Shown: positions 1-64,000 of the stretch, one piece after another | Layout: every line of letters starts with the position of its first letter | Numbering within the stretch: position 1 is the stretch's first letter | DNA from: an uncultured Lutibacter sp. | GTDB taxonomy: Bacteria > Bacteroidota > Bacteroidia > Flavobacteriales > Flavobacteriaceae | Length of the DNA: 64,000 nt | NCBI RefSeq assembly: GCF_947493565.1 | Contig: NZ_CANLRG010000001.1 | Span: 62,001 to 126,000 of the forward strand | Direction of reading: 5' to 3' | Notes under the pieces: model-generated | Databases searched by the model: none | Told to the model about the DNA's origin: nothing | The model's input: the letters and a program-made list of their open reading frames with translations, nothing else | Program-made: the position numbers and the translations under genes

Positions 1-308
1 TAAATTACCAACAAGATATTGATAAATTAAAAAATGCTGTTTTATTAAGAGAAGATGTAACCATCCAAAAAGTGAAAGAAGGATTATTAATTAACTTTCC
101 TTCTAATTTCAATTTTGAGGAAATAAAAGGAAGCATTTCATTTATGAGGATGTCTAACAATAAAATCGACTTTAAATTTCCAATTAAACTTGATTCACAC
201 AAATTTTTAATCAAAGATGAATCTTTAGTTGATGGTAGATGGGACGTTAGAGTTGATTGGAGTATAAATGAAAAAAACTATTTATTTAAACAAAAACTGA
301 CCTATTAA
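1..308 (+). CDS. FixH-like cbb3 oxidase assembly protein (3' fragment)
   Basis: The reading frame is open from the window edge to a TAA at 308, so only the C-terminal ~100 residues are present and the true start lies outside. The visible part has no membrane segment and reads as a periplasmic beta-rich domain ending in a DGRWDVRVDW motif. This resembles the C-terminal half of FixH/CcoH, whose N-terminal membrane helix would be upstream. FixH helps assemble or stabilise cbb3-type cytochrome oxidase. The next gene is a TauE/SafE-type membrane protein two bases downstream, which is the usual order at the end of Bacteroidota ccoNOPGHS clusters. The assignment rests on this context and the tryptophan motif. 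An in-frame ATG at 72 is internal and not a plausible start. Confidence 0.65.
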   Translation, partial: NYQQDIDKLKNAVLLREDVTIQKVKEGLLINFPSNFNFEEIKGSISFMRMSNNKIDFKFPIKLDSHKFLIKDESLVDGRWDVRVDWSINEKNYLFKQKLTY

Positions 309-310
309 AT

Positions 311-1033
311 ATGCTTTGGACTGCACTTGTTTTAGGTTTGGCTGGCAGTTTTCATTGCATTGGTATGTGCGGACCAATTGCTTTTGTAATTCCTGTTGAT
401 AGAAGTTCTAAAACTAAATTAATTTTTCAAACTTTTTTATATCATTTAGGAAGGCTGATAAGCTATTCATTTATAGGAATGCTTTTTGGTTTAATTGGTA
501 AGGGGTTATATTTAGCTGGTTTTCAACAGCGGTTATCTATTTTAATGGGGGTAATAATGATACTACTAGTAATTATTCCAGTTACCATTTTCAATAAATT
601 TAATTTTTCAAAACCTTTATATAAAATTATAGCTAAAGTCAAATCTAAATTAGGACTATACCTTAATAAAAAATCTAATAAAGCATTATTTTCAATTGGT
701 TTTTTCAATGGTTTTTTACCTTGTGGATTGGTATATATGGCTTTAATTGGTTCAGTTTCTACTGGAAACAGTATCCAAGGAGCTTTATATATGGCAGTAT
801 TCGGTGTAGGAACAATTCCAATGATGACAGGTGCAATTTTGTTAGGAAATTTTGTAAATTTATCTTTACGAACAAAAATTCAAAAAGTAATACCTGTTTT
901 TGTTGTTATTATCGGATTATTATTTATTTTGCGAGGATTAGGATTAGGAATTCCTTATGTTTCTCCATCTGATGCGAAACTGCAAATTTCTAATAACCCA
1001 GCAGAATGTGTAACCGTTGAAAATAATGATTAA
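311..1033 (+). CDS. TauE/SafE-type membrane protein of cbb3 oxidase clusters
   Basis: This 240-residue protein has about six hydrophobic helices. It begins with the family hallmark HCIGMCGP (residues ~15-22) and repeats a related motif, GFLPCGLVY, near residue 135, giving the inverted two-half layout of this family. Members named sulfite exporter TauE/SafE at the end of cbb3 oxidase clusters are thought to take part in copper or heme-related maturation rather than sulfite export; the substrate is not established. The start codon follows the fixH stop by two bases, so translation is probably coupled. The PPK2 gene begins two bases after the stop. Family call is secure, function is inferred from context. 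Confidence 0.8.
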   Translation: MLWTALVLGLAGSFHCIGMCGPIAFVIPVDRSSKTKLIFQTFLYHLGRLISYSFIGMLFGLIGKGLYLAGFQQRLSILMGVIMILLVIIPVTIFNKFNFSKPLYKIIAKVKSKLGLYLNKKSNKALFSIGFFNGFLPCGLVYMALIGSVSTGNSIQGALYMAVFGVGTIPMMTGAILLGNFVNLSLRTKIQKVIPVFVVIIGLLFILRGLGLGIPYVSPSDAKLQISNNPAECVTVENND

Positions 1034-1035
1034 TA

Positions 1036-1893
1036 GTGCAAGATACTCCTAAACTTACCATTGAAGATTTTAATAAAGCAACTTCAAATAAAGAATTATT
1101 ACAAATAATTAAAGAAAAAAAAATTCCAATAGATAAAGTATCTAAAAAGTTATTTTATGAGGATGAATTACGTAAGCTTCAAATAGAATTGGTAAAACTG
1201 CAACAATGGGTTTCTAAAAATAAAAAGCGTGTTGCTATTATTTTTGAAGGACGTGATGCTGCTGGTAAAGGAGGTAACATAAGAAGGTTTACAGAGCATT
1301 TAAACCCTCGATCTATGAGAGTTGTGGCATTAACAAAGCCTACAGAAGTAGAACAAGGTCAATGGTATTTTAGAAGATATATTAAAGAACTACCAAACGC
1401 AGGTGAAATTGTGTTTTTTGATAGAAGTTGGTATAATAGAGCTGTTGTAGAACCAGTAATGGGATTTTGTAATGATGCTCAATATCAAAACTTTATGGTA
1501 CAAGTACCAGAGTTCGAGCATATGCTATATGAAGATGGATTGATATTAATAAAGTTTTGGTTTTCAATTTCAAAAGACGAACAGTTAGCAAGGTTTAACG
1601 CCCGTTTGGGAACACCTTTAAAACGTTGGAAATTTAGTCCAGTAGATAGAAAGGGGCAGGAGCTTTGGAATAAATATACTCATTACAAAGAACAAATGTA
1701 CAGTAGAACTCATACAAGTTATAGCCCTTGGATTACAGTTAAAGCTAATGATAAAAAAATAGCACGTTTAGAATGTATTAGATATGTATTGTCTCAATTT
1801 AATTACGATGGTAAAGGTGAAGCATTAACAACGTTATTAACCGACCCTAATATAATTATGAGATATTATCGTTCATCCAAACAAATCGATTAA
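1036..1893 (+). CDS. ppk2: Polyphosphate kinase 2 family protein (first copy)
   Basis: This cytosolic kinase of 285 residues transfers phosphate between polyphosphate and nucleoside di- or monophosphates. Walker A GRDAAGKGG is at residues 72-80 and Walker B VFFDRSWYNR at about 126-134. The lid region with QWYFRRYI lies between them. The length fits a one-domain PPK2. The start is GTG, two bases after the preceding stop; no in-frame ATG nearby keeps the conserved N-terminus. A second PPK2 follows after two bases, and both continue the putative cbb3-assembly operon. Which nucleotide is preferred (ADP, GDP or AMP) cannot be read reliably from the sequence. Family assignment is strong. Confidence 0.92.
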   Translation: MQDTPKLTIEDFNKATSNKELLQIIKEKKIPIDKVSKKLFYEDELRKLQIELVKLQQWVSKNKKRVAIIFEGRDAAGKGGNIRRFTEHLNPRSMRVVALTKPTEVEQGQWYFRRYIKELPNAGEIVFFDRSWYNRAVVEPVMGFCNDAQYQNFMVQVPEFEHMLYEDGLILIKFWFSISKDEQLARFNARLGTPLKRWKFSPVDRKGQELWNKYTHYKEQMYSRTHTSYSPWITVKANDKKIARLECIRYVLSQFNYDGKGEALTTLLTDPNIIMRYYRSSKQID

Positions 1894-1895
1894 CT

Positions 1896-2690
1896 ATGAA
1901 AGAGAAAGAATTTAAACTAACGGAAGAAGGAGTAGAAATATTAAATACTAATAAAGGCTTAACAGCACTACTTTCTAAAGAACCTTATAATTTAGAAAAG
2001 GCCATTAGGTATGTAAAATATGAAAGAAAACTTAAAAAATTACAAATAGAATTAATTAGGCTACAGTCTTGGGCAATTAATCAAAATGAACGAATAATTG
2101 TACTTTTTGAAGGACGTGATGCTGCAGGTAAGGGAGGAGCAATTAGAAGAGCTACAGAAAGAATGAACCCTAGACATTTAAGAATTATGGCATTACCTAA
2201 ACCAACTGAAGACGAAAAAACTCAGTGGTATTTTCAACGTTATGTTAATCAGTTTCCCAAAGCTGGAGAAATTGTGTTTTTTGATAGAAGCTGGTATAAT
2301 AGAGCAGTAGTTGAGCCAGTGAATGGATTTTGCTCTCAAGAGGAATATAAGGTTTTTATGAATCAAGTAAATGATTTTGAACGTATGATTACTGAATCTG
2401 GAATACGTTTGGTAAAAATTTATATGTCTATATCAAAAAGAGAACAAGCAAAACGTTTTGAAGATATTAAAAACAACCCTTTAAAACAGTGGAAAATGAC
2501 TCCAGTTGATGAAAAGGCACAAGAATTATGGGATGTTTATACTGAATATAAAAACAAAATGTTTAGTGTTACAAAAGTAGGTCCAGTTTCTTGGAAAATT
2601 ATAAAAGCCAATCGAAAAACCTATGCTAGGGTTGCTGCAATAAATCATATTTTGAAAAGTATCCCTTACGATAAAAATCTAGAAATATAA
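1896..2690 (+). CDS. ppk2: Polyphosphate kinase 2 family protein (second copy)
   Basis: A second PPK2 of 264 residues, clearly paralogous to the preceding gene: Walker A GRDAAGKGG at 74-82, Walker B VFFDRSWYNRAVVEPV at about 127-142, and the same QWYFQRY lid. It shares long identical blocks with the first copy but differs at its N-terminus and C-terminus. The C-terminal LTDPN extension of copy one is missing here. It is the last gene of the operon and is followed directly by a strong palindromic terminator. The two copies may have different nucleotide specificities or may form hetero-oligomers; both ideas are inference. Confidence 0.92.
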   Translation: MKEKEFKLTEEGVEILNTNKGLTALLSKEPYNLEKAIRYVKYERKLKKLQIELIRLQSWAINQNERIIVLFEGRDAAGKGGAIRRATERMNPRHLRIMALPKPTEDEKTQWYFQRYVNQFPKAGEIVFFDRSWYNRAVVEPVNGFCSQEEYKVFMNQVNDFERMITESGIRLVKIYMSISKREQAKRFEDIKNNPLKQWKMTPVDEKAQELWDVYTEYKNKMFSVTKVGPVSWKIIKANRKTYARVAAINHILKSIPYDKNLEI

Positions 2691-2722
2691 AAAAAGCCTG
2701 AATTTAAATTCAGGCTTTTTTT
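2689..2722. terminator. Bidirectional terminator between ppk2 and secA
   Basis: A perfect palindrome AAAGCCTGAATTTAAATTCAGGCTTT is flanked by A-runs on the left and T-runs on the right. It starts at the ppk2 stop codon and lies 16 bases beyond the secA stop, so it can end transcription from both convergent genes. Confidence 0.9.
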
Positions 2723-2737
2723 ATATTAAAATTATCC

Positions 2738-5700
2738 TTATTCTTCTTCAACCAACACCCATTCACCTTTTTGAATTAAAGGAATTGCTTGTTTGTATTT
2801 TAAAGATTTATTTTCACCACTCATAACATTTTTAATAGTCACTTTTTCATTTCTACCAATTTTACGTTCAGAACGAACAATAGTTTCAACTACTTGAGGT
2901 TGTTGAGTTTGATTGGTTTGTGTACCTTCAGTAGGACTTTGATAATCTTCTTTACTCAACTGTACTTTTTCACGTTTTTGTTCTCTAGCTTGTGAAACTT
3001 GACTTGCATCTTGAGAAGGTAATTCACCTTTAAATAAGAAGGATAAAACTTCTTTATTTACTTTATCAAGCATACCATTAAATAATTCAAAAGATTCAAA
3101 CTTGTAAATTAATAATGGATCTTTCTGCTCATAGGTAGCATTTTGAACAGATTGTTTTAATTCATCCATTTGACGTAAATGATCTTTCCAAGTATCATCA
3201 ATAATGGCAAGTGTAATATTTTTCTCAAAATCAGTAACCAATCCTTTTCCACCTGTTTCATAAGCTTCCTTTAAATTAGTTACTACTTTTAATTCTTTTG
3301 TTCCGTCAGTAAAAGGAACTACAATTCTTTCGTATTTATCACCTTGGTTTTCATAAACATCTTTAATAACAGGATAAGCAGCTTTGGCGCTTCGTTCTAA
3401 TTTTTCTTTGTAATGTTTATACACTATGTCAAAAAGCTGATCTGTTAGTTCTTGTTCAGATAAAGTTTTAAACTCTTCTTCTGTAAAAGGAGAACTAGTT
3501 GAAGAAAAACGGATTAATTCGAATTCAAAGTTTTGAAAGTCGTTTGTTAATTTGTTTTCTCTTACCAATAAGTTACAAGTATCATAAACCATATTTACAA
3601 TATCAACTTGCAAGCGATCTCCATACAATGCATGACGACGACGTTTATACACTACTTCACGTTGCGAGTTCATAACATCATCATATTCTAATAAACGTTT
3701 ACGAACACCAAAGTTATTTTCTTCAACTTTACGTTGAGCACGTTCAATTGATTTACTTATCATAGAATGTTGGATAACTTCTCCTTCTTGTAAGCCCATC
3801 CTATCCATCATTTTGGCAATTCTTTCAGAACCAAATAAACGCATTAAGTTGTCTTCTAATGAAACGTAGAATTGAGAAGAGCCTGGATCTCCTTGACGAC
3901 CTGCACGACCACGCAACTGACGGTCAACACGACGAGAATCATGACGCTCTGTACCAATAATAGCTAAACCTCCAGCGGCTTTAACTTCATCAGATAATTT
4001 AATATCTGTACCACGACCAGCCATATTGGTTGCAATAGTTACTACACCAGCATTACCAGCTTGAGCAACTATGTCTGCTTCTTTTTTATGTAATTTGGCA
4101 TTTAATACGTTGTGTGGTATTTTTCTAATGGCAAGCATTCTACCTAATAATTCGGAAATTTCAACAGAAGTTGTACCTACTAAAACAGGGCGACCTTGAT
4201 TCACTAAGTTTTCAATTTCTTCAATTACTGCATTGTACTTTTCACGTTTGGTTTTATAAACTAAATCTTCTTTATCATTACGTTGTAGCGGTAAATTTGT
4301 AGGAATTTCAACAACATCTAATTTGTAAATATCCCAAAATTCGCCAGCTTCTGTAATGGCAGTACCTGTCATACCTGAAAGTTTTCGGTACATTCTAAAG
4401 TAGTTTTGAAGTGTAACTGTGGCATAGGTTTGAGTTGCAGCTTCAATTTTTACATTTTCTTTGGCTTCAATTGCTTGATGTAATCCGTCTGAATAGCGTC
4501 GACCATCCATAATACGGCCAGTTTGTTCATCTACGATTTTAATTTTATCATCCATAATTACATACTCCACATCTTTTTCAAACAGGGTATATGCTTTTAA
4601 TAGCTGGTTCATTGTGTGAATTCGTTCGCTTTTGATACTAAATTCACGATATAATTCGTCTTTTTTATTTGCAGTTTCTTCTGGTGAAAGATTACTGCTA
4701 TCTATTTCACCAATTTCAGTACTTAAATCTGGAAGTACAAAAAAGTTTTCATCACCATCATCTCCAGATAAAAAGTTAATACCTTTATCAGTTAGCTCAA
4801 TAGAGTTGTTTTTTTCATCAATAACAAAATATAATTCTTCATCAATTTTTGGCATTTCACGGTTATTATCTTGCATGTAGAAATTTTCCGTTTTCTGTAA
4901 AAGTTGTTTGATGCCTTCTTGACTTAAAAATTTTATTAAAGCTTTACTTTTTGGGAGACCTCTGTATACACGAAGTAATAAAAATCCACCATCTTTAGTG
5001 TTACCTTCTTTAATTAATTTTTTTACTTCGGCTAAAACACCAGTTAAATAATTTCTTTGTATAGAAACAATTTTATCAACACTTGGTTTTAGTTCATTAA
5101 ATTCGTGTCTATCTGCATTGGCTGTTGCACCCGAAATAATTAATGGTGTACGAGCATCATCAATTAATACTGAATCCACTTCATCAACAATGGCATAATT
5201 GTGTGGTCGTTGTACTAAATCGTTAGGCGAGTGCGCCATATTATCGCGTAAATAATCGAAACCAAATTCGTTATTTGTACCATACGTAATATCTGAATTA
5301 TATGCCTTTCTTCTGGCATCAGAATTTGGTTGGTGATGATCAATACAATCAACACTTAAGCCATGAAATTCAAAAACAGGTCCCATCCAAGCGGCATCCC
5401 GTTTTGCTAAATAGTCATTAACGGTAACTACGTGAACACCTTTTCCAGTTAAAGCATTTAGATAAACAGGTAAAGTAGAAACCAATGTTTTACCTTCACC
5501 AGTCATCATTTCAGCAATTTTTCCTTGATGAAGTACAGAACCACCAATTAACTGAACATCATAATGAATCATATCCCAAGTAACTTCTTTTCCTTGAGCA
5601 TTCCATTTATTTGCCCAAATAGCTTTTTCGTTGTCGAGTGTAATGTTTTCTCTAGTTGCAGAAAGTTCTCTGTCAAAAGGAGTTGCAGTAACGGTAATTG

Positions 5701-6079
5701 ATTCATTTTCAGTAAAGCGTTTTGCCGTTTCTTTAATTACTGCAAAAGCTTCAGGCATTATTTCATTGAGTACTTTTTCAGAAGTTTCGTATGATTCATC
5801 TTCTAATTGATCAATTTCAGTATAAATTTCTTCTTTTCTATCAACATTTGCATCGTGTGCTTCATCTTGTAATGCTTTAATTTTAAGAGTTAAATCTTTT
5901 GTTGCATCATTTATTTTCTGCTTAAAATAATTTGTTTTATCTCTTAATTGATCGTTAGTTAAGTTTGCCATTTCACTTTCGAAAGTAGCAGCATTGGTAA
6001 CTACAGGCTGAAGCAATTTCAAATCTTTCTTCTTTTTATCACCAACAAATACTTTAAGTACTGAATTTATAATACTCAT
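2738..6079 (-). CDS. secA: Preprotein translocase ATPase SecA
   Basis: SecA is the ATP-driven motor that pushes unfolded preproteins through SecYEG at the inner membrane. The 1113 residues contain Walker A MTGEGKT (~191-197), the [16 protein letters not shown] box (~297-312), [10 protein letters not shown] (~684), the [14 protein letters not shown] motif VI region, and a helical scaffold with [15 protein letters not shown] near 962. It is about 200 residues longer than E. coli SecA, mostly from insertions in the N-terminal region and around residues 330-480, as is usual in Bacteroidota. The C-terminus ends in an acidic LVEEE tail and lacks the CxCxSGx8CH zinc motif that binds SecB, which fits a lineage relying less on SecB. 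It is transcribed alone, convergent with the ppk2 operon. Confidence 0.97.
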
Positions 6080-6208
6080 AATTATTATTTCAAAATTTTA
6101 TTATTGCCCTTTTTTAAAGGAGTTTTTTTGTTATTTTTTACTGTAAGCGAATTTAAAATATTTAAATTTTAATTGCCTTAAAATATGTTTAAATTTAAAG
6201 TTTAAAGC

Positions 6209-6237
6209 AAAAAAAAGTCTCAATTGAGACTTTTTTT
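6209..6237 (-). terminator. Terminator after the DUF2795 gene
   Basis: Palindrome AAAGTCTCAATTGAGACTTT with A and T runs on either side. It lies 18-46 bases past the stop of the minus-strand DUF2795 gene. It is symmetrical and also lies upstream of secA, so it isolates the two units. Confidence 0.85.
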
Positions 6238-6254
6238 GAAATTATAAATTATAC

Positions 6255-6476
6255 CTAATATTCATCTTCATTCCAGAGATAATCTTCTTCGGAAGGGTAA
6301 TCAGGCCATATTTCAAGAATTGATTCAAAATTCTCATCCTCATCTTCAATTTCTTGAAGATTTTCAACAACTTCTAATGGTGCTCCTGTTCTAATTGCAT
6401 AATCAATCAATTCATCTTTTGTTGCCGGCCAAGGTGCATCTGCTAGATAGGATGCTAATTCTAATGTCCAATACAT
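6255..6476 (-). CDS. DUF2795 domain protein, small and acidic
   Basis: A 73-residue acidic protein (many Glu and Asp, with a DEDENFES stretch and a DYLWNEDEY tail). The N-terminal half matches the short DUF2795 pattern: ELASYLADAPWPATKDELIDYAIRTG, an alpha-helical segment usually found in small bacterial proteins of unknown role. There is no signal or membrane segment. It has its own promoter (-7 element at 6501-6508) and its own terminator, so it is a monocistronic gene. Function unknown. Confidence 0.85.
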   Translation of the reverse strand: MYWTLELASYLADAPWPATKDELIDYAIRTGAPLEVVENLQEIEDEDENFESILEIWPDYPSEEDYLWNEDEY

Positions 6477-6500
6477 AATCTTTTTGTATTAAATTTTTTG

Positions 6501-6508
6501 CAAAAATA
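6501..6508 (-). promoter_or_regulatory. Promoter -7 element for the DUF2795 gene
   Basis: On the minus strand this reads TATTTTTG, matching the Bacteroidota TAnnTTTG element. It ends 24 bases before the ATG at 6476. Confidence 0.6.
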
Positions 6509-6565
6509 AATTTTTTAAACTAAGAAGCAAGTTATTTGTTGTTTTTTTTCACTTTTTGAAAGAAC

Positions 6566-7141
6566 TTATTTTATTTTCTCAGGAATCCAACGTATTTCTT
6601 GAGCGTTATTATCCTTAGTCAATTTTCGTGCCAGTACAAAAAGAAAGTCAGAAAGTCTATTTAAATAAATTAAAATTTGTGTATCAACGGTGCTTTCATC
6701 ACTAAGCTGAGCTACTATTCTTTCAGCTCTTCTACAAATACATCGGGCAATATGACAAAATGACACTGTGGTATGGCCACCTGGTAAAACAAAATGAGTC
6801 ATTGGAGGTAATTCCTCATTCATATTATCTATTTCAACTTCTAATAATTGTACTGAATTGGTGTTAATTTGATGAATGTTTAAGCGTTCTTTTCCACTTT
6901 TTAAAACTTTCTTATCAGGAGGTGTTGCTAACATAGCACCTAAAGTAAAAAGCTCATTTTGAATTTTTATTAAAATATGTGAGGTATAATCGTCAATTTT
7001 TTGATCACGAATAAGCCCAATATATGAATTTAGTTCATCAACAGTTCCATAAGCTTCAATTCGTAAATGATATTTTGGGACTCTTGTTCCTCCAAATAAT
7101 GAAGTTTGTCCTTTATCTCCAGTTTTTGTATATATTTTCAT
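6566..7141 (-). CDS. PduO-type cob(I)alamin adenosyltransferase
   Basis: This enzyme transfers the adenosyl group of ATP to cob(I)alamin to make coenzyme B12. The 191 residues show the PduO ATP-binding N-terminus TKTGDKGQTSLFGG (5-18), the conserved AYGTVDELNS (30-39), and the catalytic-helix motif CRRAERIV (136-143) that holds the conserved Arg and Glu. The C-terminus FLFVLARKLT is also typical. Length matches the family. It starts 25 bases after an upstream methyltransferase gene, probably one operon. No other cobalamin synthesis gene is visible, so salvage is the likely role. Confidence 0.93.
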   Translation of the reverse strand: MKIYTKTGDKGQTSLFGGTRVPKYHLRIEAYGTVDELNSYIGLIRDQKIDDYTSHILIKIQNELFTLGAMLATPPDKKVLKSGKERLNIHQINTNSVQLLEVEIDNMNEELPPMTHFVLPGGHTTVSFCHIARCICRRAERIVAQLSDESTVDTQILIYLNRLSDFLFVLARKLTKDNNAQEIRWIPEKIK

Positions 7142-7166
7142 ACGGTAAAAATAGTTAATATTTTAG

Positions 7167-7943
7167 TTAGACTCTAATTGTAAAATGTTGTTTTTTTTGT
7201 TCTTTTCTAAAAAATACAAAACCCCAATAAAAAGTATTAATAGTAACTGTAACTTGTGGATGTTTAATAATTTCTTGCCAAGCTTGTTGCATTTCTTGTG
7301 ACCAATTAATATCATCAAAAATAAATACAGAATTGTTGTGTATAGATTTTAGGCAAATTTTAAAGTAGTTAATGGTAGCTTCTTTTTGATGATTTCCATC
7401 AAAGTATATCATATCATAAACATTATTTTTAATTGTTTTAGGTAAAGTGCTGTTAAAATTTCCTGTTATAAGCACAATATTTTGAAGGTTGAATTTTTGA
7501 AATAATTGTTCAGCAGCATTAGCTGTATTTTTACAACCTTCTAAAGTCGTAATATTTGCTTTAGGATTACCAATGCTTAAAGCAGAAGTACTCAACCCAA
7601 CTGAAGTGCCAATTTCTAAAACATTTTGAATTTGAAAATACTCCACAATCCTAATTAATAGCAATGCTCTTTTTTGAGTAATTCCTGCCACTTTAGCAAT
7701 ATCAGCAATTTTTCGAACGTTATTTTTAAAAACCTTAGAGCCTTGTCCAAAATCAGTGACTTCAATTGCTTTTTTATTTTTAAAAAGTGATTGTTTAATT
7801 TTTTGGAATGCTATTGTTTTTTGTACACTTGTATTGGTATAAAAACATTGAGTAACTAAATGATAAACAAAAGGAGAATGCACTCCATGTTGATTAGTTG
7901 ATGTTGTTAGAAATTTTAGATATGAAGTAAGTTTAAACCACAT
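7167..7943 (-). CDS. Class I SAM-dependent methyltransferase
   Basis: A 258-residue protein with a Rossmann SAM-binding motif VLEIGTSVGLSTSALSI at ~108-124, a second strand ending in TLEGCKNTA (motif II), and DMIYFDGNHQKEAT (~174), the layout of the O-methyltransferase/class I family. The first 60 residues are helical and carry a KFLTTSTNQHGVHSPFVY stretch common to flavobacterial homologues. No signal peptide, so cytosolic. The substrate is unknown. It probably shares a transcript with the adenosyltransferase gene 25 bases downstream. A degenerate -7 element (TATTTTCG on the minus strand) lies at about 7963-7970. Confidence 0.8.
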   Translation of the reverse strand: MWFKLTSYLKFLTTSTNQHGVHSPFVYHLVTQCFYTNTSVQKTIAFQKIKQSLFKNKKAIEVTDFGQGSKVFKNNVRKIADIAKVAGITQKRALLLIRIVEYFQIQNVLEIGTSVGLSTSALSIGNPKANITTLEGCKNTANAAEQLFQKFNLQNIVLITGNFNSTLPKTIKNNVYDMIYFDGNHQKEATINYFKICLKSIHNNSVFIFDDINWSQEMQQAWQEIIKHPQVTVTINTFYWGFVFFRKEQKKQHFTIRV

Positions 7944-8001
7944 ACAAGCTTATTTTAATGCGAAAATAGTTTAAAAATTATTTTAATACGCTATTTAAAA
8001 T

Positions 8002-8009
8002 TATATTTG
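8002..8009 (+). promoter_or_regulatory. Promoter -7 element for the polysaccharide export pair
   Basis: TATATTTG matches TAnnTTTG and lies 22 bases upstream of the lipoprotein ATG at 8032. No clear -33 TTG was seen. Confidence 0.55.
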
Positions 8010-8031
8010 CCTTAACCTCCATAAAATTTAT

Positions 8032-8811
8032 ATGAAGAAATTATTTTATTACATTTTAGTTTTAGGTTTACTTTCGTCTTGTGTTTCTACTAAAAGAACA
8101 ACGTATTTTCAAGGAGAACCATTAAAAAAAACAGATATTTATAAGTTAAATAATGAACCTTATAGGTTACAGGTTAATGATATACTTCATATTGACCTTA
8201 AAGCAGAGAACCCTGAACTAGTTGCGCTGTTTAAAACCAGTGCTTCAGTAGGTAGTGGTTCAAATACAGGAGGAAATCTTTATTTTAATGGATACACAGT
8301 TGATAGACATGGAAATATTAGAATACCGTACATTGGTGATTTAAATGTTTTAGGTTATACTGAAAAAGAAATTAGACAAAAAATTGAAATAGAATTACAA
8401 AAATTTTTAAAAAACACCGAATCGGTTTTTGTAACTGTTAAATTAGGAGGAATTAATTTTATTGTTACAGGTGAAGTAGGTTCTCCTGGGACTAAAAATT
8501 TACTACAAAACCAAGTTTCAATTGTAGATGCAATTGCGAACTCAGGAGAGATAACTTCTTATGGAAACAAACAAAACATTACCATAATTAGAAAAACATT
8601 AGATGGGGTAAAAAAATACAACGTAAACCTTACTGAAATAGAAGTTTTTGAATCTGAAAACTTTTATATAAAGCCAAATGATATTATTTATGTTGCACCA
8701 TTAAAACAAAAATCTTGGGGGATAGGAACTACTGGATTTCAAACATTCTCTACAGTTGTTACCGTACTTTCATTTTTGGCAAGTACTGTTTTATTGGTTA
8801 AAAATTTATAA
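8032..8811 (+). CDS. Outer-membrane polysaccharide export lipoprotein (Wza-like)
   Basis: This 259-residue protein begins with a lipoprotein signal ending LLSSC, so Cys17 is the predicted lipidation site. It then has a polysaccharide export domain (~40-135, with the YRLQVNDILHIDL and VDRHGNIRIPYIGDLNVLGYTEKEI motifs) and an SLBB-type domain (FIVTGEVGSPGTKNL, ~148-162). A hydrophobic segment near the C-terminus (~238-256) should cross the outer membrane as in Wza. It would form the export channel for a capsule or exopolysaccharide together with the Wzc-like kinase encoded 8 bases downstream. No glycosyltransferases or Wzx/Wzy genes lie nearby. Confidence 0.9.
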   Translation: MKKLFYYILVLGLLSSCVSTKRTTYFQGEPLKKTDIYKLNNEPYRLQVNDILHIDLKAENPELVALFKTSASVGSGSNTGGNLYFNGYTVDRHGNIRIPYIGDLNVLGYTEKEIRQKIEIELQKFLKNTESVFVTVKLGGINFIVTGEVGSPGTKNLLQNQVSIVDAIANSGEITSYGNKQNITIIRKTLDGVKKYNVNLTEIEVFESENFYIKPNDIIYVAPLKQKSWGIGTTGFQTFSTVVTVLSFLASTVLLVKNL

Positions 8812-8819
8812 TTTTAAAT

Positions 8820-11282
8820 ATGGATAATAAATTCAAATTTATTGAAAACCCAAGTGAACAAATTTCAAATATTAAAGATTATTTATTTAGAATTTTATAC
8901 AATTGGAAATGGTTTGTTTTAACCATTGCTTTAGCCTTAGCCATAGCATATTATTTTAATATTTCTACAGAAAAAATTTATGGATTAAAAACTACAATTG
9001 TTGTAAAAGAAAAATCAAATCCGCTTTTTTCCTCAGGGACCAATATTGCATTCAATTGGGGAGGAGTTAGCGATAAGGTTGAATCTATTAGAAAAGCATT
9101 AATATCAAGATCTCATAATGAAAAAGTTGTGAGAAGATTGCAATTTTATGTTGATTATTTAAAAGAAGGTCGTTTCAGAAATGAAGATGTGTATGGAAAA
9201 ACTCCTTTTGTGTTAAAATTGCAACCCAATCAATTTCAACTGCTGAATACTCTCATTAAAATTCAATTTATAGATAATGAAAAATTTACCTTAACGGTTG
9301 ATTTTAATGAAGAAAACAATTACCGATTAATTAACTACACTAACGAAACAACCAAACCTTACACTTTTGAAAATGCTAAATTTTCAAAAACATATTTGGT
9401 AAATGAATATATAAACTTACCATTTTTAAAAGCTCAAATTGAACCAAAAGCTAGTAGTGTGAGTTCTTTGGCCGGACAATTTTATTATATTAAATTAAAT
9501 TCCATTAACCAAATCACTAGTTTATATCAAGGTGTAAGCGCAAAAGGTTTGGCAGGAACTTCGTTAATAGAACTTACTTTAACCGGAACCAATAAAAATA
9601 GAATAGTAGATTTTTTAAACAAAACAGTTGAAGTTTTAGCTGAAGATGAATTAGAACAAAAAACAAATTACGCCAGAAGCACCAAAGAATTTATAGATGC
9701 ACAATTTAAAAACACTTCCGATAGTTTAAAACTGATTGAAGATAAAATAGGGAAATTTAAACAAGACAATTTAATATATCAATTATCTGCTGAAGGAAGC
9801 GAAATATTTTCACAAACCACAAGTTTAGATAAAATTCAGAAAAGTTTAATAGATCGTATTGAGTATTTTAATATTCTTGAAAACTATATAAAAACTCATA
9901 CAAGTTATACCAATATACCAGCCCCAGCAATTATTAATATCGAAGATGGATCCATATCTGAAATGGTAGGTAAGTTAACAGAGTTGTCAATTAAAAAAGA
10001 TAAATTAAAAGGTGAAGTCACAGAAAATCATCCATCATTAATACAAGTTAAAAAAGATGTTGAAACTACCAGAACTGTTTTATTAGAAAATTTAACTTCT
10101 TTAAAAGAAATTACTAGAGTTACGCTTGAAAATAGTAAAAGAAGGCTAAGTAGTTATAACTACGAATTAAATAAACTTCCTAATAAAGAACAAAAATTAT
10201 TAAATTATCAAAGAAAATATAGTTTAACAGAATCAAACTATGTTTTTCTTATGCAAAAAAGATATGAAGCCGAAATTGCAATAGCAGCAAGTGTTTCAGA
10301 TATTTCTGTATTAGATACGGCTAAAGATACAGGACAAGGAGCAATTTTACCTAGAGTTTCATTTAATTATATGATTGCTTTACTGCTAGGTACCATTTTG
10401 CCATTATTTGTAATTATTGCTAAAGAAATTTTAGATACTAGAATACACACTACCGATGATATTGAACGAATTTCTCCAATTCCAATTCTTGGGGTTGTTG
10501 GTAGAAATACTGCAATTAATAATTTAGCAGTTTTTTTAAAACCTAAATCTACCGTTGCAGAATCTTTTAGAGCATTACGCTCCAATATTCAGTTTTTATT
10601 TACAAGGCATGTTAAAGGAAAATCAAAAACTATTATTACAACTTCATCTGTAAGTGGTGAAGGTAAAACTTTTTTATCAATCAATTTAGCAACAGTTTTT
10701 GCTATGGGAGGTAAAAAAACAATATTGGTTGGTTTAGATTTAAGAAAGCCTAGAATTTTTGATGATTTTGAATTGTCAAATGAAGTGGGTGTAGTTAATT
10801 ATTTGATTGGAGAAGCATCTGAAGATGAAATTATTAAAAAAACAAAAATTCCAAATTTAGATGTAATTACTTCAGGACCTGTACCTCCAAATCCTTCAGA
10901 ATTGTTAATTTCAGAGGCAACAGAAGATTTGATTAATAGCCTAAAAGATAAATATGATTATATAATTTTAGATACCCCTCCAATTGGTTTAGTTAGTGAT
11001 GCAGTAGAATTATTAAAATATGCAGATTCTACTATTTATGTAATTAGACAATTATACTCTCAAAAGGGAATGTTAAAGATGATTAATGAGAAGTACAGTA
11101 AAGAAGAAATTTCAAATATTAGTTTTGTTTTAAACGATTTTAAAATTAACTATAAATATGGTTATGGTTACGGATATGGCTATGGCTATGGCTACGGTTA
11201 TGGAAAATATGCAAAAGGATACCATCAGATTGAAAATAAATCTTTTTTTAAAAAGATATTTAATTGGAAAAAGAATAAATAG
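8820..11282 (+). CDS. Polysaccharide co-polymerase / BY-kinase (Wzc-like)
   Basis: An 820-residue inner-membrane tyrosine autokinase controlling polysaccharide polymerisation and export. It has a first transmembrane helix (~31-48), a large periplasmic Wzz and coiled-coil part, a second helix (~518-538), and a cytosolic BY-kinase domain with Walker A SSVSGEGKT (~609-617), Walker A' VGLDLRKPR (~638-646) and Walker B YIILDTPPIG (~713-722). The C-terminal tyrosine cluster is unusually regular: eight consecutive Tyr-Gly pairs at ~780-795, with further tyrosines around them, followed by a Lys-rich end. These tyrosines are the expected autophosphorylation sites. The gene pairs with the Wza-like lipoprotein upstream. 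Confidence 0.94.
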   Translation: MDNKFKFIENPSEQISNIKDYLFRILYNWKWFVLTIALALAIAYYFNISTEKIYGLKTTIVVKEKSNPLFSSGTNIAFNWGGVSDKVESIRKALISRSHNEKVVRRLQFYVDYLKEGRFRNEDVYGKTPFVLKLQPNQFQLLNTLIKIQFIDNEKFTLTVDFNEENNYRLINYTNETTKPYTFENAKFSKTYLVNEYINLPFLKAQIEPKASSVSSLAGQFYYIKLNSINQITSLYQGVSAKGLAGTSLIELTLTGTNKNRIVDFLNKTVEVLAEDELEQKTNYARSTKEFIDAQFKNTSDSLKLIEDKIGKFKQDNLIYQLSAEGSEIFSQTTSLDKIQKSLIDRIEYFNILENYIKTHTSYTNIPAPAIINIEDGSISEMVGKLTELSIKKDKLKGEVTENHPSLIQVKKDVETTRTVLLENLTSLKEITRVTLENSKRRLSSYNYELNKLPNKEQKLLNYQRKYSLTESNYVFLMQKRYEAEIAIAASVSDISVLDTAKDTGQGAILPRVSFNYMIALLLGTILPLFVIIAKEILDTRIHTTDDIERISPIPILGVVGRNTAINNLAVFLKPKSTVAESFRALRSNIQFLFTRHVKGKSKTIITTSSVSGEGKTFLSINLATVFAMGGKKTILVGLDLRKPRIFDDFELSNEVGVVNYLIGEASEDEIIKKTKIPNLDVITSGPVPPNPSELLISEATEDLINSLKDKYDYIILDTPPIGLVSDAVELLKYADSTIYVIRQLYSQKGMLKMINEKYSKEEISNISFVLNDFKINYKYGYGYGYGYGYGYGYGKYAKGYHQIENKSFFKKIFNWKKNK
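11157..11204 (+). repeat. Hexanucleotide repeat coding for (Tyr-Gly)8
   Basis: Eight copies of a TAY GGN hexamer run without interruption inside the Wzc-like gene. Codon choice varies between copies (TAT or TAC; GGT, GGA or GGC), so it is not a pure DNA tract. Copies 4-6 are identical TATGGC units. Confidence 0.9.
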
Positions 11283-11300
11283 AAAAGTTACTTAACTAAT

Positions 11301-12536
11301 CTATATAAGCTTTCCATTAATATAAACCTTTTCTATATGGTTATTGCCAAAAGAATAAGGTAAAAAATAATAACTAGGTATTTCTTTTGTAATTATAAAA
11401 TTGGCTTTTTTTCCTTTGCAAATACTTCCATGCGTTTTTTCTAGACCCATTGCGTATGCTGCATTAATGGTAGCTGCATTTATGGCTTCTTCTGGAGTCA
11501 TTTTCATTTTAATACAGGCTGTGGAAACAACAAAATTCATATTTCCTGAAGGGGTAGAGCCAGGATTGTAATCTGTCGCTAAAGCTAATGGTAATCCAGC
11601 ATCTATCATTTTTCTTGCAGGAGTGTATGGGATGCTTAAAAAGTAAGAACAAGATGGCAATGCTATTGGCATAGTGTTTGAGTTTTTTAGGGCTTCAATA
11701 TCTTCAATTCTCATTTCCTCTAAATGATCTACAGAAAGAGCATTGAATTTTATCCCTGCTTGCACTCCGCCTATTGCTGTAAATTGATTTACATGAATTT
11801 TAGGTTTTAATCCATAGTTAGCTGCTGCTTGTAATAGTTTTTCAGTATCTTCAACACTAAAATAACCTGTTTCACAAAAAATATCAATAAATTCTGCCAA
11901 ATGTTCTTGGGCTACAATTGGTAGAATTTCATGAATTACTTCATTTAAATACCCAACTTTATTGTTTTTATATTCTAAAGGTAGTGCGTGAGCGCCTAAA
12001 AAAGTCGCTTTAATGGTGATAGGGTAGACTTCATTTAATTTTTTTATAACTCTAAGCATTTTTAATTCTGCTTCCTTTGTTAAGCCGTACCCCGATTTAA
12101 TTTCAACTGCCCCAGTACCTAACTTCATAACTTCCTCAACTCTTTTTGCAGATTGTTTGTAGAGCTCTTCTTCTGAAGTATTTTGTAATTTTTTAGCTGA
12201 ATTTAAAATCCCTCCACCATTTTTCGCAATCTCTTCATAAGTCAGTCCATTTATTCTGTCAACAAACTCTTGCTCTCTATTTCCAGCATAAACTATATGA
12301 GTATGGCTGTCGCACCAAGTAGGAAGTACAATTTTCCCAGTGGCATCAATCAGTTGATCAGAAGTTATTTCTGATAAATCTTTCATTTGACCAAAATCTA
12401 TAATGCAATCATCGTTAATTAATAAAAAAGCATTTTTAATAGTTGGTAAAACCTTCATGTCTTTTCCAGCTACCATTTTTTTTGGTGTATTTTCAACTTG
12501 AAGTAGCTCTTTAATATTAATAATTAATGTGGTCAT
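11301..12536 (-). CDS. hutI: Imidazolonepropionase
   Basis: HutI hydrolyses imidazolone-5-propionate to N-formimino-L-glutamate, the third step of histidine degradation. The 411-residue amidohydrolase has the metal-binding motif CDSHTHIVYAGNR (75-87, His78 and His80), the FLGAHALP strand, HVNQFTAIGG, the DHLEEM segment and ATDYNPGSTPSGNM with the metal-binding Asp. Length matches HutI. No hutH, hutU or hutG lies in the window. It has its own promoter and is convergent with the Wzc-like gene. The divergent partner is pta, with a CRP/FNR-like palindrome midway between the two promoters. Confidence 0.95.
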   Translation of the reverse strand: MTTLIINIKELLQVENTPKKMVAGKDMKVLPTIKNAFLLINDDCIIDFGQMKDLSEITSDQLIDATGKIVLPTWCDSHTHIVYAGNREQEFVDRINGLTYEEIAKNGGGILNSAKKLQNTSEEELYKQSAKRVEEVMKLGTGAVEIKSGYGLTKEAELKMLRVIKKLNEVYPITIKATFLGAHALPLEYKNNKVGYLNEVIHEILPIVAQEHLAEFIDIFCETGYFSVEDTEKLLQAAANYGLKPKIHVNQFTAIGGVQAGIKFNALSVDHLEEMRIEDIEALKNSNTMPIALPSCSYFLSIPYTPARKMIDAGLPLALATDYNPGSTPSGNMNFVVSTACIKMKMTPEEAINAATINAAYAMGLEKTHGSICKGKKANFIITKEIPSYYFLPYSFGNNHIEKVYINGKLI

Positions 12537-12557
12537 TTTTCTTTAAATTTATGAATT

Positions 12558-12565
12558 CAAAGATA
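12558..12565 (-). promoter_or_regulatory. Promoter -7 element for hutI
   Basis: TATCTTTG on the minus strand, 21 bases upstream of the hutI ATG; matches TAnnTTTG exactly. Confidence 0.6.
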
Positions 12566-12609
12566 GAAATATTTTAAAGAGAATTAAGATGATTTTTTAG
12601 AATGATATA

Positions 12610-12625
12610 TGTGACAAATGTCACT
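12610..12625. promoter_or_regulatory. CRP/FNR-like palindromic operator between hutI and pta
   Basis: The site reads TGTGACAAATGTCACT. It contains the perfect 14-bp inverted repeat GTGACA-AA-TGTCAC and fits the TGTGA-N6-TCACA pattern of CRP/FNR-family regulators. Its centre is 54 bp from the centre of the pta -7 element and 56 bp from that of hutI. That places it near -61 for both divergent promoters, a classic class I activator position. A close relative lies upstream of ppdK. The regulator is not in this window. Confidence 0.6.
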
Positions 12626-12667
12626 AAAATTATACGCAATTTCTAAGGTATAAACAACGAATTAAAG

Positions 12668-12675
12668 TATCTTTG
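12668..12675 (+). promoter_or_regulatory. Promoter -7 element for pta-ackA
   Basis: TATCTTTG matches TAnnTTTG and ends 16 bases before the pta ATG at 12692. Confidence 0.6.
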
Positions 12676-12691
12676 CAAAAAATTTAAAAAA

Positions 12692-14785
12692 ATGAATAAA
12701 GCCATTTATATAGCAACGAGTGAAGCTAATAGCGGTAAATCAATTGTAACTTTAGGACTAATGAGAATGCTGTTAGGAAAAACACCTAAAGTTGGGTATT
12801 TTAGACCCATAATAGATGATGTAAAAAAAGGAAAAAAAGACAATCACATCAACACTATTATTACACACTTTGACTTAGATATTAAACCCAATGATGCCTA
12901 TGCTTTTACGAGGACCGAGTTTATAAATAAGCGGAATAAAGGAAAAGATGGTGAAATTTTTGATACTATTATTGAAAAGTATAAGGCTTTAGAAGAAAAA
13001 AACGATTTTATGTTGGTTGAAGGTACCGATTTCTCTGGAGAAGGTACTGCTATTGAGTTAGATGCTAATATTTTAATTGCAAAAAATCTTGGAATACCTG
13101 CAATTATTGTTTCTAGCGGAATTGGTAAAACATTAGAGGAGTTTATTGGAGGATTGCACTTGGCATATGATTCTTTTGAAGATAAAGAAGTTGAGGTAGT
13201 TGCTGTTATTGCAAATAAAGTGCAAGAAAAGAACTTAGAAATTGTTAAAAGTGGTGTTAAAAAGAATTTACCTAAAGATATTTTGGTAAATGCTATTCCA
13301 CTTATTCCATCGTTAAATAATCCTACCATTAAAGAAATTGCAAAAGCAGTAGATGCTAAAGTTTTATTTGGTGAAGATCATATAAATAACCAAACCACTA
13401 GCTTTAAAGTAGGAGCAATGCAATTGCGTAATTACTTAACTCATTTAGAAGAAAATTGTTTAATTATAACTCCTGGAGATAGAGCAGATATAATTTTAGG
13501 TGCTTTACAAGCAAACATTTCTTCTAATTATCCATCAATGTCTGGTATAGTTCTTACAGGAGGTATCATTCCAGAAGAACCAATAGTTAAATTAATTGAA
13601 GGTTTGCCTCAAAAGCTTCCAATTCTATCTGTACAAGAAGGAACATTTGACGTTGCAAATAAAATTGGAGCAGTTCGCTCACATATGTACGCAGATAATA
13701 AAGAAAAAATTAATTTATCCTTAAATACGTTTGATAAGTATATTGAAATAGAAAAATTAAATGAAAAGTTAATAACATTTAAAGGAAACGGCATTACGCC
13801 TAGAATGTTCCAATACAACTTATTAAAAAGAGCTCGCAATATACGTAAGCATATAGTTTTACCTGAAGGGAATGATGATAGAATTATTACAGCCGCTGTT
13901 CGTTTAATTGAACAAGATATTGTTGATTTAACTATTTTAGGAAACAAAGATAAAATTGAAAATAAAATTCTTCGATTAGGTTTAAAATTAGATTTAAGCA
14001 AACTAAATATTATCAATCCAATTGAATCTGATTATTATGAAGATTTTACAAATACCTTATTTGATTTAAGAAAAAATAAAGGGTTAACCATTGATGTTGC
14101 AGCAGATTTAATGGGAGATGTTTCTTATTTTGGAACTATGATGGTTTATAAAGGTTTAGCGGATGGAATGGTTTCAGGAGCAGCTCATACTACACAGCAC
14201 ACTATTAGACCAGCTTTACAGTTTATTAAAACTAAGCCAGGAGTTTCTGTAGTCTCTTCAATATTTTTTATGTGTTTAGATGATAGAGTTTCAGTATTTG
14301 GTGACTGTGCTATCAATCCTAATCCAACTGCAGAACAGTTAGCAGAAATAGCAATATCATCAGCAGATTCAAGTAAAAACTTTGGAATTGACCCTAAAAT
14401 TGCCATGCTCTCTTACTCATCTGGAGCATCAGGAAAGGGTGAAGATGTGGACATAGTAAGAAAAGCAACGGAAATAGTGAAACAAACTAGACCAGATTTA
14501 AAAGTAGAAGGACCTATTCAATACGACGCAGCTGTAGATGCTTCTGTAGGTAAAAGTAAATTACCAGAATCGGAAGTTGCAGGTCAAGCAAATGTTTTAA
14601 TTTTCCCAGACCTTAATACAGGGAACAATACCTACAAGGCTGTTCAAAGAGAAACAGGAGCATTAGCAATTGGACCAATGTTACAAGGTTTAAATAAGCC
14701 TGTAAACGATTTAAGTAGAGGTTGTACCATAGATGATATTTTTAATACGGTTATTTTAACAGCAATACAAGCACAAGGAATATAA
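12692..14785 (+). CDS. pta: Phosphate acetyltransferase (long form)
   Basis: Pta interconverts acetyl-CoA and acetyl phosphate. The 697-residue protein has the three-part long form: an N-terminal P-loop BioD-like domain (ATSEANSGKSIVTLGLMR, ~8-25), a central DRTGG-like domain (~215-325, with LIITPGDRADIILGAL), and a C-terminal PTA_PTB catalytic domain (~370-697) with VLPEGNDDRIITAAV, GAAHTTQHTIRPALQ and KLPESEVAGQANVLIFPDL. Length is close to the ~700 residues of E. coli Pta. The ackA start codon directly abuts its stop, so the two are translationally coupled. Regulation by a CRP/FNR-like protein is suggested by the upstream palindrome. Confidence 0.96.
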   Translation: MNKAIYIATSEANSGKSIVTLGLMRMLLGKTPKVGYFRPIIDDVKKGKKDNHINTIITHFDLDIKPNDAYAFTRTEFINKRNKGKDGEIFDTIIEKYKALEEKNDFMLVEGTDFSGEGTAIELDANILIAKNLGIPAIIVSSGIGKTLEEFIGGLHLAYDSFEDKEVEVVAVIANKVQEKNLEIVKSGVKKNLPKDILVNAIPLIPSLNNPTIKEIAKAVDAKVLFGEDHINNQTTSFKVGAMQLRNYLTHLEENCLIITPGDRADIILGALQANISSNYPSMSGIVLTGGIIPEEPIVKLIEGLPQKLPILSVQEGTFDVANKIGAVRSHMYADNKEKINLSLNTFDKYIEIEKLNEKLITFKGNGITPRMFQYNLLKRARNIRKHIVLPEGNDDRIITAAVRLIEQDIVDLTILGNKDKIENKILRLGLKLDLSKLNIINPIESDYYEDFTNTLFDLRKNKGLTIDVAADLMGDVSYFGTMMVYKGLADGMVSGAAHTTQHTIRPALQFIKTKPGVSVVSSIFFMCLDDRVSVFGDCAINPNPTAEQLAEIAISSADSSKNFGIDPKIAMLSYSSGASGKGEDVDIVRKATEIVKQTRPDLKVEGPIQYDAAVDASVGKSKLPESEVAGQANVLIFPDLNTGNNTYKAVQRETGALAIGPMLQGLNKPVNDLSRGCTIDDIFNTVILTAIQAQGI

Positions 14786-15970
14786 ATGAAAATTTTAGTA
14801 ATTAATAGTGGCAGTTCTTCAATTAAATATCAATTATTTAATATGCCTCAAGAAGAAGTTATTTGTTCAGGTTTAGTAGAAAGAATTGGTTTAAATGACG
14901 CCGAAATTCATTATAAATCAAATAAAAATAAGATTGATGAAGTTGTAAATATTCCAACCCATAAAGTTGGTTTAGAAAAGGTTGTAAGTTTGTTGTTAGA
15001 TGAAAAAGTAGGAGTTATTAAATCTACTTCAGAAATTGAGGCAGTAGGTCATAGAGTGGTTCATGGAGGTAGTACATTTTCTAATACTACAGTAGTTAAC
15101 CAAAAGGTAAAAGATAAAATAAAAGCATTATTTTCATTAGCACCACAGCATAATCCGCCAAACTATGAAGGAATTTTAGTTGCAGAAACTATTTTTCCAA
15201 ATGCAAAACAAATTGCAGTTTTTGATACTGCTTTTCACCAAAGTATTCCAATTGAAGCTTATAAATACGCTATACCAAATAAATTTTTAAACGAAAAAAA
15301 TATTCGTGTATATGGTTTCCACGGAACAAGTCATAAATATGTATCTGAAAAAGCAATAGCACATTTAAAACTTAAAAAATCTAATATTATTACCATCCAT
15401 TTAGGAAATGGATGTAGTATGACCGCAGTTAAAAATGGAAAAAGCATAGATCATTCTCTAGGCTTTGGACCTGTTACGGGGCTTATTATGGGGAGTAGAA
15501 GTGGAGACATAGACCAAGCTATAATTTTTCATTTAGTAAATAATTTAGGGTATCAATTAGAAGAAGTAAAATCTATGCTACAAAACGAAAGTGGAATGTA
15601 TGGGTTAACTGGATATAGTGATTTACGTGATATAGAATCTGAAGCTGAGAAAGGAAATAAAGAGTGTCAATTAGCTTTAGATATGAATGCTTATAGAATT
15701 AAAAAGTATATTGGTTCTTATGCAGCAATTATGAATGGATTGGATGCTATAGTTTTTACAGCTGGTATAGGTGAAAATTCTGACGTAATTAGAAAATTAG
15801 TTTGTACAAATATGACTTATTTAGGAATTGAATTAGATGAAGAGAAGAATAAAGTTAGAGCTAAAAAACTAACCGAAATTCATAAAGAAAATTCAAAAGT
15901 TAAAATATTAATTGTTCCTACGAATGAAGAAGTTGAAATAGCAAAACAGTCTTTTCAATTAATTAGTTAA
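14786..15970 (+). CDS. ackA: Acetate kinase
   Basis: AckA converts acetyl phosphate and ADP to acetate and ATP, and the reverse. The 394 residues carry the two kinase signatures: VINSGSSSIKYQLF (4-17) and VYGFHGTSHKYVS (~172-184). Other conserved blocks are GHRVVHGG, AVFDTAFHQSIP with the catalytic Asp, IHLGNGCSM, and TAGIGENS. Length is normal. With pta it makes ATP during overflow or fermentative metabolism, or activates acetate. The ATG follows the pta stop with no gap. A terminator follows about 20 bases after the stop. Confidence 0.97.
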   Translation: MKILVINSGSSSIKYQLFNMPQEEVICSGLVERIGLNDAEIHYKSNKNKIDEVVNIPTHKVGLEKVVSLLLDEKVGVIKSTSEIEAVGHRVVHGGSTFSNTTVVNQKVKDKIKALFSLAPQHNPPNYEGILVAETIFPNAKQIAVFDTAFHQSIPIEAYKYAIPNKFLNEKNIRVYGFHGTSHKYVSEKAIAHLKLKKSNIITIHLGNGCSMTAVKNGKSIDHSLGFGPVTGLIMGSRSGDIDQAIIFHLVNNLGYQLEEVKSMLQNESGMYGLTGYSDLRDIESEAEKGNKECQLALDMNAYRIKKYIGSYAAIMNGLDAIVFTAGIGENSDVIRKLVCTNMTYLGIELDEEKNKVRAKKLTEIHKENSKVKILIVPTNEEVEIAKQSFQLIS

Positions 15971-15989
15971 TAAAATAGATTATTTAAAC

Positions 15990-16020
15990 AAAAAGCATTG
16001 AAGGTTTCAATGCTTTTTTT
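15990..16020 (+). terminator. Terminator after ackA
   Basis: Stem AAAAGCATTGAA / TTCAATGCTTTT with a three-base loop and a T-run. It lies between convergent ackA and fumC and is symmetrical enough to serve both. Confidence 0.85.
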
Positions 16021-16041
16021 GTTTTAAAAATGAGCCAACAA

Positions 16042-17439
16042 TTATTTTAAAGAGCCAATCATATCTTCAGGTTTAACCCAAGAATCATATTCTTCAGGAG
16101 TTACATATCCTAAACGAATAGCTTCTTCTTTTAAAGTAGTACCATTTTCGTGTGCTTTTGTTGCAATTTCAGCAGCTTTATAATACCCAATTTTAGGATT
16201 TAAAGCTGTAACTAGCATTAATGAATTATTTAAAAGTTCTTTAATTCTCTCATTATTTACTTTAATGCCTACAGCACAATTATCATTAAAGCTAACACAG
16301 GCATCACCCAATAAGCGAGCTGATTGTAAAAAATTAGCAGCCATCATTGGTTTAAAAACGTTCAATTCGTAATGTCCTTGAGTTCCACCAACAGTAATTG
16401 CTACATCATTACCCATAACTTGTGCACACACCATTGTTAAAGATTCAGCTTGAGTAGGATTAACTTTACCTGGCATAATGGAACTTCCAGGTTCATTTGC
16501 AGGTATCAATAATTCACCAATTCCTGAACGGGGTCCTGAAGCCATCATTCTAATATCATTGGCAATTTTATTCAATGAAACTGCTAACTGTTTTAATGCT
16601 CCATGGCTTTCCACAATGGCATCATGTGAAGCCAAAGCTTCAAATTTATTTTCGGCAGTTATAAAAGGCAACCCTGTAAACTCAGCAATTTTTTTGGCGA
16701 CTAAAACATCGTACCCTTTAGGTGTATTTAAACCAGTACCAACAGCCGTTCCTCCTAGAGCTAATTCGGCTAAATGTGGCAATGTGTTTTGTAATGCTTT
16801 TAATCCGTGGTTTAATTGTGAAACATAACCAGAAAATTCTTGCCCTAAAGTTAAAGGAGTGGCATCCATTAAATGTGTGCGACCAATTTTAATAATAGTT
16901 TTAAATTCTTCAGATTTTACTTGAAGCGTATCTCTTAATTTTTTTATGCTAGGAATTGTAACTTCTACTATCATTTTATAACAAGCAATATGCATTCCTG
17001 TAGGGAATGTGTCGTTACTTGATTGTGATTTATTCACGTCGTCATTTGGTTGAATATTTTTTATTCCTTTACCTATAACTTTTCCAGAAATTTCGTGTGC
17101 TCTGTTAGCAATTACTTCGTTACAATTCATATTGCTTTGTGTTCCTGAACCAGTTTGCCAAATTACGAGTGGAAATTGATCATCAAGTTTTCCATCTAAT
17201 ATTTCATCACAAACGGTAGAAATTACATCTCTTTTTTCTTTTGATAAAACACCTAATTCACAATTTGCATGTGCAGCAGCTTTTTTAAGGTAGGCAAAGC
17301 CATAGATTATTTCTATTGGCATAGAGCTTGAAGAACCTATTTTAAAATTATTTCTAGAACGTTCTGTTTGAGCTCCCCAGTATTTATTTGCAGGAACTTT
17401 AATTTCTCCCATCGTGTCTTTTTCAATTCTGTACTTCAT
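16042..17439 (-). CDS. fumC: Class II fumarate hydratase
   Basis: The iron-independent fumarase interconverts fumarate and malate in the TCA cycle. The 465 residues include the N-terminal [19 protein letters not shown], the [17 protein letters not shown] block, [36 protein letters not shown], and the superfamily signature [13 protein letters not shown] (~316-328). These separate it from aspartase or argininosuccinate lyase. Length matches FumC. A class I fumarase lies divergently 245 bases away, so this organism has both types side by side. No exact TAnnTTTG element precedes the start. Confidence 0.96.
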
Positions 17440-17639
17440 GTTATATTTTTAGTTTAAATATAAGTATTAAATTAATAAATTGTATGTTTTGCTATTATGT
17501 GCAACCAAAAAACATTAAATGAACTTCCTATAGAGCATTTACTTAAAATTACTTTTTAAAATCGTCACATTTTTTAATTTTTTTTCATTTACAAAGAGGA
17601 TTAATCGCCTTTTATATCAACTATTTTCTTCTTCCATCG

Positions 17640-17647
17640 TATATTTG
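17640..17647 (+). promoter_or_regulatory. Promoter -7 element for class I fumarase
   Basis: TATATTTG fits TAnnTTTG and ends 37 bases before the ATG at 17685. It predicts a leader of about 30 bases. Confidence 0.5.
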
Positions 17648-17684
17648 TAAGAGTTAAAATGAATTTCAAAAAACATATAATAAG

Positions 17685-19295
17685 ATGTCTGAATTTAAAT
17701 ATCAAAAACCTTTTCCTATTACAAAGGACACTACAAAATATAAGTTATTAACTAAAGATTATGTTTCAGTTATAGAGTTTGATGGGAGAAAAATTTTAAA
17801 AGTTGCACCAGAAGGTCTTGAACTGCTTTCTCAAACAGCATATCATGATGTTTCTTTTTATTTACGTGCCTCTCATTTAAAAAAATTAGAAGCTATTTTA
17901 AAAGATCCTGAAGCTACGGATAACGATCGTTTTGTTGCTTATACTATGCTGTTAAACCAAATGGTAGCAGCCTCTGGAGAGTTACCAACTTGCCAAGATA
18001 CTGGAACTGCAATTTGTGTAGCTAAAAAAGGAGAAGATGTTTATACTGGTGTAAATGATGCTGAATACATTTCAAAGGGGGTTTACAATACGTATCAAAC
18101 GGATAATCTGCGTTTTTCTCAAATTGTTCCTCAAACAATGTTAGAAGAAAAAAATTCAGGCAACAACCTTCCTGCTCAAATAGATATTTATGCAGAAACA
18201 GGAAATAAATACGAATTTTTATTTATTACCAAAGGAGGTGGTTCAGGAAATAAAACTTATTTATATCAGATGACAAAGTCATTGTTAACAGAAGAAAACC
18301 TAACCAATTTTGTAAAAAAACATATTATGGATTTAGGCACTTCCGCTTGCCCACCTTATCATTTAGCTTTTGTAATTGGAGGTACTTCTGCTGAAGCTAA
18401 TTTGGCTACTGTAAAAAAGGCATCTGCTGGTTATTTAGATCATTTACCAACCAAAGGAAATGATGGCGGACAAGCCTTTCGAGATTTGGAATGGGAAGAA
18501 AAAATTACAAAAATTTGTCAAGAAAGTGGAGTAGGAGCTCAATTTGGCGGAAAATATTTTGTACATGATGTACGTGTCATTCGTTTACCACGCCATGCTG
18601 CATCGTGTCCTGTAGGGTTAGGGGTTAGTTGTAGCGCCGATCGTAATGTAAAAGCTAAAATTACTGGAGAAGGTATTTTTCTTGAAGAATTAGAGAAAAA
18701 TCCAGGACAATTTTTACCAAAAGAAGCACCACATTTAGCAAACGCTATTGAGTTAGATTTAGATCAACCAATGGATAAAATTAGAGAAGAACTTTCAAAG
18801 CATCCAGTAAAAACACGTTTTAACCTACGAGGAACATTGATTGTAGCTCGTGATATGGCTCATGCTAAAATTAGTGAAATGTTAGCCAAAGGAGAAGAAA
18901 TGCCAGAATATTTTAAAAACCATCCAATTTATTATGCTGGACCAGCTAAAACACCGAAAGGAATGGCTTCAGGTAGTTTTGGACCAACAACTGCAGGACG
19001 TATGGATCCATATGTTGATGCTTTCCAAAAAGTGGGTGGTAGTATGGTAATGGTTGCAAAAGGTAATCGCTCAAAACAAGTTACAGATGCTTGTAAGGCG
19101 AATGGTGGTTTTTATCTTGGTTCCATTGGAGGACCGGCAGCAATTTTAGCTAAAAATAGTATTAAATCTGTTGAAGTTGTTGATTTTCCAGAATTAGGAA
19201 TGGAAGCAGTTCGTAAAATTAGAATTGAAGATTTTCCAGCATTTTTATTAGTTGATGATAAGGGGAATGATTTTTTTGCAGAATTTAATTCATAA
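17685..19295 (+). CDS. Class I fumarate hydratase (4Fe-4S)
   Basis: The oxygen-sensitive iron-sulfur fumarase, 536 residues with the two fused domains of E. coli FumA/FumB (alpha part ~1-325, beta part ~345-536). The likely cluster ligands are Cys103 in TCQDTGTA, Cys222 in GTSACPPYH and Cys316 in [10 protein letters not shown]. The beta domain shows [34 protein letters not shown] and the conserved [13 protein letters not shown]. It lies divergent from class II fumC. Having both allows fumarase activity under iron-replete and oxidising or iron-poor conditions. Symbol left blank because fumA and fumB cannot be told apart here. Confidence 0.94.
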
Positions 19296-19325
19296 AATAA
19301 GAAAGGTCATTAAAAAAATAAAAAG

Positions 19326-19359
19326 TTGTTAGATTAATTAAAAATAAATTTTAATTTTG
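19326..19359 (+). promoter_or_regulatory. Promoter for the 54-aa membrane protein
   Basis: A TTG at 19326-19328 and TAATTTTG at 19352-19359, 23 bases apart, resemble the Bacteroidota -33/-7 pair. The ATG is at 19390. Confidence 0.6.
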
Positions 19360-19389
19360 TAAAAAAGTTTAAAACAACATAAAACAGTT

Positions 19390-19554
19390 ATGGATTTATC
19401 TCAATTTTCAGGTTTCTTAGTTTTCTTAACAATCTTCACTATGGGGTTTTGGTTAATGATTTTCTTATTAACTTTTGTAATCCCTTATTGGTTAGTGGGG
19501 TATTTTAGAGAAACTTGGAAATATAGAAAAGAAGAAAAAGCAGCAAAAAAATAA
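19390..19554 (+). CDS. Small membrane protein, 54 aa
   Basis: Read directly: the ORF runs from ATG at 19390 to TAA at 19554. The product starts MDLSQFSGFL, has one long hydrophobic stretch (residues ~9-38) with several Phe and Trp, and ends in a charged tail with RETWKYRKEEKAAKK. It is most likely a single- or hairpin-spanning inner-membrane protein with a cytosolic basic tail. A good promoter lies 30 bases upstream and a strong terminator 20 bases downstream, so it forms its own unit between class I fumarase and an outer-membrane barrel. I do not recognise a named family. Confidence 0.75.
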   Translation: MDLSQFSGFLVFLTIFTMGFWLMIFLLTFVIPYWLVGYFRETWKYRKEEKAAKK

Positions 19555-19573
19555 TACTTTATTTTATATAAAT

Positions 19574-19607
19574 AAAAAAAGGGACAATTTATAAATTGTC
19601 CCTTTTT
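19574..19607. terminator. Bidirectional terminator
   Basis: A perfect palindrome GGGACAATTTATAAATTGTCCC lies between an A-run and a T-run. It separates the 54-aa gene from the convergent outer-membrane barrel gene. Confidence 0.9.
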
Positions 19608-19612
19608 TGTTT

Positions 19613-22072
19613 TTATGCTTTAAACATTTCTTCTTCACCACCACCATCGTAATTATTTTGAGGTCTTTCACGTTTTTTCTTTTGATTGAATCTATACGTA
19701 AAATTTAACAATATTTGTCGTTCTCTCCATTGAAATTCTCCTATAGATTCTGTGGTTGGAGAATAGCTTGTAGATTTTCTTTTTCGAGTGTTAAATAAAT
19801 CGCTTACATTAAGAGAAATAGTTCCTTTCTCTTTAAAAATATCTTTACTGAAAGCTAGGTTAACACTTAACATTCCTTCTCTTTTGGATTGTGCTCCTTC
19901 AGATGGTCCCATATAAAATCCAGTTGTTTGCCAATCTATTTCTCCTGGTAAAGTAACTCTAGATACCATTCTAGTGAACCAACTAACATCATCAGAATCA
20001 TAGCTAATATTATTAAATTCACCGTCAGTAACAGATTTAAAAAAGTTAAAACTATTGTTAAGTCTCCACCATTTAAAAGGGTTATAGTTTGTAGTAAATT
20101 CAAAACCATACCTATCTTGTGAGCTTAAATTTATAGGACTTCTTATAATAACTTTTATATGATTTGGGTTTTGAGCATCAGGATTTGTAATTACATTTCC
20201 TTCTTTGTCTCTCCATTCATCAACTTGAGCCATTTCTATATTATTTATTGCATGTTGATAGTAAATAGAAGAATTGAAAGTAAATTTATCCCATCTTTTT
20301 AAAAACCCTAAATCAAAAGAATTAGTGTATGTTGGGTCAAGATTAATATTTCCAGTTCTAATGTACGTTTCACTGGTTCTTGATTCAAAAGGATTTAAAA
20401 ACCAGCTTCTTGGTCTTCTTAACCTTCTGCTATATCCTAAAGTTAAACTCTCAGAATCATTAAATTCTAGCCCTAAGTTTACTGTTGGGAAAAATTCTGT
20501 GAATTTTTTATTGAAAACTTCATTGGTTTGAAGTAAATTTATTTTTCTATCTGTAGTTTCCATTCTAATACCTAATAGATAAGAAAATTTATCAATTTTT
20601 TTACCGTATTGAGTATATAAAGCATAAATATCTTGTTCGAATTTTAATGTGTTAGAAAAATTGGTATTGTTATAAAACTCATTGGTTTCTTCGTTAAAGC
20701 TTTCAACTAAATAATCGGTATTTAAATCATTTAAATCAGCCTTAAAGCCAAACTCAAATTGAGCGTCTTTTCCAAGAGGTAACACGTAATCGGCTTTAAT
20801 TAACATATCTTTTGATTCTTCATCGGTAAAATTTCTTTCAGGATTAAAATCTTTGATGTAAGCATTACTATTCTCTACACTTTTTCCATATTGAAAATCT
20901 AAAATTAATTTATGTCCATCGTTTTTAAAATTTTGTGTAAAATTTAAAGAATATTCAGTGGTTTCATCATTTTCTTTTTCGGTTTCAATACGTTCAAAAG
21001 TTTCAATTAAATCTTTATTTGAGTTAAATAAATTGCTAAAATTTGTTGATACATCATCTCCATCAGATTTTCTGTAGAGAACCGTTCCAGTAATTGAAGC
21101 TTTATCTGTTAAAAAATATTCAACACCAAATCTAGTGTTAAAACGATTATTTTCTCTATCGTATGTTCTTTTTTCGTTTCTGTAATTTAAGATTTCTCCA
21201 GTATCATCAAAATAGGTGGTATTATTTTTAGAATTACCAGGAGCATTTCTGTAATTATAGCCAGTACTTGTAAAGTAATTAGCCTTGTTTGTACGGTAAT
21301 TTAAATTTACAGAGCCACCAAAATTATCTGGAATACCAGCAGTTGCTGTTAAAGAACCATTAAATCCTTGCGCCTTTCCTTTACGTAAAACGATATTTAA
21401 AATTCCAGCAGTACCTTCAGCTTCATATCTAGCTGACGGACTGGTAATAACTTCTACTTTTTCAATGGCATCTGCTGGCAATTGGCGTAAAGCATCAGTA
21501 CCGCTTAAACCTACTAATCCAGAAGGTTTACCATTTACTAATATTCTAACATTTTCATTACCTCGTAAGCTCACATTACCTTCAACATCAACAGAAACAG
21601 ATGGAACGTTATCTAAAACGTCTGAAGCAGTACCACCTTTAACTGTCATGTCTTTACCTACATTGTATATTTTTTTATCTAAACGAATTTCAACAGTACT
21701 TTTTTCTGCAATAACTTCTACTTCATTTAAGGTTTCTGCATTAACTTCAAGAGAAATGACACCTAAATCTGTAGCGCCAGATACTTTGATGTTGTTAAAA
21801 TTCTTAGTTTTAAATGAAATAAATTCAATAGATATGTTATATACTCCTCTTGAAACTTGAATTTCAAACTCTCCTTTACTATCAGTTATTGCTCCCGTAA
21901 TAATTTTATTATCTAGGGTTTTAACTACAATTGTTGCGTATTCTAGAGCTTGTTTGGTTTCGTTATCAATTACTTTTCCTGTTAAAGTTACTTTATCATT
22001 CAAAGTAGAAACATTCGCATTTATTGAAAAAGTGACTAAACAAAATAATATAATAATTGTTAAATTTCTCAT
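19613..22072 (-). CDS. TonB-receptor-like outer-membrane beta-barrel protein
   Basis: An 819-residue protein with a signal peptide (ends around SINANVS), an N-terminal carboxypeptidase-regulatory-like domain (~28-112, KVTLTGKVIDNETKQALEYATIVV), a plug domain (~125-230, DVLDNVPSVSVDVEGNVSLRGNENVRILVNG) and a long barrel with GLEYF/NLGLEF strands. This architecture matches the outer membrane beta-barrel family of Bacteroidota (OMP_b-brl_3). It sits in the outer membrane and might import or bind a ligand, which the sequence does not reveal. No SusD partner follows, so it is not a standard SusCD pair. The C-terminal tail GGGEEEMFKA extends past the last strand. A paralogue lies 585 bases upstream. 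Confidence 0.88.
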   Translation of the reverse strand: MRNLTIIILFCLVTFSINANVSTLNDKVTLTGKVIDNETKQALEYATIVVKTLDNKIITGAITDSKGEFEIQVSRGVYNISIEFISFKTKNFNNIKVSGATDLGVISLEVNAETLNEVEVIAEKSTVEIRLDKKIYNVGKDMTVKGGTASDVLDNVPSVSVDVEGNVSLRGNENVRILVNGKPSGLVGLSGTDALRQLPADAIEKVEVITSPSARYEAEGTAGILNIVLRKGKAQGFNGSLTATAGIPDNFGGSVNLNYRTNKANYFTSTGYNYRNAPGNSKNNTTYFDDTGEILNYRNEKRTYDRENNRFNTRFGVEYFLTDKASITGTVLYRKSDGDDVSTNFSNLFNSNKDLIETFERIETEKENDETTEYSLNFTQNFKNDGHKLILDFQYGKSVENSNAYIKDFNPERNFTDEESKDMLIKADYVLPLGKDAQFEFGFKADLNDLNTDYLVESFNEETNEFYNNTNFSNTLKFEQDIYALYTQYGKKIDKFSYLLGIRMETTDRKINLLQTNEVFNKKFTEFFPTVNLGLEFNDSESLTLGYSRRLRRPRSWFLNPFESRTSETYIRTGNINLDPTYTNSFDLGFLKRWDKFTFNSSIYYQHAINNIEMAQVDEWRDKEGNVITNPDAQNPNHIKVIIRSPINLSSQDRYGFEFTTNYNPFKWWRLNNSFNFFKSVTDGEFNNISYDSDDVSWFTRMVSRVTLPGEIDWQTTGFYMGPSEGAQSKREGMLSVNLAFSKDIFKEKGTISLNVSDLFNTRKRKSTSYSPTTESIGEFQWRERQILLNFTYRFNQKKKRERPQNNYDGGGEEEMFKA

Positions 22073-22098
22073 TAATCTTTTTTTAGTTAATTACACTA

Positions 22099-22106
22099 CA
22101 AATATA
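22099..22106 (-). promoter_or_regulatory. Promoter -7 element for the first barrel gene
   Basis: Minus-strand TATATTTG, 26 bases before the ATG at 22072. Two tandem AGTGTTAA boxes lie just upstream, over the expected -33 region. Confidence 0.6.
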
Positions 22107-22125
22107 GTTTAGGAACGTATAATTT

Positions 22126-22277
22126 AGTGTTAACTAGTGTTAATGATTGTTTAGTAAATAATGTTAATAGTTAAATAATAAACTAGTATTATTTTAATGT
22201 AAGTGGTTGATAATAAGTATTTTGAATGTTTTAAAAATTTGATTTTAGTGTTAATTTTTATTAAAAATGAGTGTTAA
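22126..22277. repeat. AGTGTTAA boxes in the barrel-arsC intergenic region
   Basis: AGTGTTAA occurs exactly at 22126-22133, 22136-22143, 22247-22254 and 22270-22277, with one variant AATGTTAA at 22160-22167. The first two are 10 bp apart in the same orientation, as in direct-repeat sites of response regulators. All are in the 219-bp gap between two minus-strand genes. The binding protein is unknown. Confidence 0.5.
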
Positions 22278-22291
22278 AAAAAACTTAAATT

Positions 22292-22630
22292 TTAGAGGAT
22301 AGTTTTTATGATTTCTGGTGGGCGTCCAATTACAGCTTTACCGTTATTAATTACTATTGGTCTTTCAATTAATTTTGGATTTTCAACCATTGCAGTTATA
22401 ATATCATCGTCAGATAGTTCTTTTCCTTTATAATTTTCTTTCCAAATGGATTCATTTTTTCTAACTAAATCTATAGGAGATATGTTTAAAAGATTTAAAA
22501 TATTTTGCAATTCTTCTTTAGAGATAGATGATTCTAAATATTTTATAATTTCAAATTCGAAATTAGAGTTTTCTAAGATAGTAAGTCCTTGGCGACTTTT
22601 ACTGCAACGAGGATTGTGATAAATTTTCAT
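22292..22630 (-). CDS. ArsC-family thioredoxin-fold reductase
   Basis: The 112 residues match the ArsC family: KIYHNPRCSKSRQGL with Cys9 as the catalytic cysteine, a helical insert, and the ERPIVINNGKAVIGRPPE C-terminal motif with the cis-Pro region. Members act as glutaredoxin-dependent arsenate reductases, and the related Spx/YffB-type proteins are more diverse. The RP motif and length favour true ArsC. There is no arsenite pump (arsB/acr3) or arsR next to it, so the resistance role is unproven. It lies between two paralogous outer-membrane barrels, 26 bases upstream of neither start but following the second barrel gene in the direction of transcription order reversed: its start is 26 bases from the end of that gene, so the two may share a transcript. 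Confidence 0.88.
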   Translation of the reverse strand: MKIYHNPRCSKSRQGLTILENSNFEFEIIKYLESSISKEELQNILNLLNISPIDLVRKNESIWKENYKGKELSDDDIITAMVENPKLIERPIVINNGKAVIGRPPEIIKTIL

Positions 22631-22656
22631 ACGTTAAATTTTAACAAAAATAATAA

Positions 22657-25047
22657 TTAAAAATTGGGTTTAAGATCTTTTTTATTAAAATCAATTTGCC
22701 TGTCTTTTTTACTTTGATTAAATCTGTAAGTAAATGAAAATAAGATAGTTCTATATTTATTTTTAATTAAGCTTTTAGAAAAGTAGTTGGTATTAAACCT
22801 GTTTCTATCTATTTCATTTGATAAAAATAAATCATCAACTCTTAAGCTAAAAGAGGCATCATTATTAAATAAATCTTTATTAATAGCTGCGCTTGCATAG
22901 GTATATGCTTTTCTTGTTGAATAGGAGCCTTCAGAAATTAGATGGTGTTTGGCATTTATTTGAAAATTAAAAACTTTTGGTATTTTTATTTGTGTTAATA
23001 AACTAAAAGAACCATCAATACTAGCTTTATTATAGTCTAATATAATAATTTCGTTAGCGGCATTGATAGTTTTAAATGTTCCTGTTTGATCAAAATTTAC
23101 AAGATTAAAATTAGCAGTAAAATTTAAAAATTGATTAGGTTTGTACATGGTGTTTAAGTTAACACCATAATAATCTACTTTACCTAAATTAATAGGTGTA
23201 GTGATAACTTTTTTAATAGTATTAATTTGTTCACCAGTTTCATAAGTAACCTCTTGCCAATATCCTTTAAATTTTTGATAAAAGAGTGATGGTGCAAATG
23301 TAATTTTAGTTCCATAGTATGTGTATGATAAATTTGCAGCATCAATATAGATAGGTTTTAAGGCAGGATTTCCAATATAGGAAGAAGTTTCACTGTATTT
23401 TTGTTCGTAAGGTTGTAAACTAGAATAGCCTGGAGTAGCTAATTTTCTTGACAAGCTTAAGCTTAAACTCTTGAAATCACTTAGGCTATACTCAAAATAG
23501 GCAGAGGGTAAAATTTCGTTATAATTATTTTTTTGAACCTCATTTAAAGTCAAATAGTTTGCCTTTAATTCCATAAACTCTGTTCGTAGCCCTAGCCCAT
23601 AATAGAATTTTTCACTTTCATTTTCAAATTCTATAAAAGCTGCAGTTACATTTTCAGTATAGTTAATATTATTAATTTCTAGTCCACTTATATATTTAAA
23701 AGGAATTTTATAATAATTTCCTTTGACTCCTAAAGTATAAGTAGAAGTTTTATTTACAGGACTCACATACTTAACTTCAAAAGAGTTATTTGTAAGTTTG
23801 TTTTTTTCCTTATTATATTCGTTTGTAAAATTAGGGTTGGTATTTTCAATGGAATTAATAACATTGTCAATATCCTTAGTATGTGAGATGTATGCTGTTA
23901 AACTTTTTCCTTCCTTTTTAAAATTATGGGTAAAATCTGAAATAAATTCAATCATTTCATTAGTTAACTTTCCATTATGATTTCTATCATTAGATTCTAT
24001 AAAATTATAAGTGTTATCAAAAATCTCAGAATTGGTTAATGTGTTACTTTTATTGATTACTTTCTGATAATTAATGCTTGTAGTTAAGGTGCTTCTTTTA
24101 GATAAGTAAAAATCAGTACCTATAGTTCCATACAAAGCTTCTCTTTTGTTATTAAACTCACTTCCTTCATTTAAAAATGAAATGGTATTATTATTTTCAA
24201 AATATTCGCTTTCTAAAAACGAATTTTTAATAGGGTTACTTTTGTTATACGATGAGTTTATGAAGAAGTTAATTTTTTCATCTTTATTATTTAATGTAAA
24301 CAATCCTCCTGAATAATCTTTGTGACCAGCCGTTGCCGTAAGTGATGCGTTTAAACCTTGGTCTTTACCTTTTTTTAAAATAATATTTATAACACTTAAT
24401 GCGGAAGAACTGTATTGAGCACCTGGATTAGTAATTACTTCAATATTTTCAATTGCGCCAGCAGGTAATGATTTTAAGGCATCAACTCCAGACATTGAAG
24501 ATGTTCTTCCATTTATCATTACTTGAACATGACTTTGACCTTGTACGGTAATATTTCCGTTGGAATCTACTGAAACTGAAGGAATATTATTTAATACATC
24601 TGTAGCAACGCCGCTACTAGAAACAATATCTTTCGCTACATGAAAAACAATTTTATTAGGTTTAAATTCTACAGCTTTTTTTTCTGCAACGATTTCAACT
24701 TCTTTTAAAAATTCAGTATCAAGCTCTAATAAAATGGTACCTAAATTAAAATCTTTGGTGATGTTTGAAATGTTTAATTTTTTTGTTTTGTAAGAAATAT
24801 ATTCAACAGTAGCATTATATGTTCCTTCTTCTACGTCAATGGAAAAATTACCACGAGAGTTTGTGATAGCTCCATATTTAATTACATTAGAATTTAGATT
24901 TTTAAAAATTATTGACGCAAGTTCGATAGGAATTTTAGATTCTGCATCTATAATTTTTCCTGATATTGAATATGTTTTGGGGTTGTTGTTTTGACTAATA
25001 CTTAAAAATGGGGTTAGTATAATTAGTAATAGTAAAATTCTTTTCAT
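22657..25047 (-). CDS. TonB-receptor-like outer-membrane beta-barrel protein (paralogue)
   Basis: A 796-residue protein with the same architecture as the barrel at 19613-22072: signal peptide (FLSISQNN), carboxypeptidase-regulatory-like domain (~24-108, TYSISGKIIDAESKIPIELASIIF), plug (DVLNNIPSVSVDSNGNITVQGQSHVQVMINGR, ~150-185) and barrel. The ending SFTYRFNQSKKDRQ resembles NFTYRFNQKKKRER of the paralogue, so the pair likely arose by duplication followed by strong divergence. It sits in the outer membrane; ligand unknown. The arsC-family gene starts 26 bases past its stop. The leader carries an inverted repeat at 25083-25101. Confidence 0.87.
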   Translation of the reverse strand: MKRILLLLIILTPFLSISQNNNPKTYSISGKIIDAESKIPIELASIIFKNLNSNVIKYGAITNSRGNFSIDVEEGTYNATVEYISYKTKKLNISNITKDFNLGTILLELDTEFLKEVEIVAEKKAVEFKPNKIVFHVAKDIVSSSGVATDVLNNIPSVSVDSNGNITVQGQSHVQVMINGRTSSMSGVDALKSLPAGAIENIEVITNPGAQYSSSALSVINIILKKGKDQGLNASLTATAGHKDYSGGLFTLNNKDEKINFFINSSYNKSNPIKNSFLESEYFENNNTISFLNEGSEFNNKREALYGTIGTDFYLSKRSTLTTSINYQKVINKSNTLTNSEIFDNTYNFIESNDRNHNGKLTNEMIEFISDFTHNFKKEGKSLTAYISHTKDIDNVINSIENTNPNFTNEYNKEKNKLTNNSFEVKYVSPVNKTSTYTLGVKGNYYKIPFKYISGLEINNINYTENVTAAFIEFENESEKFYYGLGLRTEFMELKANYLTLNEVQKNNYNEILPSAYFEYSLSDFKSLSLSLSRKLATPGYSSLQPYEQKYSETSSYIGNPALKPIYIDAANLSYTYYGTKITFAPSLFYQKFKGYWQEVTYETGEQINTIKKVITTPINLGKVDYYGVNLNTMYKPNQFLNFTANFNLVNFDQTGTFKTINAANEIIILDYNKASIDGSFSLLTQIKIPKVFNFQINAKHHLISEGSYSTRKAYTYASAAINKDLFNNDASFSLRVDDLFLSNEIDRNRFNTNYFSKSLIKNKYRTILFSFTYRFNQSKKDRQIDFNKKDLKPNF

Positions 25048-25082
25048 ATAATTCTATTTAATTTATCATAACAATTTTTCAG

Positions 25083-25101
25083 AATCGTTTTAATAACGAT
25101 T
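25083..25101. repeat. Inverted repeat in the leader of the second barrel gene
   Basis: AATCGTT-TTAAT-AACGATT, a perfect 7-bp inverted repeat with a five-base spacer. It lies between the predicted start of transcription (about 25115) and the ATG at 25047, so it could be an RNA hairpin or a repressor site. It is not followed by a T-run before the gene. Confidence 0.5.
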
Positions 25102-25121
25102 GCTTAACTTTTTCATAATTT

Positions 25122-25129
25122 CAAAAATA
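25122..25129 (-). promoter_or_regulatory. Promoter -7 element for the second barrel gene
   Basis: Minus-strand TATTTTTG matches TAnnTTTG; it implies a leader of about 65-70 bases. Confidence 0.5.
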
Positions 25130-25209
25130 CAAATTATTATGAATAATTAACAGTTTATGTTAAATATTTTGCTGTTTATTAGCTTTTTAAAAGATAAATT
25201 TAGAGAAGT

Positions 25210-25833
25210 CTAAAAGTTTAAGCTAAATTTATTTAATTTATTTGAAAGCTGTGTAGGATTTTCTAAATGAATTCCAGTTATATTGAGTTTTTCTGCTGCC
25301 TTAATATTATCTAAATTATCATCAATAAATAATGTTTTTTTTGGGTTTATTTGATATCTATTTAAAATAATATTGTAAATTTTTAAGTATGGTTTTCTCG
25401 TTTTTTCTTTACCTGAAACTACGACACCATCAAAATCATAAAAAAAAGGAAATAAGTTTAAAGCCATATCCCATTTTTCAGCACTCCAATTAGTTAAGGC
25501 ATAAATTTTATAGTTACCGCTTATTTTTAGTTTTTTAAAAATTTCAACATTTTCTTTAATTGCTCCTGAAAACATATGATGCCAATGGTTGTAGTATAAT
25601 TTAATCCATTTTTCATATTCTGGAAATTCAGTAACTTTAAGTTTAACAGCTTCTTCAATGGTTCTGCCTGCATCTTGTTCCATATTCCATTGTGGGGTAC
25701 AAATGGTGTTTAAAAACCATTGCACTTTTTCTTCATTGTAATTAAAAACTTTACGGTAAACATACTCAGGTTTCCAGTCGACTAAAACACCACCTAAATC
25801 AAAAATAATTGTGTCAAATTCTTTTTTTATCAT
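25210..25833 (-). CDS. HAD-superfamily hydrolase (YihX-like)
   Basis: The 207-residue protein has HAD motif [15 protein letters not shown] (nucleophile Asp ~11), motif II ALTNWS (~114-119), motif III Lys in [10 protein letters not shown], and motif [15 protein letters not shown]. The DLGGVL motif and four-helix cap are typical of subfamily IA phosphatases such as E. coli YihX (alpha-D-glucose-1-phosphate phosphatase); the substrate here is not provable. Its ATG overlaps the prfB stop by four bases (ATGA), so it is translationally coupled to prfB. Confidence 0.88.
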
Positions 25834-26936
25834 AGTTCTGTACTAGTATCTTTTTGTCCTTGTTGCATTAAATATGCTTTAATAAAACCATCTAAATCAC
25901 CATTCATAACAGCATCTACATTGCCAGTTTCGAAATTGGTTCTTACATCTTTAACTAATTTGTATGGATGCATTACGTAATTTCTAATTTGCGAACCAAA
26001 ATCAATTTTCATTTTATTAGCTTCAATCTCATTGCGTTTTTCACGTTGCTTTTGAAGTTCAATTTCATACAATTGCGATTTTAATAATTGTAAGGCTTTG
26101 GTTTTATTTTCTAGTTGAGATCTAGTTTCGGAATTTTCAATCATAATACCAGATGGCTTATGGCGTAATCGAACAGCAGTTTCAACCTTATTTACATTTT
26201 GACCACCAGCACCACTTGCTCTCATAGTTTCCCAAGTTATTTCTGATGGATTTATATCAATTTCTATACTATCATCAGCTAACGGGTATACATATACAGA
26301 AGCAAAAGAAGTATGGCGCTTTGCATTACTATCAAATGGAGAAATACGAACTAAGCGGTGTACACCATTTTCGCCTTTTAAATATCCAAAAGCATATTCA
26401 CCATCAATTTCTAATGTTACTGTTTTTATTCCAGCAACATCACCCTCTTGAAAGTTTAATTCTTTAATTTTATAACCTTGTTTTTCACTCCACATCATAT
26501 ACATACGCATTAACATTTGAGCCCAATCACAACTTTCAGTACCACCTGCACCTGCTGTTATTTGGAGCACAGCACTTAAATTATCACCCTCATCAGAAAG
26601 CATATTTTTAAACTCTAAACTTTCTACTAAATGTAAAGTTGTATTGTATAATTTTTCAACATCATCTTCAGAAGCTTCTCCTTCGGAAAAGAATTCAAAT
26701 AAAATAGAAATTTCTTCTAAATTAGTGGTTATGGTGTTAAAATCTTCTACCCATTTTTTTTTGGAACGAAGGTCTTTCATTAAAAGTTCTGCTTCTTTTG
26801 GGTTATTCCAAAAATTTGGATTTGCAGCTTTCTCTTCTTCATTTATTACTTCAATTATTTTCTTGTCAATATCAAGGTAAGTTTTTAACTTGCTAATTCG
26901 TTCTTGTAATTTATTTAGTTGTTCGTTTGAAATCAT
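25830..26936 (-). CDS. prfB: Peptide chain release factor 2
   Basis: RF2 recognises UGA and UAA stop codons and triggers release of the finished protein. I place the start at the ATG at 26936 (368 residues): the longer frame begins at a TTG at 26981 that lies upstream of the promoter element at 26955-26962. The GGQ motif occurs as [21 protein letters not shown], and the anticodon-like region contains [13 protein letters not shown] in place of the RF1 PxT type (SPF is the RF2 tripeptide). At the position of the usual +1 programmed frameshift the gene reads CTT GAT ATT GAC continuously, so there is no internal UGA and no frameshift autoregulation. Confidence 0.95.
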
Positions 26937-26954
26937 ATCCGTGTTTAAGTAATA

Positions 26955-26962
26955 CAAAAATA
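26955..26962 (-). promoter_or_regulatory. Promoter -7 element for prfB
   Basis: Minus-strand TATTTTTG, 18 bases before the ATG at 26936. It supports that start over the upstream TTG. Confidence 0.6.
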
Positions 26963-27047
26963 ATCTTTCATTTTTAAACAATGAAAATTAATTTTAAGAC
27001 TAAATTTATTAGATGGATCATTAATCTACTAATTAAAAATCTATTTT

Positions 27048-29477
27048 ATGAAACATTTTATTTATGTATTTATTTTTTTTCTATCTCAGCAAATAGTTGC
27101 ACAAGGTTTTCAAAAAGTAAAAGAATTGGAGCAATTTAAAGGTTATTTTAATTTTTATTACGATGCTTCTACTGACAGAATTTTTATTGAAGTAAATAAT
27201 TTAAATGAAGAATTTTTGTATGTAAATTCTTTGGCAGCTGGTATAGGATCTAACGATATAGGTATAGATAGAGGCCAGTTAGGGAATACAGCTGTGGTAA
27301 AATTTATAAAGGCAGGAAATAAATTATTATTAATACAACCTAACCAAAATTACAGAGCTGTTAGTAATAATATTGAAGAAAAAAAATCAGTTGAAGAAGC
27401 TTTTGCTCAATCTGTTTTATTTGGATTTCCTATTGAAGAAAAAAATAAAGAAAGCTATTTAATAGATGCATCCAAGTTTTTTTTACGAGATGCACATAAT
27501 GTTGCAGGAAAACTTCAAAATGCTAAGCAAGGAAACTATAAATTAGATTTAAGTAAAAGTGCTTTTTTTATGGAACGCACAAAGGCATTTCCTAAAAATG
27601 TTGAATTTGAGGCTATCTTGACTTTTGAAGGTGATGCAAAAGGAAAATTTATTAGAAGTGTAACTCCAAATTCATCTTTTGTTACCGTTCGCCAACATCA
27701 TTCATTTATTGAATTGCCGGATGATAATTACAAAATGAGAAAATTTGATCCACGTTCTGGAGCTATAGGTTTTTCATATTTAGATTATGCAACTCCTATT
27801 GAAGAACCAATTAAAAAACGTTTTATAATTCGACATAGATTAAAAAAAAAAGACCCAGATGCTACTATTAGTGAAGCAAAAGAACCAATTGTTTATTATT
27901 TAGATAGGGGAGCACCTGAGCCCATTAAATCAGCACTTTTAGAAGGTGGAAGTTGGTGGAATGAAGCATTTGAAGCTGCAGGTTATAAAAATGCATTTCA
28001 GTTTAAAGTATTGCCTGAAGGAGCAGATCCTTTAGATATTAGATATAATGTTGTGCAATGGGTACATAGAAGTACAAGGGGCTGGTCTTATGGTGCAAGT
28101 ATTGTAGACCCACGAACTGGTGAAATTTTAAAAGGCCATGTTAGTTTAGGTTCATTAAGAATACGTCAGGATTATTTAATAGCACAAGCACTATTAGGTG
28201 TTTCTGAAAAAACGGGTGATGAAAACCCATTGTTGCAATTGGCTTTAGCAAGAATTAGACAGCTTTCTGCACATGAAATAGGTCATACTTTAGGCTTTAC
28301 TCACAATTTTGCTGCAAGTTATAATAATAGGTCTTCGGTAATGGATTATCCACACCCTTATGTGAAATTAATCAATAATAAAATTGATGTATCTAAAGCT
28401 TATGAAAAAGGAATTGGTGATTGGGATAAAGTAACTGTTGCATATTCTTATCAAGATTTTCCTAAAAATGTGAATGAGGAAGATGCCTTAAATACTATTA
28501 TTGAAAGTTCGATTAAAAGAGGAATGAAATTTATCGCAGATTCTGATGCTCGTGCTCAAGGTGGGGCTCATATATATGCACATTTATGGGATAATGGTAC
28601 AAACCCAGCAAAAGAACTAGATAGAATTTTGAAAGTGAGAGAAACAGCTATTAATAATTTTTCAGTTAAAAACATAAATAAAAATCAGCCATATTCAGTT
28701 TTAGAAGATGTTTTTGTTCCGTTATACTTTTTTCATAGATATCAGGTTGAAGCAACTTCAAAATTAATCGGAGGTTTGGATTATTCATATGCTCTAAAAG
28801 GTGATAATCAAACTATTGTAAAACCTATAGATGCTTTAATTGAAAAAGAAGCATTACAAAGCTTATTGAATGCTATTAGTGTTGAAACGTTGAAAATTCC
28901 AATAAATTTATTAGAATTATTTCCGCCTAGAGCTTATAACTATAATAGAAGTAGGGAGTCTTTTGGTTCAAAAAATGGTGTTGCTTTTGACGCTTTAAAT
29001 GCGGCTTCAACAGCTTCAGAATTAGTGTTGGATTTATTGTTTAATTCACAAAGAGCTTCAAGAATGATACAGCAGAAAGCACTTTTTAAAAACCAACTAG
29101 GCTTAGATGAAATGATTGATATAGTAGTTGAGTCAACTTTTAAAAAGCACTATAAAAGCACCTATGAAAACGAAATTCAACAAAGTATAAATGCTGTTGT
29201 ACTTCAAAATTTATTGGAATTATGTAGTAATAGTAGTGCCACTTTTCAAGTAAAATCTATTACCTTAGCTAAGGTAAAGGAATTGAAAAATTGGTTTTAT
29301 CAGAATAGGAATAAAAAGACTAAAGAAGATAGTTTAACTCGTATGTATGAAGAAGGCTATATTGAATTGATTAACAATTTTTTAGCTAATCCTAAACAAT
29401 TTGAAAAAAAGAATTCACCTAAAATTCCTGATGGTTCGCCTATTGGAAGTGTAAGTTGTAATTTTGGACATTTATAA
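27048..29477 (+). CDS. Secreted zinc-dependent metalloprotease (DUF5117/DUF4953 type)
   Basis: An 809-residue protein with a signal peptide (cleavage probably after QIVAQG). It contains an extended zinc motif HEIGHTLGFTH (His ~409, Glu ~410, His ~413, third His ~419), so the fold should be metzincin-like. The region before it (YLDRGAPEPIKSALLEGGSWWNEAFEAAGY, VQWVHRSTRGWSYG, VDPRTGEILKG) is the hallmark of the large Bacteroidota family annotated zinc-dependent metalloprotease. A Met-turn-like SVMDYPHPY follows. It acts in the periplasm or outside the cell; substrate unknown. A threonine aldolase begins 18 bases downstream. Confidence 0.9.
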   Translation: MKHFIYVFIFFLSQQIVAQGFQKVKELEQFKGYFNFYYDASTDRIFIEVNNLNEEFLYVNSLAAGIGSNDIGIDRGQLGNTAVVKFIKAGNKLLLIQPNQNYRAVSNNIEEKKSVEEAFAQSVLFGFPIEEKNKESYLIDASKFFLRDAHNVAGKLQNAKQGNYKLDLSKSAFFMERTKAFPKNVEFEAILTFEGDAKGKFIRSVTPNSSFVTVRQHHSFIELPDDNYKMRKFDPRSGAIGFSYLDYATPIEEPIKKRFIIRHRLKKKDPDATISEAKEPIVYYLDRGAPEPIKSALLEGGSWWNEAFEAAGYKNAFQFKVLPEGADPLDIRYNVVQWVHRSTRGWSYGASIVDPRTGEILKGHVSLGSLRIRQDYLIAQALLGVSEKTGDENPLLQLALARIRQLSAHEIGHTLGFTHNFAASYNNRSSVMDYPHPYVKLINNKIDVSKAYEKGIGDWDKVTVAYSYQDFPKNVNEEDALNTIIESSIKRGMKFIADSDARAQGGAHIYAHLWDNGTNPAKELDRILKVRETAINNFSVKNINKNQPYSVLEDVFVPLYFFHRYQVEATSKLIGGLDYSYALKGDNQTIVKPIDALIEKEALQSLLNAISVETLKIPINLLELFPPRAYNYNRSRESFGSKNGVAFDALNAASTASELVLDLLFNSQRASRMIQQKALFKNQLGLDEMIDIVVESTFKKHYKSTYENEIQQSINAVVLQNLLELCSNSSATFQVKSITLAKVKELKNWFYQNRNKKTKEDSLTRMYEEGYIELINNFLANPKQFEKKNSPKIPDGSPIGSVSCNFGHL

Positions 29478-29495
29478 AATAATTTAATTTAAACT

Positions 29496-30518
29496 ATGCA
29501 AATAAATTTAATTAGTGATACTGTAACTAAACCTACAAAAGGCATGTTAAAGGCAATGTTGAATGCTGAAGTTGGAGATGATGTTTTTAAAACTGATCCA
29601 ACGGTAAATAAGCTTCAAGAAAAAATTGCCAAAATGTTTGGAATGGAAGATGCCTTATTTTTTCCTTCGGGTACAATGGCTAACCAAACAGGAATTAAAA
29701 TTCATACCCAACCGGGAGATAAAATGTTTTGCGATAAGTATGCACACGTATATAATTATGAAGGTGGAGGGGCAGCTGCAAATTCTGGAGTAACTTCTCA
29801 CTTAATTGATGGTTCAAGAGGAATGTTTACAACAAACCAGTTAAGTGAAGCTGTTTTAGGGGGTAGATCAGATATTCATGTGCCTTATGCTAGGCTAGTA
29901 ACTTTAGAAAATACCACCAATAAAGGTGGAGGTGCTTGCTGGGATTTTGAAGAGATATTGAAAATAAAAAAAGTTTGTACAGCTAATAATTTAGCATTGC
30001 ATTTGGATGGTGCTAGATTGTTTAATGCGTTAGTAGCCAAAAATGAAACTCCTAAGCAATATGGTGAGGTTTTTGACACGATTTCTATTTGTTTGTCAAA
30101 AGGTCTTGGAGCCCCTATAGGATCAGTATTATTGGGCACTAAAAAGCATATAGAAAAAGCTTTAAGAGTTAGAAAACTTTTTGGTGGAGCTATGCGTCAG
30201 GTTGGATATTTAGCAGCTGCGGGAATTTATGCCTTAGACAATCATGTAGAGAGGTTAGCAATTGATCATACAAGAGCAAAAATTATTGGAGTAGCTCTTC
30301 AAAATTGTGAACTGGTTAAAAACGTAGAGCCAATTGAAACAAATATCATTATTTTTAATGTTATAGATTCTATTAATGAGCAAGATTTTATTCAACGACT
30401 AAATAGAGCAGGTATTTCATTAATTTCTATGGGACAAGGTAAATTACGCATGGTAACTCATTTAGATTTTACAGAAGAAATGTTAGAAAGAGTAGTTTCA
30501 ACACTTGAAAATATTTAG
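29496..30518 (+). CDS. Low-specificity L-threonine aldolase
   Basis: A PLP enzyme of the beta-eliminating lyase family (340 residues) that splits threonine or allo-threonine into glycine and acetaldehyde. It starts with the conserved SDTVTKPTKGM, then FFPSGTMANQTGIK, HVYNYEGGG, HLDGARLFNA with the PLP-binding Asp, and the Schiff-base lysine in CLSKGLGAPIGS (~201). GGAMRQVGYLAAAGIYAL follows. Length is standard. The 18-base gap to the metalloprotease suggests co-transcription, though the functions have no obvious link. Confidence 0.93.
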   Translation: MQINLISDTVTKPTKGMLKAMLNAEVGDDVFKTDPTVNKLQEKIAKMFGMEDALFFPSGTMANQTGIKIHTQPGDKMFCDKYAHVYNYEGGGAAANSGVTSHLIDGSRGMFTTNQLSEAVLGGRSDIHVPYARLVTLENTTNKGGGACWDFEEILKIKKVCTANNLALHLDGARLFNALVAKNETPKQYGEVFDTISICLSKGLGAPIGSVLLGTKKHIEKALRVRKLFGGAMRQVGYLAAAGIYALDNHVERLAIDHTRAKIIGVALQNCELVKNVEPIETNIIIFNVIDSINEQDFIQRLNRAGISLISMGQGKLRMVTHLDFTEEMLERVVSTLENI

Positions 30519-30579
30519 AAATTACATGAGGAGTGTAATTTAATATTCGTTTTTACGTCTTACTAAAAAAATAAATAAA

Positions 30580-31215
30580 ATGAATAAAATTTTAGTGAGT
30601 ATTCTTTTTTGTGTTTTTGCAATAACCATAAATTTTTCGCAAACAAAACAAACAACAAAATCATTAGCAATGACAAAAAAACTTGAAACGGCCACTTTAG
30701 CTAATGGGTGTTTTTGGTGTACTGAGGCAATTTTTCAAAGATTGAAAGGAGTAGAGTCTGTTACATCAGGATATTCAGGAGGCACTATTAAAAACCCAGC
30801 TTATAGGGAAGTAACTACAGGTAGAACTGGACATGCAGAAGCCATTGAAATTCAATTTAATCCATCAATTATTTCATTTCAAGAAATTTTAGATGTATTT
30901 TTTAGTACTCACGATCCTACAACTTTAAATAGACAAGGTTATGATATAGGTACCCAATATCGTTCTGCAGTTTTTTATCACTCTGAAGCTCAAAAAAAAG
31001 TTGCAGAAAATTTTATAGAAGCCTTAACCAAAGCGGAGATATTTGATAACCCTATTGTTACTGAAGTAACTAAATTTGAAGCATTTTATAAAGCAGAAGA
31101 TTATCATCAAAATTATTACAATAATAATAAAAACCAAGGTTATTGTAGAGCGGTAATTAATCCTAAATTAGAAAAATTTATAAAAAAATATAAAGACAAG
31201 TTAAAGGAAAATTAA
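30580..31215 (+). CDS. msrA: Peptide-methionine (S)-S-oxide reductase MsrA, probably exported
   Basis: MsrA repairs S-methionine sulfoxide. The 211 residues carry the GCFWCTEAIFQ active site (Cys44, Cys47), SGYSGGTIKNP, HAEAIEIQFNP and STHDPTTLNRQGYDIGTQYRS. The first ~20 residues (MNKILVSILFCVFAITINFS) are a good signal peptide, so this copy probably works outside the cytoplasm; a start at Met31 would give a cytosolic form. No MsrB domain is fused. The next gene, for a small membrane protein, starts 40 bases on. Confidence 0.94.
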   Translation: MNKILVSILFCVFAITINFSQTKQTTKSLAMTKKLETATLANGCFWCTEAIFQRLKGVESVTSGYSGGTIKNPAYREVTTGRTGHAEAIEIQFNPSIISFQEILDVFFSTHDPTTLNRQGYDIGTQYRSAVFYHSEAQKKVAENFIEALTKAEIFDNPIVTEVTKFEAFYKAEDYHQNYYNNNKNQGYCRAVINPKLEKFIKKYKDKLKEN

Positions 31216-31254
31216 TTTGGTATTTTTATTGCAATAAAATTTTAAAAAAATCCT

Positions 31255-31539
31255 ATGACAAAGAAATATAAATTACTTTTTTTAAGCATTTTATTTGATG
31301 CAATTGGAATGCTTAGTTTTGTAATTCCATTTATAGGTGAGTTTGCCGATGTAATTTGGGCTCCGTTATCATCTTATTTAATTTATAAAATGTTTAAAGG
31401 CACCGAAGGTAAAATTGCCGGATTGGTATCATTTATAGAAGAAGCAGGTATTTTTGGAACAGATTTTTTGCCAACTTTTACATTAACGTGGATTTATAAA
31501 TACCTTCTTAAAAAAGAAACAGCAACTAAACTTCCTTAA
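31255..31539 (+). CDS. Conserved small membrane protein
   Basis: A 94-residue protein with two or three hydrophobic helices (~8-30, ~34-47 and a C-terminal TDFLPTFTLTWIYKY stretch). It begins MTKKYKLLFLSILFDAIGML and ends in a basic tail. I cannot name a domain, but the size, good start and helix pattern fit a real gene. Its last 14 bases overlap the end of the convergent gene at 31526-31831. Confidence 0.75.
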   Translation: MTKKYKLLFLSILFDAIGMLSFVIPFIGEFADVIWAPLSSYLIYKMFKGTEGKIAGLVSFIEEAGIFGTDFLPTFTLTWIYKYLLKKETATKLP

Positions 31540-31831
31540 AAAGTTTTTTCAAACCAATTCTTAGTAGTATTTTTTTAGTGAAAAAATTCCAAAAGAATTT
31601 AAATTGACCGAAACAAAAACCTACCAAAGGGAGTGTTATTTGATAAATAATGAATATCAATAAAATTCTAATTGGCCAAAAAACCCAAGGATTTTCTTCG
31701 CTTATACCTACAATTTCAGTAACCGGTTTTGCAACCCAAGCAGCAAAAGAACCATTTATTGAAAATACAATAATAATAAGCAGAACTTGAAAGTTAGAAG
31801 TTAGTCCCCAACGTTTTTTTAATTTCTCCAT
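31526..31831 (-). CDS. Small membrane protein, probably DUF6787-like
   Basis: I place the start at the ATG at 31831 (101 residues, MEKLKKRWGLTSN). The longer frame begins at a GTG at 31849 that overlaps the -7 promoter element, so it is unlikely. Two hydrophobic helices flank an aromatic PWVFWPIR loop: ~16-37 and ~52-76, followed by a basic end. Flavobacteria carry a conserved family of this appearance (KLKKRWGLTSN start); I recall it as DUF6787 but could not check. Function unknown. The 3' end overlaps the neighbouring plus-strand gene by 14 bases. Confidence 0.75.
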   Translation of the reverse strand: MEKLKKRWGLTSNFQVLLIIIVFSINGSFAAWVAKPVTEIVGISEENPWVFWPIRILLIFIIYQITLPLVGFCFGQFKFFWNFFTKKILLRIGLKKLFKEV

Positions 31832-31848
31832 GTGATTTTGTTTCGCCA

Positions 31849-31856
31849 CAAAAATA
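31849..31856 (-). promoter_or_regulatory. Promoter -7 element for the gene at 31526-31831
   Basis: Minus-strand TATTTTTG, 17 bases before the ATG at 31831. It decides against the GTG start at 31849. Confidence 0.6.
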
Positions 31857-31891
31857 CATTTATATTTTAAAATGAAAATTTTTCAACGAAA

Positions 31892-31918
31892 AAAAGGTGA
31901 AGCAAAGCTTCACCTTTT
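31892..31918 (-). terminator. Terminator after the DUF937 gene
   Basis: Stem AAAGGTGAAGC / GCTTCACCTTT with an AAA loop, 20 bases past the DUF937 stop. T-rich on the minus strand. Confidence 0.85.
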
Positions 31919-31938
31919 ATGTATTCTATGTAATTAAT

Positions 31939-32559
31939 TTACTTTCCAAACAAGCCTCCTAATAAACCTCCTAAACCAGCTTTCTTTTTACCACCTGCAG
32001 CCATGCCAATAATATCATCTATCACACTACCGTCACCATCTGCATCCAATATTTGGGTTACTAAACTTTGTTCTTTTTGTGCACCAGACCCTAATAAATT
32101 TCCTAATAAATTATCAACTCCATTAGCATCTTCAATATTTTTTTGACGAGATTGTTTTCCCAAATATCCCATAATAACTGGAGCTAACATTTTTAATAAA
32201 CTCATAGCAGAACTCATATCAATACCACTTTTTGTACTGACAGCCTTTGCAACATTTTGTTGTTTACCATTAAAAATATGACCTAAAATACCAGCCCCAT
32301 CGGTCAATATATCTTTATTTCCTAGTACATCTGTTAAATTGTCTAAAATACTACCATCATGTTTATTGGATAATGCGCCTAGCACACCTTCTGCACCTTT
32401 TTGGGTAGATGTATTATTTTTTAGAGCACCTAAAATTAAAGGTAAAGCTGTTGATATTGCCGATGTTGTTTTTACTTTATTTTCTCCTAATTGTGAACTA
32501 GCGTTGTTTATTAAGTTTTTTCCTAAATCACTGTTCAATAAATCTATTAATCCTGCCAT
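31939..32559 (-). CDS. DUF937 domain protein
   Basis: The 206-residue protein begins MAGLIDLLNSDLGKNLI and matches DUF937 (YidB-like) over residues ~5-135, with repeated short helices and NNASSQLGENK, LPLILGALKNN motifs. The C-terminal part holds a calcium-loop-like stretch DADGDGSVIDD (172-182), a weaker NKHDGSILDNL (65-75), and a glycine-rich end GLGGLLGGLFGK. No signal peptide. DUF937 proteins have no settled function. Monocistronic with its own terminator. Confidence 0.88.
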   Translation of the reverse strand: MAGLIDLLNSDLGKNLINNASSQLGENKVKTTSAISTALPLILGALKNNTSTQKGAEGVLGALSNKHDGSILDNLTDVLGNKDILTDGAGILGHIFNGKQQNVAKAVSTKSGIDMSSAMSLLKMLAPVIMGYLGKQSRQKNIEDANGVDNLLGNLLGSGAQKEQSLVTQILDADGDGSVIDDIIGMAAGGKKKAGLGGLLGGLFGK

Positions 32560-32732
32560 TTTATTTTTTTAGTTTAAAATTATGGTTGAAAATACATAAA
32601 AATAATGATATCAATATAAAATCAAGTTTAAAAATAAAAGATTGCTTTAAAATAAAAAAACTCATGAATCGTTGTATTTTAAATGGCACAGACTTTGTAA
32701 TAAACAAGCAATAATTATAAAATTTTAACAAT

Positions 32733-33221
32733 ATGAAAAAAGTATTTTTAGGTTTAAGTTTATTTTTAGGAATGATTTTCACTTCTCAATCACAAGAAAT
32801 TTCTAAACATGCATTAGGTATTCGATTAGGTGATAATGATGGTTTTGGAGGTGAAATTTCTTATCAACATCAACTATCTGAAATAAATAGATTAGAATTG
32901 GATTTAGGATATAGAGACCATGATAGATATGATGCTTTTAAACTTTCAGGAATTTACCAATGGGTTTGGAATATTGATGAAGGTTTTAATTGGTATGTAG
33001 GTTTTGGTGCTGGTATTGGTTTTTGGAGTAATGGAAACAAATATATTGGAAATGGTGATGATGGAGTATTTGTAAACGCTGATGGAAATATTGGAATTGA
33101 ATATAATTTTGAAATCCCACTATTAATTTCATTAGATTTTAGACCAGAAATTGGAGTTATTGGTGATTATGGTAAAGATACCGATTTAGATTTAGCGATT
33201 TCTTTAAGGTATCAATTTTAA
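32733..33221 (+). CDS. Secreted outer-membrane beta-barrel-like protein
   Basis: A 162-residue protein with a signal peptide (MKKVFLGLSLFLGMIFTSQSQ). The mature part alternates polar and hydrophobic residues typical of a small barrel, with strands such as SKHALGIRLGDNDGFGGEISYQ, NRLELDLGYRD, FNWYVGFGAGIGFW and LDLAISLRYQF, and it ends in the aromatic residue usual for outer-membrane insertion. It is probably an eight-stranded outer-membrane protein of unknown function. A terminator follows 22 bases after the stop. Confidence 0.82.
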   Translation: MKKVFLGLSLFLGMIFTSQSQEISKHALGIRLGDNDGFGGEISYQHQLSEINRLELDLGYRDHDRYDAFKLSGIYQWVWNIDEGFNWYVGFGAGIGFWSNGNKYIGNGDDGVFVNADGNIGIEYNFEIPLLISLDFRPEIGVIGDYGKDTDLDLAISLRYQF

Positions 33222-33242
33222 AGCAAAACACTGATTTATAAT

Positions 33243-33269
33243 GAAAAAGCACTTTTAGTGCTTTTTTTT
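33243..33269 (+). terminator. Terminator after the small barrel gene
   Basis: Stem AAAAAGCACT / AGTGCTTTTT with a TTT loop and a T-run. Confidence 0.85.
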
Positions 33270-33335
33270 ATGTTTAAAACACACCGTATTTTTAATTGTA
33301 TTTTTTTATCTTTCCGAGAATTTTAAAATATTTCA

Positions 33336-34640
33336 ATGAAAAAAATAGCATTGCACTGGCAAATATTAATAGGAATGGCTTTGGGTGTTTTAGTAGGATT
33401 AGTATTCACCCAGTTTGAAGGAGGTAAAGAAATAGTACAAGATTGGATAAAACCTTTTGGAAAAATATTTATCAATGCTTTAAAATTAATTGCTGTGCCT
33501 TTAATATTGGCTTCGTTAATAAAAGGGGTTTCAGATTTAAAGGATATTTCAAAACTTTCAAAAATGGGAGGAAGAACTATCGGTTTGTATTTAATTACTA
33601 CTATAGTTGCAGTTTCTATAGGGTTAATGCTTGTTAATGTTATTAAGCCTGGAAATTCAATATCTGAAGACACACGTCAAGAACTTGTTCAAAATTATAG
33701 TGGAGATGCTATGAAATATAAAGAGGAAGCTGACAAACAAAAAAGTAGTGGTCCTTTACAAGCGTTGGTTGATATCGTTCCCGACAATATTTTTGGAGCT
33801 TCTACCGAAAATAAAAACATGCTCCAAGTCATATTTTTTGCCATATTTTTTGGAATTGGATTAATTTTAATTCCTGAAAAAAAAGCAAAACCTGTCAAAA
33901 ATTTCTTTGATGGTTTTAATGAAGTGATATTGAAAATGATTGACCTTATTATGCTTGCAGCTCCTTATGGTGTGTTTGCATTATTGGCAGCATTGGTTGT
34001 AGAATCTCCAAGTATTGATTTATTTAAAGCACTTGTTTGGTATGCTTTTACGGTAATTTTAGGATTAATTTTAATGATTACTTTTTACAATATAATTGTT
34101 TGGATGATTGCAAAAAAAAATCCATCAACGTTTTTAAAGGGTATTTCTCCTGCTCAATTATTGGCTTTTTCAACAAGTAGTAGTGCAGCCACATTACCAG
34201 TAACTATGGAAAGAGTAACAGAACATTTAGGTGTAGATGAAGAAGTTAGTAGTTTTGTTTTGCCAATTGGAGCAACAATTAATATGGATGGTACAAGTTT
34301 GTATCAAGCAGTAGCTGCTGTTTTTATAGCTCAAGCGTTTGGAATGGATTTATCTTTCGGTGTTCAATTAGGAATTATTGCCACAGCAACTTTAGCTAGT
34401 ATAGGTTCTGCTGCTGTACCAGGGGCAGGAATGGTAATGCTAGTAATAGTTTTAGGTCAAGCAGGTATACCCGAAGCAGGTTTGGCTTTAATATTTGCTA
34501 TTGACAGACCATTAGATATGTGTAGAACCACTGTAAATGTAACAGGAGATGCCTCTGTTTCTATGTTAGTTGCAAAGTCTTTAGGAAAACTTCATAAACC
34601 TAAAGTAAAGGAATGGGATGACAATTACCATAAAAAATAA
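33336..34640 (+). CDS. Dicarboxylate/amino acid:cation symporter (DAACS family)
   Basis: A 434-residue inner-membrane transporter of the glutamate/aspartate or C4-dicarboxylate type. Eight membrane helices and the two re-entrant hairpins are recognisable: the serine-rich FSTSSSAATLPVT (HP1), ATINMDGTSLYQAVAAVFIAQ (TM7, with NMDGT), SIGSAAVPGAG (HP2), and DRPLDMCRTTVNVTGDASVS (TM8). The Arg in MCRTTVNV is usual where acidic amino acids or dicarboxylates bind. The extra loop ~107-140 with a KYKEEADKQKSSG stretch is common in Bacteroidota. A degenerate -7 element (TATCTTTC) is near 33308. Which substrate is used is not decided. Confidence 0.93.
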   Translation: MKKIALHWQILIGMALGVLVGLVFTQFEGGKEIVQDWIKPFGKIFINALKLIAVPLILASLIKGVSDLKDISKLSKMGGRTIGLYLITTIVAVSIGLMLVNVIKPGNSISEDTRQELVQNYSGDAMKYKEEADKQKSSGPLQALVDIVPDNIFGASTENKNMLQVIFFAIFFGIGLILIPEKKAKPVKNFFDGFNEVILKMIDLIMLAAPYGVFALLAALVVESPSIDLFKALVWYAFTVILGLILMITFYNIIVWMIAKKNPSTFLKGISPAQLLAFSTSSSAATLPVTMERVTEHLGVDEEVSSFVLPIGATINMDGTSLYQAVAAVFIAQAFGMDLSFGVQLGIIATATLASIGSAAVPGAGMVMLVIVLGQAGIPEAGLALIFAIDRPLDMCRTTVNVTGDASVSMLVAKSLGKLHKPKVKEWDDNYHKK

Positions 34641-34650
34641 TTTTTGATAG

Positions 34651-35058
34651 TTATAAAAATCGACTTTTTAAATCTTTAGAAGGAAGCATACAGGTATTTT
34701 TTTTGCCATACCATTTGTACCTATTTTTGGCAATATAATCATATATTTTATCACGTAATATTTTAGGAATCAAGATAAAAATATAGAGTAGTTGAAATCC
34801 ATTATTTAACTTCTTTGCAATTCTTAAAACTGCTGTAGATTTTTCATAAACAATAGTGTCTTCAATTAAAATAATTGAATCAAAAATAATTTTATTCAAA
34901 GAATGATGTAACAAAATTTCTTTTGCTGCGTCTGATTGTAGTGAGGCAAATAAAAAATATTTCTTTTTATCGTGTTTAATTATAAAATTAACTGAGGAAT
35001 TACAAAGGTTACAAACACCATCAAAAAGAATAATAGATTTGTTTTTATAAATGTTCAT
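34651..35058 (-). CDS. DCC-family thiol-disulfide oxidoreductase-like protein (DUF393)
   Basis: A 135-residue protein starting ILFDGVCNLCNSSVNF, the DxxCxxC hallmark of the DCC family (Cys16 and Cys19). The C-terminal half, NRYKWYGKKNTCMLPS, is also a family feature. The fold is thioredoxin-like and these proteins are presumed redox proteins, with no proven substrate. The end is only 10 bases from the convergent symporter gene, with no terminator between them. Confidence 0.88.
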   Translation of the reverse strand: MNIYKNKSIILFDGVCNLCNSSVNFIIKHDKKKYFLFASLQSDAAKEILLHHSLNKIIFDSIILIEDTIVYEKSTAVLRIAKKLNNGFQLLYIFILIPKILRDKIYDYIAKNRYKWYGKKNTCMLPSKDLKSRFL

Positions 35059-35146
35059 GAGGTAAAATTAAGTATTTTCTTTTAACAAAAAATTAATAGC
35101 ATCTCTCAATAGCAATTTATAAATTCGTTTAAAACAACAAACCCAA

Positions 35147-35839
35147 ATGATTAAGATTGAAAAACTACACAAATCATATCCAATAGGAAAAGACTCATTA
35201 CATGTTTTAAAAGGACTAGATTTACACATAAAAGAAGGAGAATTTGTTTCCATTATGGGGTCATCAGGTTCAGGAAAATCAACGTTGTTAAATATTGTTG
35301 GTTTATTAGATAACCATGATGCTGGAAACTATTATTTAAATGGTCAATTAATTGAAAACTTAGATGAAAAAAAGGCAGCTATATTAAGAAATAAATTTTT
35401 AGGATTTGTCTTTCAATCGTTTAATTTAATTAATTATAAATCAGCTTTAGAAAATGTTGCTCTTCCATTATATTATCAAGGAATGGGAAGAAAAGAACGT
35501 CAAAAAATAGCACTTCAATATTTAGATAAAGTGGGCATTGCCGATTGGGCAAATCATTTACCTAGTGAGCTTTCTGGAGGACAAAAACAACGTGTTGCTA
35601 TAGCTAGGGCATTGGTTACTAAGCCAAAAGTTGTATTGGCAGATGAGCCTACAGGAGCATTAGATTCAACAACATCACATTCTGTAATGGAATTGTTAAA
35701 AGAAATTAACAGAGAAGGTATGACGGTTTTTGTAATTACTCACGAAGAAGATATTGCAGAAGAAACAGATAGAATTGTACGTTTAAAGGATGGAGTAATT
35801 ATTAGTGATGAAAAAACTCTAAAAAAATCAAAAGCATAA
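35147..35839 (+). CDS. ABC transporter ATP-binding protein (MacB/LolD type)
   Basis: The 230-residue ATPase has Walker [10 protein letters not shown] (38-46), Q-loop [16 protein letters not shown], signature [15 protein letters not shown] (~142-156), Walker [13 protein letters not shown] (~162-173) and switch His in [10 protein letters not shown]. It falls in the MacB/LolD/FtsE group. It is the first gene of a four-gene operon (ATPase, two permeases, periplasmic adaptor) with gaps of 3, 2 and 70 bases. Since the ATPase is separate from the permeases, the exporter differs from fused MacB. Confidence 0.92.
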
Positions 35840-35842
35840 GGT

Positions 35843-37072
35843 ATGTTTGATATAGACCGTTGGCAAGAAATATTCCAAGCACTTAATAAAAATAAGTTGA
35901 GAACTGCTTTATCCGGTTTTACCATAGCATTTGCAATTTTGCTATTTACCTTATTATTTGGTGTTGGAAATGGATTGAAACATACATTTGAAAAACAATT
36001 TGCAGGTGATGCTACAAATTCAGTATATATAAATTCTGGAAGAACTACAAAACCGTATAAAGGGTTGCAAAGTGGTAGAAGAATTCAATATAGAAATGAT
36101 GATATGAAATTTATAAATGAAAAATTTGAAGATAAAATTCAATTTTTCAGCCCCAATATTCAGCGTAATATGCAGGTGATTTATAAAGGAGAGCAAAACA
36201 GATATAATGTTAGAGGTGTTTATCCAGATTATCAACCTTTAGAGTCAGCTGTTATTCAAGATGGTAGATTTTTAACTTATTTAGATTTGGAAAGAAGGTC
36301 TAAAGTAGTAGCTATAGGAAGACTTGTTGAAAAAGATTTATTTGGGAACAAACATGCTTTAGGTAAGAATATTAATATTGAAGGTATTTCTTATAAAGTT
36401 GTAGGTGTTTTTAATGATCCTGGAGGAGACAATGATGAACGCTATATTTACACCCCTTTCACCACTTTTCAAGGAATGTATAAACCTAATGATGAGTTAG
36501 ATTATATAGGACTCACATTCAATCCAAAATTGACAGTTGATCAGGCATTAGCATTCACAAACTCATTAACAAAATTGTTAAAAGAAAAGCATAGTGTTGA
36601 TCCAAGAGATCAAGGAGCAATTAGAGTAAGAAATTATGCCGAAGGAACTAAAAATGTTGAGCAGTTTATGGGGGTATTAAATATAATTATTTTATTTATA
36701 GGTATAGGTACACTTGTAGCTGGTATTATTGGGATTAGCAATATAATGGTTTATATAGTAAAAGAACGTACTAAAGAACTTGGTATTAGAAAAGCTCTAG
36801 GAGCTACTCCTAAGTCTATTGTAGGCATGATTATGATGGAATCAATATTTGTGACCGCTATCGCAGGATATTCAGGATTGTTATTAGGTGTTTTCGCATT
36901 AGAATCTTTAGGAGATAGTTTAGAAAAATATTTCATTTTAAACCCAAGTGTAGAAACGTATGTTGTAGTAGGGGCTACAATTGTATTAGTTATAGCAGGT
37001 ACCATTGCAGGCTATATTCCAGCAAAAAGAGCAGCAAGTATTAAACCAATTGTAGCACTAAATGACGAATAA
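35843..37072 (+). CDS. MacB-like ABC transporter permease (first)
   Basis: A 409-residue permease of the MacB/FtsX type: one N-terminal membrane helix (~23-43), a large periplasmic MacB_PCD domain (~45-270), then three C-terminal helices (~283-305, ~330-355, ~370-395) containing the FtsX motif YIVKERTKELGIRKALGATPKSIVGMIMMESI. It ends IKPIVALNDE. Located three bases after the ATPase gene. It probably pairs with the second permease as a heterodimer driven by the single ATPase. Confidence 0.92.
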   Translation: MFDIDRWQEIFQALNKNKLRTALSGFTIAFAILLFTLLFGVGNGLKHTFEKQFAGDATNSVYINSGRTTKPYKGLQSGRRIQYRNDDMKFINEKFEDKIQFFSPNIQRNMQVIYKGEQNRYNVRGVYPDYQPLESAVIQDGRFLTYLDLERRSKVVAIGRLVEKDLFGNKHALGKNINIEGISYKVVGVFNDPGGDNDERYIYTPFTTFQGMYKPNDELDYIGLTFNPKLTVDQALAFTNSLTKLLKEKHSVDPRDQGAIRVRNYAEGTKNVEQFMGVLNIIILFIGIGTLVAGIIGISNIMVYIVKERTKELGIRKALGATPKSIVGMIMMESIFVTAIAGYSGLLLGVFALESLGDSLEKYFILNPSVETYVVVGATIVLVIAGTIAGYIPAKRAASIKPIVALNDE

Positions 37073-37074
37073 TT

Positions 37075-38319
37075 ATGAGTTTTTTATTTGATAAAGATAC
37101 ATGGCAAGAAATTTATAGTAGCATACGTAAAAATAAAATGCGTACTGGAATTACTATCATAGGGGTTATGTGGGGTATTTTTTTATTGGTTGTATTATTA
37201 GGTGCAGCAAAAGGCGTTGAAAATAATTTTAACAAGTTATTTGGAAATTTTGCAACAAATAGTGTTTTTGTGTGGGCGCAATCAACAAGTAAACCTTTTA
37301 AAGGATTTCAAGAAGGTAAAGGACTCACTTTAAAAATGACGGATTTAGATAATATTAAAAATGAAATTGAAGGTCTTGAATTTGTGGTGCCACGTCATCA
37401 AACACAGGCATTAGCTATTAATAATTTTAAATCTGGTAATTTCGGAATCTTTGGTGATTATCCAGAGCTAGATAAAGTTCAAAAGAAAGATTTGGTGTAT
37501 GGAAGATTTATAAATGACAATGATATTAAAGAAAAGAAAAAAGTTTGTGTTATTGAAGAAGAAATTTATAAACAATTATTTGATAAAGATGTGTACCCTA
37601 TAGGACAATATATAAAGATTAATAATATTAATTACAATGTGGTTGGTATGTACAAACAAGGTCAAGTTGGTACTGGAGGTCCACAAGGAAATATACACAT
37701 TCCTTTTACTACTTTTCAACAAGTTTATAATAGGGGAAATACTATCGGATGGATGATGATTACAGGTAAACCTGAATATGATATCAAACAAATTGAAGCT
37801 GATGTTAAATTACTTTTAAGAAATTTACATAAGGTTCATCCTCAAGATGAAAGAGCCTTTGGAAGTTTTAATTTAGGGGAAAGAATTGCTCAAGTAACAG
37901 GTTTTTTAACTGGAATGCAATTTTTAACTTGGTTTGTGGGTATAGCAACATTAATTGCTGGAGTATTTGCTATTGGAAATATTTTATTAATTACTGTAAA
38001 AGAAAGAACCAAGGAAATTGGGATTAGACGTGCAATTGGTGCAAAACCTTGGGAAATTAAACGACAAATTATATTAGAGTCTGTATTTTTAACTAGCATT
38101 GCAGGAGCGCTTGGAATTATATTTGGAGGCCTTGTATTAATGCTGATAGACGCTACAATTGGGAGTGGCCCAGAGGCCGCATTAACAAATCCAACAGTAG
38201 ATATTCCTGTAATAATTATTGCAGCTGTTACCTTGGTAGTTTTAGGAACATTAATTGGGTTAATACCAGCGCAAACCGCAGTAAGCATTAGACCAATTGA
38301 AGCATTAAGAGAAGAGTAA
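37075..38319 (+). CDS. MacB-like ABC transporter permease (second)
   Basis: A 414-residue paralogue of the preceding permease with the same layout: N-terminal helix (~20-42), MacB_PCD periplasmic domain, and three C-terminal helices with TVKERTKEIGIRRAIGAKPWEIKRQIILESVFL and the IRPIEALREE ending. It starts two bases after the first permease stop. Both copies share a FATNSV/DATNSV segment near residue 60. The tandem suggests a heterodimeric permease. Confidence 0.92.
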   Translation: MSFLFDKDTWQEIYSSIRKNKMRTGITIIGVMWGIFLLVVLLGAAKGVENNFNKLFGNFATNSVFVWAQSTSKPFKGFQEGKGLTLKMTDLDNIKNEIEGLEFVVPRHQTQALAINNFKSGNFGIFGDYPELDKVQKKDLVYGRFINDNDIKEKKKVCVIEEEIYKQLFDKDVYPIGQYIKINNINYNVVGMYKQGQVGTGGPQGNIHIPFTTFQQVYNRGNTIGWMMITGKPEYDIKQIEADVKLLLRNLHKVHPQDERAFGSFNLGERIAQVTGFLTGMQFLTWFVGIATLIAGVFAIGNILLITVKERTKEIGIRRAIGAKPWEIKRQIILESVFLTSIAGALGIIFGGLVLMLIDATIGSGPEAALTNPTVDIPVIIIAAVTLVVLGTLIGLIPAQTAVSIRPIEALREE

Positions 38320-38389
38320 GAAAAATAATTTAAGTACTATTTTTCAACATATTTAATAAAAAAACAACTAATAAGAAAATAAATAACTA

Positions 38390-39502
38390 ATGAAAAAAAC
38401 ATTAATTTTTGGAGGAATAGCAGTAGCACTAATAGCTGTTTTGCTTTGGTTTGGAGCTAAAAATAGCAAATCACCCATTCAATATGAAACAGAAAAAGCT
38501 TTTAAAACTAATATAGTTAAAAAAACAGTAGCTACAGGAAAAGTAGTTCCGTTGGAGGAGGCTGAAATTAAACCTAAAGTTTCAGGAATAATTGAAGAAA
38601 TTTTTGTTGAAGAAGGAGCACAAGTTGAAGTTGGTGACCTAATAGCTACCATTAGAGTAGTTCCTAATGTTCAATCTTTAAATAGTGCACAAGGGAATGT
38701 TAAAAATGCTCAATTACGTTTTGATAACTCAAAAACATTATATGATAGAAATAAAAAACTTTTTGAGAAAGGGGTTATTTCTGAACAAGAATTTGAAACT
38801 GCTGAGTTAAATTATAATAGTGCATTACAAGATTTAAGAAATGCTCAAGATAACCTTCAAATTATCAAAAAAGGTTCAGCTGCTGGAATGGGAAAAACAG
38901 CAAATACTTTTGTAAAAGCAGAAATTTCGGGAACTATATTAGAAATTCCAGTTCGTAAAGGAAATCAAGTAATTGAAAGTAACACATTTAATGCTGGAAC
39001 TACCATTGCTACAATTGCTGACATGACAAAAATGATTTTTGAAGGTAAAGTAGATGAGGCTGAAGTAGGTAAAATAAAAAATGGAACTGTATTAGAAGTA
39101 TCATTAGGAGCGATAGAAAAAAAGAAGTATCCAGCTAAATTAAACTTTATTGCTCCAAAAGGAACTGAAGAAAATGGTGCAGTTCAATTTAAAATTAAAG
39201 GAGATGTAACGCTAGACGATGAGTTTTTTGTACGTGCAGGTTATAGTGCCAATGCAGATATAGTTTTAGATAAAAAAGACAGTGTTTTATCTATTAAAGA
39301 AGCATTATTACAATTTGATAAAAAAACAGAAACTCCTTATGTGGAAGTCAAAGTTGGTGATCAAGAATTTGAAAGACGTGATGTAGAATTAGGAATTTCA
39401 GATGGAATCAATGTTGAAATATTATCAGGTGTTACTTTAGATGATGATATTAAAATATGGAATAAAACTTCCAAAAAAGAGGAAGAAGAAGGGAATAATT
39501 AA
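38390..39502 (+). CDS. Periplasmic adaptor (MacA/HlyD-like membrane fusion protein)
   Basis: A 370-residue adaptor with an N-terminal membrane anchor (~5-21), barrel-sandwich halves (KVVPLEEAEIKPKVSGIIEEIFVEEGAQVEVGDLIATI and NTFVKAEISGTILEIPVRKGNQV), a coiled-coil hairpin (~105-165), and a beta-barrel region (~205-310). It links the inner-membrane ABC exporter to an outer-membrane channel. No TolC gene is in the operon, so it may use a TolC encoded elsewhere (one lies at 48246-49574 with the RND system). A terminator follows. Confidence 0.9.
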   Translation: MKKTLIFGGIAVALIAVLLWFGAKNSKSPIQYETEKAFKTNIVKKTVATGKVVPLEEAEIKPKVSGIIEEIFVEEGAQVEVGDLIATIRVVPNVQSLNSAQGNVKNAQLRFDNSKTLYDRNKKLFEKGVISEQEFETAELNYNSALQDLRNAQDNLQIIKKGSAAGMGKTANTFVKAEISGTILEIPVRKGNQVIESNTFNAGTTIATIADMTKMIFEGKVDEAEVGKIKNGTVLEVSLGAIEKKKYPAKLNFIAPKGTEENGAVQFKIKGDVTLDDEFFVRAGYSANADIVLDKKDSVLSIKEALLQFDKKTETPYVEVKVGDQEFERRDVELGISDGINVEILSGVTLDDDIKIWNKTSKKEEEEGNN

Positions 39503-39523
39503 TAGTTAAAAAAAACTATTTAT

Positions 39524-39559
39524 AAAAAGCGTTTTAATTTTAATTAAGACGCTTTTTTT
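39524..39559 (+). terminator. Terminator after the MacAB-like operon
   Basis: Stem AAAAAGCGTTTTAATT / AATTAAGACGCTTTTT with a short loop, a G-T pair, and a T-run. Confidence 0.8.
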
Positions 39560-39687
39560 GTATCTTTATACAAGTACTTATTTAAAAGCAACAATCTCTG
39601 TTTAAACAATTATTATATGATTTATATCAGAGAAAAATTAAAATAAAATAATGAACTTTATAGTATAATATTAAAAGCAATTCGTAT

Positions 39688-40068
39688 ATGGAAAGTCAGT
39701 TAGTATTCTTAAGTGATCTTAATTTCAACTTAGATGTTTGGAAAAGAGAATTAAAATTTCAAGAAAGTGAAATGGATTATTTTGAAGAAAAATTAGAACA
39801 TGTAGCTATGCGTAATCTTGGAAATGAGGTTATGATACAATTAGAAGGGTTTCAAAATAAAATAATTCGTGAACGTGAAGTAATGGGTCATTTAAGACAT
39901 AGAATTAGAATGAAAAAACGTGAATTGGCTAAAGCTAAAGTGGATAATTCACAAGAAATAGTATTTCAAGAAAAACAAATTTTATTGAAAGATGAAATGA
40001 AAACTTTTGTAAAAATGCATTACCAATTAAAAGAAGATATGATGGATTTCTTCTTAAAGTATTTGTAA
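39688..40068 (+). CDS. Conserved coiled-coil protein
   Basis: A 126-residue, highly charged and almost wholly helical protein (MESQLVFLSDLNFNLDVWKREL...). Heptad-like spacing of Leu and Ile runs through residues ~17-115, with no signal peptide or membrane segment. I know of no named domain. It ends in an aromatic FFLKYL. It stands alone with a strong terminator that also stops the convergent dehydrogenase operon. Confidence 0.75.
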   Translation: MESQLVFLSDLNFNLDVWKRELKFQESEMDYFEEKLEHVAMRNLGNEVMIQLEGFQNKIIREREVMGHLRHRIRMKKRELAKAKVDNSQEIVFQEKQILLKDEMKTFVKMHYQLKEDMMDFFLKYL

Positions 40069-40073
40069 AAATT

Positions 40074-40101
40074 AAAAAAGCCGCTAAATGCGGCTTTTTT
40101 T
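40074..40101. terminator. Bidirectional terminator
   Basis: Stem AAAAAAGCCGC / GCGGCTTTTTT with a five-base loop, between the coiled-coil gene and the convergent 3-hydroxyacyl-CoA dehydrogenase gene. Confidence 0.9.
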
Positions 40102-40102
40102 G

Positions 40103-40990
40103 TTATTGAAACTGTTTGGATATTATTTCAGCCTTTTTTGAGGTTGAATAATCATAAAATCCTTCTCCAGATTTTGCACCTAACTTACCAGCTTGTACCA
40201 TATTTACCAATAGTGGACATGGAGCATATTTTGGATTTTTAAATCCATCATACATTACATTTAAAATAGATAAACACACATCTAAACCAATAAAATCAGC
40301 TAACTGTAAAGGTCCCATTGGATGTGCCATACCTAACTTCATTACTGTGTCAATTTCATAAACACCAGCAACACCATTATAAAGTGTTTCAATAGCTTCA
40401 TTTAACATTGGCATTAAAATTCTATTAGCAACAAATCCTGGGTAATCATTTACTTCAACTGGTACTTTATGTAGCTTTTCGGAAAGTTCCATAATAGTTT
40501 TGGTTACGTTATTACTGGTATTATAACCTCTAATAATTTCAACCAATTTCATAATTGGAACAGGATTCATAAAATGCATTCCAATAACTTTTTCGGGTCT
40601 TTTGGTGGCTGCGGCAATTTTGGTAATTGAAATTGATGAAGTATTTGATGCCAAAATAGCATTTTGAGGAGCTACATCGTCTAATTGCTTAAAAATTTTA
40701 AGCTTTAAATCTACATTTTCGGTTGCAGCTTCTACAACTAAATCAATATTTTTTACACCTTCTACAATAGAAGTAAATGAAGTTATATTATTTAGTGTTT
40801 GAGTTTTAGTGGCTTCAGTAATTTTTTCTTTAGCTAATAATCTATCGAGATTTTTAGTAATGGTAGAAATTCCTTTATTAATAGCATCTTGAGAAATATC
40901 TATTAAATGAACGTTGTAATTGTTTTGAGCAAACACATGAGCTATGCCATTTCCCATAGTACCAGCTCCTATAACTGCAATATTTTTCAT
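40103..40990 (-). CDS. 3-hydroxybutyryl-CoA dehydrogenase family protein
   Basis: A 295-residue NAD(P)-dependent 3-hydroxyacyl-CoA dehydrogenase. The NAD site is AVIGAGTMGNGIAHVFAQ (4-21). The catalytic His-Glu pair is in GMHFMNPVPIMKLVEI. The C-terminal helical domain includes DYPGFVANRILMPMLNEA and GMAHPMGPLQLADFIGLD. The length is that of the single-function enzyme (Hbd/PaaH). It is the last gene of a three-gene minus-strand operon, four bases after PhzF. The physiological chain length is not evident. Confidence 0.93.
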   Translation of the reverse strand: MKNIAVIGAGTMGNGIAHVFAQNNYNVHLIDISQDAINKGISTITKNLDRLLAKEKITEATKTQTLNNITSFTSIVEGVKNIDLVVEAATENVDLKLKIFKQLDDVAPQNAILASNTSSISITKIAAATKRPEKVIGMHFMNPVPIMKLVEIIRGYNTSNNVTKTIMELSEKLHKVPVEVNDYPGFVANRILMPMLNEAIETLYNGVAGVYEIDTVMKLGMAHPMGPLQLADFIGLDVCLSILNVMYDGFKNPKYAPCPLLVNMVQAGKLGAKSGEGFYDYSTSKKAEIISKQFQ

Positions 40991-40994
40991 TGGT

Positions 40995-41777
40995 TTATAA
41001 TTTTAATGTTAGTTGACCTTTTAAATAAGTAATTGCTTGTCCACTTATTTCAACTCGGTTATTTAAATATTCGCAATTTAATAAACCTGTCCTTTTTGAA
41101 AGCTGTTTAGCGGTTAATTTATTTTTATTCAATTTTGAAGCCCAATAGGGTATAAGTAACGTGTGAGCAGATCCAGTTACTGGATCTTCATCAATACCAA
41201 TTTTTGGAGCAAAAAAACGAGAAACAAAATCTGTATTTTCCCCTTTAGCCGTCACAATAATACCAGAGAATGCTACTTTTTTTAATTTGCTAAAATTTGG
41301 TTTCAAGTTTTGTATAGTTTCTTCATCTTTTAGCACTACCATACATTTCCATTTGCCTGTAAATGTTTTTATGATAGTACAATTTAACGCTTCTTGTAAA
41401 AGTTGAGGAGTAACAATTTCTTGATATTTCTCAGATGGGAAATTAAGCGTGTACCAATCGTTATTTTTTGTTACGCTTAAAATTCCACTTTTGGAATGAA
41501 ATTCTATTTTTTTATGTTGATAGTTAAATTCTGAAAAAATAATATGAGCAGCGGCTAATGTAGCGTGTCCACATAAATCAATTTCGCAAGTTGGTGTGTA
41601 CCATTTTATTTCAAAATGATTTTCTTTTTCAACAAAAAAAACAGTTTCAGATAAATTATTTTCTTCAGCTATGGCTTGCATTAATTCATTTGAAATCCAT
41701 TGACTTAAAGGACAAACCGCAGCGGGGTTTCCTTTAAATAATTTGTTGGTAAAAGCATCAACTTGATAAATAGTCAT
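40995..41777 (-). CDS. PhzF-family isomerase-like protein
   Basis: The 260 residues follow the PhzF two-lobe fold: QVDAFTNKLFKGNPAAVC (4-21), the catalytic Glu in ENNLSETVFF (~45), the glycine-rich CGHATLAAAH, and FAPKIGIDEDPVTGSAHTLLIPYW in the second lobe. Members isomerise small cyclic molecules, but the actual substrate for most, including this one, is unknown. It is not evidence for phenazine synthesis, as no phz genes are present. It sits between the MocA-type oxidoreductase (gap 1 base) and the dehydrogenase (gap 4 bases). Confidence 0.9.
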   Translation of the reverse strand: MTIYQVDAFTNKLFKGNPAAVCPLSQWISNELMQAIAEENNLSETVFFVEKENHFEIKWYTPTCEIDLCGHATLAAAHIIFSEFNYQHKKIEFHSKSGILSVTKNNDWYTLNFPSEKYQEIVTPQLLQEALNCTIIKTFTGKWKCMVVLKDEETIQNLKPNFSKLKKVAFSGIIVTAKGENTDFVSRFFAPKIGIDEDPVTGSAHTLLIPYWASKLNKNKLTAKQLSKRTGLLNCEYLNNRVEISGQAITYLKGQLTLKL

Positions 41778-41778
41778 T

Positions 41779-42741
41779 TTAAAAATCGTTTATTATCATA
41801 TGAGCTACTCTCAAAGCTTCGGTGCCTTGCTCTAAGGTAACAATTGGAGTTGTGTTATTGTTAATGGCATTAGCAAAAGTTTCTAATTCATCTAAAATAG
41901 CATTATTAGCTTCAATTGTTGGGTTTTCAAAATAAATTTGTTTTTTTATACCTTCAGCATTTTGAAGAATCATGTCAAAATCTCCTGGGTTTTTAGGGGC
42001 GTCTTTCATTTTAACAACTTCTGTTGCTTTTTCAAAGAAATCAACCGCAATATAAGCATCGCGTTGGAAAAAACGTGATTTACGCATGTTTTTAAGTGAA
42101 ATTCTACTAGCGGTAAGGTTAGCTACACAACCGTTTTCAAATTCTATTCGCGCATTGGCAATATCAGGAGTGTCACTAATAACTGAAACTCCACTTGCGT
42201 GTACATTTTTAACTTTTGAATTCACTACACTTAAAATAACATCAATGTCATGAATCATTAAATCTAATACAACAGGTACATCTGTTCCTCTAGGATTAAA
42301 TTCAGCCAATCTATGTGTTTCAATAAACATAGGGTTTGCTATGGAGCTTTTTACCGCAGTAAATGCTGGATTAAATCGTTCTACATGACCAACTTGCCCT
42401 TTTACTTGGTGTTTATCAGCTAAAGTTATTAATGTTTCAGCTTCTTCAACAGTTTTAGTTATTGGTTTTTCAATAAAAATATGTTTCCCTTTTTCAATAG
42501 CTTTTTTAGCGCAATCAAAATGTGAAAGAGTAGGAGTTACAATATCAACAACATCAACAGCTTCAATTAACTCATCAATAGAGTTGAATTTAGTGTACCC
42601 AAATTCTTCAGCTACCTTTTGTGCATTTTCTTCAATAGGATCATAAAAACCTACTAATTCGTATTTATCGGATTGATTTAATAATTTTAAGTGAATTTTG
42701 CCAAGATGACCGGCTCCTAAAACTCCTGCTTTTAGCATCAT
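41779..42741 (-). CDS. Gfo/Idh/MocA-family oxidoreductase
   Basis: The 320-residue NAD(P)-dependent oxidoreductase has the Rossmann motif KAGVLGAGHLGKIHLKLL (4-21), the EKPITKTVEEA motif (~94-104) with the catalytic Lys, and LDLMIHDIDVILSVV in the C-terminal domain. Members act on sugars or related polyols; here the substrate is unknown. It leads a three-gene operon and has its own promoter at 42765-42772. Two ATGs stand in tandem at the start; the outer one was used. Confidence 0.88.
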   Translation of the reverse strand: MMLKAGVLGAGHLGKIHLKLLNQSDKYELVGFYDPIEENAQKVAEEFGYTKFNSIDELIEAVDVVDIVTPTLSHFDCAKKAIEKGKHIFIEKPITKTVEEAETLITLADKHQVKGQVGHVERFNPAFTAVKSSIANPMFIETHRLAEFNPRGTDVPVVLDLMIHDIDVILSVVNSKVKNVHASGVSVISDTPDIANARIEFENGCVANLTASRISLKNMRKSRFFQRDAYIAVDFFEKATEVVKMKDAPKNPGDFDMILQNAEGIKKQIYFENPTIEANNAILDELETFANAINNNTTPIVTLEQGTEALRVAHMIINDF

Positions 42742-42764
42742 AAGATTGTTTATTTTTATGTAAG

Positions 42765-42772
42765 CAAAAATA
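42765..42772 (-). promoter_or_regulatory. Promoter -7 element for the MocA/PhzF/dehydrogenase operon
   Basis: Minus-strand TATTTTTG, 23 bases before the start at 42741. It abuts AATCTTTG at 42775-42782 on the plus strand, a one-mismatch -7 element for pcm, so the two divergent promoters are packed together. Confidence 0.6.
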
Positions 42773-42824
42773 ACAATCTTTGCGCATTTATTCCTATTTT
42801 TAGCAACTCAAATTTAAATTATTA

Positions 42825-43466
42825 GTGAAAGATACGCATAAACATCAAGGTCTTAGAAATCAATTAGTAAAAACAATTACAAAGAAGGGTATTAGTGATA
42901 AAAATGTTTTGAATGCTATTGCTAATGTGCCTCGACATTTATTTATGGATTCTGGTTTTGTAGATTTTGCTTATCAAGATAAAGCGTTTCCTATTGCTGC
43001 AGAACAAACCATTTCTCAGCCTTATACCGTAGCTTTTCAAACCGAACTCTTAAAAATTAAACCTAACGATCAAATTTTAGAGATTGGAACAGGTTCTGGA
43101 TATCAAACAGCAGTTTTAATAGAAATGGGAGTTAAAGTTTTTACCATTGAAAGACAATTGGAATTATTTAAAAAAACAAAATTATTTTTACCAAAATTAG
43201 GGTATAAACCTAAAAAAATAGTTTTTGGTGATGGTTATAAAGGAATGCCCGAATTTGCTCCTTTTGATGGAATTATTGTAACCGCTGGTGCCCCATTTGT
43301 TCCTAATCCTTTATTAGCACAACTTAAAATAGGTGCTAGGTTGGTAATACCTGTTGGAGATGAAGTGCAAATTATGACTCTTTTTATTAGAAAAAGTGAA
43401 AAAGATTTTGAAAAACACGAATTAGGTGAATTTAAATTTGTGCCTATGTTAAAAGAACGAAATTAA
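42825..43466 (+). CDS. pcm: Protein-L-isoaspartate O-methyltransferase
   Basis: Pcm methylates L-isoaspartyl residues in aged proteins so they can return to aspartate. The 213 residues have VPRHLFMDSGF, the catalytic loop QTISQPYTVAFQTELL (~60-75), the SAM motif ILEIGTGSGYQTAVLIEMG (~85-103), TIERQLEL and the DGIIVTAGAPFVPNPLLAQL motif IV region. The start is GTG at 42825; there is no in-frame ATG near it. The gene is divergent from the MocA operon. Confidence 0.93.
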   Translation: MKDTHKHQGLRNQLVKTITKKGISDKNVLNAIANVPRHLFMDSGFVDFAYQDKAFPIAAEQTISQPYTVAFQTELLKIKPNDQILEIGTGSGYQTAVLIEMGVKVFTIERQLELFKKTKLFLPKLGYKPKKIVFGDGYKGMPEFAPFDGIIVTAGAPFVPNPLLAQLKIGARLVIPVGDEVQIMTLFIRKSEKDFEKHELGEFKFVPMLKERN

Positions 43467-43502
43467 AATTCACCTTAAATAATTTATTTGAGAAGGTAAA
43501 TG

Positions 43503-43937
43503 CTACTCAGCAAGTCTATGCCAATATTGTGTTCTTCCAATTAAGGCAAAACCAATATAACCTCTTACTTTTAATTTATTAGGTGTATCAAGTGTTATAT
43601 AACATTTGTATTCTTTTCCAGTTTTTGGATCTAATATTTTTGCACCGTTCCATTCATCATCATCTTTTGAAAGTCCGTTTATGATTACCATGCCTTTAAT
43701 AGGTTTATTTTTATTAGCACCTTTGCATTTATCACACACTTTATCTTCTTTTCCTTTTTCTAAAAGTTGAATAATTTTAGCATAGGCTTTGCCATCTTTT
43801 TGATAAATTTCTACTATTGATTTTTCATTACCAGTTTCATCATCAATGGTTTTCCATTTTCCAAAAATAGATTGTGAGTAAGTGTTTAAAACTCCAATAA
43901 CTAATAAGTAAATACTAAGGGATATTATTTTTTTCAT
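43503..43937 (-). CDS. DUF2147 domain protein, exported
   Basis: A 144-residue protein with a signal peptide (MKKIISLSIYLLVIGVLNTYSQS). The mature part has the DUF2147 pattern: GKWKTIDDETGNEKSIVEIYQKDGKAYAKI, a CDKCKGANKNKPIKGMVII segment with a Cys pair, GAKILDPKTGKEYKCYI, and the C-terminal LKVRGYIGFALIGRTQYWHR. The fold is lipocalin-like; the function is not established. It starts 28 bases after the KdsC-like gene and is likely co-transcribed. Confidence 0.88.
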   Translation of the reverse strand: MKKIISLSIYLLVIGVLNTYSQSIFGKWKTIDDETGNEKSIVEIYQKDGKAYAKIIQLLEKGKEDKVCDKCKGANKNKPIKGMVIINGLSKDDDEWNGAKILDPKTGKEYKCYITLDTPNKLKVRGYIGFALIGRTQYWHRLAE

Positions 43938-43965
43938 GGTTTAACTATTTTATTTTAAAATTGTA

Positions 43966-44493
43966 TTAATCTGTTTTAGCATCAAATTGATAATCCCACT
44001 TTCCTTGAACTTTTAGAACTTGTTCAATAACATCTCTCACACAACCATTACCTCCTTTTTTTTGAGAAATATATAAAGAAATATCCTGAATTTCAGGAAC
44101 AGCATCTTTAGGACAACAAGGTAAGCCTACTTCTTTCATTACAGGGAAATCAGGAATATCATCACCCATATACAATACATTTTCAATTTTTATATTTTTC
44201 TTTTTTAAATAATCGTTTAATTGAATAGTTTTATTGTGTGTTCCTAAATAGATGTCTTTGATTCCTAAACCTTCTAATCTAGATCGAACACCTTCGTTAC
44301 TCCCTCCAGAAATAATACAAATATTATACCCTAAATTAATAGCAGTTTTTAATGCATAACCATCTTTAACAGACATGTTTCTAATAAGTTCTCCATTTGT
44401 AGTAATTGTAATAATTCCATTGGTTAAAACACCATCTACATCAAATATAAAGGTGTTTATTTGTGGCATTAGTTCTTTATAACTTTTCTCCAT
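43966..44493 (-). CDS. kdsC: KdsC-like HAD phosphatase
   Basis: The 175-residue protein matches the tetrameric KdsC phosphatases that remove the phosphate of 3-deoxy-D-manno-octulosonate-8-phosphate in lipopolysaccharide synthesis. It has HAD motif I FIFDVDGVLTNGIIT (~16-30), motif II IISGGSNEGVRSR, motif III Lys, motif IV YMGDDIPDFPVMKEVGLPCCPKDAVPEI, and the C-terminal GGNGCVRDVIEQVL that completes the neighbouring subunit's active site. Its start overlaps the end of the DUF2520 gene by 17 bases. No kdsA or kdsB is nearby. Confidence 0.88.
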   Translation of the reverse strand: MEKSYKELMPQINTFIFDVDGVLTNGIITITTNGELIRNMSVKDGYALKTAINLGYNICIISGGSNEGVRSRLEGLGIKDIYLGTHNKTIQLNDYLKKKNIKIENVLYMGDDIPDFPVMKEVGLPCCPKDAVPEIQDISLYISQKKGGNGCVRDVIEQVLKVQGKWDYQFDAKTD

Positions 44494-45238
44494 AAGTATT
44501 GAAAATAGATTTTGTGAGCAATGTATAAATTTCTTGCTGATTTTGGGTTAACATTGCTTGATGTTTTTTAAGAGTTTTAGTATCGTTTCTTTTTGCAGGT
44601 CCTGTTTGTGCTTCTAAAGGAGTTAATGTTTCTATTTTAGCTGCTGTTTCTTTAATAATTGGCCATAAAATTTCAAATGGAACTTTATTTTTTTTACAAA
44701 TTTCATTTCCTATATGATATAAATGATTTACAAAATTATTGACAAAAACCGCTGCTACATGGATACTTTTTCTTTGGTTTGAATTTATTTTATAACAATG
44801 ATTTGATATTGATTTAGCTAATTTTTCTAACAATTCTTCATCTTTTTTCAAAGTAGCTTCATAACAAATAGGGATTTCTTTAAAATTTACAGCTCGTTCT
44901 TTTGAAAAAGATTGAAGCAAGTAAAAGACACCTTTATTTGCCTGACATTTTAGTTCATCAATACCAATGCCTCCTGAAGTATGAACAACAAGTTTATTTT
45001 TAAAATTTAGTTTTTTAGAGATGGTTTCTATACAATTATCTGAAATACAAATAATGTAAATATCAGCTTCTTTAAGTTGATTTAATGAATTGGTAATTAA
45101 AGTGAATTTCTCTAAATATTTTATATGGTTAAGTGTTCTGTTATAAACTTGAACCAGTTCAATATTTTTTGTTTTCAACAAAATATTTGTTAAATGATAT
45201 GCTACATTGCCTCCGCCAAGTATACAAACTTTTATCAT
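44477..45238 (-). CDS. Rossmann-fold DUF2520 protein
   Basis: The 253-residue protein has an N-terminal NAD(P)-binding motif VCILGGGNVAYHLTNILL (4-21) and a C-terminal DUF2520 all-helical domain (~115-250) including NQRKSIHVAAVFVNNFVNHLY. This architecture resembles 2-dehydropantoate or F420-dependent NADP oxidoreductases, but activity is unproven. It leads a three-gene cluster with the KdsC-like phosphatase and the DUF2147 protein; overlap with the phosphatase is 17 bases. A degenerate -7 element (TATCTTCG) lies near 45244-45251. Confidence 0.85.
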   Translation of the reverse strand: MIKVCILGGGNVAYHLTNILLKTKNIELVQVYNRTLNHIKYLEKFTLITNSLNQLKEADIYIICISDNCIETISKKLNFKNKLVVHTSGGIGIDELKCQANKGVFYLLQSFSKERAVNFKEIPICYEATLKKDEELLEKLAKSISNHCYKINSNQRKSIHVAAVFVNNFVNHLYHIGNEICKKNKVPFEILWPIIKETAAKIETLTPLEAQTGPAKRNDTKTLKKHQAMLTQNQQEIYTLLTKSIFNTYGEKL

Positions 45239-45264
45239 ATTGCGAAGATACTTTATATGAAGTA

Positions 45265-45300
45265 TAAAAAAAATTCCACCTTTTAAAAAGATGGAATTTT
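45265..45300 (-). terminator. Terminator after ppdK
   Basis: Stem AAAATTCCA / TGGAATTTT extended by CTTT / AAAG with one mismatch, 28 bases past the ppdK stop. Confidence 0.75.
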
Positions 45301-45327
45301 AATGTTAACCAATTTATTTAATTTAAA

Positions 45328-48057
45328 TTATTTTTCACTTTTAATTGCAGCTTGTGCAGAAGCAATACGAGCAATCGGCACTCTAAAAGGAGAACAACTT
45401 ACATAATTCATACCTGTTTTATAACAGAATTCTACTGAACTTGGTTCGCCTCCGTGTTCGCCACAAATACCAACTTTTAATTCTTTTTTTGTACTTCTAC
45501 CTTTTTCAGTACCCATTTTAACTAATTGACCAACACCTTCTTGATCTAATACTTCAAAAGGATCAACTTTTAAAATTCCTTTTTCAATATAAATAGGTAA
45601 GAATTTACCAGCATCGTCACGAGAGTATCCAAAAGCCATTTGAGTTAAATCGTTTGTTCCAAAAGAGAAGAATTCAGCTTTTTGAGCAATTAAATCAGCT
45701 GTTAGAGCAGCTCTAGGAATTTCAATCATAGTACCTACTAAATACTCAATAGTATCGTTGTATTCTTCAAAAACAGTATTAGCAGTATCTCTAATGATTT
45801 TTTCTTGACTTTCAAATTCAGCTAATGTACCAATTAATGGAATCATAATTTCAGGTTTAGCAACAATACCTTTAGCTTTTAAATTTAAGGCAGCTTCAAT
45901 AATAGCTCTAGCTTGCATTTCAGTAATTTCAGGATATGTAATTCCTAATCTACAACCTCTATGACCAAGCATTGGATTAAATTCTTCTAATTCAGAAACT
46001 TTATTTTTAACAGCTTCTAAAGAAATATGCATTTCATCAGCTAAATCTTTTTGAGTTGCTAATTGATGAGGTACAAACTCATGTAATGGTGGGTCTAGTA
46101 AACGAACGGTTACAGGTAGCCCTTCCATAGCTTCAAAAATACCTTCAAAATCTTCACGTTGCATAGGTAATAATTCCTTTAAAGCCTCTTTACGACCTTT
46201 AACAGTATCTGCTAAAATCATTTCACGCATTGCTTTGATACGGTCAACTTCAAAGAACATATGTTCGGTTCTTGTTAAACCAATTCCTTGAGCTCCAAAA
46301 TTACGTGCAACTTTAGCATCTTTTGGGGTATCAGCATTTGTTCTAACTTGCATAGTAGCATACTTGTCAGATAAATTCATAATTTCAGCAAATTCACCAC
46401 TTAATTCAGGCTCAATAGTTGCAACTTTTCCTTCAATAATATTTCCAGTAGAACCGTTTAATGAAATCCAGTCACCTTCATGATATTCGTGACCATCTAC
46501 TTTAAGTATACGATTTTTATAATCAATTTTTAAAGCACCTGCTCCAGATACACAACATTTACCCATTCCACGAGCAACTACAGCTGCGTGAGATGTCATA
46601 CCGCCGCGTGCAGTTAAAATACCTTTTGCAATGTTCATTCCTTCTAAATCTTCAGGAGAAGTTTCAATACGTACTAAAATACTGTTTTTGTATTTTGCAG
46701 CTTCATCTGCGAAGAAAACAATTTTACCAGTTGCAGCACCTGGAGATGCAGGTAAACCTTGTGCTATTACATTGGCAGCTTTTAACGCTTTAGGGTCAAA
46801 AATTGGGTGTAATAATTCATCTAGTTTGTTTGGTTCAATACGAAGTAAGGCTTCTTTTTCATCAATTAAACCTTCTTTTAGCATATCTATTGCAATTTTA
46901 ACCATTGCAGCACCAGTACGTTTACCATTTCTAGTTTGTAAAATCCAAAGTTTACCATCTTGCATAGTAAACTCCATATCTTGCATGTCAGAATAATGTT
47001 TTTCTAGTTTTTCTTGGTATTCGTTTAATTCTTTATAAATAGAAGGCATCAATTCTTCTAAAGAAGGATAATTTGTTACTCTATCTTCTTCTTCAACTTT
47101 TGCTAATTCAGCCCAACGTAACGAACCAGTTTTTGTAATTTGTTGAGGAGTTCTAGTACCTGCTACAACATCTTCACCTTGTGCATTAATTAAATATTCT
47201 CCGTTAAAAATATTTTCACCAGTACCAGCATCACGTGTAAAGCAAACACCTGTTCCTGAGTTTTCACCCATGTTTCCATACACCATTGCTTGTACGTTAA
47301 CTGCTGTACCCCAATCTGCTGGATATCCGTGCATATTTCTATAATAAACTGCTCTATCACCATTCCAACTATTAAATACAGCTACTACTGCTCCCCAAAG
47401 TTGATCCCAAGGATTTGAAGGGAAATCATGTCCTGTACGTTTTTTAACAGCATCTTTGAAGTCGTACACTAAGTCTTTTAAATCTTGAATTGTAAATTCA
47501 GTATCTAATTCAATACCTCTTTTATCTTTCAAGTGCTCCATAATTTCTTCAAAAGGATCGATGTCTTCTTTTGATTCTGGTTTCATCCCTAAAACAACAT
47601 CTCCGTACATTTGTACAAATCGTCTATATGAATCCCAAGCAAAACGTTCGTTGTTAGTTTTCTTTGCTAAACCAATTACAACTTCATCATTTAATCCTAA
47701 ATTTAATACGGTATCCATCATACCAGGCATAGAAACTCTTGCTCCAGAACGAACAGAAACTAATAATGGGTTGTCTTTGTCACCAAATTTAGCTCCCATT
47801 ATATTTTCAATATTTTCAATTGATTTTTCAACTTCAGGTTTAATCATTTCTACAACAGTGTCTTTTCCAAGCAAGTTATATTCAGTACAAACCTCTGTAG
47901 TAATTGTAAAACCAGGAGGAACTGGAATTCCAATTAAACTCATTTCTGCTAAGTTTGCCCCTTTTCCACCTAAAAGGTTCTTCATTTGACTATTTCCATC
48001 TGCGGTTTTATTTCCGAACTTGTAAACTCTTGTTTTGACTTCTTGTAGCGTCTCCAT
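45328..48057 (-). CDS. ppdK: Pyruvate, phosphate dikinase
   Basis: PpdK interconverts pyruvate, ATP and phosphate with phosphoenolpyruvate, AMP and pyrophosphate. Over 909 residues it has the N-terminal ATP-grasp domain (GGKGANLAEMSLIGIPVPPGF, ~30-50; SVRSGARVSMPGMMDTVLNLG), the swivelling phosphohistidine domain with GGMTSHAAVVARGMGKCC (His490), and the C-terminal PEP/pyruvate TIM barrel (GLTRTEHMFF, HQLATQKDLADEM, GTNDLTQMAFGYSRDD, VGICGEHGGEP). Length is the usual ~870-910. It is monocistronic. Its promoter region carries a palindrome almost the same as the one upstream of pta. It can feed gluconeogenesis or supply ATP from PEP with pyrophosphate. Confidence 0.97.
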   Translation of the reverse strand: METLQEVKTRVYKFGNKTADGNSQMKNLLGGKGANLAEMSLIGIPVPPGFTITTEVCTEYNLLGKDTVVEMIKPEVEKSIENIENIMGAKFGDKDNPLLVSVRSGARVSMPGMMDTVLNLGLNDEVVIGLAKKTNNERFAWDSYRRFVQMYGDVVLGMKPESKEDIDPFEEIMEHLKDKRGIELDTEFTIQDLKDLVYDFKDAVKKRTGHDFPSNPWDQLWGAVVAVFNSWNGDRAVYYRNMHGYPADWGTAVNVQAMVYGNMGENSGTGVCFTRDAGTGENIFNGEYLINAQGEDVVAGTRTPQQITKTGSLRWAELAKVEEEDRVTNYPSLEELMPSIYKELNEYQEKLEKHYSDMQDMEFTMQDGKLWILQTRNGKRTGAAMVKIAIDMLKEGLIDEKEALLRIEPNKLDELLHPIFDPKALKAANVIAQGLPASPGAATGKIVFFADEAAKYKNSILVRIETSPEDLEGMNIAKGILTARGGMTSHAAVVARGMGKCCVSGAGALKIDYKNRILKVDGHEYHEGDWISLNGSTGNIIEGKVATIEPELSGEFAEIMNLSDKYATMQVRTNADTPKDAKVARNFGAQGIGLTRTEHMFFEVDRIKAMREMILADTVKGRKEALKELLPMQREDFEGIFEAMEGLPVTVRLLDPPLHEFVPHQLATQKDLADEMHISLEAVKNKVSELEEFNPMLGHRGCRLGITYPEITEMQARAIIEAALNLKAKGIVAKPEIMIPLIGTLAEFESQEKIIRDTANTVFEEYNDTIEYLVGTMIEIPRAALTADLIAQKAEFFSFGTNDLTQMAFGYSRDDAGKFLPIYIEKGILKVDPFEVLDQEGVGQLVKMGTEKGRSTKKELKVGICGEHGGEPSSVEFCYKTGMNYVSCSPFRVPIARIASAQAAIKSEK

Positions 48058-48097
48058 CTTTTATTTATATTTATGTTAATCTTTATATTTAAGATCA

Positions 48098-48105
48098 CAA
48101 ATTTA
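48098..48105 (-). promoter_or_regulatory. Promoter -7 element for ppdK
   Basis: Minus-strand TAAATTTG, matching TAnnTTTG, 40 bases before the ATG at 48057. Confidence 0.55.
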
Positions 48106-48127
48106 CGGAGAGGGATTTAAGATTATT

Positions 48128-48141
48128 ATGACTTATGTCAT
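48128..48141. promoter_or_regulatory. CRP/FNR-like palindrome upstream of ppdK
   Basis: ATGAC-TTAT-GTCAT is a perfect inverted repeat and shares the TGACnnATGTCA core with the pta/hutI site. Its centre is 33 bp upstream of the -7 centre, so about -41 from the likely start of transcription. That is a class II activator position. A second inverted repeat AGTAA-N6-TTACT follows at 48165-48180. Confidence 0.55.
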
Positions 48142-48195
48142 TGAATTTTATGTTATTATTGTAAAGTAATTTATGTTACTTTGAAGGAGTGATAA

Positions 48196-48223
48196 AAAAA
48201 GAGCGTTTTTACAACGCTCTTTG
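48196..48223 (-). terminator. Terminator after the RND efflux operon
   Basis: Stem AAAGAGCGT / ACGCTCTTT with a short loop, 24 bases past the TolC stop. Confidence 0.8.
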
Positions 48224-48245
48224 TATTTAATTGATATTATTGTTG

Positions 48246-49574
48246 TTAGAAATTAGTATTCAGTAATTCACCAGATAATTGTAGCATGATTAATTCTGCA
48301 TTTTTGGCATCAAATTTAGCTTGATTTAAGTTTGATTGTGCATTTAGTAAATTTACTTGCGCTTGTCTAAATTCAATCGAAGTAACTTGCCCTAATTTAA
48401 ATTGTTCTTCTGTTCTTGAAAAATTTAACATATTGGTTTCAACATTTTTTTCTTCAGCTTTTAAAATAAATAAAGCATTTTTATATACTTCAAAAGCATT
48501 GGTAACATTGCGTTCTAACTCGTTAGACAATTGCGTTTTTTGAACTTGTAAATTATCAGCAATAATTTTGGCATTTTGGACTTTAGTTTTGGTGTTTCCA
48601 CCATCAAAAATATTCCAATTTAAACTAAGTCCTGCGTTTAGACCTTTTGATAATTGCTCTGCATAATTAAAAGTAGCATCGTTATCAGATTTATTGAATC
48701 CGTAAGAGCTATTTAAGTTGAGGGTAGGAAACCAATTAGATTTGTTAATTTTTATATCTAAATCACTTAATAAAATACTTTTAGATAGTTTTTGAATTTC
48801 AATATTGTATACTTTTGCTTTTTCTAATAAAGAGTTTAATTGATAAAACTGTTCAAACTTTACATTGGTATCAACATTAAAATTGGTTGAAACCTCTCTA
48901 CCTAATAATAAATTTAAATCTCTTTTAGAGTTAGCTAAAATTCTTTGAGTATTGATGTATCTAATGCTATCATTATTTACATCAACTTCAGCATTCAGCA
49001 TTTGAAGTTTTGTGTTTTGTCCATAATCAAAGCCATATTTTGTTCTAGTCAAACGCTGTTTTGAAATATTTAAAGATTCTAAATATATTTTACTATTCTC
49101 AGTTAAATTAGCAATTTCAAAATATTTACTAAAAATTTGCAATAATGAATTTTCAATAATTGCTTTAGCTTCTAGTTCAGATAAATTATAGGTTTCTTTT
49201 AATTTTTTATAGTTGTAAGTACGGCCTAACCCATCAAATAATGTATAATTCAATCCAATAGAAGCATTATAAACTTTAGATTCAACATCATTTACCGTTG
49301 TTTTTTCTCCATTTTGAAGCGTAAATTCGTTGGTGTCATTATTATAATTTGCTCCAGCATTAGCAGTTATTTTAGGTAAATAATCACTGTTATAAATACT
49401 TGCATTATTTTTAGCAATTTTCATGTTATTTTTAGCAATTAAAATTCCATAATTATACTCTAATGCAATATTAATTGCAGCTTCTTTTGAGAGAATTTCT
49501 TGTCCGTAATTTGCAGATATGCAACAGCTAAAAAATAATATGATAAGCTTGTTAATATGTTTCATCTTCTTCAT
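48246..49574 (-). CDS. TolC-family outer-membrane efflux protein
   Basis: A 442-residue outer-membrane channel of the tripartite pump. It has a signal peptide (ending FFSCCISANYGQ) and two repeats of the long helical OEP domain (~25-215 and ~235-440), with GLNAGLSLNWNIFDGGNTKTKVQNAK as the characteristic second-half block. The start overlaps the end of the RND gene by 23 bases; a second Met at residue 4 is equally possible. It is the last gene of the marR-adaptor-RND-TolC operon and could also serve the MacAB-like exporter. Confidence 0.92.
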   Translation of the reverse strand: MKKMKHINKLIILFFSCCISANYGQEILSKEAAINIALEYNYGILIAKNNMKIAKNNASIYNSDYLPKITANAGANYNNDTNEFTLQNGEKTTVNDVESKVYNASIGLNYTLFDGLGRTYNYKKLKETYNLSELEAKAIIENSLLQIFSKYFEIANLTENSKIYLESLNISKQRLTRTKYGFDYGQNTKLQMLNAEVDVNNDSIRYINTQRILANSKRDLNLLLGREVSTNFNVDTNVKFEQFYQLNSLLEKAKVYNIEIQKLSKSILLSDLDIKINKSNWFPTLNLNSSYGFNKSDNDATFNYAEQLSKGLNAGLSLNWNIFDGGNTKTKVQNAKIIADNLQVQKTQLSNELERNVTNAFEVYKNALFILKAEEKNVETNMLNFSRTEEQFKLGQVTSIEFRQAQVNLLNAQSNLNQAKFDAKNAELIMLQLSGELLNTNF

Positions 49575-52500
49575 TTTTTAATTCAATAATTGCTCTTTCT
49601 ACTTCTTCTTTTGTAACTTCTTTTCCAGTACTTAACCATTTGATGAAAACTTTAATTGAGTTGGAAACGGATAGGAGTAAAGGTAGCATTACAAGTGTTA
49701 AAACCGTAGCAATAGCTATTCCATAAGAGATAGAAATGGCCATGGGTTTTAAAAATTGTGCTTGTCTGCTTTTTTCTAACAATAGTGGAGCTAAACCGGC
49801 AATAGTTGTTAAAGAAGTTAACAAAATAGCTCTAAATCTTGAAATACCTGCGTTGATAAGTGCTTCGTCAAATTTCAAACCTTGTTTTAAATATCCATTA
49901 AATTTTTCTATAAGTACCAACCCATCATTAACCATTATTCCAACTAATGCTATAATACCCAGCCATGATAGAATGTTTATTGGAAACCCATGGAAAAAAT
50001 GTCCCCAAACCACTCCAATTAAGCTAAAAGGAATTAATAATATTAGAAGAATTGGTTGTTCATAAGATCTAAATGTAAATGCAATAACTATGTAAATAAG
50101 TCCTAAAATTATTAAACCTACCTTATTAAATGAAGTAATAGTTTTATTTGCTTGTCTATTTTGTCCTTCGTAAGCAGCACTCACAGTAGGGTATTTTGAT
50201 GAAATTTGCGGCATAATAGTTGTCTTAATTTCATTTAAAATATCTGTTGCACTTTCACCTGGAGTTTTCATATCGGCAGTAACTTGAATTTCTCGTTTAC
50301 TACTTAAGTGGTTAATGGCAACATCACCTCGTTCAATTTCATAAGTAGCAATTTCAGAAAAAGGTACACGTTGATTGTTAGGTGTAGTAATCCACATATC
50401 ATCTAAATTTTTTATAGAAGATCTGTCCTCTTTTTTATATCGAACCCATACTTTTATTTCATCTTGTCCACGTTGAAAACGTTGAGTTTGTAATCCAAAG
50501 AACCCATAGCGAACTTGGCTCATAACCATTTGAAGGTTTAATCCTAATAAATATGCATTTTCTTTAAGTTTTATTCGCACTTCTTTTATCCCTGCTGGGT
50601 CATTGTCAGAAATATCTTTAAGCAATGGATTTTTACTTAAAACCTCTTTTAATTCAATTTTAGCAGCCTTTAACTCATTGATATTATTGCCTAATAAAGA
50701 AACAGCAATAGGACTTCCCCCAAAGTTACCACCAGAACCAAATGTTAAACTTTCAACACCATATACTTTACCAACTTTATCTCTAATAGCATTGGTAATT
50801 TCTGGAGAGGAGAAATCTCTAGCTTCACCAGGAAGTAAGTTTATAGTCAAGCTTCCATTGGCTGATCCAGGACCAATTCTTTTTATGATATTTTGAATAA
50901 CAGGTTCATTGCCTGTTTGTTTTTTGGTAAATTCTTCATTTACTTGCCAAGCTACTTTTTCAATTTCAGATATGATAGAGTCAGTTATCATTTCATTGGT
51001 ACCTTGTAGCATTTTTAAATTAATGGAAACTCGATCACTTGCAATAGAAGGGAAAAAAGATGTTTTAACAATTCCACCACCTAAACCTCCAATGCTAAAG
51101 ATTAATAAGGCTAACGGAATTGCAAAACCTAAAGCTCTATTTTTTAAAAAGAATTTTAAATAAGGAGCATACCAATTATCTCTTATATAAAAGAGTATTT
51201 TTTCAGCTTTTTGGTTAACGTTAAAAAAGAAGGTGTTTAACTTGTTTCTTTTCTTTTCCTTTTTTTCTAACGCTTTTGAATGTGCAATATGAGCAGGTAA
51301 AATGATTAAGGCTTCAATTAGTGAAACTCCAAGAGTTAACATTACAACTAATGAAACTTCACTAAAAAACATTCCAATTCTACCATCTAAAAAGAAAAAA
51401 GTAGAGAATGCAATTATTGTAGTTAAAATGGCTGAAACAATAGGAGGAATTACTTCTAAAGTACCATCTACTGCTGCTTGAATTGGAGATTTTCCTTTCT
51501 CGTAATGATGGTATATATTTTCACCAATTACAATTCCATCATCTACCAAAATACCAATAACTATGATCATCCCAAAAAGCGATAATACATTAATGGTTAC
51601 CCCTAAATTTGCAGCAAAAATAAACATTCCAAAAAATGCTATTGGTAAACCTGCAGCTACCCAAAAAGCCAAACGAACATTTAAAAATAATGCTAAAAAA
51701 AACAATACTAAACCAATACCCATAATAGCATTTTTAACCAATAGTTCTGTACGTTGGTTTAAGGTTATAGAAGCATCACTCGAAATGTTTATTTGAATAC
51801 TTTCATTTTGCTCATTAAAGGTTTTAATATAATCTTTAATTTTATCTGCTGTAGATATTAAATCTTCACTATTAGTATTGCTAACGGTTATGTTGATAGA
51901 TTTTTGACCATTATAAAATATTCTATCTGGATTTTCAGACCAAGTATCGGTAACATCAGCAATATCTCTTAACCTAATAATGTTTCCTGTTGGTTCGGCT
52001 TTAACAACTAAATTTACCAGTTCGTTACCATAGTAATTTTTATTTCTAGCCCTTATTAAGTAATCTTCATCGTTTGTTTTAATATTTCCGCCAGAGATTA
52101 ATAGGTTTGATTTACTGACGGCATTGGCAACTTCTGAAAAAGATAAATTATAGGCTCTTAAATCATTTTCACGTACAGCAATTTCAATTTCTTGCGCTGG
52201 AAAGCCTGAAAGACTGACTTGAGAAATACCTTCTATATTTCTTAAATCATTTTCAATATCACGTGCATATTGTTTTAAGGTAGCTAAAGGAATATCATCA
52301 CCACTTACTATAAAGCTTATAGTAGGTCTAATATTTTCAATTTTTGCTATAATTGGAGGTTCCATACCAGAAGGGAATGAAGGAACTCTATCTACAGCAT
52401 TTTTTACATCAGATAAAACAACATCAATATTTTTTCCTTTAATAATTTCAACATTAATTGTTGCAGAATTTTCTCTAGAAACTGAAGTAACCCTATCAAC

Positions 52501-52731
52501 TCCAATAATGCCTTTTAAGTTATCTTCAATTTTTAGAACAATTCCTTCTTCCATTTCTTGTGGAGAAGCTCCAGGGTAGGCTAAATTAATTGAAATGTTT
52601 TGAGAATCAGTCAATGGGAAAAATGAAGATTTCATAGATAATGCCCCAACTAACCCAAAAGCTACAAAAGCAATTATAAAAATATTAACCGCAACAGGAA
52701 ATTTAATAAAATAAGTAATTATCTTTCTCAT
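49552..52731 (-). CDS. RND efflux pump inner-membrane transporter
   Basis: A 1059-residue proton-driven transporter of the AcrB/MdtB superfamily. Twelve membrane helices and the two large periplasmic loops are recognisable: PGASPQEMEEGIVLKIEDNL (porter domain), GILVDDGIVIGENIYHHYEKG (TM4 region with the paired Asp), and in the second half GIMVNDGLVLIEKFNGYLKQG and RFRAILLTSLTTIAGLAPLLLE. Short length and NYGYGL-like loops place it with the heavy-metal/multidrug RND permeases, without the copper-type Met residues. It follows the adaptor by a one-base overlap and overlaps TolC by 23 bases, so three proteins are made in step. The substrate is not predictable. Confidence 0.94.
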   Translation of the reverse strand: MRKIITYFIKFPVAVNIFIIAFVAFGLVGALSMKSSFFPLTDSQNISINLAYPGASPQEMEEGIVLKIEDNLKGIIGVDRVTSVSRENSATINVEIIKGKNIDVVLSDVKNAVDRVPSFPSGMEPPIIAKIENIRPTISFIVSGDDIPLATLKQYARDIENDLRNIEGISQVSLSGFPAQEIEIAVRENDLRAYNLSFSEVANAVSKSNLLISGGNIKTNDEDYLIRARNKNYYGNELVNLVVKAEPTGNIIRLRDIADVTDTWSENPDRIFYNGQKSINITVSNTNSEDLISTADKIKDYIKTFNEQNESIQINISSDASITLNQRTELLVKNAIMGIGLVLFFLALFLNVRLAFWVAAGLPIAFFGMFIFAANLGVTINVLSLFGMIIVIGILVDDGIVIGENIYHHYEKGKSPIQAAVDGTLEVIPPIVSAILTTIIAFSTFFFLDGRIGMFFSEVSLVVMLTLGVSLIEALIILPAHIAHSKALEKKEKKRNKLNTFFFNVNQKAEKILFYIRDNWYAPYLKFFLKNRALGFAIPLALLIFSIGGLGGGIVKTSFFPSIASDRVSINLKMLQGTNEMITDSIISEIEKVAWQVNEEFTKKQTGNEPVIQNIIKRIGPGSANGSLTINLLPGEARDFSSPEITNAIRDKVGKVYGVESLTFGSGGNFGGSPIAVSLLGNNINELKAAKIELKEVLSKNPLLKDISDNDPAGIKEVRIKLKENAYLLGLNLQMVMSQVRYGFFGLQTQRFQRGQDEIKVWVRYKKEDRSSIKNLDDMWITTPNNQRVPFSEIATYEIERGDVAINHLSSKREIQVTADMKTPGESATDILNEIKTTIMPQISSKYPTVSAAYEGQNRQANKTITSFNKVGLIILGLIYIVIAFTFRSYEQPILLILLIPFSLIGVVWGHFFHGFPINILSWLGIIALVGIMVNDGLVLIEKFNGYLKQGLKFDEALINAGISRFRAILLTSLTTIAGLAPLLLEKSRQAQFLKPMAISISYGIAIATVLTLVMLPLLLSVSNSIKVFIKWLSTGKEVTKEEVERAIIELKNEEDETY

Positions 52732-53852
52732 TAGTCCTGTGTATTTTCGTTAAAAACTTTAATTGGCATTCCTACATGAGAACCAGGTACAGGTTTGGCT
52801 AATAGTTGAGTTCCATTTTTTAAACCTTTAATTACTACAGTGTTTTTATTTTCATAAATTAAATTTATAGAAATTAAATCTAATACAGAATCTTTTACAA
52901 TATATAATTTAGAATTTTCAACTAGTAAATTACGTGAAACTTCAAATGCATTTTCTTCGTTTTTTGCCTCTAATGCTACTTCTAAATATTGTCCTTCTTT
53001 CAATTGTTCACCACTTACTTCAATAAAAGCTTTAATGGTTTGTGTAGCTGTATCTACTTTTCCATTAATTCTAACAACTTTTCCTGTCCAAGAAGCTGTT
53101 TTTTCTAAGTTGTATAGTTTTACAGGTTTTCCAATTTGAAGTAAATTTTTATATTCAGATTTTACAGAAACACTCATTTCATAAACTGTAGGATTGATGT
53201 ACTCTCCTAATTTTTGTCCAGGTCTAATTAAACTACCAGGGGTAACTAATGCTTCAGTTAAAATTCCTGAAAAAGGAGCTTTTAAATTGTACTTATTTAA
53301 TTTTACCTCTAAGTTTTTAACATTGTAGTAATTTGTTAAAATACCTCTACCAGAAATGAAGAATTTTTCTTTTTCAGAAACAGTTTCAGGTAGTTTTTCA
53401 AGAGGTTTTTGAATGTCAAATTTTTGTAAATAAGATTGCCATTTACCATATTCATTAGGGAAATCCAATCTAATGTCTGGCATTATGGCTGTTAGAGCAT
53501 TGTAGAAATTACTTTTTTGAGCTTGTAAATTGGCATAAAATTCATCACTATTAATTTTTAAAATAGTTTCTCCTTTTTTAAAAGTTGTACCAGGTTTAAA
53601 TTCTTTTGAAGTAATAACTAAAACACCTTGAACTTCAGAAAATAATTCAATTTTATTTTTAGCAATTAAATTACCATTGGTAGAAATAATGATAGGAATA
53701 TTTGTATTTGTTACCGTTTCTACAAATACTGTTTTTATATTTTTTTCTACTTTAGCTTTAGGTTTTTGTTTATTGTCTATAAGATATTTAGCTAAAAAAA
53801 TAGCACCTGTTAAAAGAAGTAGAGCTAATATGATTGATACCGTTTTTCTCAT
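52731..53852 (-). CDS. RND efflux periplasmic adaptor
   Basis: The 373-residue membrane fusion protein has an N-terminal signal-anchor (~4-24, VSIILALLLLTGAIFLAKYLI), first lipoyl half (VFVETVTNTNIPIIISTNGNLIAKNKIELFSEVQGVLVI), a shortened hairpin (~108-170), second half (YNLKAPFSGILTEALVTPGSLIRPGQKLGEYI) and a beta-barrel. The hairpin is broken by a PETVSEKEKFF stretch, as seen in many Bacteroidota adaptors. It is located 24 bases after marR and shares one base with the RND gene. Confidence 0.92.
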   Translation of the reverse strand: MRKTVSIILALLLLTGAIFLAKYLIDNKQKPKAKVEKNIKTVFVETVTNTNIPIIISTNGNLIAKNKIELFSEVQGVLVITSKEFKPGTTFKKGETILKINSDEFYANLQAQKSNFYNALTAIMPDIRLDFPNEYGKWQSYLQKFDIQKPLEKLPETVSEKEKFFISGRGILTNYYNVKNLEVKLNKYNLKAPFSGILTEALVTPGSLIRPGQKLGEYINPTVYEMSVSVKSEYKNLLQIGKPVKLYNLEKTASWTGKVVRINGKVDTATQTIKAFIEVSGEQLKEGQYLEVALEAKNEENAFEVSRNLLVENSKLYIVKDSVLDLISINLIYENKNTVVIKGLKNGTQLLAKPVPGSHVGMPIKVFNENTQD

Positions 53853-53876
53853 TTTTTAAATTTGATTAGTAATTGA

Positions 53877-54338
53877 CTATAAAGATTGATTTTTTATGTT
53901 GTTTTGAATTTGATTAGTAATTTTTATAAAGGTTTCCATTTCTTGATTTGAGATTCCTTTTTGAAAGATGTTCATTATTTGAAACATAATTGGCTTCATT
54001 TTTAAAAATAATTTTTCACCTTTTGCAGTTATTAGTATTAATTTTTTTCGAGCATCTTTTTTTGAAGTTAAACGCTCAACTAATTGATTTTTTTCCATTA
54101 CGTTAATTAATCTTGTTAACGTAGTTTTATTTCTATTGGTGATAAATGCAAGCTCATTTTGACAAATACTCTTATTTTGTTCAATTAAAATTTTTAAAAC
54201 TATCCATTGCTCTTTAGTAACTTGAATATCATTCTTTAAAAATTGATCACAAATAAAAATGCTCATCATTTTATAGGTTTTACCTATGCTAGGACCTACA
54301 GTTTTATTGAAATCTGCTTTTTCAAAGTCTTTTTGCAT
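53877..54338 (-). CDS. MarR-family transcriptional regulator
   Basis: A 153-residue winged-helix repressor: QVTKEQWIVLKILIEQNKSICQNELA (helices 2-3), NRNKTTLTRLINVMEKNQLVERLTSKKDARKKLI (recognition helix and wing). Proteins of this kind bind small ligands or sense oxidants and often repress efflux genes. It heads the operon with the adaptor 24 bases on. An 18-bp palindrome overlaps its -33 region, which suggests autoregulation of the whole pump operon. Confidence 0.92.
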   Translation of the reverse strand: MQKDFEKADFNKTVGPSIGKTYKMMSIFICDQFLKNDIQVTKEQWIVLKILIEQNKSICQNELAFITNRNKTTLTRLINVMEKNQLVERLTSKKDARKKLILITAKGEKLFLKMKPIMFQIMNIFQKGISNQEMETFIKITNQIQNNIKNQSL

Positions 54339-54354
54339 TGTATAAATTTTATTG

Positions 54355-54362
54355 CAAATATA
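54355..54362 (-). promoter_or_regulatory. Promoter -7 element for the RND operon
   Basis: Minus-strand TATATTTG, 16 bases before the marR ATG at 54338; matches TAnnTTTG. Confidence 0.65.
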
Positions 54363-54375
54363 GTTTTATCAATTT

Positions 54376-54393
54376 TAGTTGTATATGCAACTA
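54376..54393. promoter_or_regulatory. Putative MarR operator
   Basis: TAGTTG-N6-CAACTA, a near-perfect 18-bp palindrome with one internal mismatch, 13 bp upstream of the -7 element and so over the -33 region. TAGTTG/CAACTA half-sites are usual for MarR-family regulators. Confidence 0.7.
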
Positions 54394-54417
54394 TGTTAAA
54401 AAAATGAAAATAATAAA

Positions 54418-54443
54418 AAAAATCACTCCATGGAGTGATTTTT
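54418..54443 (-). terminator. Terminator downstream of the LRR gene
   Basis: Palindrome AAAAATCACTCCATGGAGTGATTTTT, about 30 bases past the stop of the minus-strand LRR gene. Confidence 0.85.
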
Positions 54444-54471
54444 GAATGTAAAAATTTAAAAAACTATTTAT

Positions 54472-55314
54472 TTAGTCTTCATTTACACTACTTGCATATA
54501 AACTTTTTGTTTTTGTAGTATTATTTGAAAATTCAAAGGTCGTTAAGTTTGGTAACTCAGAAATACTTTTATCAATACTTCCTATAAATCGGTTATCATT
54601 TAAAAGTAAAGTTTCTAAGTTTAAAAGTTTATTAAGTTCTAATGGTATCTCTCCTTCAAATGAGTTATTTGCTAATGTTAATTCTTCTAATTTTTCTAAA
54701 GCTCCAATTTCAGAAGGGATAAAACCAAACATCGCATTGTCAAATAAGCTTAGTGTATTTAAACTTGACATATTTTTAATTTTTGGAGATAACATACCTG
54801 TTATACGGTTACTACTAATATGTAAAGTTTCGAGATTGGCTAATTTATAAATTGATTCAGGTAAATTTCCGCTAATTAAATTATTAAATAATATTAGTTT
54901 TTTAAGATTAGTTAAATTGCCAATATTTGAAGGAATATTACCTTCTAATTGATTCATAAATAATTCTATAGATACCAAGCTTTTAATTGAAGTAATTTCA
55001 GAAGGGATAATACCACTAATTTTATTAAAACCTAAATTTAATTTTTTTAAAGAAGTTAAGTTTTGTATGGTATTAGGGATTGTACCAACTAAATTATTCA
55101 TACTTAAATTAAGAGCTGTTACAGTGTTATTTTCAATAGTTACACCATGCCAATTATTAATATCACTTTCTAAATCCCAAACAGAATTCCAATCTTTTCC
55201 ATTTGTTGATTCATACAAATCAATTAAAGCTGATTTTTCTAAATCGGAAATTTGAGAGAAAGTATTAGGAGCAATAGCTAACAAAAAAACGATTATTAGG
55301 GTTAATTTTTTCAT
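54472..55314 (-). CDS. Secreted leucine-rich repeat protein
   Basis: A 280-residue protein with a signal peptide (ending APNTFSQ). After a region of TNGKDWNSVWDLESDINNWHGVTI it has about seven LRRs of 23-24 residues with an xxLxxLxxLxLxxNxLxGxIP consensus, the plant-like type. Asn-Leu ladders (LNLSMNNL, LNLGFNKISG, LELFMNQLEG) recur evenly. It is probably exported to the surface or periplasm and used for protein-protein contact; no domain suggests an enzyme. There is no C-terminal sorting domain. It stands alone, with a terminator. Confidence 0.88.
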   Translation of the reverse strand: MKKLTLIIVFLLAIAPNTFSQISDLEKSALIDLYESTNGKDWNSVWDLESDINNWHGVTIENNTVTALNLSMNNLVGTIPNTIQNLTSLKKLNLGFNKISGIIPSEITSIKSLVSIELFMNQLEGNIPSNIGNLTNLKKLILFNNLISGNLPESIYKLANLETLHISSNRITGMLSPKIKNMSSLNTLSLFDNAMFGFIPSEIGALEKLEELTLANNSFEGEIPLELNKLLNLETLLLNDNRFIGSIDKSISELPNLTTFEFSNNTTKTKSLYASSVNED

Positions 55315-55510
55315 TGTTTTTGGGGATTTAGGGGTTTGTATTTCTTAAATCTTAAAGTAAATGTAATTTATTTTTTACAATTTACCAAATATTTAATACC
55401 ATTTATTGTAAAAAGCATACCATTTATTGTATTTAAAAGGTTTGTTTATTAAAAATTAAAATGCGTTTTTCAATATTAATGTTTCCACAAATTGCGTATA
55501 ATATTTATTA

Positions 55511-55518
55511 TATATTTG
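55511..55518 (+). promoter_or_regulatory. Promoter -7 element for bshB1
   Basis: TATATTTG fits TAnnTTTG and lies 25 bases before the ATG at 55544. Confidence 0.6.
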
Positions 55519-55543
55519 TGTTTGTAAATAAGAAGAATATTTT

Positions 55544-56260
55544 ATGAAATTAGATATTTTAGCCATTGGAGCACATCCAGATGATGTTGAATTAGGCTGT
55601 GGAGGAACCATTGCAAAAGAAATTTCGTTAGGAAAAAAAGTTGGAATTTTAGATTTAACAAGAGGAGAATTAGGAACTAGAGGCTCAGCTGAAATTAGAG
55701 ATACAGAAGCTTCAAACGCAGCTAAAATTTTAGGTGTTTCAATTAGAGAAAATTTAGGATTTGCTGATGGATTTTTTTCCAATGATAAAAAACATCAACT
55801 TGCAATTATTGAAATAATAAGAAAATATCAGCCTGAAATTGTGTTATGTAATGCCATAGATGATAGGCATATAGATCACTCTAAAGGAAGTAAGTTGGTT
55901 TCTGACGCTTGTTTTTTATCAGGTTTGGTTAAAATAGAAACTCAATTGAACGGCAAAATGCAACCAGCTTGGAGGCCGAAACAAGTATATCATTATATTC
56001 AATGGAAAAATATAGAACCAGATTTTGTGGTAGATATAACTGGATTTATTGATGCTAAAATAGAAGCGGTTAAGGCATATAGTTCACAATTTTATAATCC
56101 AAACAGTAAAGAGCCAAGTTCTCCAATTTCAAGTAAAAATTTTATTGATAGTGTTACTTATAGAGCCCAAGATTTGGGAAGGTTGGTTGGAACTGAATTT
56201 GCAGAAGGTTTTAATTCAGAACGTTACGTTGCCGTAAAATCTTTAGAAAATTTATTCTAA
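55544..56260 (+). CDS. bshB1: Bacillithiol biosynthesis deacetylase BshB1
   Basis: BshB removes the acetyl group from GlcNAc-malate to give GlcN-malate, the second step of bacillithiol synthesis. The 238-residue LmbE-family protein has the zinc motif AHPDD (His11, Asp13, Asp14), DLTRGELGTRGSAE, and a second metal motif DDRHIDH (His109, His112). The YSSQFYNPN block and length match BshB1 and distinguish it from generic LmbE proteins. It predicts bacillithiol as the low-molecular-weight thiol here. It has its own promoter and is followed by tRNA-His. Confidence 0.95.
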   Translation: MKLDILAIGAHPDDVELGCGGTIAKEISLGKKVGILDLTRGELGTRGSAEIRDTEASNAAKILGVSIRENLGFADGFFSNDKKHQLAIIEIIRKYQPEIVLCNAIDDRHIDHSKGSKLVSDACFLSGLVKIETQLNGKMQPAWRPKQVYHYIQWKNIEPDFVVDITGFIDAKIEAVKAYSSQFYNPNSKEPSSPISSKNFIDSVTYRAQDLGRLVGTEFAEGFNSERYVAVKSLENLF

Positions 56261-56267
56261 AAAAATG

Positions 56268-56298
56268 TTTGTAAAAAAAGAGAAATGTTTTACATTTG
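56268..56298 (+). promoter_or_regulatory. Promoter for tRNA-His
   Basis: TTTG at 56268-56271 and TACATTTG at 56291-56298, 19 bases apart. This matches the Bacteroidota -33/-7 arrangement better than any other promoter in the window. Confidence 0.75.
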
Positions 56299-56313
56299 CA
56301 ACCTCTAATAAAT

Positions 56314-56388
56314 GGTGGTTGTAGCTCAGCTGGTTAGAGCGCCGGATTGTGGTTCCGGAGGTCGCCGGTTCGAACCCGGTCTTCCACC
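56314..56388 (+). tRNA. tRNA-His (GTG anticodon)
   Basis: The cloverleaf folds with a G at -1, D-stem GCTC/GAGC, anticodon stem CCGGA/TCCGG with loop TTGTGGT, and a T-stem GCCGG/CCGGT. Anticodon GTG at 56349-56351 gives His. The acceptor stem has G-C pairs at 1-72, 3-70, 4-69 and 7-66 and a U-A at 2-71, but U-U at 5-68 and 6-67. G-1 faces C73, as for bacterial tRNA-His. A CCA end is not encoded. Confidence 0.95.
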
Positions 56389-56394
56389 CAAAAT

Positions 56395-56424
56395 AAAAGG
56401 TCTGTTTTTACAGACCTTTTTTTG
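56395..56424 (+). terminator. Terminator after tRNA-His
   Basis: Stem AAAAGGTCTG / CAGACCTTTT with a loop TTTTTA and a T-run, 7 bases past the tRNA. Confidence 0.9.
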
Positions 56425-56616
56425 TTTTATAAAATTGATTAATAGAGTTTTAATGAATGTTAAAGTTTATGAAATATGAAATCATAATTAGTGATTTTTT
56501 AGCCAATTAACACAAAATATTGCGTAGTACTTTTTGTTTTAGAATTTAGGATTCTTTTAAGGTTTTTTTTAATTATAATTTAATAGCTTTACATTCTTAA
56601 AAATTAACGTATACAC

Positions 56617-57300
56617 ATGAAACAATTACTTTATATTTTCTCTTTTGTGTTAGCAACCACTGCAATAGCACAAAATACAACTTCTACAGAATTACAAAAA
56701 CAAAAAATTAAACAAGCTTTAGCTTATGGAGATAAAATTATTGCTGCCGATGCTATGTATTCAATAGTTGCTATGGAAGGTCCTCAAAGTACGTATAAAG
56801 ATAGTTTAGCTTACTTATATTTTAATGCTAGAAATTTTGTTTCTTGTTTTTTGGTAACAAATGATATTTTAAGTTATAAAGAAAATAATTTAGAGTTGTT
56901 AGAGATGAAAGCTGTCTCATTAGAGAACATGGGAGCTTTGGATAAAGCAAAAGAGACTTATGACAGTTTACTAACCAAAACCAATAATAACTTTCACGCA
57001 TATAAAATAGCAGGGTTAGAGCTAGCACTTAACAAATTTGAAGAAGCCTTAGTTTCTATAAAAAAAGCAGATCAATTACCTGATGATGGTAAACTTTCTG
57101 TAACTTTTCAAGTAAATAAAAATTACAATCAAAATGTAAGTTTGAAAGCTGCCATAGCTTATTTAGAAGGGTTGACCTACTTAAATTTGAAAAAGGATAA
57201 AGAGGCTAAAGCTAGTTTTGAAAGAGCGGTACAACTTTTTCCTGAATTTGTTTTAGCTAAGAGCAAACTAACCACTTTAGAAGCTAAAACAACAAATTAA
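56617..57300 (+). CDS. Exported TPR-like protein
   Basis: The 227-residue protein has a signal peptide (MKQLLYIFSFVLATTAIAQN) and an all-helical body. TPR-like units include ENNLELLEMKAVSLENMGALDKAKETYDSLL, NNFHAYKIAGLELALNKFEEALVSIKKAD and the C-terminal AAIAYLEGLTYLNLKKDKEAKASFERAVQLFPEF, which is a good canonical TPR. It probably acts as a periplasmic scaffold; function unknown. It is convergent with uvrA, whose stop lies only 4 bases away. Confidence 0.8.
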   Translation: MKQLLYIFSFVLATTAIAQNTTSTELQKQKIKQALAYGDKIIAADAMYSIVAMEGPQSTYKDSLAYLYFNARNFVSCFLVTNDILSYKENNLELLEMKAVSLENMGALDKAKETYDSLLTKTNNNFHAYKIAGLELALNKFEEALVSIKKADQLPDDGKLSVTFQVNKNYNQNVSLKAAIAYLEGLTYLNLKKDKEAKASFERAVQLFPEFVLAKSKLTTLEAKTTN

Positions 57301-57303
57301 AAT

Positions 57304-60084
57304 TTATAGTTTTTCAGCTAAATAGGGTGCTGTATAAGAATTTTTAATAGTGGCTAGTTCTTCAGGAGTACCTTGAAAAACTAAGGAACCACCATTTTTA
57401 CCTCCTTCTTTACCCAAATCTATAATGTAATCAGCACATTTAATCAAATCTATATTGTGTTCAATTACAATTATAGAGTGCCCATTTTTGATCAATGCAT
57501 TAAATGATTTTAATAACTTTTTAATGTCATGAAAATGTAAACCTGTTGTGGGTTCATCAAAAATGAATAGAGATTTAGATTGGCGAGTGCCTTTTACCAG
57601 AAAGGAAGCTAATTTTATTCGTTGAGCTTCACCTCCTGAAAGCGTAGAAGAAGATTGCCCTAAAGTAACATACCCTAAACCTACATCTTGTAAGGGTTTT
57701 AATTTTTTTACAATTTTAGTTTCTTTGTGTTCATTAAAAAAGCTGATAGCATCATCAATGGTACTGTTTAAAATATCATTGATAGATTTGTTATGAAATG
57801 TGACTTCTAAAATTTCTTTTTTAAACCTGTTTCCTTTACAAGTTTCACATTCTAAATGCACATCTGCCATAAATTGCATTTCAATGGTAACTTCACCTTC
57901 ACCTTTGCAAACTTCACATCTTCCTCCATCAACATTAAATGAAAAATGTTTGGCTTGATAGTTTCTTATTTTGGATAATTTTTCTGAAGCAAATAAAGTT
58001 CTAATATCATCATAAGCTTTAATATAGGTTACTGGGTTAGATCGACTTGAACGTCCTATAGGATTTTGATTGATAAACTCAATATGCTCAATAGCTGAAA
58101 TATCACCTTTAAGCTCTGTAAATTGTCCAACTTTTTCTCCATAACCTCCTATCTTTTTTTGAATTGCTGGGTAGAGAATTTTACTTACCAAAGTACTTTT
58201 TCCACTTCCCGAAACTCCAGTAACTACCGTTAAACTATTTAAAGGAAAAGTTACATCAATATTTTTTAAATTATGTTCTCGAGCTCCAATAACATCAATA
58301 GTTTTGGTTATTTTTCTTCTAACTTTTGGAACTTCAATTTTAAGTTGATGATTTAAATATTGAGCTGTTAAAGAACTACTTTTTAAGAGTTGTAGATAAG
58401 TGCCTTCTGCTACAATTTCACCTCCAAAAGTGCCAGCTTTGGGGCCAATATCAATTATTTGATCTGCAGCTTTCATAATATCTTCATCATGTTCAACAAC
58501 AATCACGGTATTTCCTAAATCTCTTAAATCTTTTAAAACTTTGATCAAACGTTCGGTATCTTTTGGATGCAAACCAATACTAGGCTCATCTAAAATATAC
58601 ATTGAGCCTACTAAACTACTTCCTAATGAGGTAGCTAAGTTAATTCGTTGACTTTCTCCTCCAGAAAGCGTGTTTGAGGTTCTATTTAAGGTTAAATAAT
58701 TTAAACCAACATCATTTAAAAATTGTAGACGATTGTTAATTTCAGTTAATAAACGTTTTCCAATTTTTTGTTCGTAAGGGTTTAATTGAATGTTTTTAAA
58801 AAAAATAATTAATTCATTTAAAGGCAAATCAACTAATTCACTAATATTTTTGTCATTAATTTTAACATTATTAGCTTCTTTACGTAAACGTTTTCCATTA
58901 CAAGTAGTACACTTTGTTTTACCTCTATAACGAGAAAGCATGACTCTGTACTGAATTTTATAGCTTTTTTCTTCTAAATGATTAAAAAAATGGTGCAGTC
59001 CTTTGAAGGATTTGTTTCCATCCCATATCAATTGCTTTTGTTCTTCTGTAAGTTCAAACCAAGGCTTATGTATGGGAATGTCAAATTTGTAAGCGTTATT
59101 AATTAAAGCATCTTTATATTTTTTAAAAGAATCAGATTTCCAAGGCAAAATAGCATTTTCGTAGATAGATAACGAGGTGTTGGGAACTACCAAATCTTCA
59201 TCTATTCCTATTACATTTCCATAACCTTCACAAGAAGGACAAGCTCCATAAGGATTGTTAAAGCTAAATAAATGGCTGTTAGGTTCTAAAAATTGAAGTC
59301 CGTCTAATTCAAATTTATTATTAAATAAGGTTTGTTTTTTGGTGGAATTATCTTCAATAATACATTCGCCTTTTCCTTCAAAAAATGCAGTTTGGATGGC
59401 GTCACCTAATCGATTGTAAAAATCTTCATTAGTATTAACAACAATACGATCTATTACTAAATAAAAATCGTGATCAATTTCAGTTGTAATATCTTCAATT
59501 CTTACAATTTTATTTTTATATTTTATTCTAGAATATCCTTGTTGCGCTAAAATTTTTAAAGTTTGTAAAACATTTCTTTCTTTTGGAATATGTACAGGAG
59601 ATAAGAGTAGTAATTTGGTGTTTAGCTCAAGTGTTTTTACATAATTTATAACATCTGAAACGGTATGTTTTTTAACTTCATTTCCTGAAATAGGAGAGAA
59701 TGTTTTCCCAATTCTGGCATACAATAATTTTAAGTAATCGTAAATTTCAGTAGAAGTACCTACTGTAGATCTTGGATTGGTTGAATTTACTTTTTGTTCA
59801 ATGGCTATTGCTGGAGCTATTCCTTTTATATAATCTACTTTTGGTTTGTTTAATCTGCCTAAAAATTGACGTGCATAGGACGATAAACTTTCAACATATC
59901 TTCTTTGTCCTTCAGCAAATAAGGTGTCGAATGCTAAACTTGATTTTCCTGAACCTGAAAGCCCTGTAATTACTACTAATTTATTTCTAGGAATGGCAAC
60001 ATCAATATTTTTTAAATTATGAAGTTTTGCTCCTTTAATTAATATGTACTCTTTAGGATTTAGTGATGCTATGTTGTTTGTCAT
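57304..60084 (-). CDS. uvrA: Excinuclease ABC subunit A
   Basis: UvrA is the DNA damage-recognition ATPase of nucleotide excision repair. The start is set at the ATG at 60084 (926 residues). The longer frame begins at a TTG at 60111 that coincides with the -7 promoter element. It has two ABC modules: Walker A GLSGSGKSSLAFDT near residue 33 and [11 protein letters not shown] in the second half, two LSGGESQRI/LSGGEAQRI signatures, and zinc-finger cysteines (CPSCEGYG..., CTTCNGKR, CEVCKGEGEV, CETCKGNRF). All domains are intact. UvrA2-type shortening is absent. It is monocistronic. Confidence 0.96.
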   Translation of the reverse strand: MTNNIASLNPKEYILIKGAKLHNLKNIDVAIPRNKLVVITGLSGSGKSSLAFDTLFAEGQRRYVESLSSYARQFLGRLNKPKVDYIKGIAPAIAIEQKVNSTNPRSTVGTSTEIYDYLKLLYARIGKTFSPISGNEVKKHTVSDVINYVKTLELNTKLLLLSPVHIPKERNVLQTLKILAQQGYSRIKYKNKIVRIEDITTEIDHDFYLVIDRIVVNTNEDFYNRLGDAIQTAFFEGKGECIIEDNSTKKQTLFNNKFELDGLQFLEPNSHLFSFNNPYGACPSCEGYGNVIGIDEDLVVPNTSLSIYENAILPWKSDSFKKYKDALINNAYKFDIPIHKPWFELTEEQKQLIWDGNKSFKGLHHFFNHLEEKSYKIQYRVMLSRYRGKTKCTTCNGKRLRKEANNVKINDKNISELVDLPLNELIIFFKNIQLNPYEQKIGKRLLTEINNRLQFLNDVGLNYLTLNRTSNTLSGGESQRINLATSLGSSLVGSMYILDEPSIGLHPKDTERLIKVLKDLRDLGNTVIVVEHDEDIMKAADQIIDIGPKAGTFGGEIVAEGTYLQLLKSSSLTAQYLNHQLKIEVPKVRRKITKTIDVIGAREHNLKNIDVTFPLNSLTVVTGVSGSGKSTLVSKILYPAIQKKIGGYGEKVGQFTELKGDISAIEHIEFINQNPIGRSSRSNPVTYIKAYDDIRTLFASEKLSKIRNYQAKHFSFNVDGGRCEVCKGEGEVTIEMQFMADVHLECETCKGNRFKKEILEVTFHNKSINDILNSTIDDAISFFNEHKETKIVKKLKPLQDVGLGYVTLGQSSSTLSGGEAQRIKLASFLVKGTRQSKSLFIFDEPTTGLHFHDIKKLLKSFNALIKNGHSIIVIEHNIDLIKCADYIIDLGKEGGKNGGSLVFQGTPEELATIKNSYTAPYLAEKL

Positions 60085-60108
60085 TTGAATTGAAAAAGTA
60101 AATGAACG

Positions 60109-60116
60109 CAAAGATA
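60109..60116 (-). promoter_or_regulatory. Promoter -7 element for uvrA
   Basis: Minus-strand TATCTTTG, 24 bases before the ATG at 60084; decides against the TTG at 60111. Confidence 0.65.
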
Positions 60117-60311
60117 ATTACATTTCCTTAAAACAGCAGTCTCTAAAATTGGGAATCTTAAAAAGATTGAATTAATATCTTTAAAGTTTGGTATTTTAAA
60201 AAAAATACTGCATATTTGATAATTAATTCGTAAACAAACGCCTATATAACACCTTTACTTTTTATAAATTAATAAATACAAATTTACACTAACCCCTATA
60301 AGTATTTAACT

Positions 60312-60896
60312 ATGGAAAGTAAACTTATGGCTGATGGCGTTCTAGTCAGCAATTACATTAACGGTAACGAAAAATCTTTAGAAATCCTTATTGTTCGTCA
60401 TAAACAACGAATATTTAGCTTTATATTATCCAAAGTTTTAGATAGAGATATTGCAGAAGATATTTTTCAGGACACTTTTATTAAAGTAATTAAAACTTTA
60501 AAACGAGGTGCTTACAACGAAGAAGGAAAATTTTTGCCTTGGGTAATGCGTATTGCTCATAATTTGGTAATTGATCATTTCAGAAGAAATAAAAGAATCC
60601 CAACATTTAATAATACAGATGAATTTGATATTTTTTCTGTAATAAGTGATGAAGTATTAAATGTAGAAAAACAATTGATAAAAAATCAAATTTTAAATGA
60701 TGTTAGAGGGTTGATTGATGAATTACCTGACGATCAAAAGGAAGTATTACTTATGCGTATGTATAGAGATATGAGTTTTAAAGAAATAGCGGAAAATACC
60801 GATGTTAGTATTAATACAGCATTAGGTAGAATGCGCTATGCACTTATAAATTTAAGGAAGTTAATAGAAAAACATAATATTATTTTAGTCAATTAA
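60312..60896 (+). CDS. ECF-type RNA polymerase sigma factor
   Basis: A 194-residue sigma-70 family factor. Region 2 is LIVRHKQRIFSFILSKVLDRDIAEDIFQDTFIKVIKTLK with LPWVMRIAHNLVIDHFRRNKR (2.4 region, -10 recognition). Region 4 is LPDDQKEVLLMRMYRDMSFKEIAENTDVSINTALGRMRYALINLRKLI. There is no region 1.1 or 3, which makes it ECF. An anti-sigma gene usually follows, but here the next gene is a 45-aa protein. The target promoters are unknown. Confidence 0.93.
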   Translation: MESKLMADGVLVSNYINGNEKSLEILIVRHKQRIFSFILSKVLDRDIAEDIFQDTFIKVIKTLKRGAYNEEGKFLPWVMRIAHNLVIDHFRRNKRIPTFNNTDEFDIFSVISDEVLNVEKQLIKNQILNDVRGLIDELPDDQKEVLLMRMYRDMSFKEIAENTDVSINTALGRMRYALINLRKLIEKHNIILVN

Positions 60897-60946
60897 TACT
60901 AAACGTAAAATTTTATCGTTCATAGTTGTATATAAACCAATTATTT

Positions 60947-61084
60947 ATGATGAAACTTTACTCAGAAAAGACTCCTGTAAAGGAGCAACCCAACCAAGAA
61001 ATAATTCAATATTTACTTAACTACTCTAAGCAATTGAGAGTGGTAAAAACCAACAAAAACTATATTGAATTACATTTGAATTAA
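60947..61084 (+). CDS. Small protein downstream of the ECF sigma factor, 45 aa
   Basis: Read directly: tandem ATGs at 60947 and 60950 to TAA at 61084. The product MMKLYSEKTPVKEQPNQE... has a helix-forming IIQYLLNYSKQLRVV stretch (residues ~19-33) and no membrane segment, so a classic anti-sigma factor is excluded. It begins 51 bases after the sigma factor stop, with a terminator right after it, so the pair is likely co-transcribed. I recall similar short proteins in this position in flavobacteria but could not verify it. It may be a sigma-regulating or DNA-binding peptide; unknown. Confidence 0.7.
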   Translation: MMKLYSEKTPVKEQPNQEIIQYLLNYSKQLRVVKTNKNYIELHLN

Positions 61085-61092
61085 TGTTCTTT

Positions 61093-61125
61093 AAACCCAT
61101 TTTATAAACCAATAAAATGGGTTTT
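61093..61125 (+). terminator. Terminator after the sigma factor unit
   Basis: Stem AAACCCATTTTAT / ATAAAATGGGTTT with a six-base loop and a T-run. Confidence 0.85.
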
Positions 61126-61225
61126 GTGTGCTTAAATATTTTATTTTTTGTAAGTTGTTAATACTTTTTTTGACTTAAATTTCTAAATTTAATATTACAA
61201 CCATTACAGTAGATTTTCAATTAAT

Positions 61226-62962
61226 ATGAATAAAAGAAAAGTATCGTTTACTTGGGCATTTAAAGAATTTATTTGGCCTAGAAAAAAAATTGTTTTAATC
61301 GGCCTAATTTTAATTATCATTAAAAGTTTATCGGGCTTAGTGTTGCCTTATGCAAGCAAGAATTTAATTGATGAAGTAATACCTTCTAAAGACTTAAATG
61401 CCTTAAAAATTTTATTACTCATTGTTTGTATTTCAATTTTTCTTCAAGCTGTAAGTTCTTTTTTATTAACGAGGCTATTAAGTGTTGAAGCTCAACATTT
61501 AATATCGTTATTAAGAGCACAAGTTCAACGTAAATTATTAACACTTCCTGTCAGCTTTTTTGATAATAATAAGTCTGGAGCATTGGTTTCTAGAGTAATG
61601 ACAGATGTTGAAGGTGTTAGAAATTTGGTAGGAACAGGATTGGTTCAATTAATTGGAGGAAGTTTAACAGCGATCATATCTTTGATTATTTTAATCAAAA
61701 TAAATGCCACCATGACTCTTTTTGTACTGTTGCCTGTAGCTATATTTGCTTTTGTTGCATTAAAAGCATTCGGGTATATCAGACCAATTTTTAGAGATCG
61801 GGGAAAAATTAATGCTGAAGTCACTGGAAGACTTACAGAAACATTGAATGGTGTTCGTGTTATTAAAGGTTTTAATGCGGAAGAACAAGAAAATATTACT
61901 TTTGAAAAAGGAGTAGAAGCTTTGTTTTTAAATGTTAAAAAGAGTTTGACATCCACCGCATTAATTACAAGTTCTTCTACTTTTCTTTTGGGACTTGCAT
62001 CCGCTGGAATTATGGGAATTGGAGGATATTTTATTATGGATAATTCAATGACCTATGGAGAATTTGTGTCATTTACGTTATTTTTGGGTTTTATGATTGC
62101 ACCGATTGTTCAAATGAGCAATATTGGAAGTCAGTTGACAGAAGCAATGGCTGGACTTGATAGGACTCAAGAATTGATGGAAATGAGAGAAGAAAATAAT
62201 TCAGCAATAAGAACTATAAAACTTGATAATATTATAGGTAATGTTGAATTTAAAAATGTTTCATTTAGTTATGAGAAAGGAAAAGAGGTACTTCATAATA
62301 TTTCTTTTAAAGCTCCAGCTGGAAGTGTAACAGCTTTAGTAGGTTCTTCTGGTTCTGGAAAAACTACCATAGCAAGTTTAGCAGCTACATTTTTAACTCC
62401 CACTGATGGTACTGTTTTTTTAGATCAAAAAGATTTATCAAAAATAAATTTAAGTAGTTTTAGAAGTAATTTAGGAGTAGTTCTACAAGATGATTTTTTA
62501 TTTGAAGGAACTATTAAAGAAAATATTTTATTTGCACGACCTAATGCAACAGAAGATCAATTATTACATGCTGTTGAAGGAGCTTATGTAAATGAATTTA
62601 CAGACAGGTTTGAAAATGGTTTAGAAACCATTATAGGTGAGCGTGGTGTAAAACTTTCAGGAGGACAACGTCAACGAATTTCAATTGCTAGAGCACTTTT
62701 AGCAGCTCCTAAAATTATTATTTTAGATGAAGCAACTTCAAATTTAGATACAGAAAGTGAATCTTATATTCAAAAAAGTTTGAGTGGTTTAATGAATAAT
62801 AGAACTACGTTTGTAATAGCTCATAGATTAAGTACCATTCAACAAGCTGATCAAATATTGGTAATTGAAGAGGGAAATATTGTTGAACGTGGAAAACACC
62901 AAGAATTGTTAGCTAAAAAAGGAAGATATTATGACTTATATACTTACCAGAGTAGAATTTAA
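61226..62962 (+). CDS. ABC exporter, fused permease-ATPase (MsbA-like)
   Basis: A 578-residue half-transporter: six membrane helices (~20-300) and a C-terminal ATPase with Walker A GSSGSGKTT (~373-381), Q-loop VVLQDDFLFEG, signature LSGGQRQRISIARALL (~479-494), Walker B IIILDEATSNLD (~498-509) and switch FVIAHRLSTI. It homodimerises in the inner membrane. Members may flip lipid A or lipids, or export drugs or peptides; no C39 peptidase domain is present. It has no partner gene and no operon. MsbA is the closest guess, not proven. Confidence 0.93.
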   Translation: MNKRKVSFTWAFKEFIWPRKKIVLIGLILIIIKSLSGLVLPYASKNLIDEVIPSKDLNALKILLLIVCISIFLQAVSSFLLTRLLSVEAQHLISLLRAQVQRKLLTLPVSFFDNNKSGALVSRVMTDVEGVRNLVGTGLVQLIGGSLTAIISLIILIKINATMTLFVLLPVAIFAFVALKAFGYIRPIFRDRGKINAEVTGRLTETLNGVRVIKGFNAEEQENITFEKGVEALFLNVKKSLTSTALITSSSTFLLGLASAGIMGIGGYFIMDNSMTYGEFVSFTLFLGFMIAPIVQMSNIGSQLTEAMAGLDRTQELMEMREENNSAIRTIKLDNIIGNVEFKNVSFSYEKGKEVLHNISFKAPAGSVTALVGSSGSGKTTIASLAATFLTPTDGTVFLDQKDLSKINLSSFRSNLGVVLQDDFLFEGTIKENILFARPNATEDQLLHAVEGAYVNEFTDRFENGLETIIGERGVKLSGGQRQRISIARALLAAPKIIILDEATSNLDTESESYIQKSLSGLMNNRTTFVIAHRLSTIQQADQILVIEEGNIVERGKHQELLAKKGRYYDLYTYQSRI

Positions 62963-62971
62963 TCTAATAAT

Positions 62972-63133
62972 TTAAGAATCTTTCAATTGATTTTGATGCT
63001 TTGAAATTATAGATTTTAAACGTTGTTTTGTTAGCTCTTTTGAAGTTCGTAATTTATTTTTCTTACGGTTTATTAGCTTTGAATGCTTTGCTTTGTTTAC
63101 TGTATTTTTAGCTTTCCCTTTTTTTGACATCAT
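62972..63133 (-). CDS. Small lysine-rich protein, 53 aa
   Basis: Read directly: minus-strand ATG at 63133 (a second ATG at 63130) to TAA at 62972. The product MMSKKGKAKNTVNKAKHSK... has about 30% Lys plus Arg, with few acidic residues and no Cys or membrane segment. It would bind nucleic acid, or the ribosome, if it is real. It lies 49 bases past the stop of the PhnA-type gene in the same orientation, so it could be the second gene of that unit, despite a weak hairpin between them. The end is 10 bases from the ABC exporter stop. I do not recognise a family. Confidence 0.6.
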   Translation of the reverse strand: MMSKKGKAKNTVNKAKHSKLINRKKNKLRTSKELTKQRLKSIISKHQNQLKDS

Positions 63134-63138
63134 TCAAT

Positions 63139-63160
63139 AAACCCCTTTTTAAAAGGGGTT
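63139..63160 (-). terminator. Possible weak terminator or attenuator between the PhnA-type gene and the 53-aa gene
   Basis: Stem AACCCCTTTT / AAAAGGGGTT, followed on the minus strand by TATTG. The T-run is short, so termination is likely partial. Confidence 0.45.
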
Positions 63161-63182
63161 ATAAATTCATTAATATGGTTGA

Positions 63183-63767
63183 TTAAGTAGATTTTTTTAC
63201 AAATTTTGTTAAAATAACAATTTGTACACCATTTATCCTTCCTTCAATTTGTTCTGCATTGTCATGTACCAATGAAATATTTCTAACTGCAGTTCCGCGT
63301 TTGGCTGTAAAATTTCCACCACCTTTAACATCTAAATCTTTTGTAATAGTAATAGTATCACCAGCTTCTAATAATGCTCCATTACAATCTAAATGTTTAA
63401 TAATTTCATCTTCACTTTTTCCATCACCCATAGCAGCAGCCCATTTTAAAGTGTCATCATCTAAATACATCATCTCTAATAAATCTTGAGGCCATCCTTC
63501 AGATTTTAAGCGATTTAACATTCTCCAAACTATTACCTTAACAGAATCAAACTCGCTCCACATGCTATCATTCAAACATCTCCAGTGATTACTGTCCATA
63601 AGTTCAGGGTTTTCAATCTGAGATATACAGGTTTCACAAGCAAGTAAACTCTCGTCAAGTCCACCAATGCTTACAGGAGGAACTTGGAAAATGGTTAATT
63701 TCTCTGAAGCTCCACATAATTCACATTTAGATCCACTACGTTCATGCAATTCATTAGCTATACTCAT
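63183..63767 (-). CDS. PhnA-domain zinc-ribbon protein
   Basis: The 194-residue protein has a zinc-ribbon N-terminus with CELC (Cys15, Cys18) and CETC (Cys44, Cys47), a middle segment WRCLNDSMWSEFDSVKVIVWRMLNRLKSEGWPQDLLEMMYLDDD, and a C-terminal PhnA-like SH3-type domain (CNGALLEAGDTITITKDLDVKGGGNFTAKRGTAVRNI). Despite the name, PhnA proteins of this sort (formerly YjdM) have no demonstrated role in phosphonate use and no phn genes are near. Cytosolic. It ends 49 bases before the 53-aa basic gene. Confidence 0.88.
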   Translation of the reverse strand: MSIANELHERSGSKCELCGASEKLTIFQVPPVSIGGLDESLLACETCISQIENPELMDSNHWRCLNDSMWSEFDSVKVIVWRMLNRLKSEGWPQDLLEMMYLDDDTLKWAAAMGDGKSEDEIIKHLDCNGALLEAGDTITITKDLDVKGGGNFTAKRGTAVRNISLVHDNAEQIEGRINGVQIVILTKFVKKST

Positions 63768-64000
63768 TATAGTATTGTTTTAATTAAAAGTTGTTATAAA
63801 TTTTGTTGAAAAGAATCAAATTTTGACAAAACTACTGAATTCTAAATAATTAACTGAAAAAAACATTTTTTTATTTTTTGAAAGATTTAAATAAAAATAA
63901 TTATTATCCAAACCTCTCATATTCAGTAAATTATTTGTAACTTTAAAAGAGTTGTAGACTATTCAAACATTTGCAAATTTCACATTTTGTTTGAACAAAT
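63768..64000. other. Intergenic stretch at the window end
   Basis: AT-rich sequence upstream of the PhnA-type gene; no gene, RNA or clear TAnnTTTG element was recognised. The next gene must begin beyond the window. Confidence 0.5.

Follow-up and report, generated by a model that had tools for sequence, protein, structure and literature searches.

Putative CRP/FNR-family operators at pta-ackA and ppdK point to a low-oxygen regulon in Flavobacteriaceae

The DNA analysed here is a 64-kb stretch of a 3.10-Mb Lutibacter genome in 37 contigs (C1:62001-126000), hereafter the window. Two palindromes stand at metabolic genes, one between the divergent hutI and pta genes and one upstream of ppdK, and hutI, pta, ackA and ppdK all score above the curated cut-offs of their NCBIfam families (Table 1). 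The original prediction saw in both palindromes a CRP/FNR-family box common to pta-ackA and ppdK, in class I-like and class II-like positions, and this description is borne out: both lie where predicted with perfect 5-bp arms (GTGAC/GTCAC at pta, ATGAC/GTCAT at ppdK), and the centre-to-centre spacings to the -7 elements of pta (54 bp), hutI (56 bp) and ppdK (33 bp) are exact. The 4-bp spacer is asymmetric in both boxes, and the outermost T...T of the pta box is unpaired. Counted from the -7 elements, the boxes would be centred at about -61 (pta) and -41 (ppdK). The window holds two copies of the sequence TGACNNATGTCA, where 0.08 would be expected, and 2 of 100 shuffles contained it at least twice.

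Table 1 Features of the two palindrome loci, in window coordinates.
Feature	Position	Strand	Remarks
hutI, imidazolonepropionase	11301..12536	-	Divergent neighbour; NCBIfam TIGR01224, 432 bits
hutI -7 element TATCTTTG	12558..12565	-	56 bp from pta box; distance not conserved
pta box TGTGACAAATGTCACT, core TGACAAATGTCA (12612-12623)	12610..12625	.	Class I-like position, predicted at about -61
pta -7 element TATCTTTG	12668..12675	+	54 bp from pta box centre
pta, phosphate acetyltransferase, 697 aa	12692..14785	+	Putative target; NCBIfam NF004167, 905 bits
ackA, acetate kinase	14786..15970	+	Directly after pta; NCBIfam TIGR00016, 466 bits
ppdK, pyruvate phosphate dikinase, 909 aa	45328..48057	-	Putative target; NCBIfam TIGR01828, 1333 bits
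ppdK -7 element TAAATTTG	48098..48105	-	33 bp from ppdK box
ppdK box ATGACTTATGTCAT, core TGACATAAGTCA (- strand reading; 48129-48140)	48128..48141	.	Class II-like position, predicted at about -41

An extra box, TGATTTATATCA, occupies intergenic positions 39618-39629 of the window, ahead of a 126-aa open reading frame (39688-40068) that matched nothing in Pfam at the applied threshold; a -7 element is absent at 31-35 and 52-56 bp from this box.

Across the Lutibacter genome, TGAC-N4-GTCA occurs 22 times against 14 in the reversed control. This excess is modest and weak when taken alone, and would suit the view that the palindromes arose by chance in AT-rich intergenic DNA. The placement of the sites speaks against that view: 12 of them fall outside any open frame, upstream of genes, where 8.6% are expected (the window's share of such non-frame upstream positions; p = 5e-8), and the motif is thus commoner ahead of genes than expected, as the original prediction had required of a regulatory site. 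The spacing is likewise non-random, with TAnnTTTG standing eight times at 32-34 bp from these 12 sites, where the other offsets predict 0.17 (read in both directions; seven of the 12 boxes contribute, one with an element on either side), and TGA-N6-TCA followed by 22-24 nt and TAnnTTTG found 39 times against 4 in the reversed control. Taken with the constancy of the ppdK box and the box counts of the family, both given below, these figures make a chance origin hardly credible.

With the box written as TGAY-N4-RTCA, the same arrangement is found 36 times against 1 in the control. TGAC-N4-GTCA, the motif put forward originally, is a subset of this wider box and was rejected as the full motif for being too narrow. 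Judged from the -7 element, a gap of 22-24 nt would put the box at about -41.5, where class II activators bind and where TGA-N6-TCA stands in an FNR-type class II operator. Four of the 39 occurrences were flagged as lying within an open frame (L041, L043, L044 and L050), and two are faces of a single box (L053 and L054); a search over 350 bp at L035, L039, L040, L043 and L067 found no ATG-started gene of at least 70 codons. The strict boxes, 35 distinct ones with L044 and L050 among them, divide into eight with TGAC/GTCA half-sites, 11 mixed and 16 with TGAT/ATCA; matched half-sites are in some excess, which makes two overlapping box specificities conceivable. TGA is followed by T in 23 of the 35 and by C in 12, and preceded by A in 18, T in six and G in five. 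The FNR operator consensus is TTGAT-N4-ATCAA, from which the 35 boxes depart in having most often A before TGA.

A close ppdK orthologue was found in 10 of 60 family genomes, the window's included (73-100% identity; one a contig-end fragment), while six further genomes have distant homologues alone (25-32% identity) and a genome that is 7% contaminated carries a pair of copies at 51% identity. All ten close ppdK promoters, from the window and nine relatives, carry TGAY-N4-RTCA, exactly 23 nt and TAnnTTT[GA], a pattern relaxed after inspection (the exact TAnnTTTG is present in 4 of 10). Half-sites of the TGAC/GTCA, mixed and TGAT/ATCA kinds all occur among these promoters at identical spacing. 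Neither of the 51% copies has a box.

The conservation in relatives that the original prediction called for, which is complete at ppdK in both box and spacing (10/10), holds at pta in part within Lutibacter and fails at greater depth. The nearest listed Pta proteins, of which the first 17 (L070-L086) are 80-87% identical, belong to Lutibacter and to unclassified MAGs of flavobacteria. A box lies within 250 bp of pta in 16 of 80 pta loci, where about 1.6 would be expected at the box density of the window (5 in 64 kb), and none was found within that distance in the other 64. The 54-bp spacing to the pta -7 element recurs in seven loci besides that of the window, all Lutibacter (L073, L076, L078, L080, L081, L082 and L084), the box being TGATATTTATCA in L080 and TGACAAAAGTCA in L073; in four loci the box is 33-34 bp from the -7 element (L092 and, in Flavobacterium, L105, L106 and L111) and in five it stands at other distances. 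By eye, an imperfect box can be made out in L070-L072 close to the class II position of pta. Because the pta box is patchy and the ppdK box keeps a constant spacing, the pta site appears to be one that moved or was lost in evolution and the ppdK site one that is fixed.

It had also been suggested that a single site serves both divergent promoters, pta and hutI. The distance from the box to the exact TAnnTTTG of hutI is 58, 45, 45, 55 and 56 bp in relatives and 56 bp in the window, while that to the pta element is 54 bp in all eight loci, six of which have a divergent hutI; in L078 and L080 the pta box is present and no divergent hutI was found. We abandoned the shared-site proposal on these grounds. 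Since the spacing is kept to pta only, the box most likely belongs to pta, and hutI is probably no target.

Family searches of the genes behind class II boxes in the Lutibacter genome gave a KorA-type 2-oxoacid oxidoreductase, with a divergent 4Fe-4S ferredoxin off the same box, as well as PpdK, Usp, a hybrid PAS kinase, a ResB/CcsB-type cytochrome biogenesis protein, HemG and PEP carboxykinase (PckA). Also in class II arrangement are a P-type metal ATPase fragment that occupies the place of ccoI, CcoN/CcoO of a cbb3 oxidase (254 bp downstream, with a small frame in between) and a formate acetyltransferase (PflB) fragment that falls below its family cut-off because the sequence is cut. OorD-like ferredoxin, NuoA-like and EtfB-like proteins each score under the family cut-off, and the box of the EtfB-like gene, TGAGTATTATCA, is non-strict. 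Further class II genes encode an Fe-S/NrfD protein, ArsR, sulphate permease family and glyoxalase family proteins, FeoA, Hsp20, DPP IV, FadL-like, Fasciclin and Phenol_MetA_deg proteins. A TGAC box at other spacings precedes pta-ackA (54 bp), a DUF2249 gene (61 bp), tnaA (63 bp), hemA and the gene of a cytochrome c protein. Named by eye are NorC- and NorB-like proteins (L236; no NCBIfam match), a NapD-like protein (no Pfam or NCBIfam match) with a NapA-like protein behind it, and a second Usp (L059); L047, L049, L060 and L065 matched nothing in Pfam at the applied thresholds.

Three of these loci have details of their own. The korA-ferredoxin box (C7:36912; L024/L053) has a -7 element on each side, at 33 and 32 bp, and is apparently a putative shared divergent operator. 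The DUF2249 protein (L013:1613-2152; C6:72113) lies behind a TGAC box with 61 bp to the -7 element. Directly under the class II box of L049, a frame that leaves the locus encodes 491 aa or more (L049:3-1475; C6, about 152-153.5 kb); the protein has no Pfam or NCBIfam family and is probably co-regulated.

Among the class II targets that could be recognised, about half fit oxygen limitation, namely the high-affinity oxidase, NO/nitrate reduction, haem and iron genes and pyruvate/PEP/acetate fermentation; the other half, among them DPP IV, Fasciclin, Hsp20, ArsR and FadL-like proteins, have no obvious oxygen tie. As a whole the targets point to an FNR-type low-oxygen regulon. The original prediction had named oxygen or carbon source as the possible signal; the target list supports the first, in the form of oxygen limitation and alternative respiration, and makes the second less favoured. 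Were the box read by a MalR-like regulator, a CRP-like protein responding to carbon source or cAMP, then pckA, ppdK and pta-ackA would fit as carbon genes and the GTGAC half-site at pta would recall the TGTGA of CRP sites. Carbon sensing has been assigned through similarity to MalR to CRP/FNR homologues of a Flavobacteriales MAG, according to PMC8510549, which reports homologues of FNR for MAGs of Nitrosomonas and Rhodocyclaceae. The largest recognisable target group, however, is low-oxygen respiration, haem, iron and fermentation, GTGA is not general (G precedes TGA in 5 of 35 boxes, A in 18), and box counts track two other kinds of protein, described below. Carbon control by a MalR- or CRP-like protein was set aside as first choice on the strength of the target list, and we regard it as very unlikely; for flavobacterial CRP/FNR homologues our data point to oxygen and not to the carbon sensing described in PMC8510549.

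Eight Crp-type HTH proteins are encoded in the Lutibacter genome. The recognition helix A-[TK]-E-[ST]-x-I-R is common to four of them, namely three receiver-CRP fusions (on C2, on C8 and on C1 near 364 kb) and an FNR-like protein of 228 aa (C1:53765-54448). Other Crp-type proteins have a different helix (L019, L022 and L023). Among the matches listed for the 60 family genomes, a near-full-length FNR-like protein is present in 38 and a receiver-CRP protein in 26, at cut-offs of at least 43% and at least 41% identity, respectively, that were chosen after seeing the matches. These genomes, the window's included, hold 592 boxes against 39 in the control, with a density per Mb of 4.68 in the 15 genomes that have both regulators, 3.38 in the 11 that have receiver-CRP alone, 2.19 in the 23 that have FNR-like alone and 0.46 in the 11 where neither was found (control 0.17). 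Box density follows regulator presence in a rank test (p = 7e-7, uncorrected for relatedness); the genomes with neither regulator are few (11) and related to the others, and four of them are at least 2 Mb in size, with one box each. Beyond the 60, in a set of 80 phylum genomes, six Flavobacteriaceae have 6/1, 10/0, 5/0, 7/0, 14/0 and 8/1 boxes/control and a genome from a different family of the same order has 10/0, while 11 genomes of the class have 0-5 boxes each and the remaining 61 of the phylum 0-4 each; the box signal fades outside Flavobacteriaceae. The single CRP/FNR regulator originally proposed gives way to two kinds, FNR-like and receiver-CRP proteins, both of which probably read the same box, judging from the shared helix and the co-occurrence.

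The two forms of half-site could also belong to different regulators. DNR and NnrR regulators use a TGAC half-site and have nor/nap-type targets, and if an NO-responsive protein of this type read the TGAC form and FNR the TGAT form, pta and ppdK would be NO/nitrate-responsive. The NorC/NorB-like and NapD/NapA-like targets, the excess of matched half-sites and the Crp-type proteins with a different recognition helix all agree with such a division of labour. TGAC and TGAT interchange at the same promoter, however, both in the ppdK set and at pta (L080 and L073), and the 11 mixed sites of 35 make such boxes common; the range of targets is wider than that of DNR/NnrR, and the FNR-like candidate has conserved cysteines. 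We consider NO-specific reading of the TGAC form unlikely and continue with oxygen as the probable signal.

The FNR-like gene is divergent from a ccoI-like gene and ccoN. In 30 FNR-like loci, that of the Lutibacter genome included, the 500 bp ahead of the FNR-like gene contain a box 27 times (about 1 in 30 expected at the window's box density) and a divergent ccoI-like frame is found 28 times by a loose motif; class II spacing faces ccoI in only 4 of the 30 and fnr in one. The protein has the fold and HTH of the CRP family (PF13545, 59.9 bits, cut-off 27), and its PDB matches are CRP/FNR proteins (best 2gau, 2.3e-25), while against NCBIfam Fnr it reaches 93 bits, under the cut-off of 228. The ligand cysteines of E. 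coli FNR are C20, C23, C29 and C122. Aligned at 69.7 bits to structure 9qlt, the FNR of A. fischeri, the Lutibacter protein matches three of the FNR cysteines with Cys 4, 7 and 106, while Asn 13 takes the place of the fourth (C29) and Cys 53 falls on an alanine. Cysteines 4, 7, 53 and 106 (Lutibacter numbering) are present in 30 of 30 aligned FNR-like proteins (best 30 of 38) and a fifth, 59, in 27 of the same 30; the survey demanded CxxC near the start, and 0 loci were lost to that demand. Because the fourth ligand place is Asn and the invariant Cys 53 lies elsewhere, we do not claim membership of FNR. Cys 53 and Cys 106 presumably sit on neighbouring beta-roll strands of the CRP fold, and for that reason Cys 53 may replace the lost cluster ligand. 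Our guess is that the protein carries an Fe-S cluster resting on this different invariant cysteine and would work like FNR without being filed as FNR.

All three receiver-CRP genes stand immediately after the gene of a PAS histidine kinase, and a class II box lies just behind each, with usp next in two of the three (one by Pfam, one by eye). The C2 protein consists of receiver, cNMP-binding and Crp HTH domains, and the C8 protein scores 75 bits against NCBIfam FixK, under the cut-off of 300; FixK is a separate, receiver-free CRP-type protein, and here the receiver is fused. The PAS domain of FixL has a proximal haem histidine and a distal arginine. Both align in the PAS domain of the C2 kinase (L231; FixL 1d06, E 9.7e-13), which may bind haem and O2. 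In the best receiver-CRP loci of the 26 genomes (L201-L226), the histidine is kept in 22 of 26 and the arginine in 19 of 26; the alignment of L203 begins past both residues, L210 has Phe, and L215 and L226 have no FixL match. The second Lutibacter kinase (L232) keeps the histidine and has Ser for Arg. The third (L233; C1, about 364-366 kb), with a gap and Ile, is without the haem histidine and may sense something else, though it lies beside a similar box.

Taken together, we consider it likely that the palindromes are operators of a flavobacterial low-oxygen regulon. A dimeric activator of the CRP/FNR family would bind TGAY-N4-RTCA and activate ppdK and many other promoters from a box whose centre precedes the -7 element by about 33 bp (about -41.5, class II), and pta from a box that precedes it by 54 bp, two helical turns further (about -61.5, class I). 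As oxygen falls, the FNR-like protein would gain an oxygen-labile Fe-S cluster, and/or a FixL-like kinase would phosphorylate the receiver-CRP protein. Either regulator would then turn on the cbb3 oxidase, NO/nitrate reduction and anaerobic haem and iron genes, together with the pyruvate/PEP/acetate branch (PflB, KorA, PckA, PpdK and Pta-AckA). The fuller proposal gives Flavobacteriaceae an oxygen switch with two branches, one an FNR-like protein whose fourth cluster cysteine is re-sited, the other a FixL-like kinase acting on a fused receiver-FixK protein; both would act through one box, mainly at -41.5 of the Bacteroidota-type promoter, and either branch would suffice. In our estimate this proposal could equally prove right or wrong.

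In E. coli, FNR recognises TGA...TCA cores six apart, activates from -41.5 or -61 and has pfl, nap and feo among its targets. The proposed regulon resembles that of E. coli and Aliivibrio FNR in its palindrome, its positions, the three aligned cysteines and targets of the pfl/nap/feo type. It differs in that the box is mostly ATGAY, not TTGAT, and is set against the Bacteroidota TAnnTTTG promoter, and in that the flavobacterial protein has Asn in the fourth cysteine place and another invariant cysteine. The rhizobial FixL-FixJ-FixK system is similar in its FixL-type haem-histidine PAS kinase, CRP-type output, cbb3 targets and parallel FNR-like regulator; here, by contrast, in a member of the Bacteroidota, one protein combines the receiver, cNMP-binding and Crp HTH domains and, because receiver and CRP domains are fused, a separate FixJ-to-FixK transcription step would be unneeded. 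The closest functional analogue appears to be Rhizobium leguminosarum, in which hFixL-FxkR-FixK acts alongside FnrN (PMC7888657). A literature search of titles and abstract starts returned no account of this box, regulon or regulators in flavobacteria, and nothing on flavobacterial low-oxygen sensing that controls nitrogen-oxide respiration and fermentation; because most subscription papers lay outside the search, this is weak evidence of novelty.

The box, its position rule, the target list and two candidate sensors are present in many genera and can be tested by ordinary genetics. If the reading is true, anoxic gene control would be predictable from sequence in an abundant bacterial family. 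The relocated cysteine, should it hold a cluster, would represent a variant of the classic oxygen sensor, and the receiver-CRP fusion would be a shortened form of the rhizobial FixL-FixJ-FixK chain.
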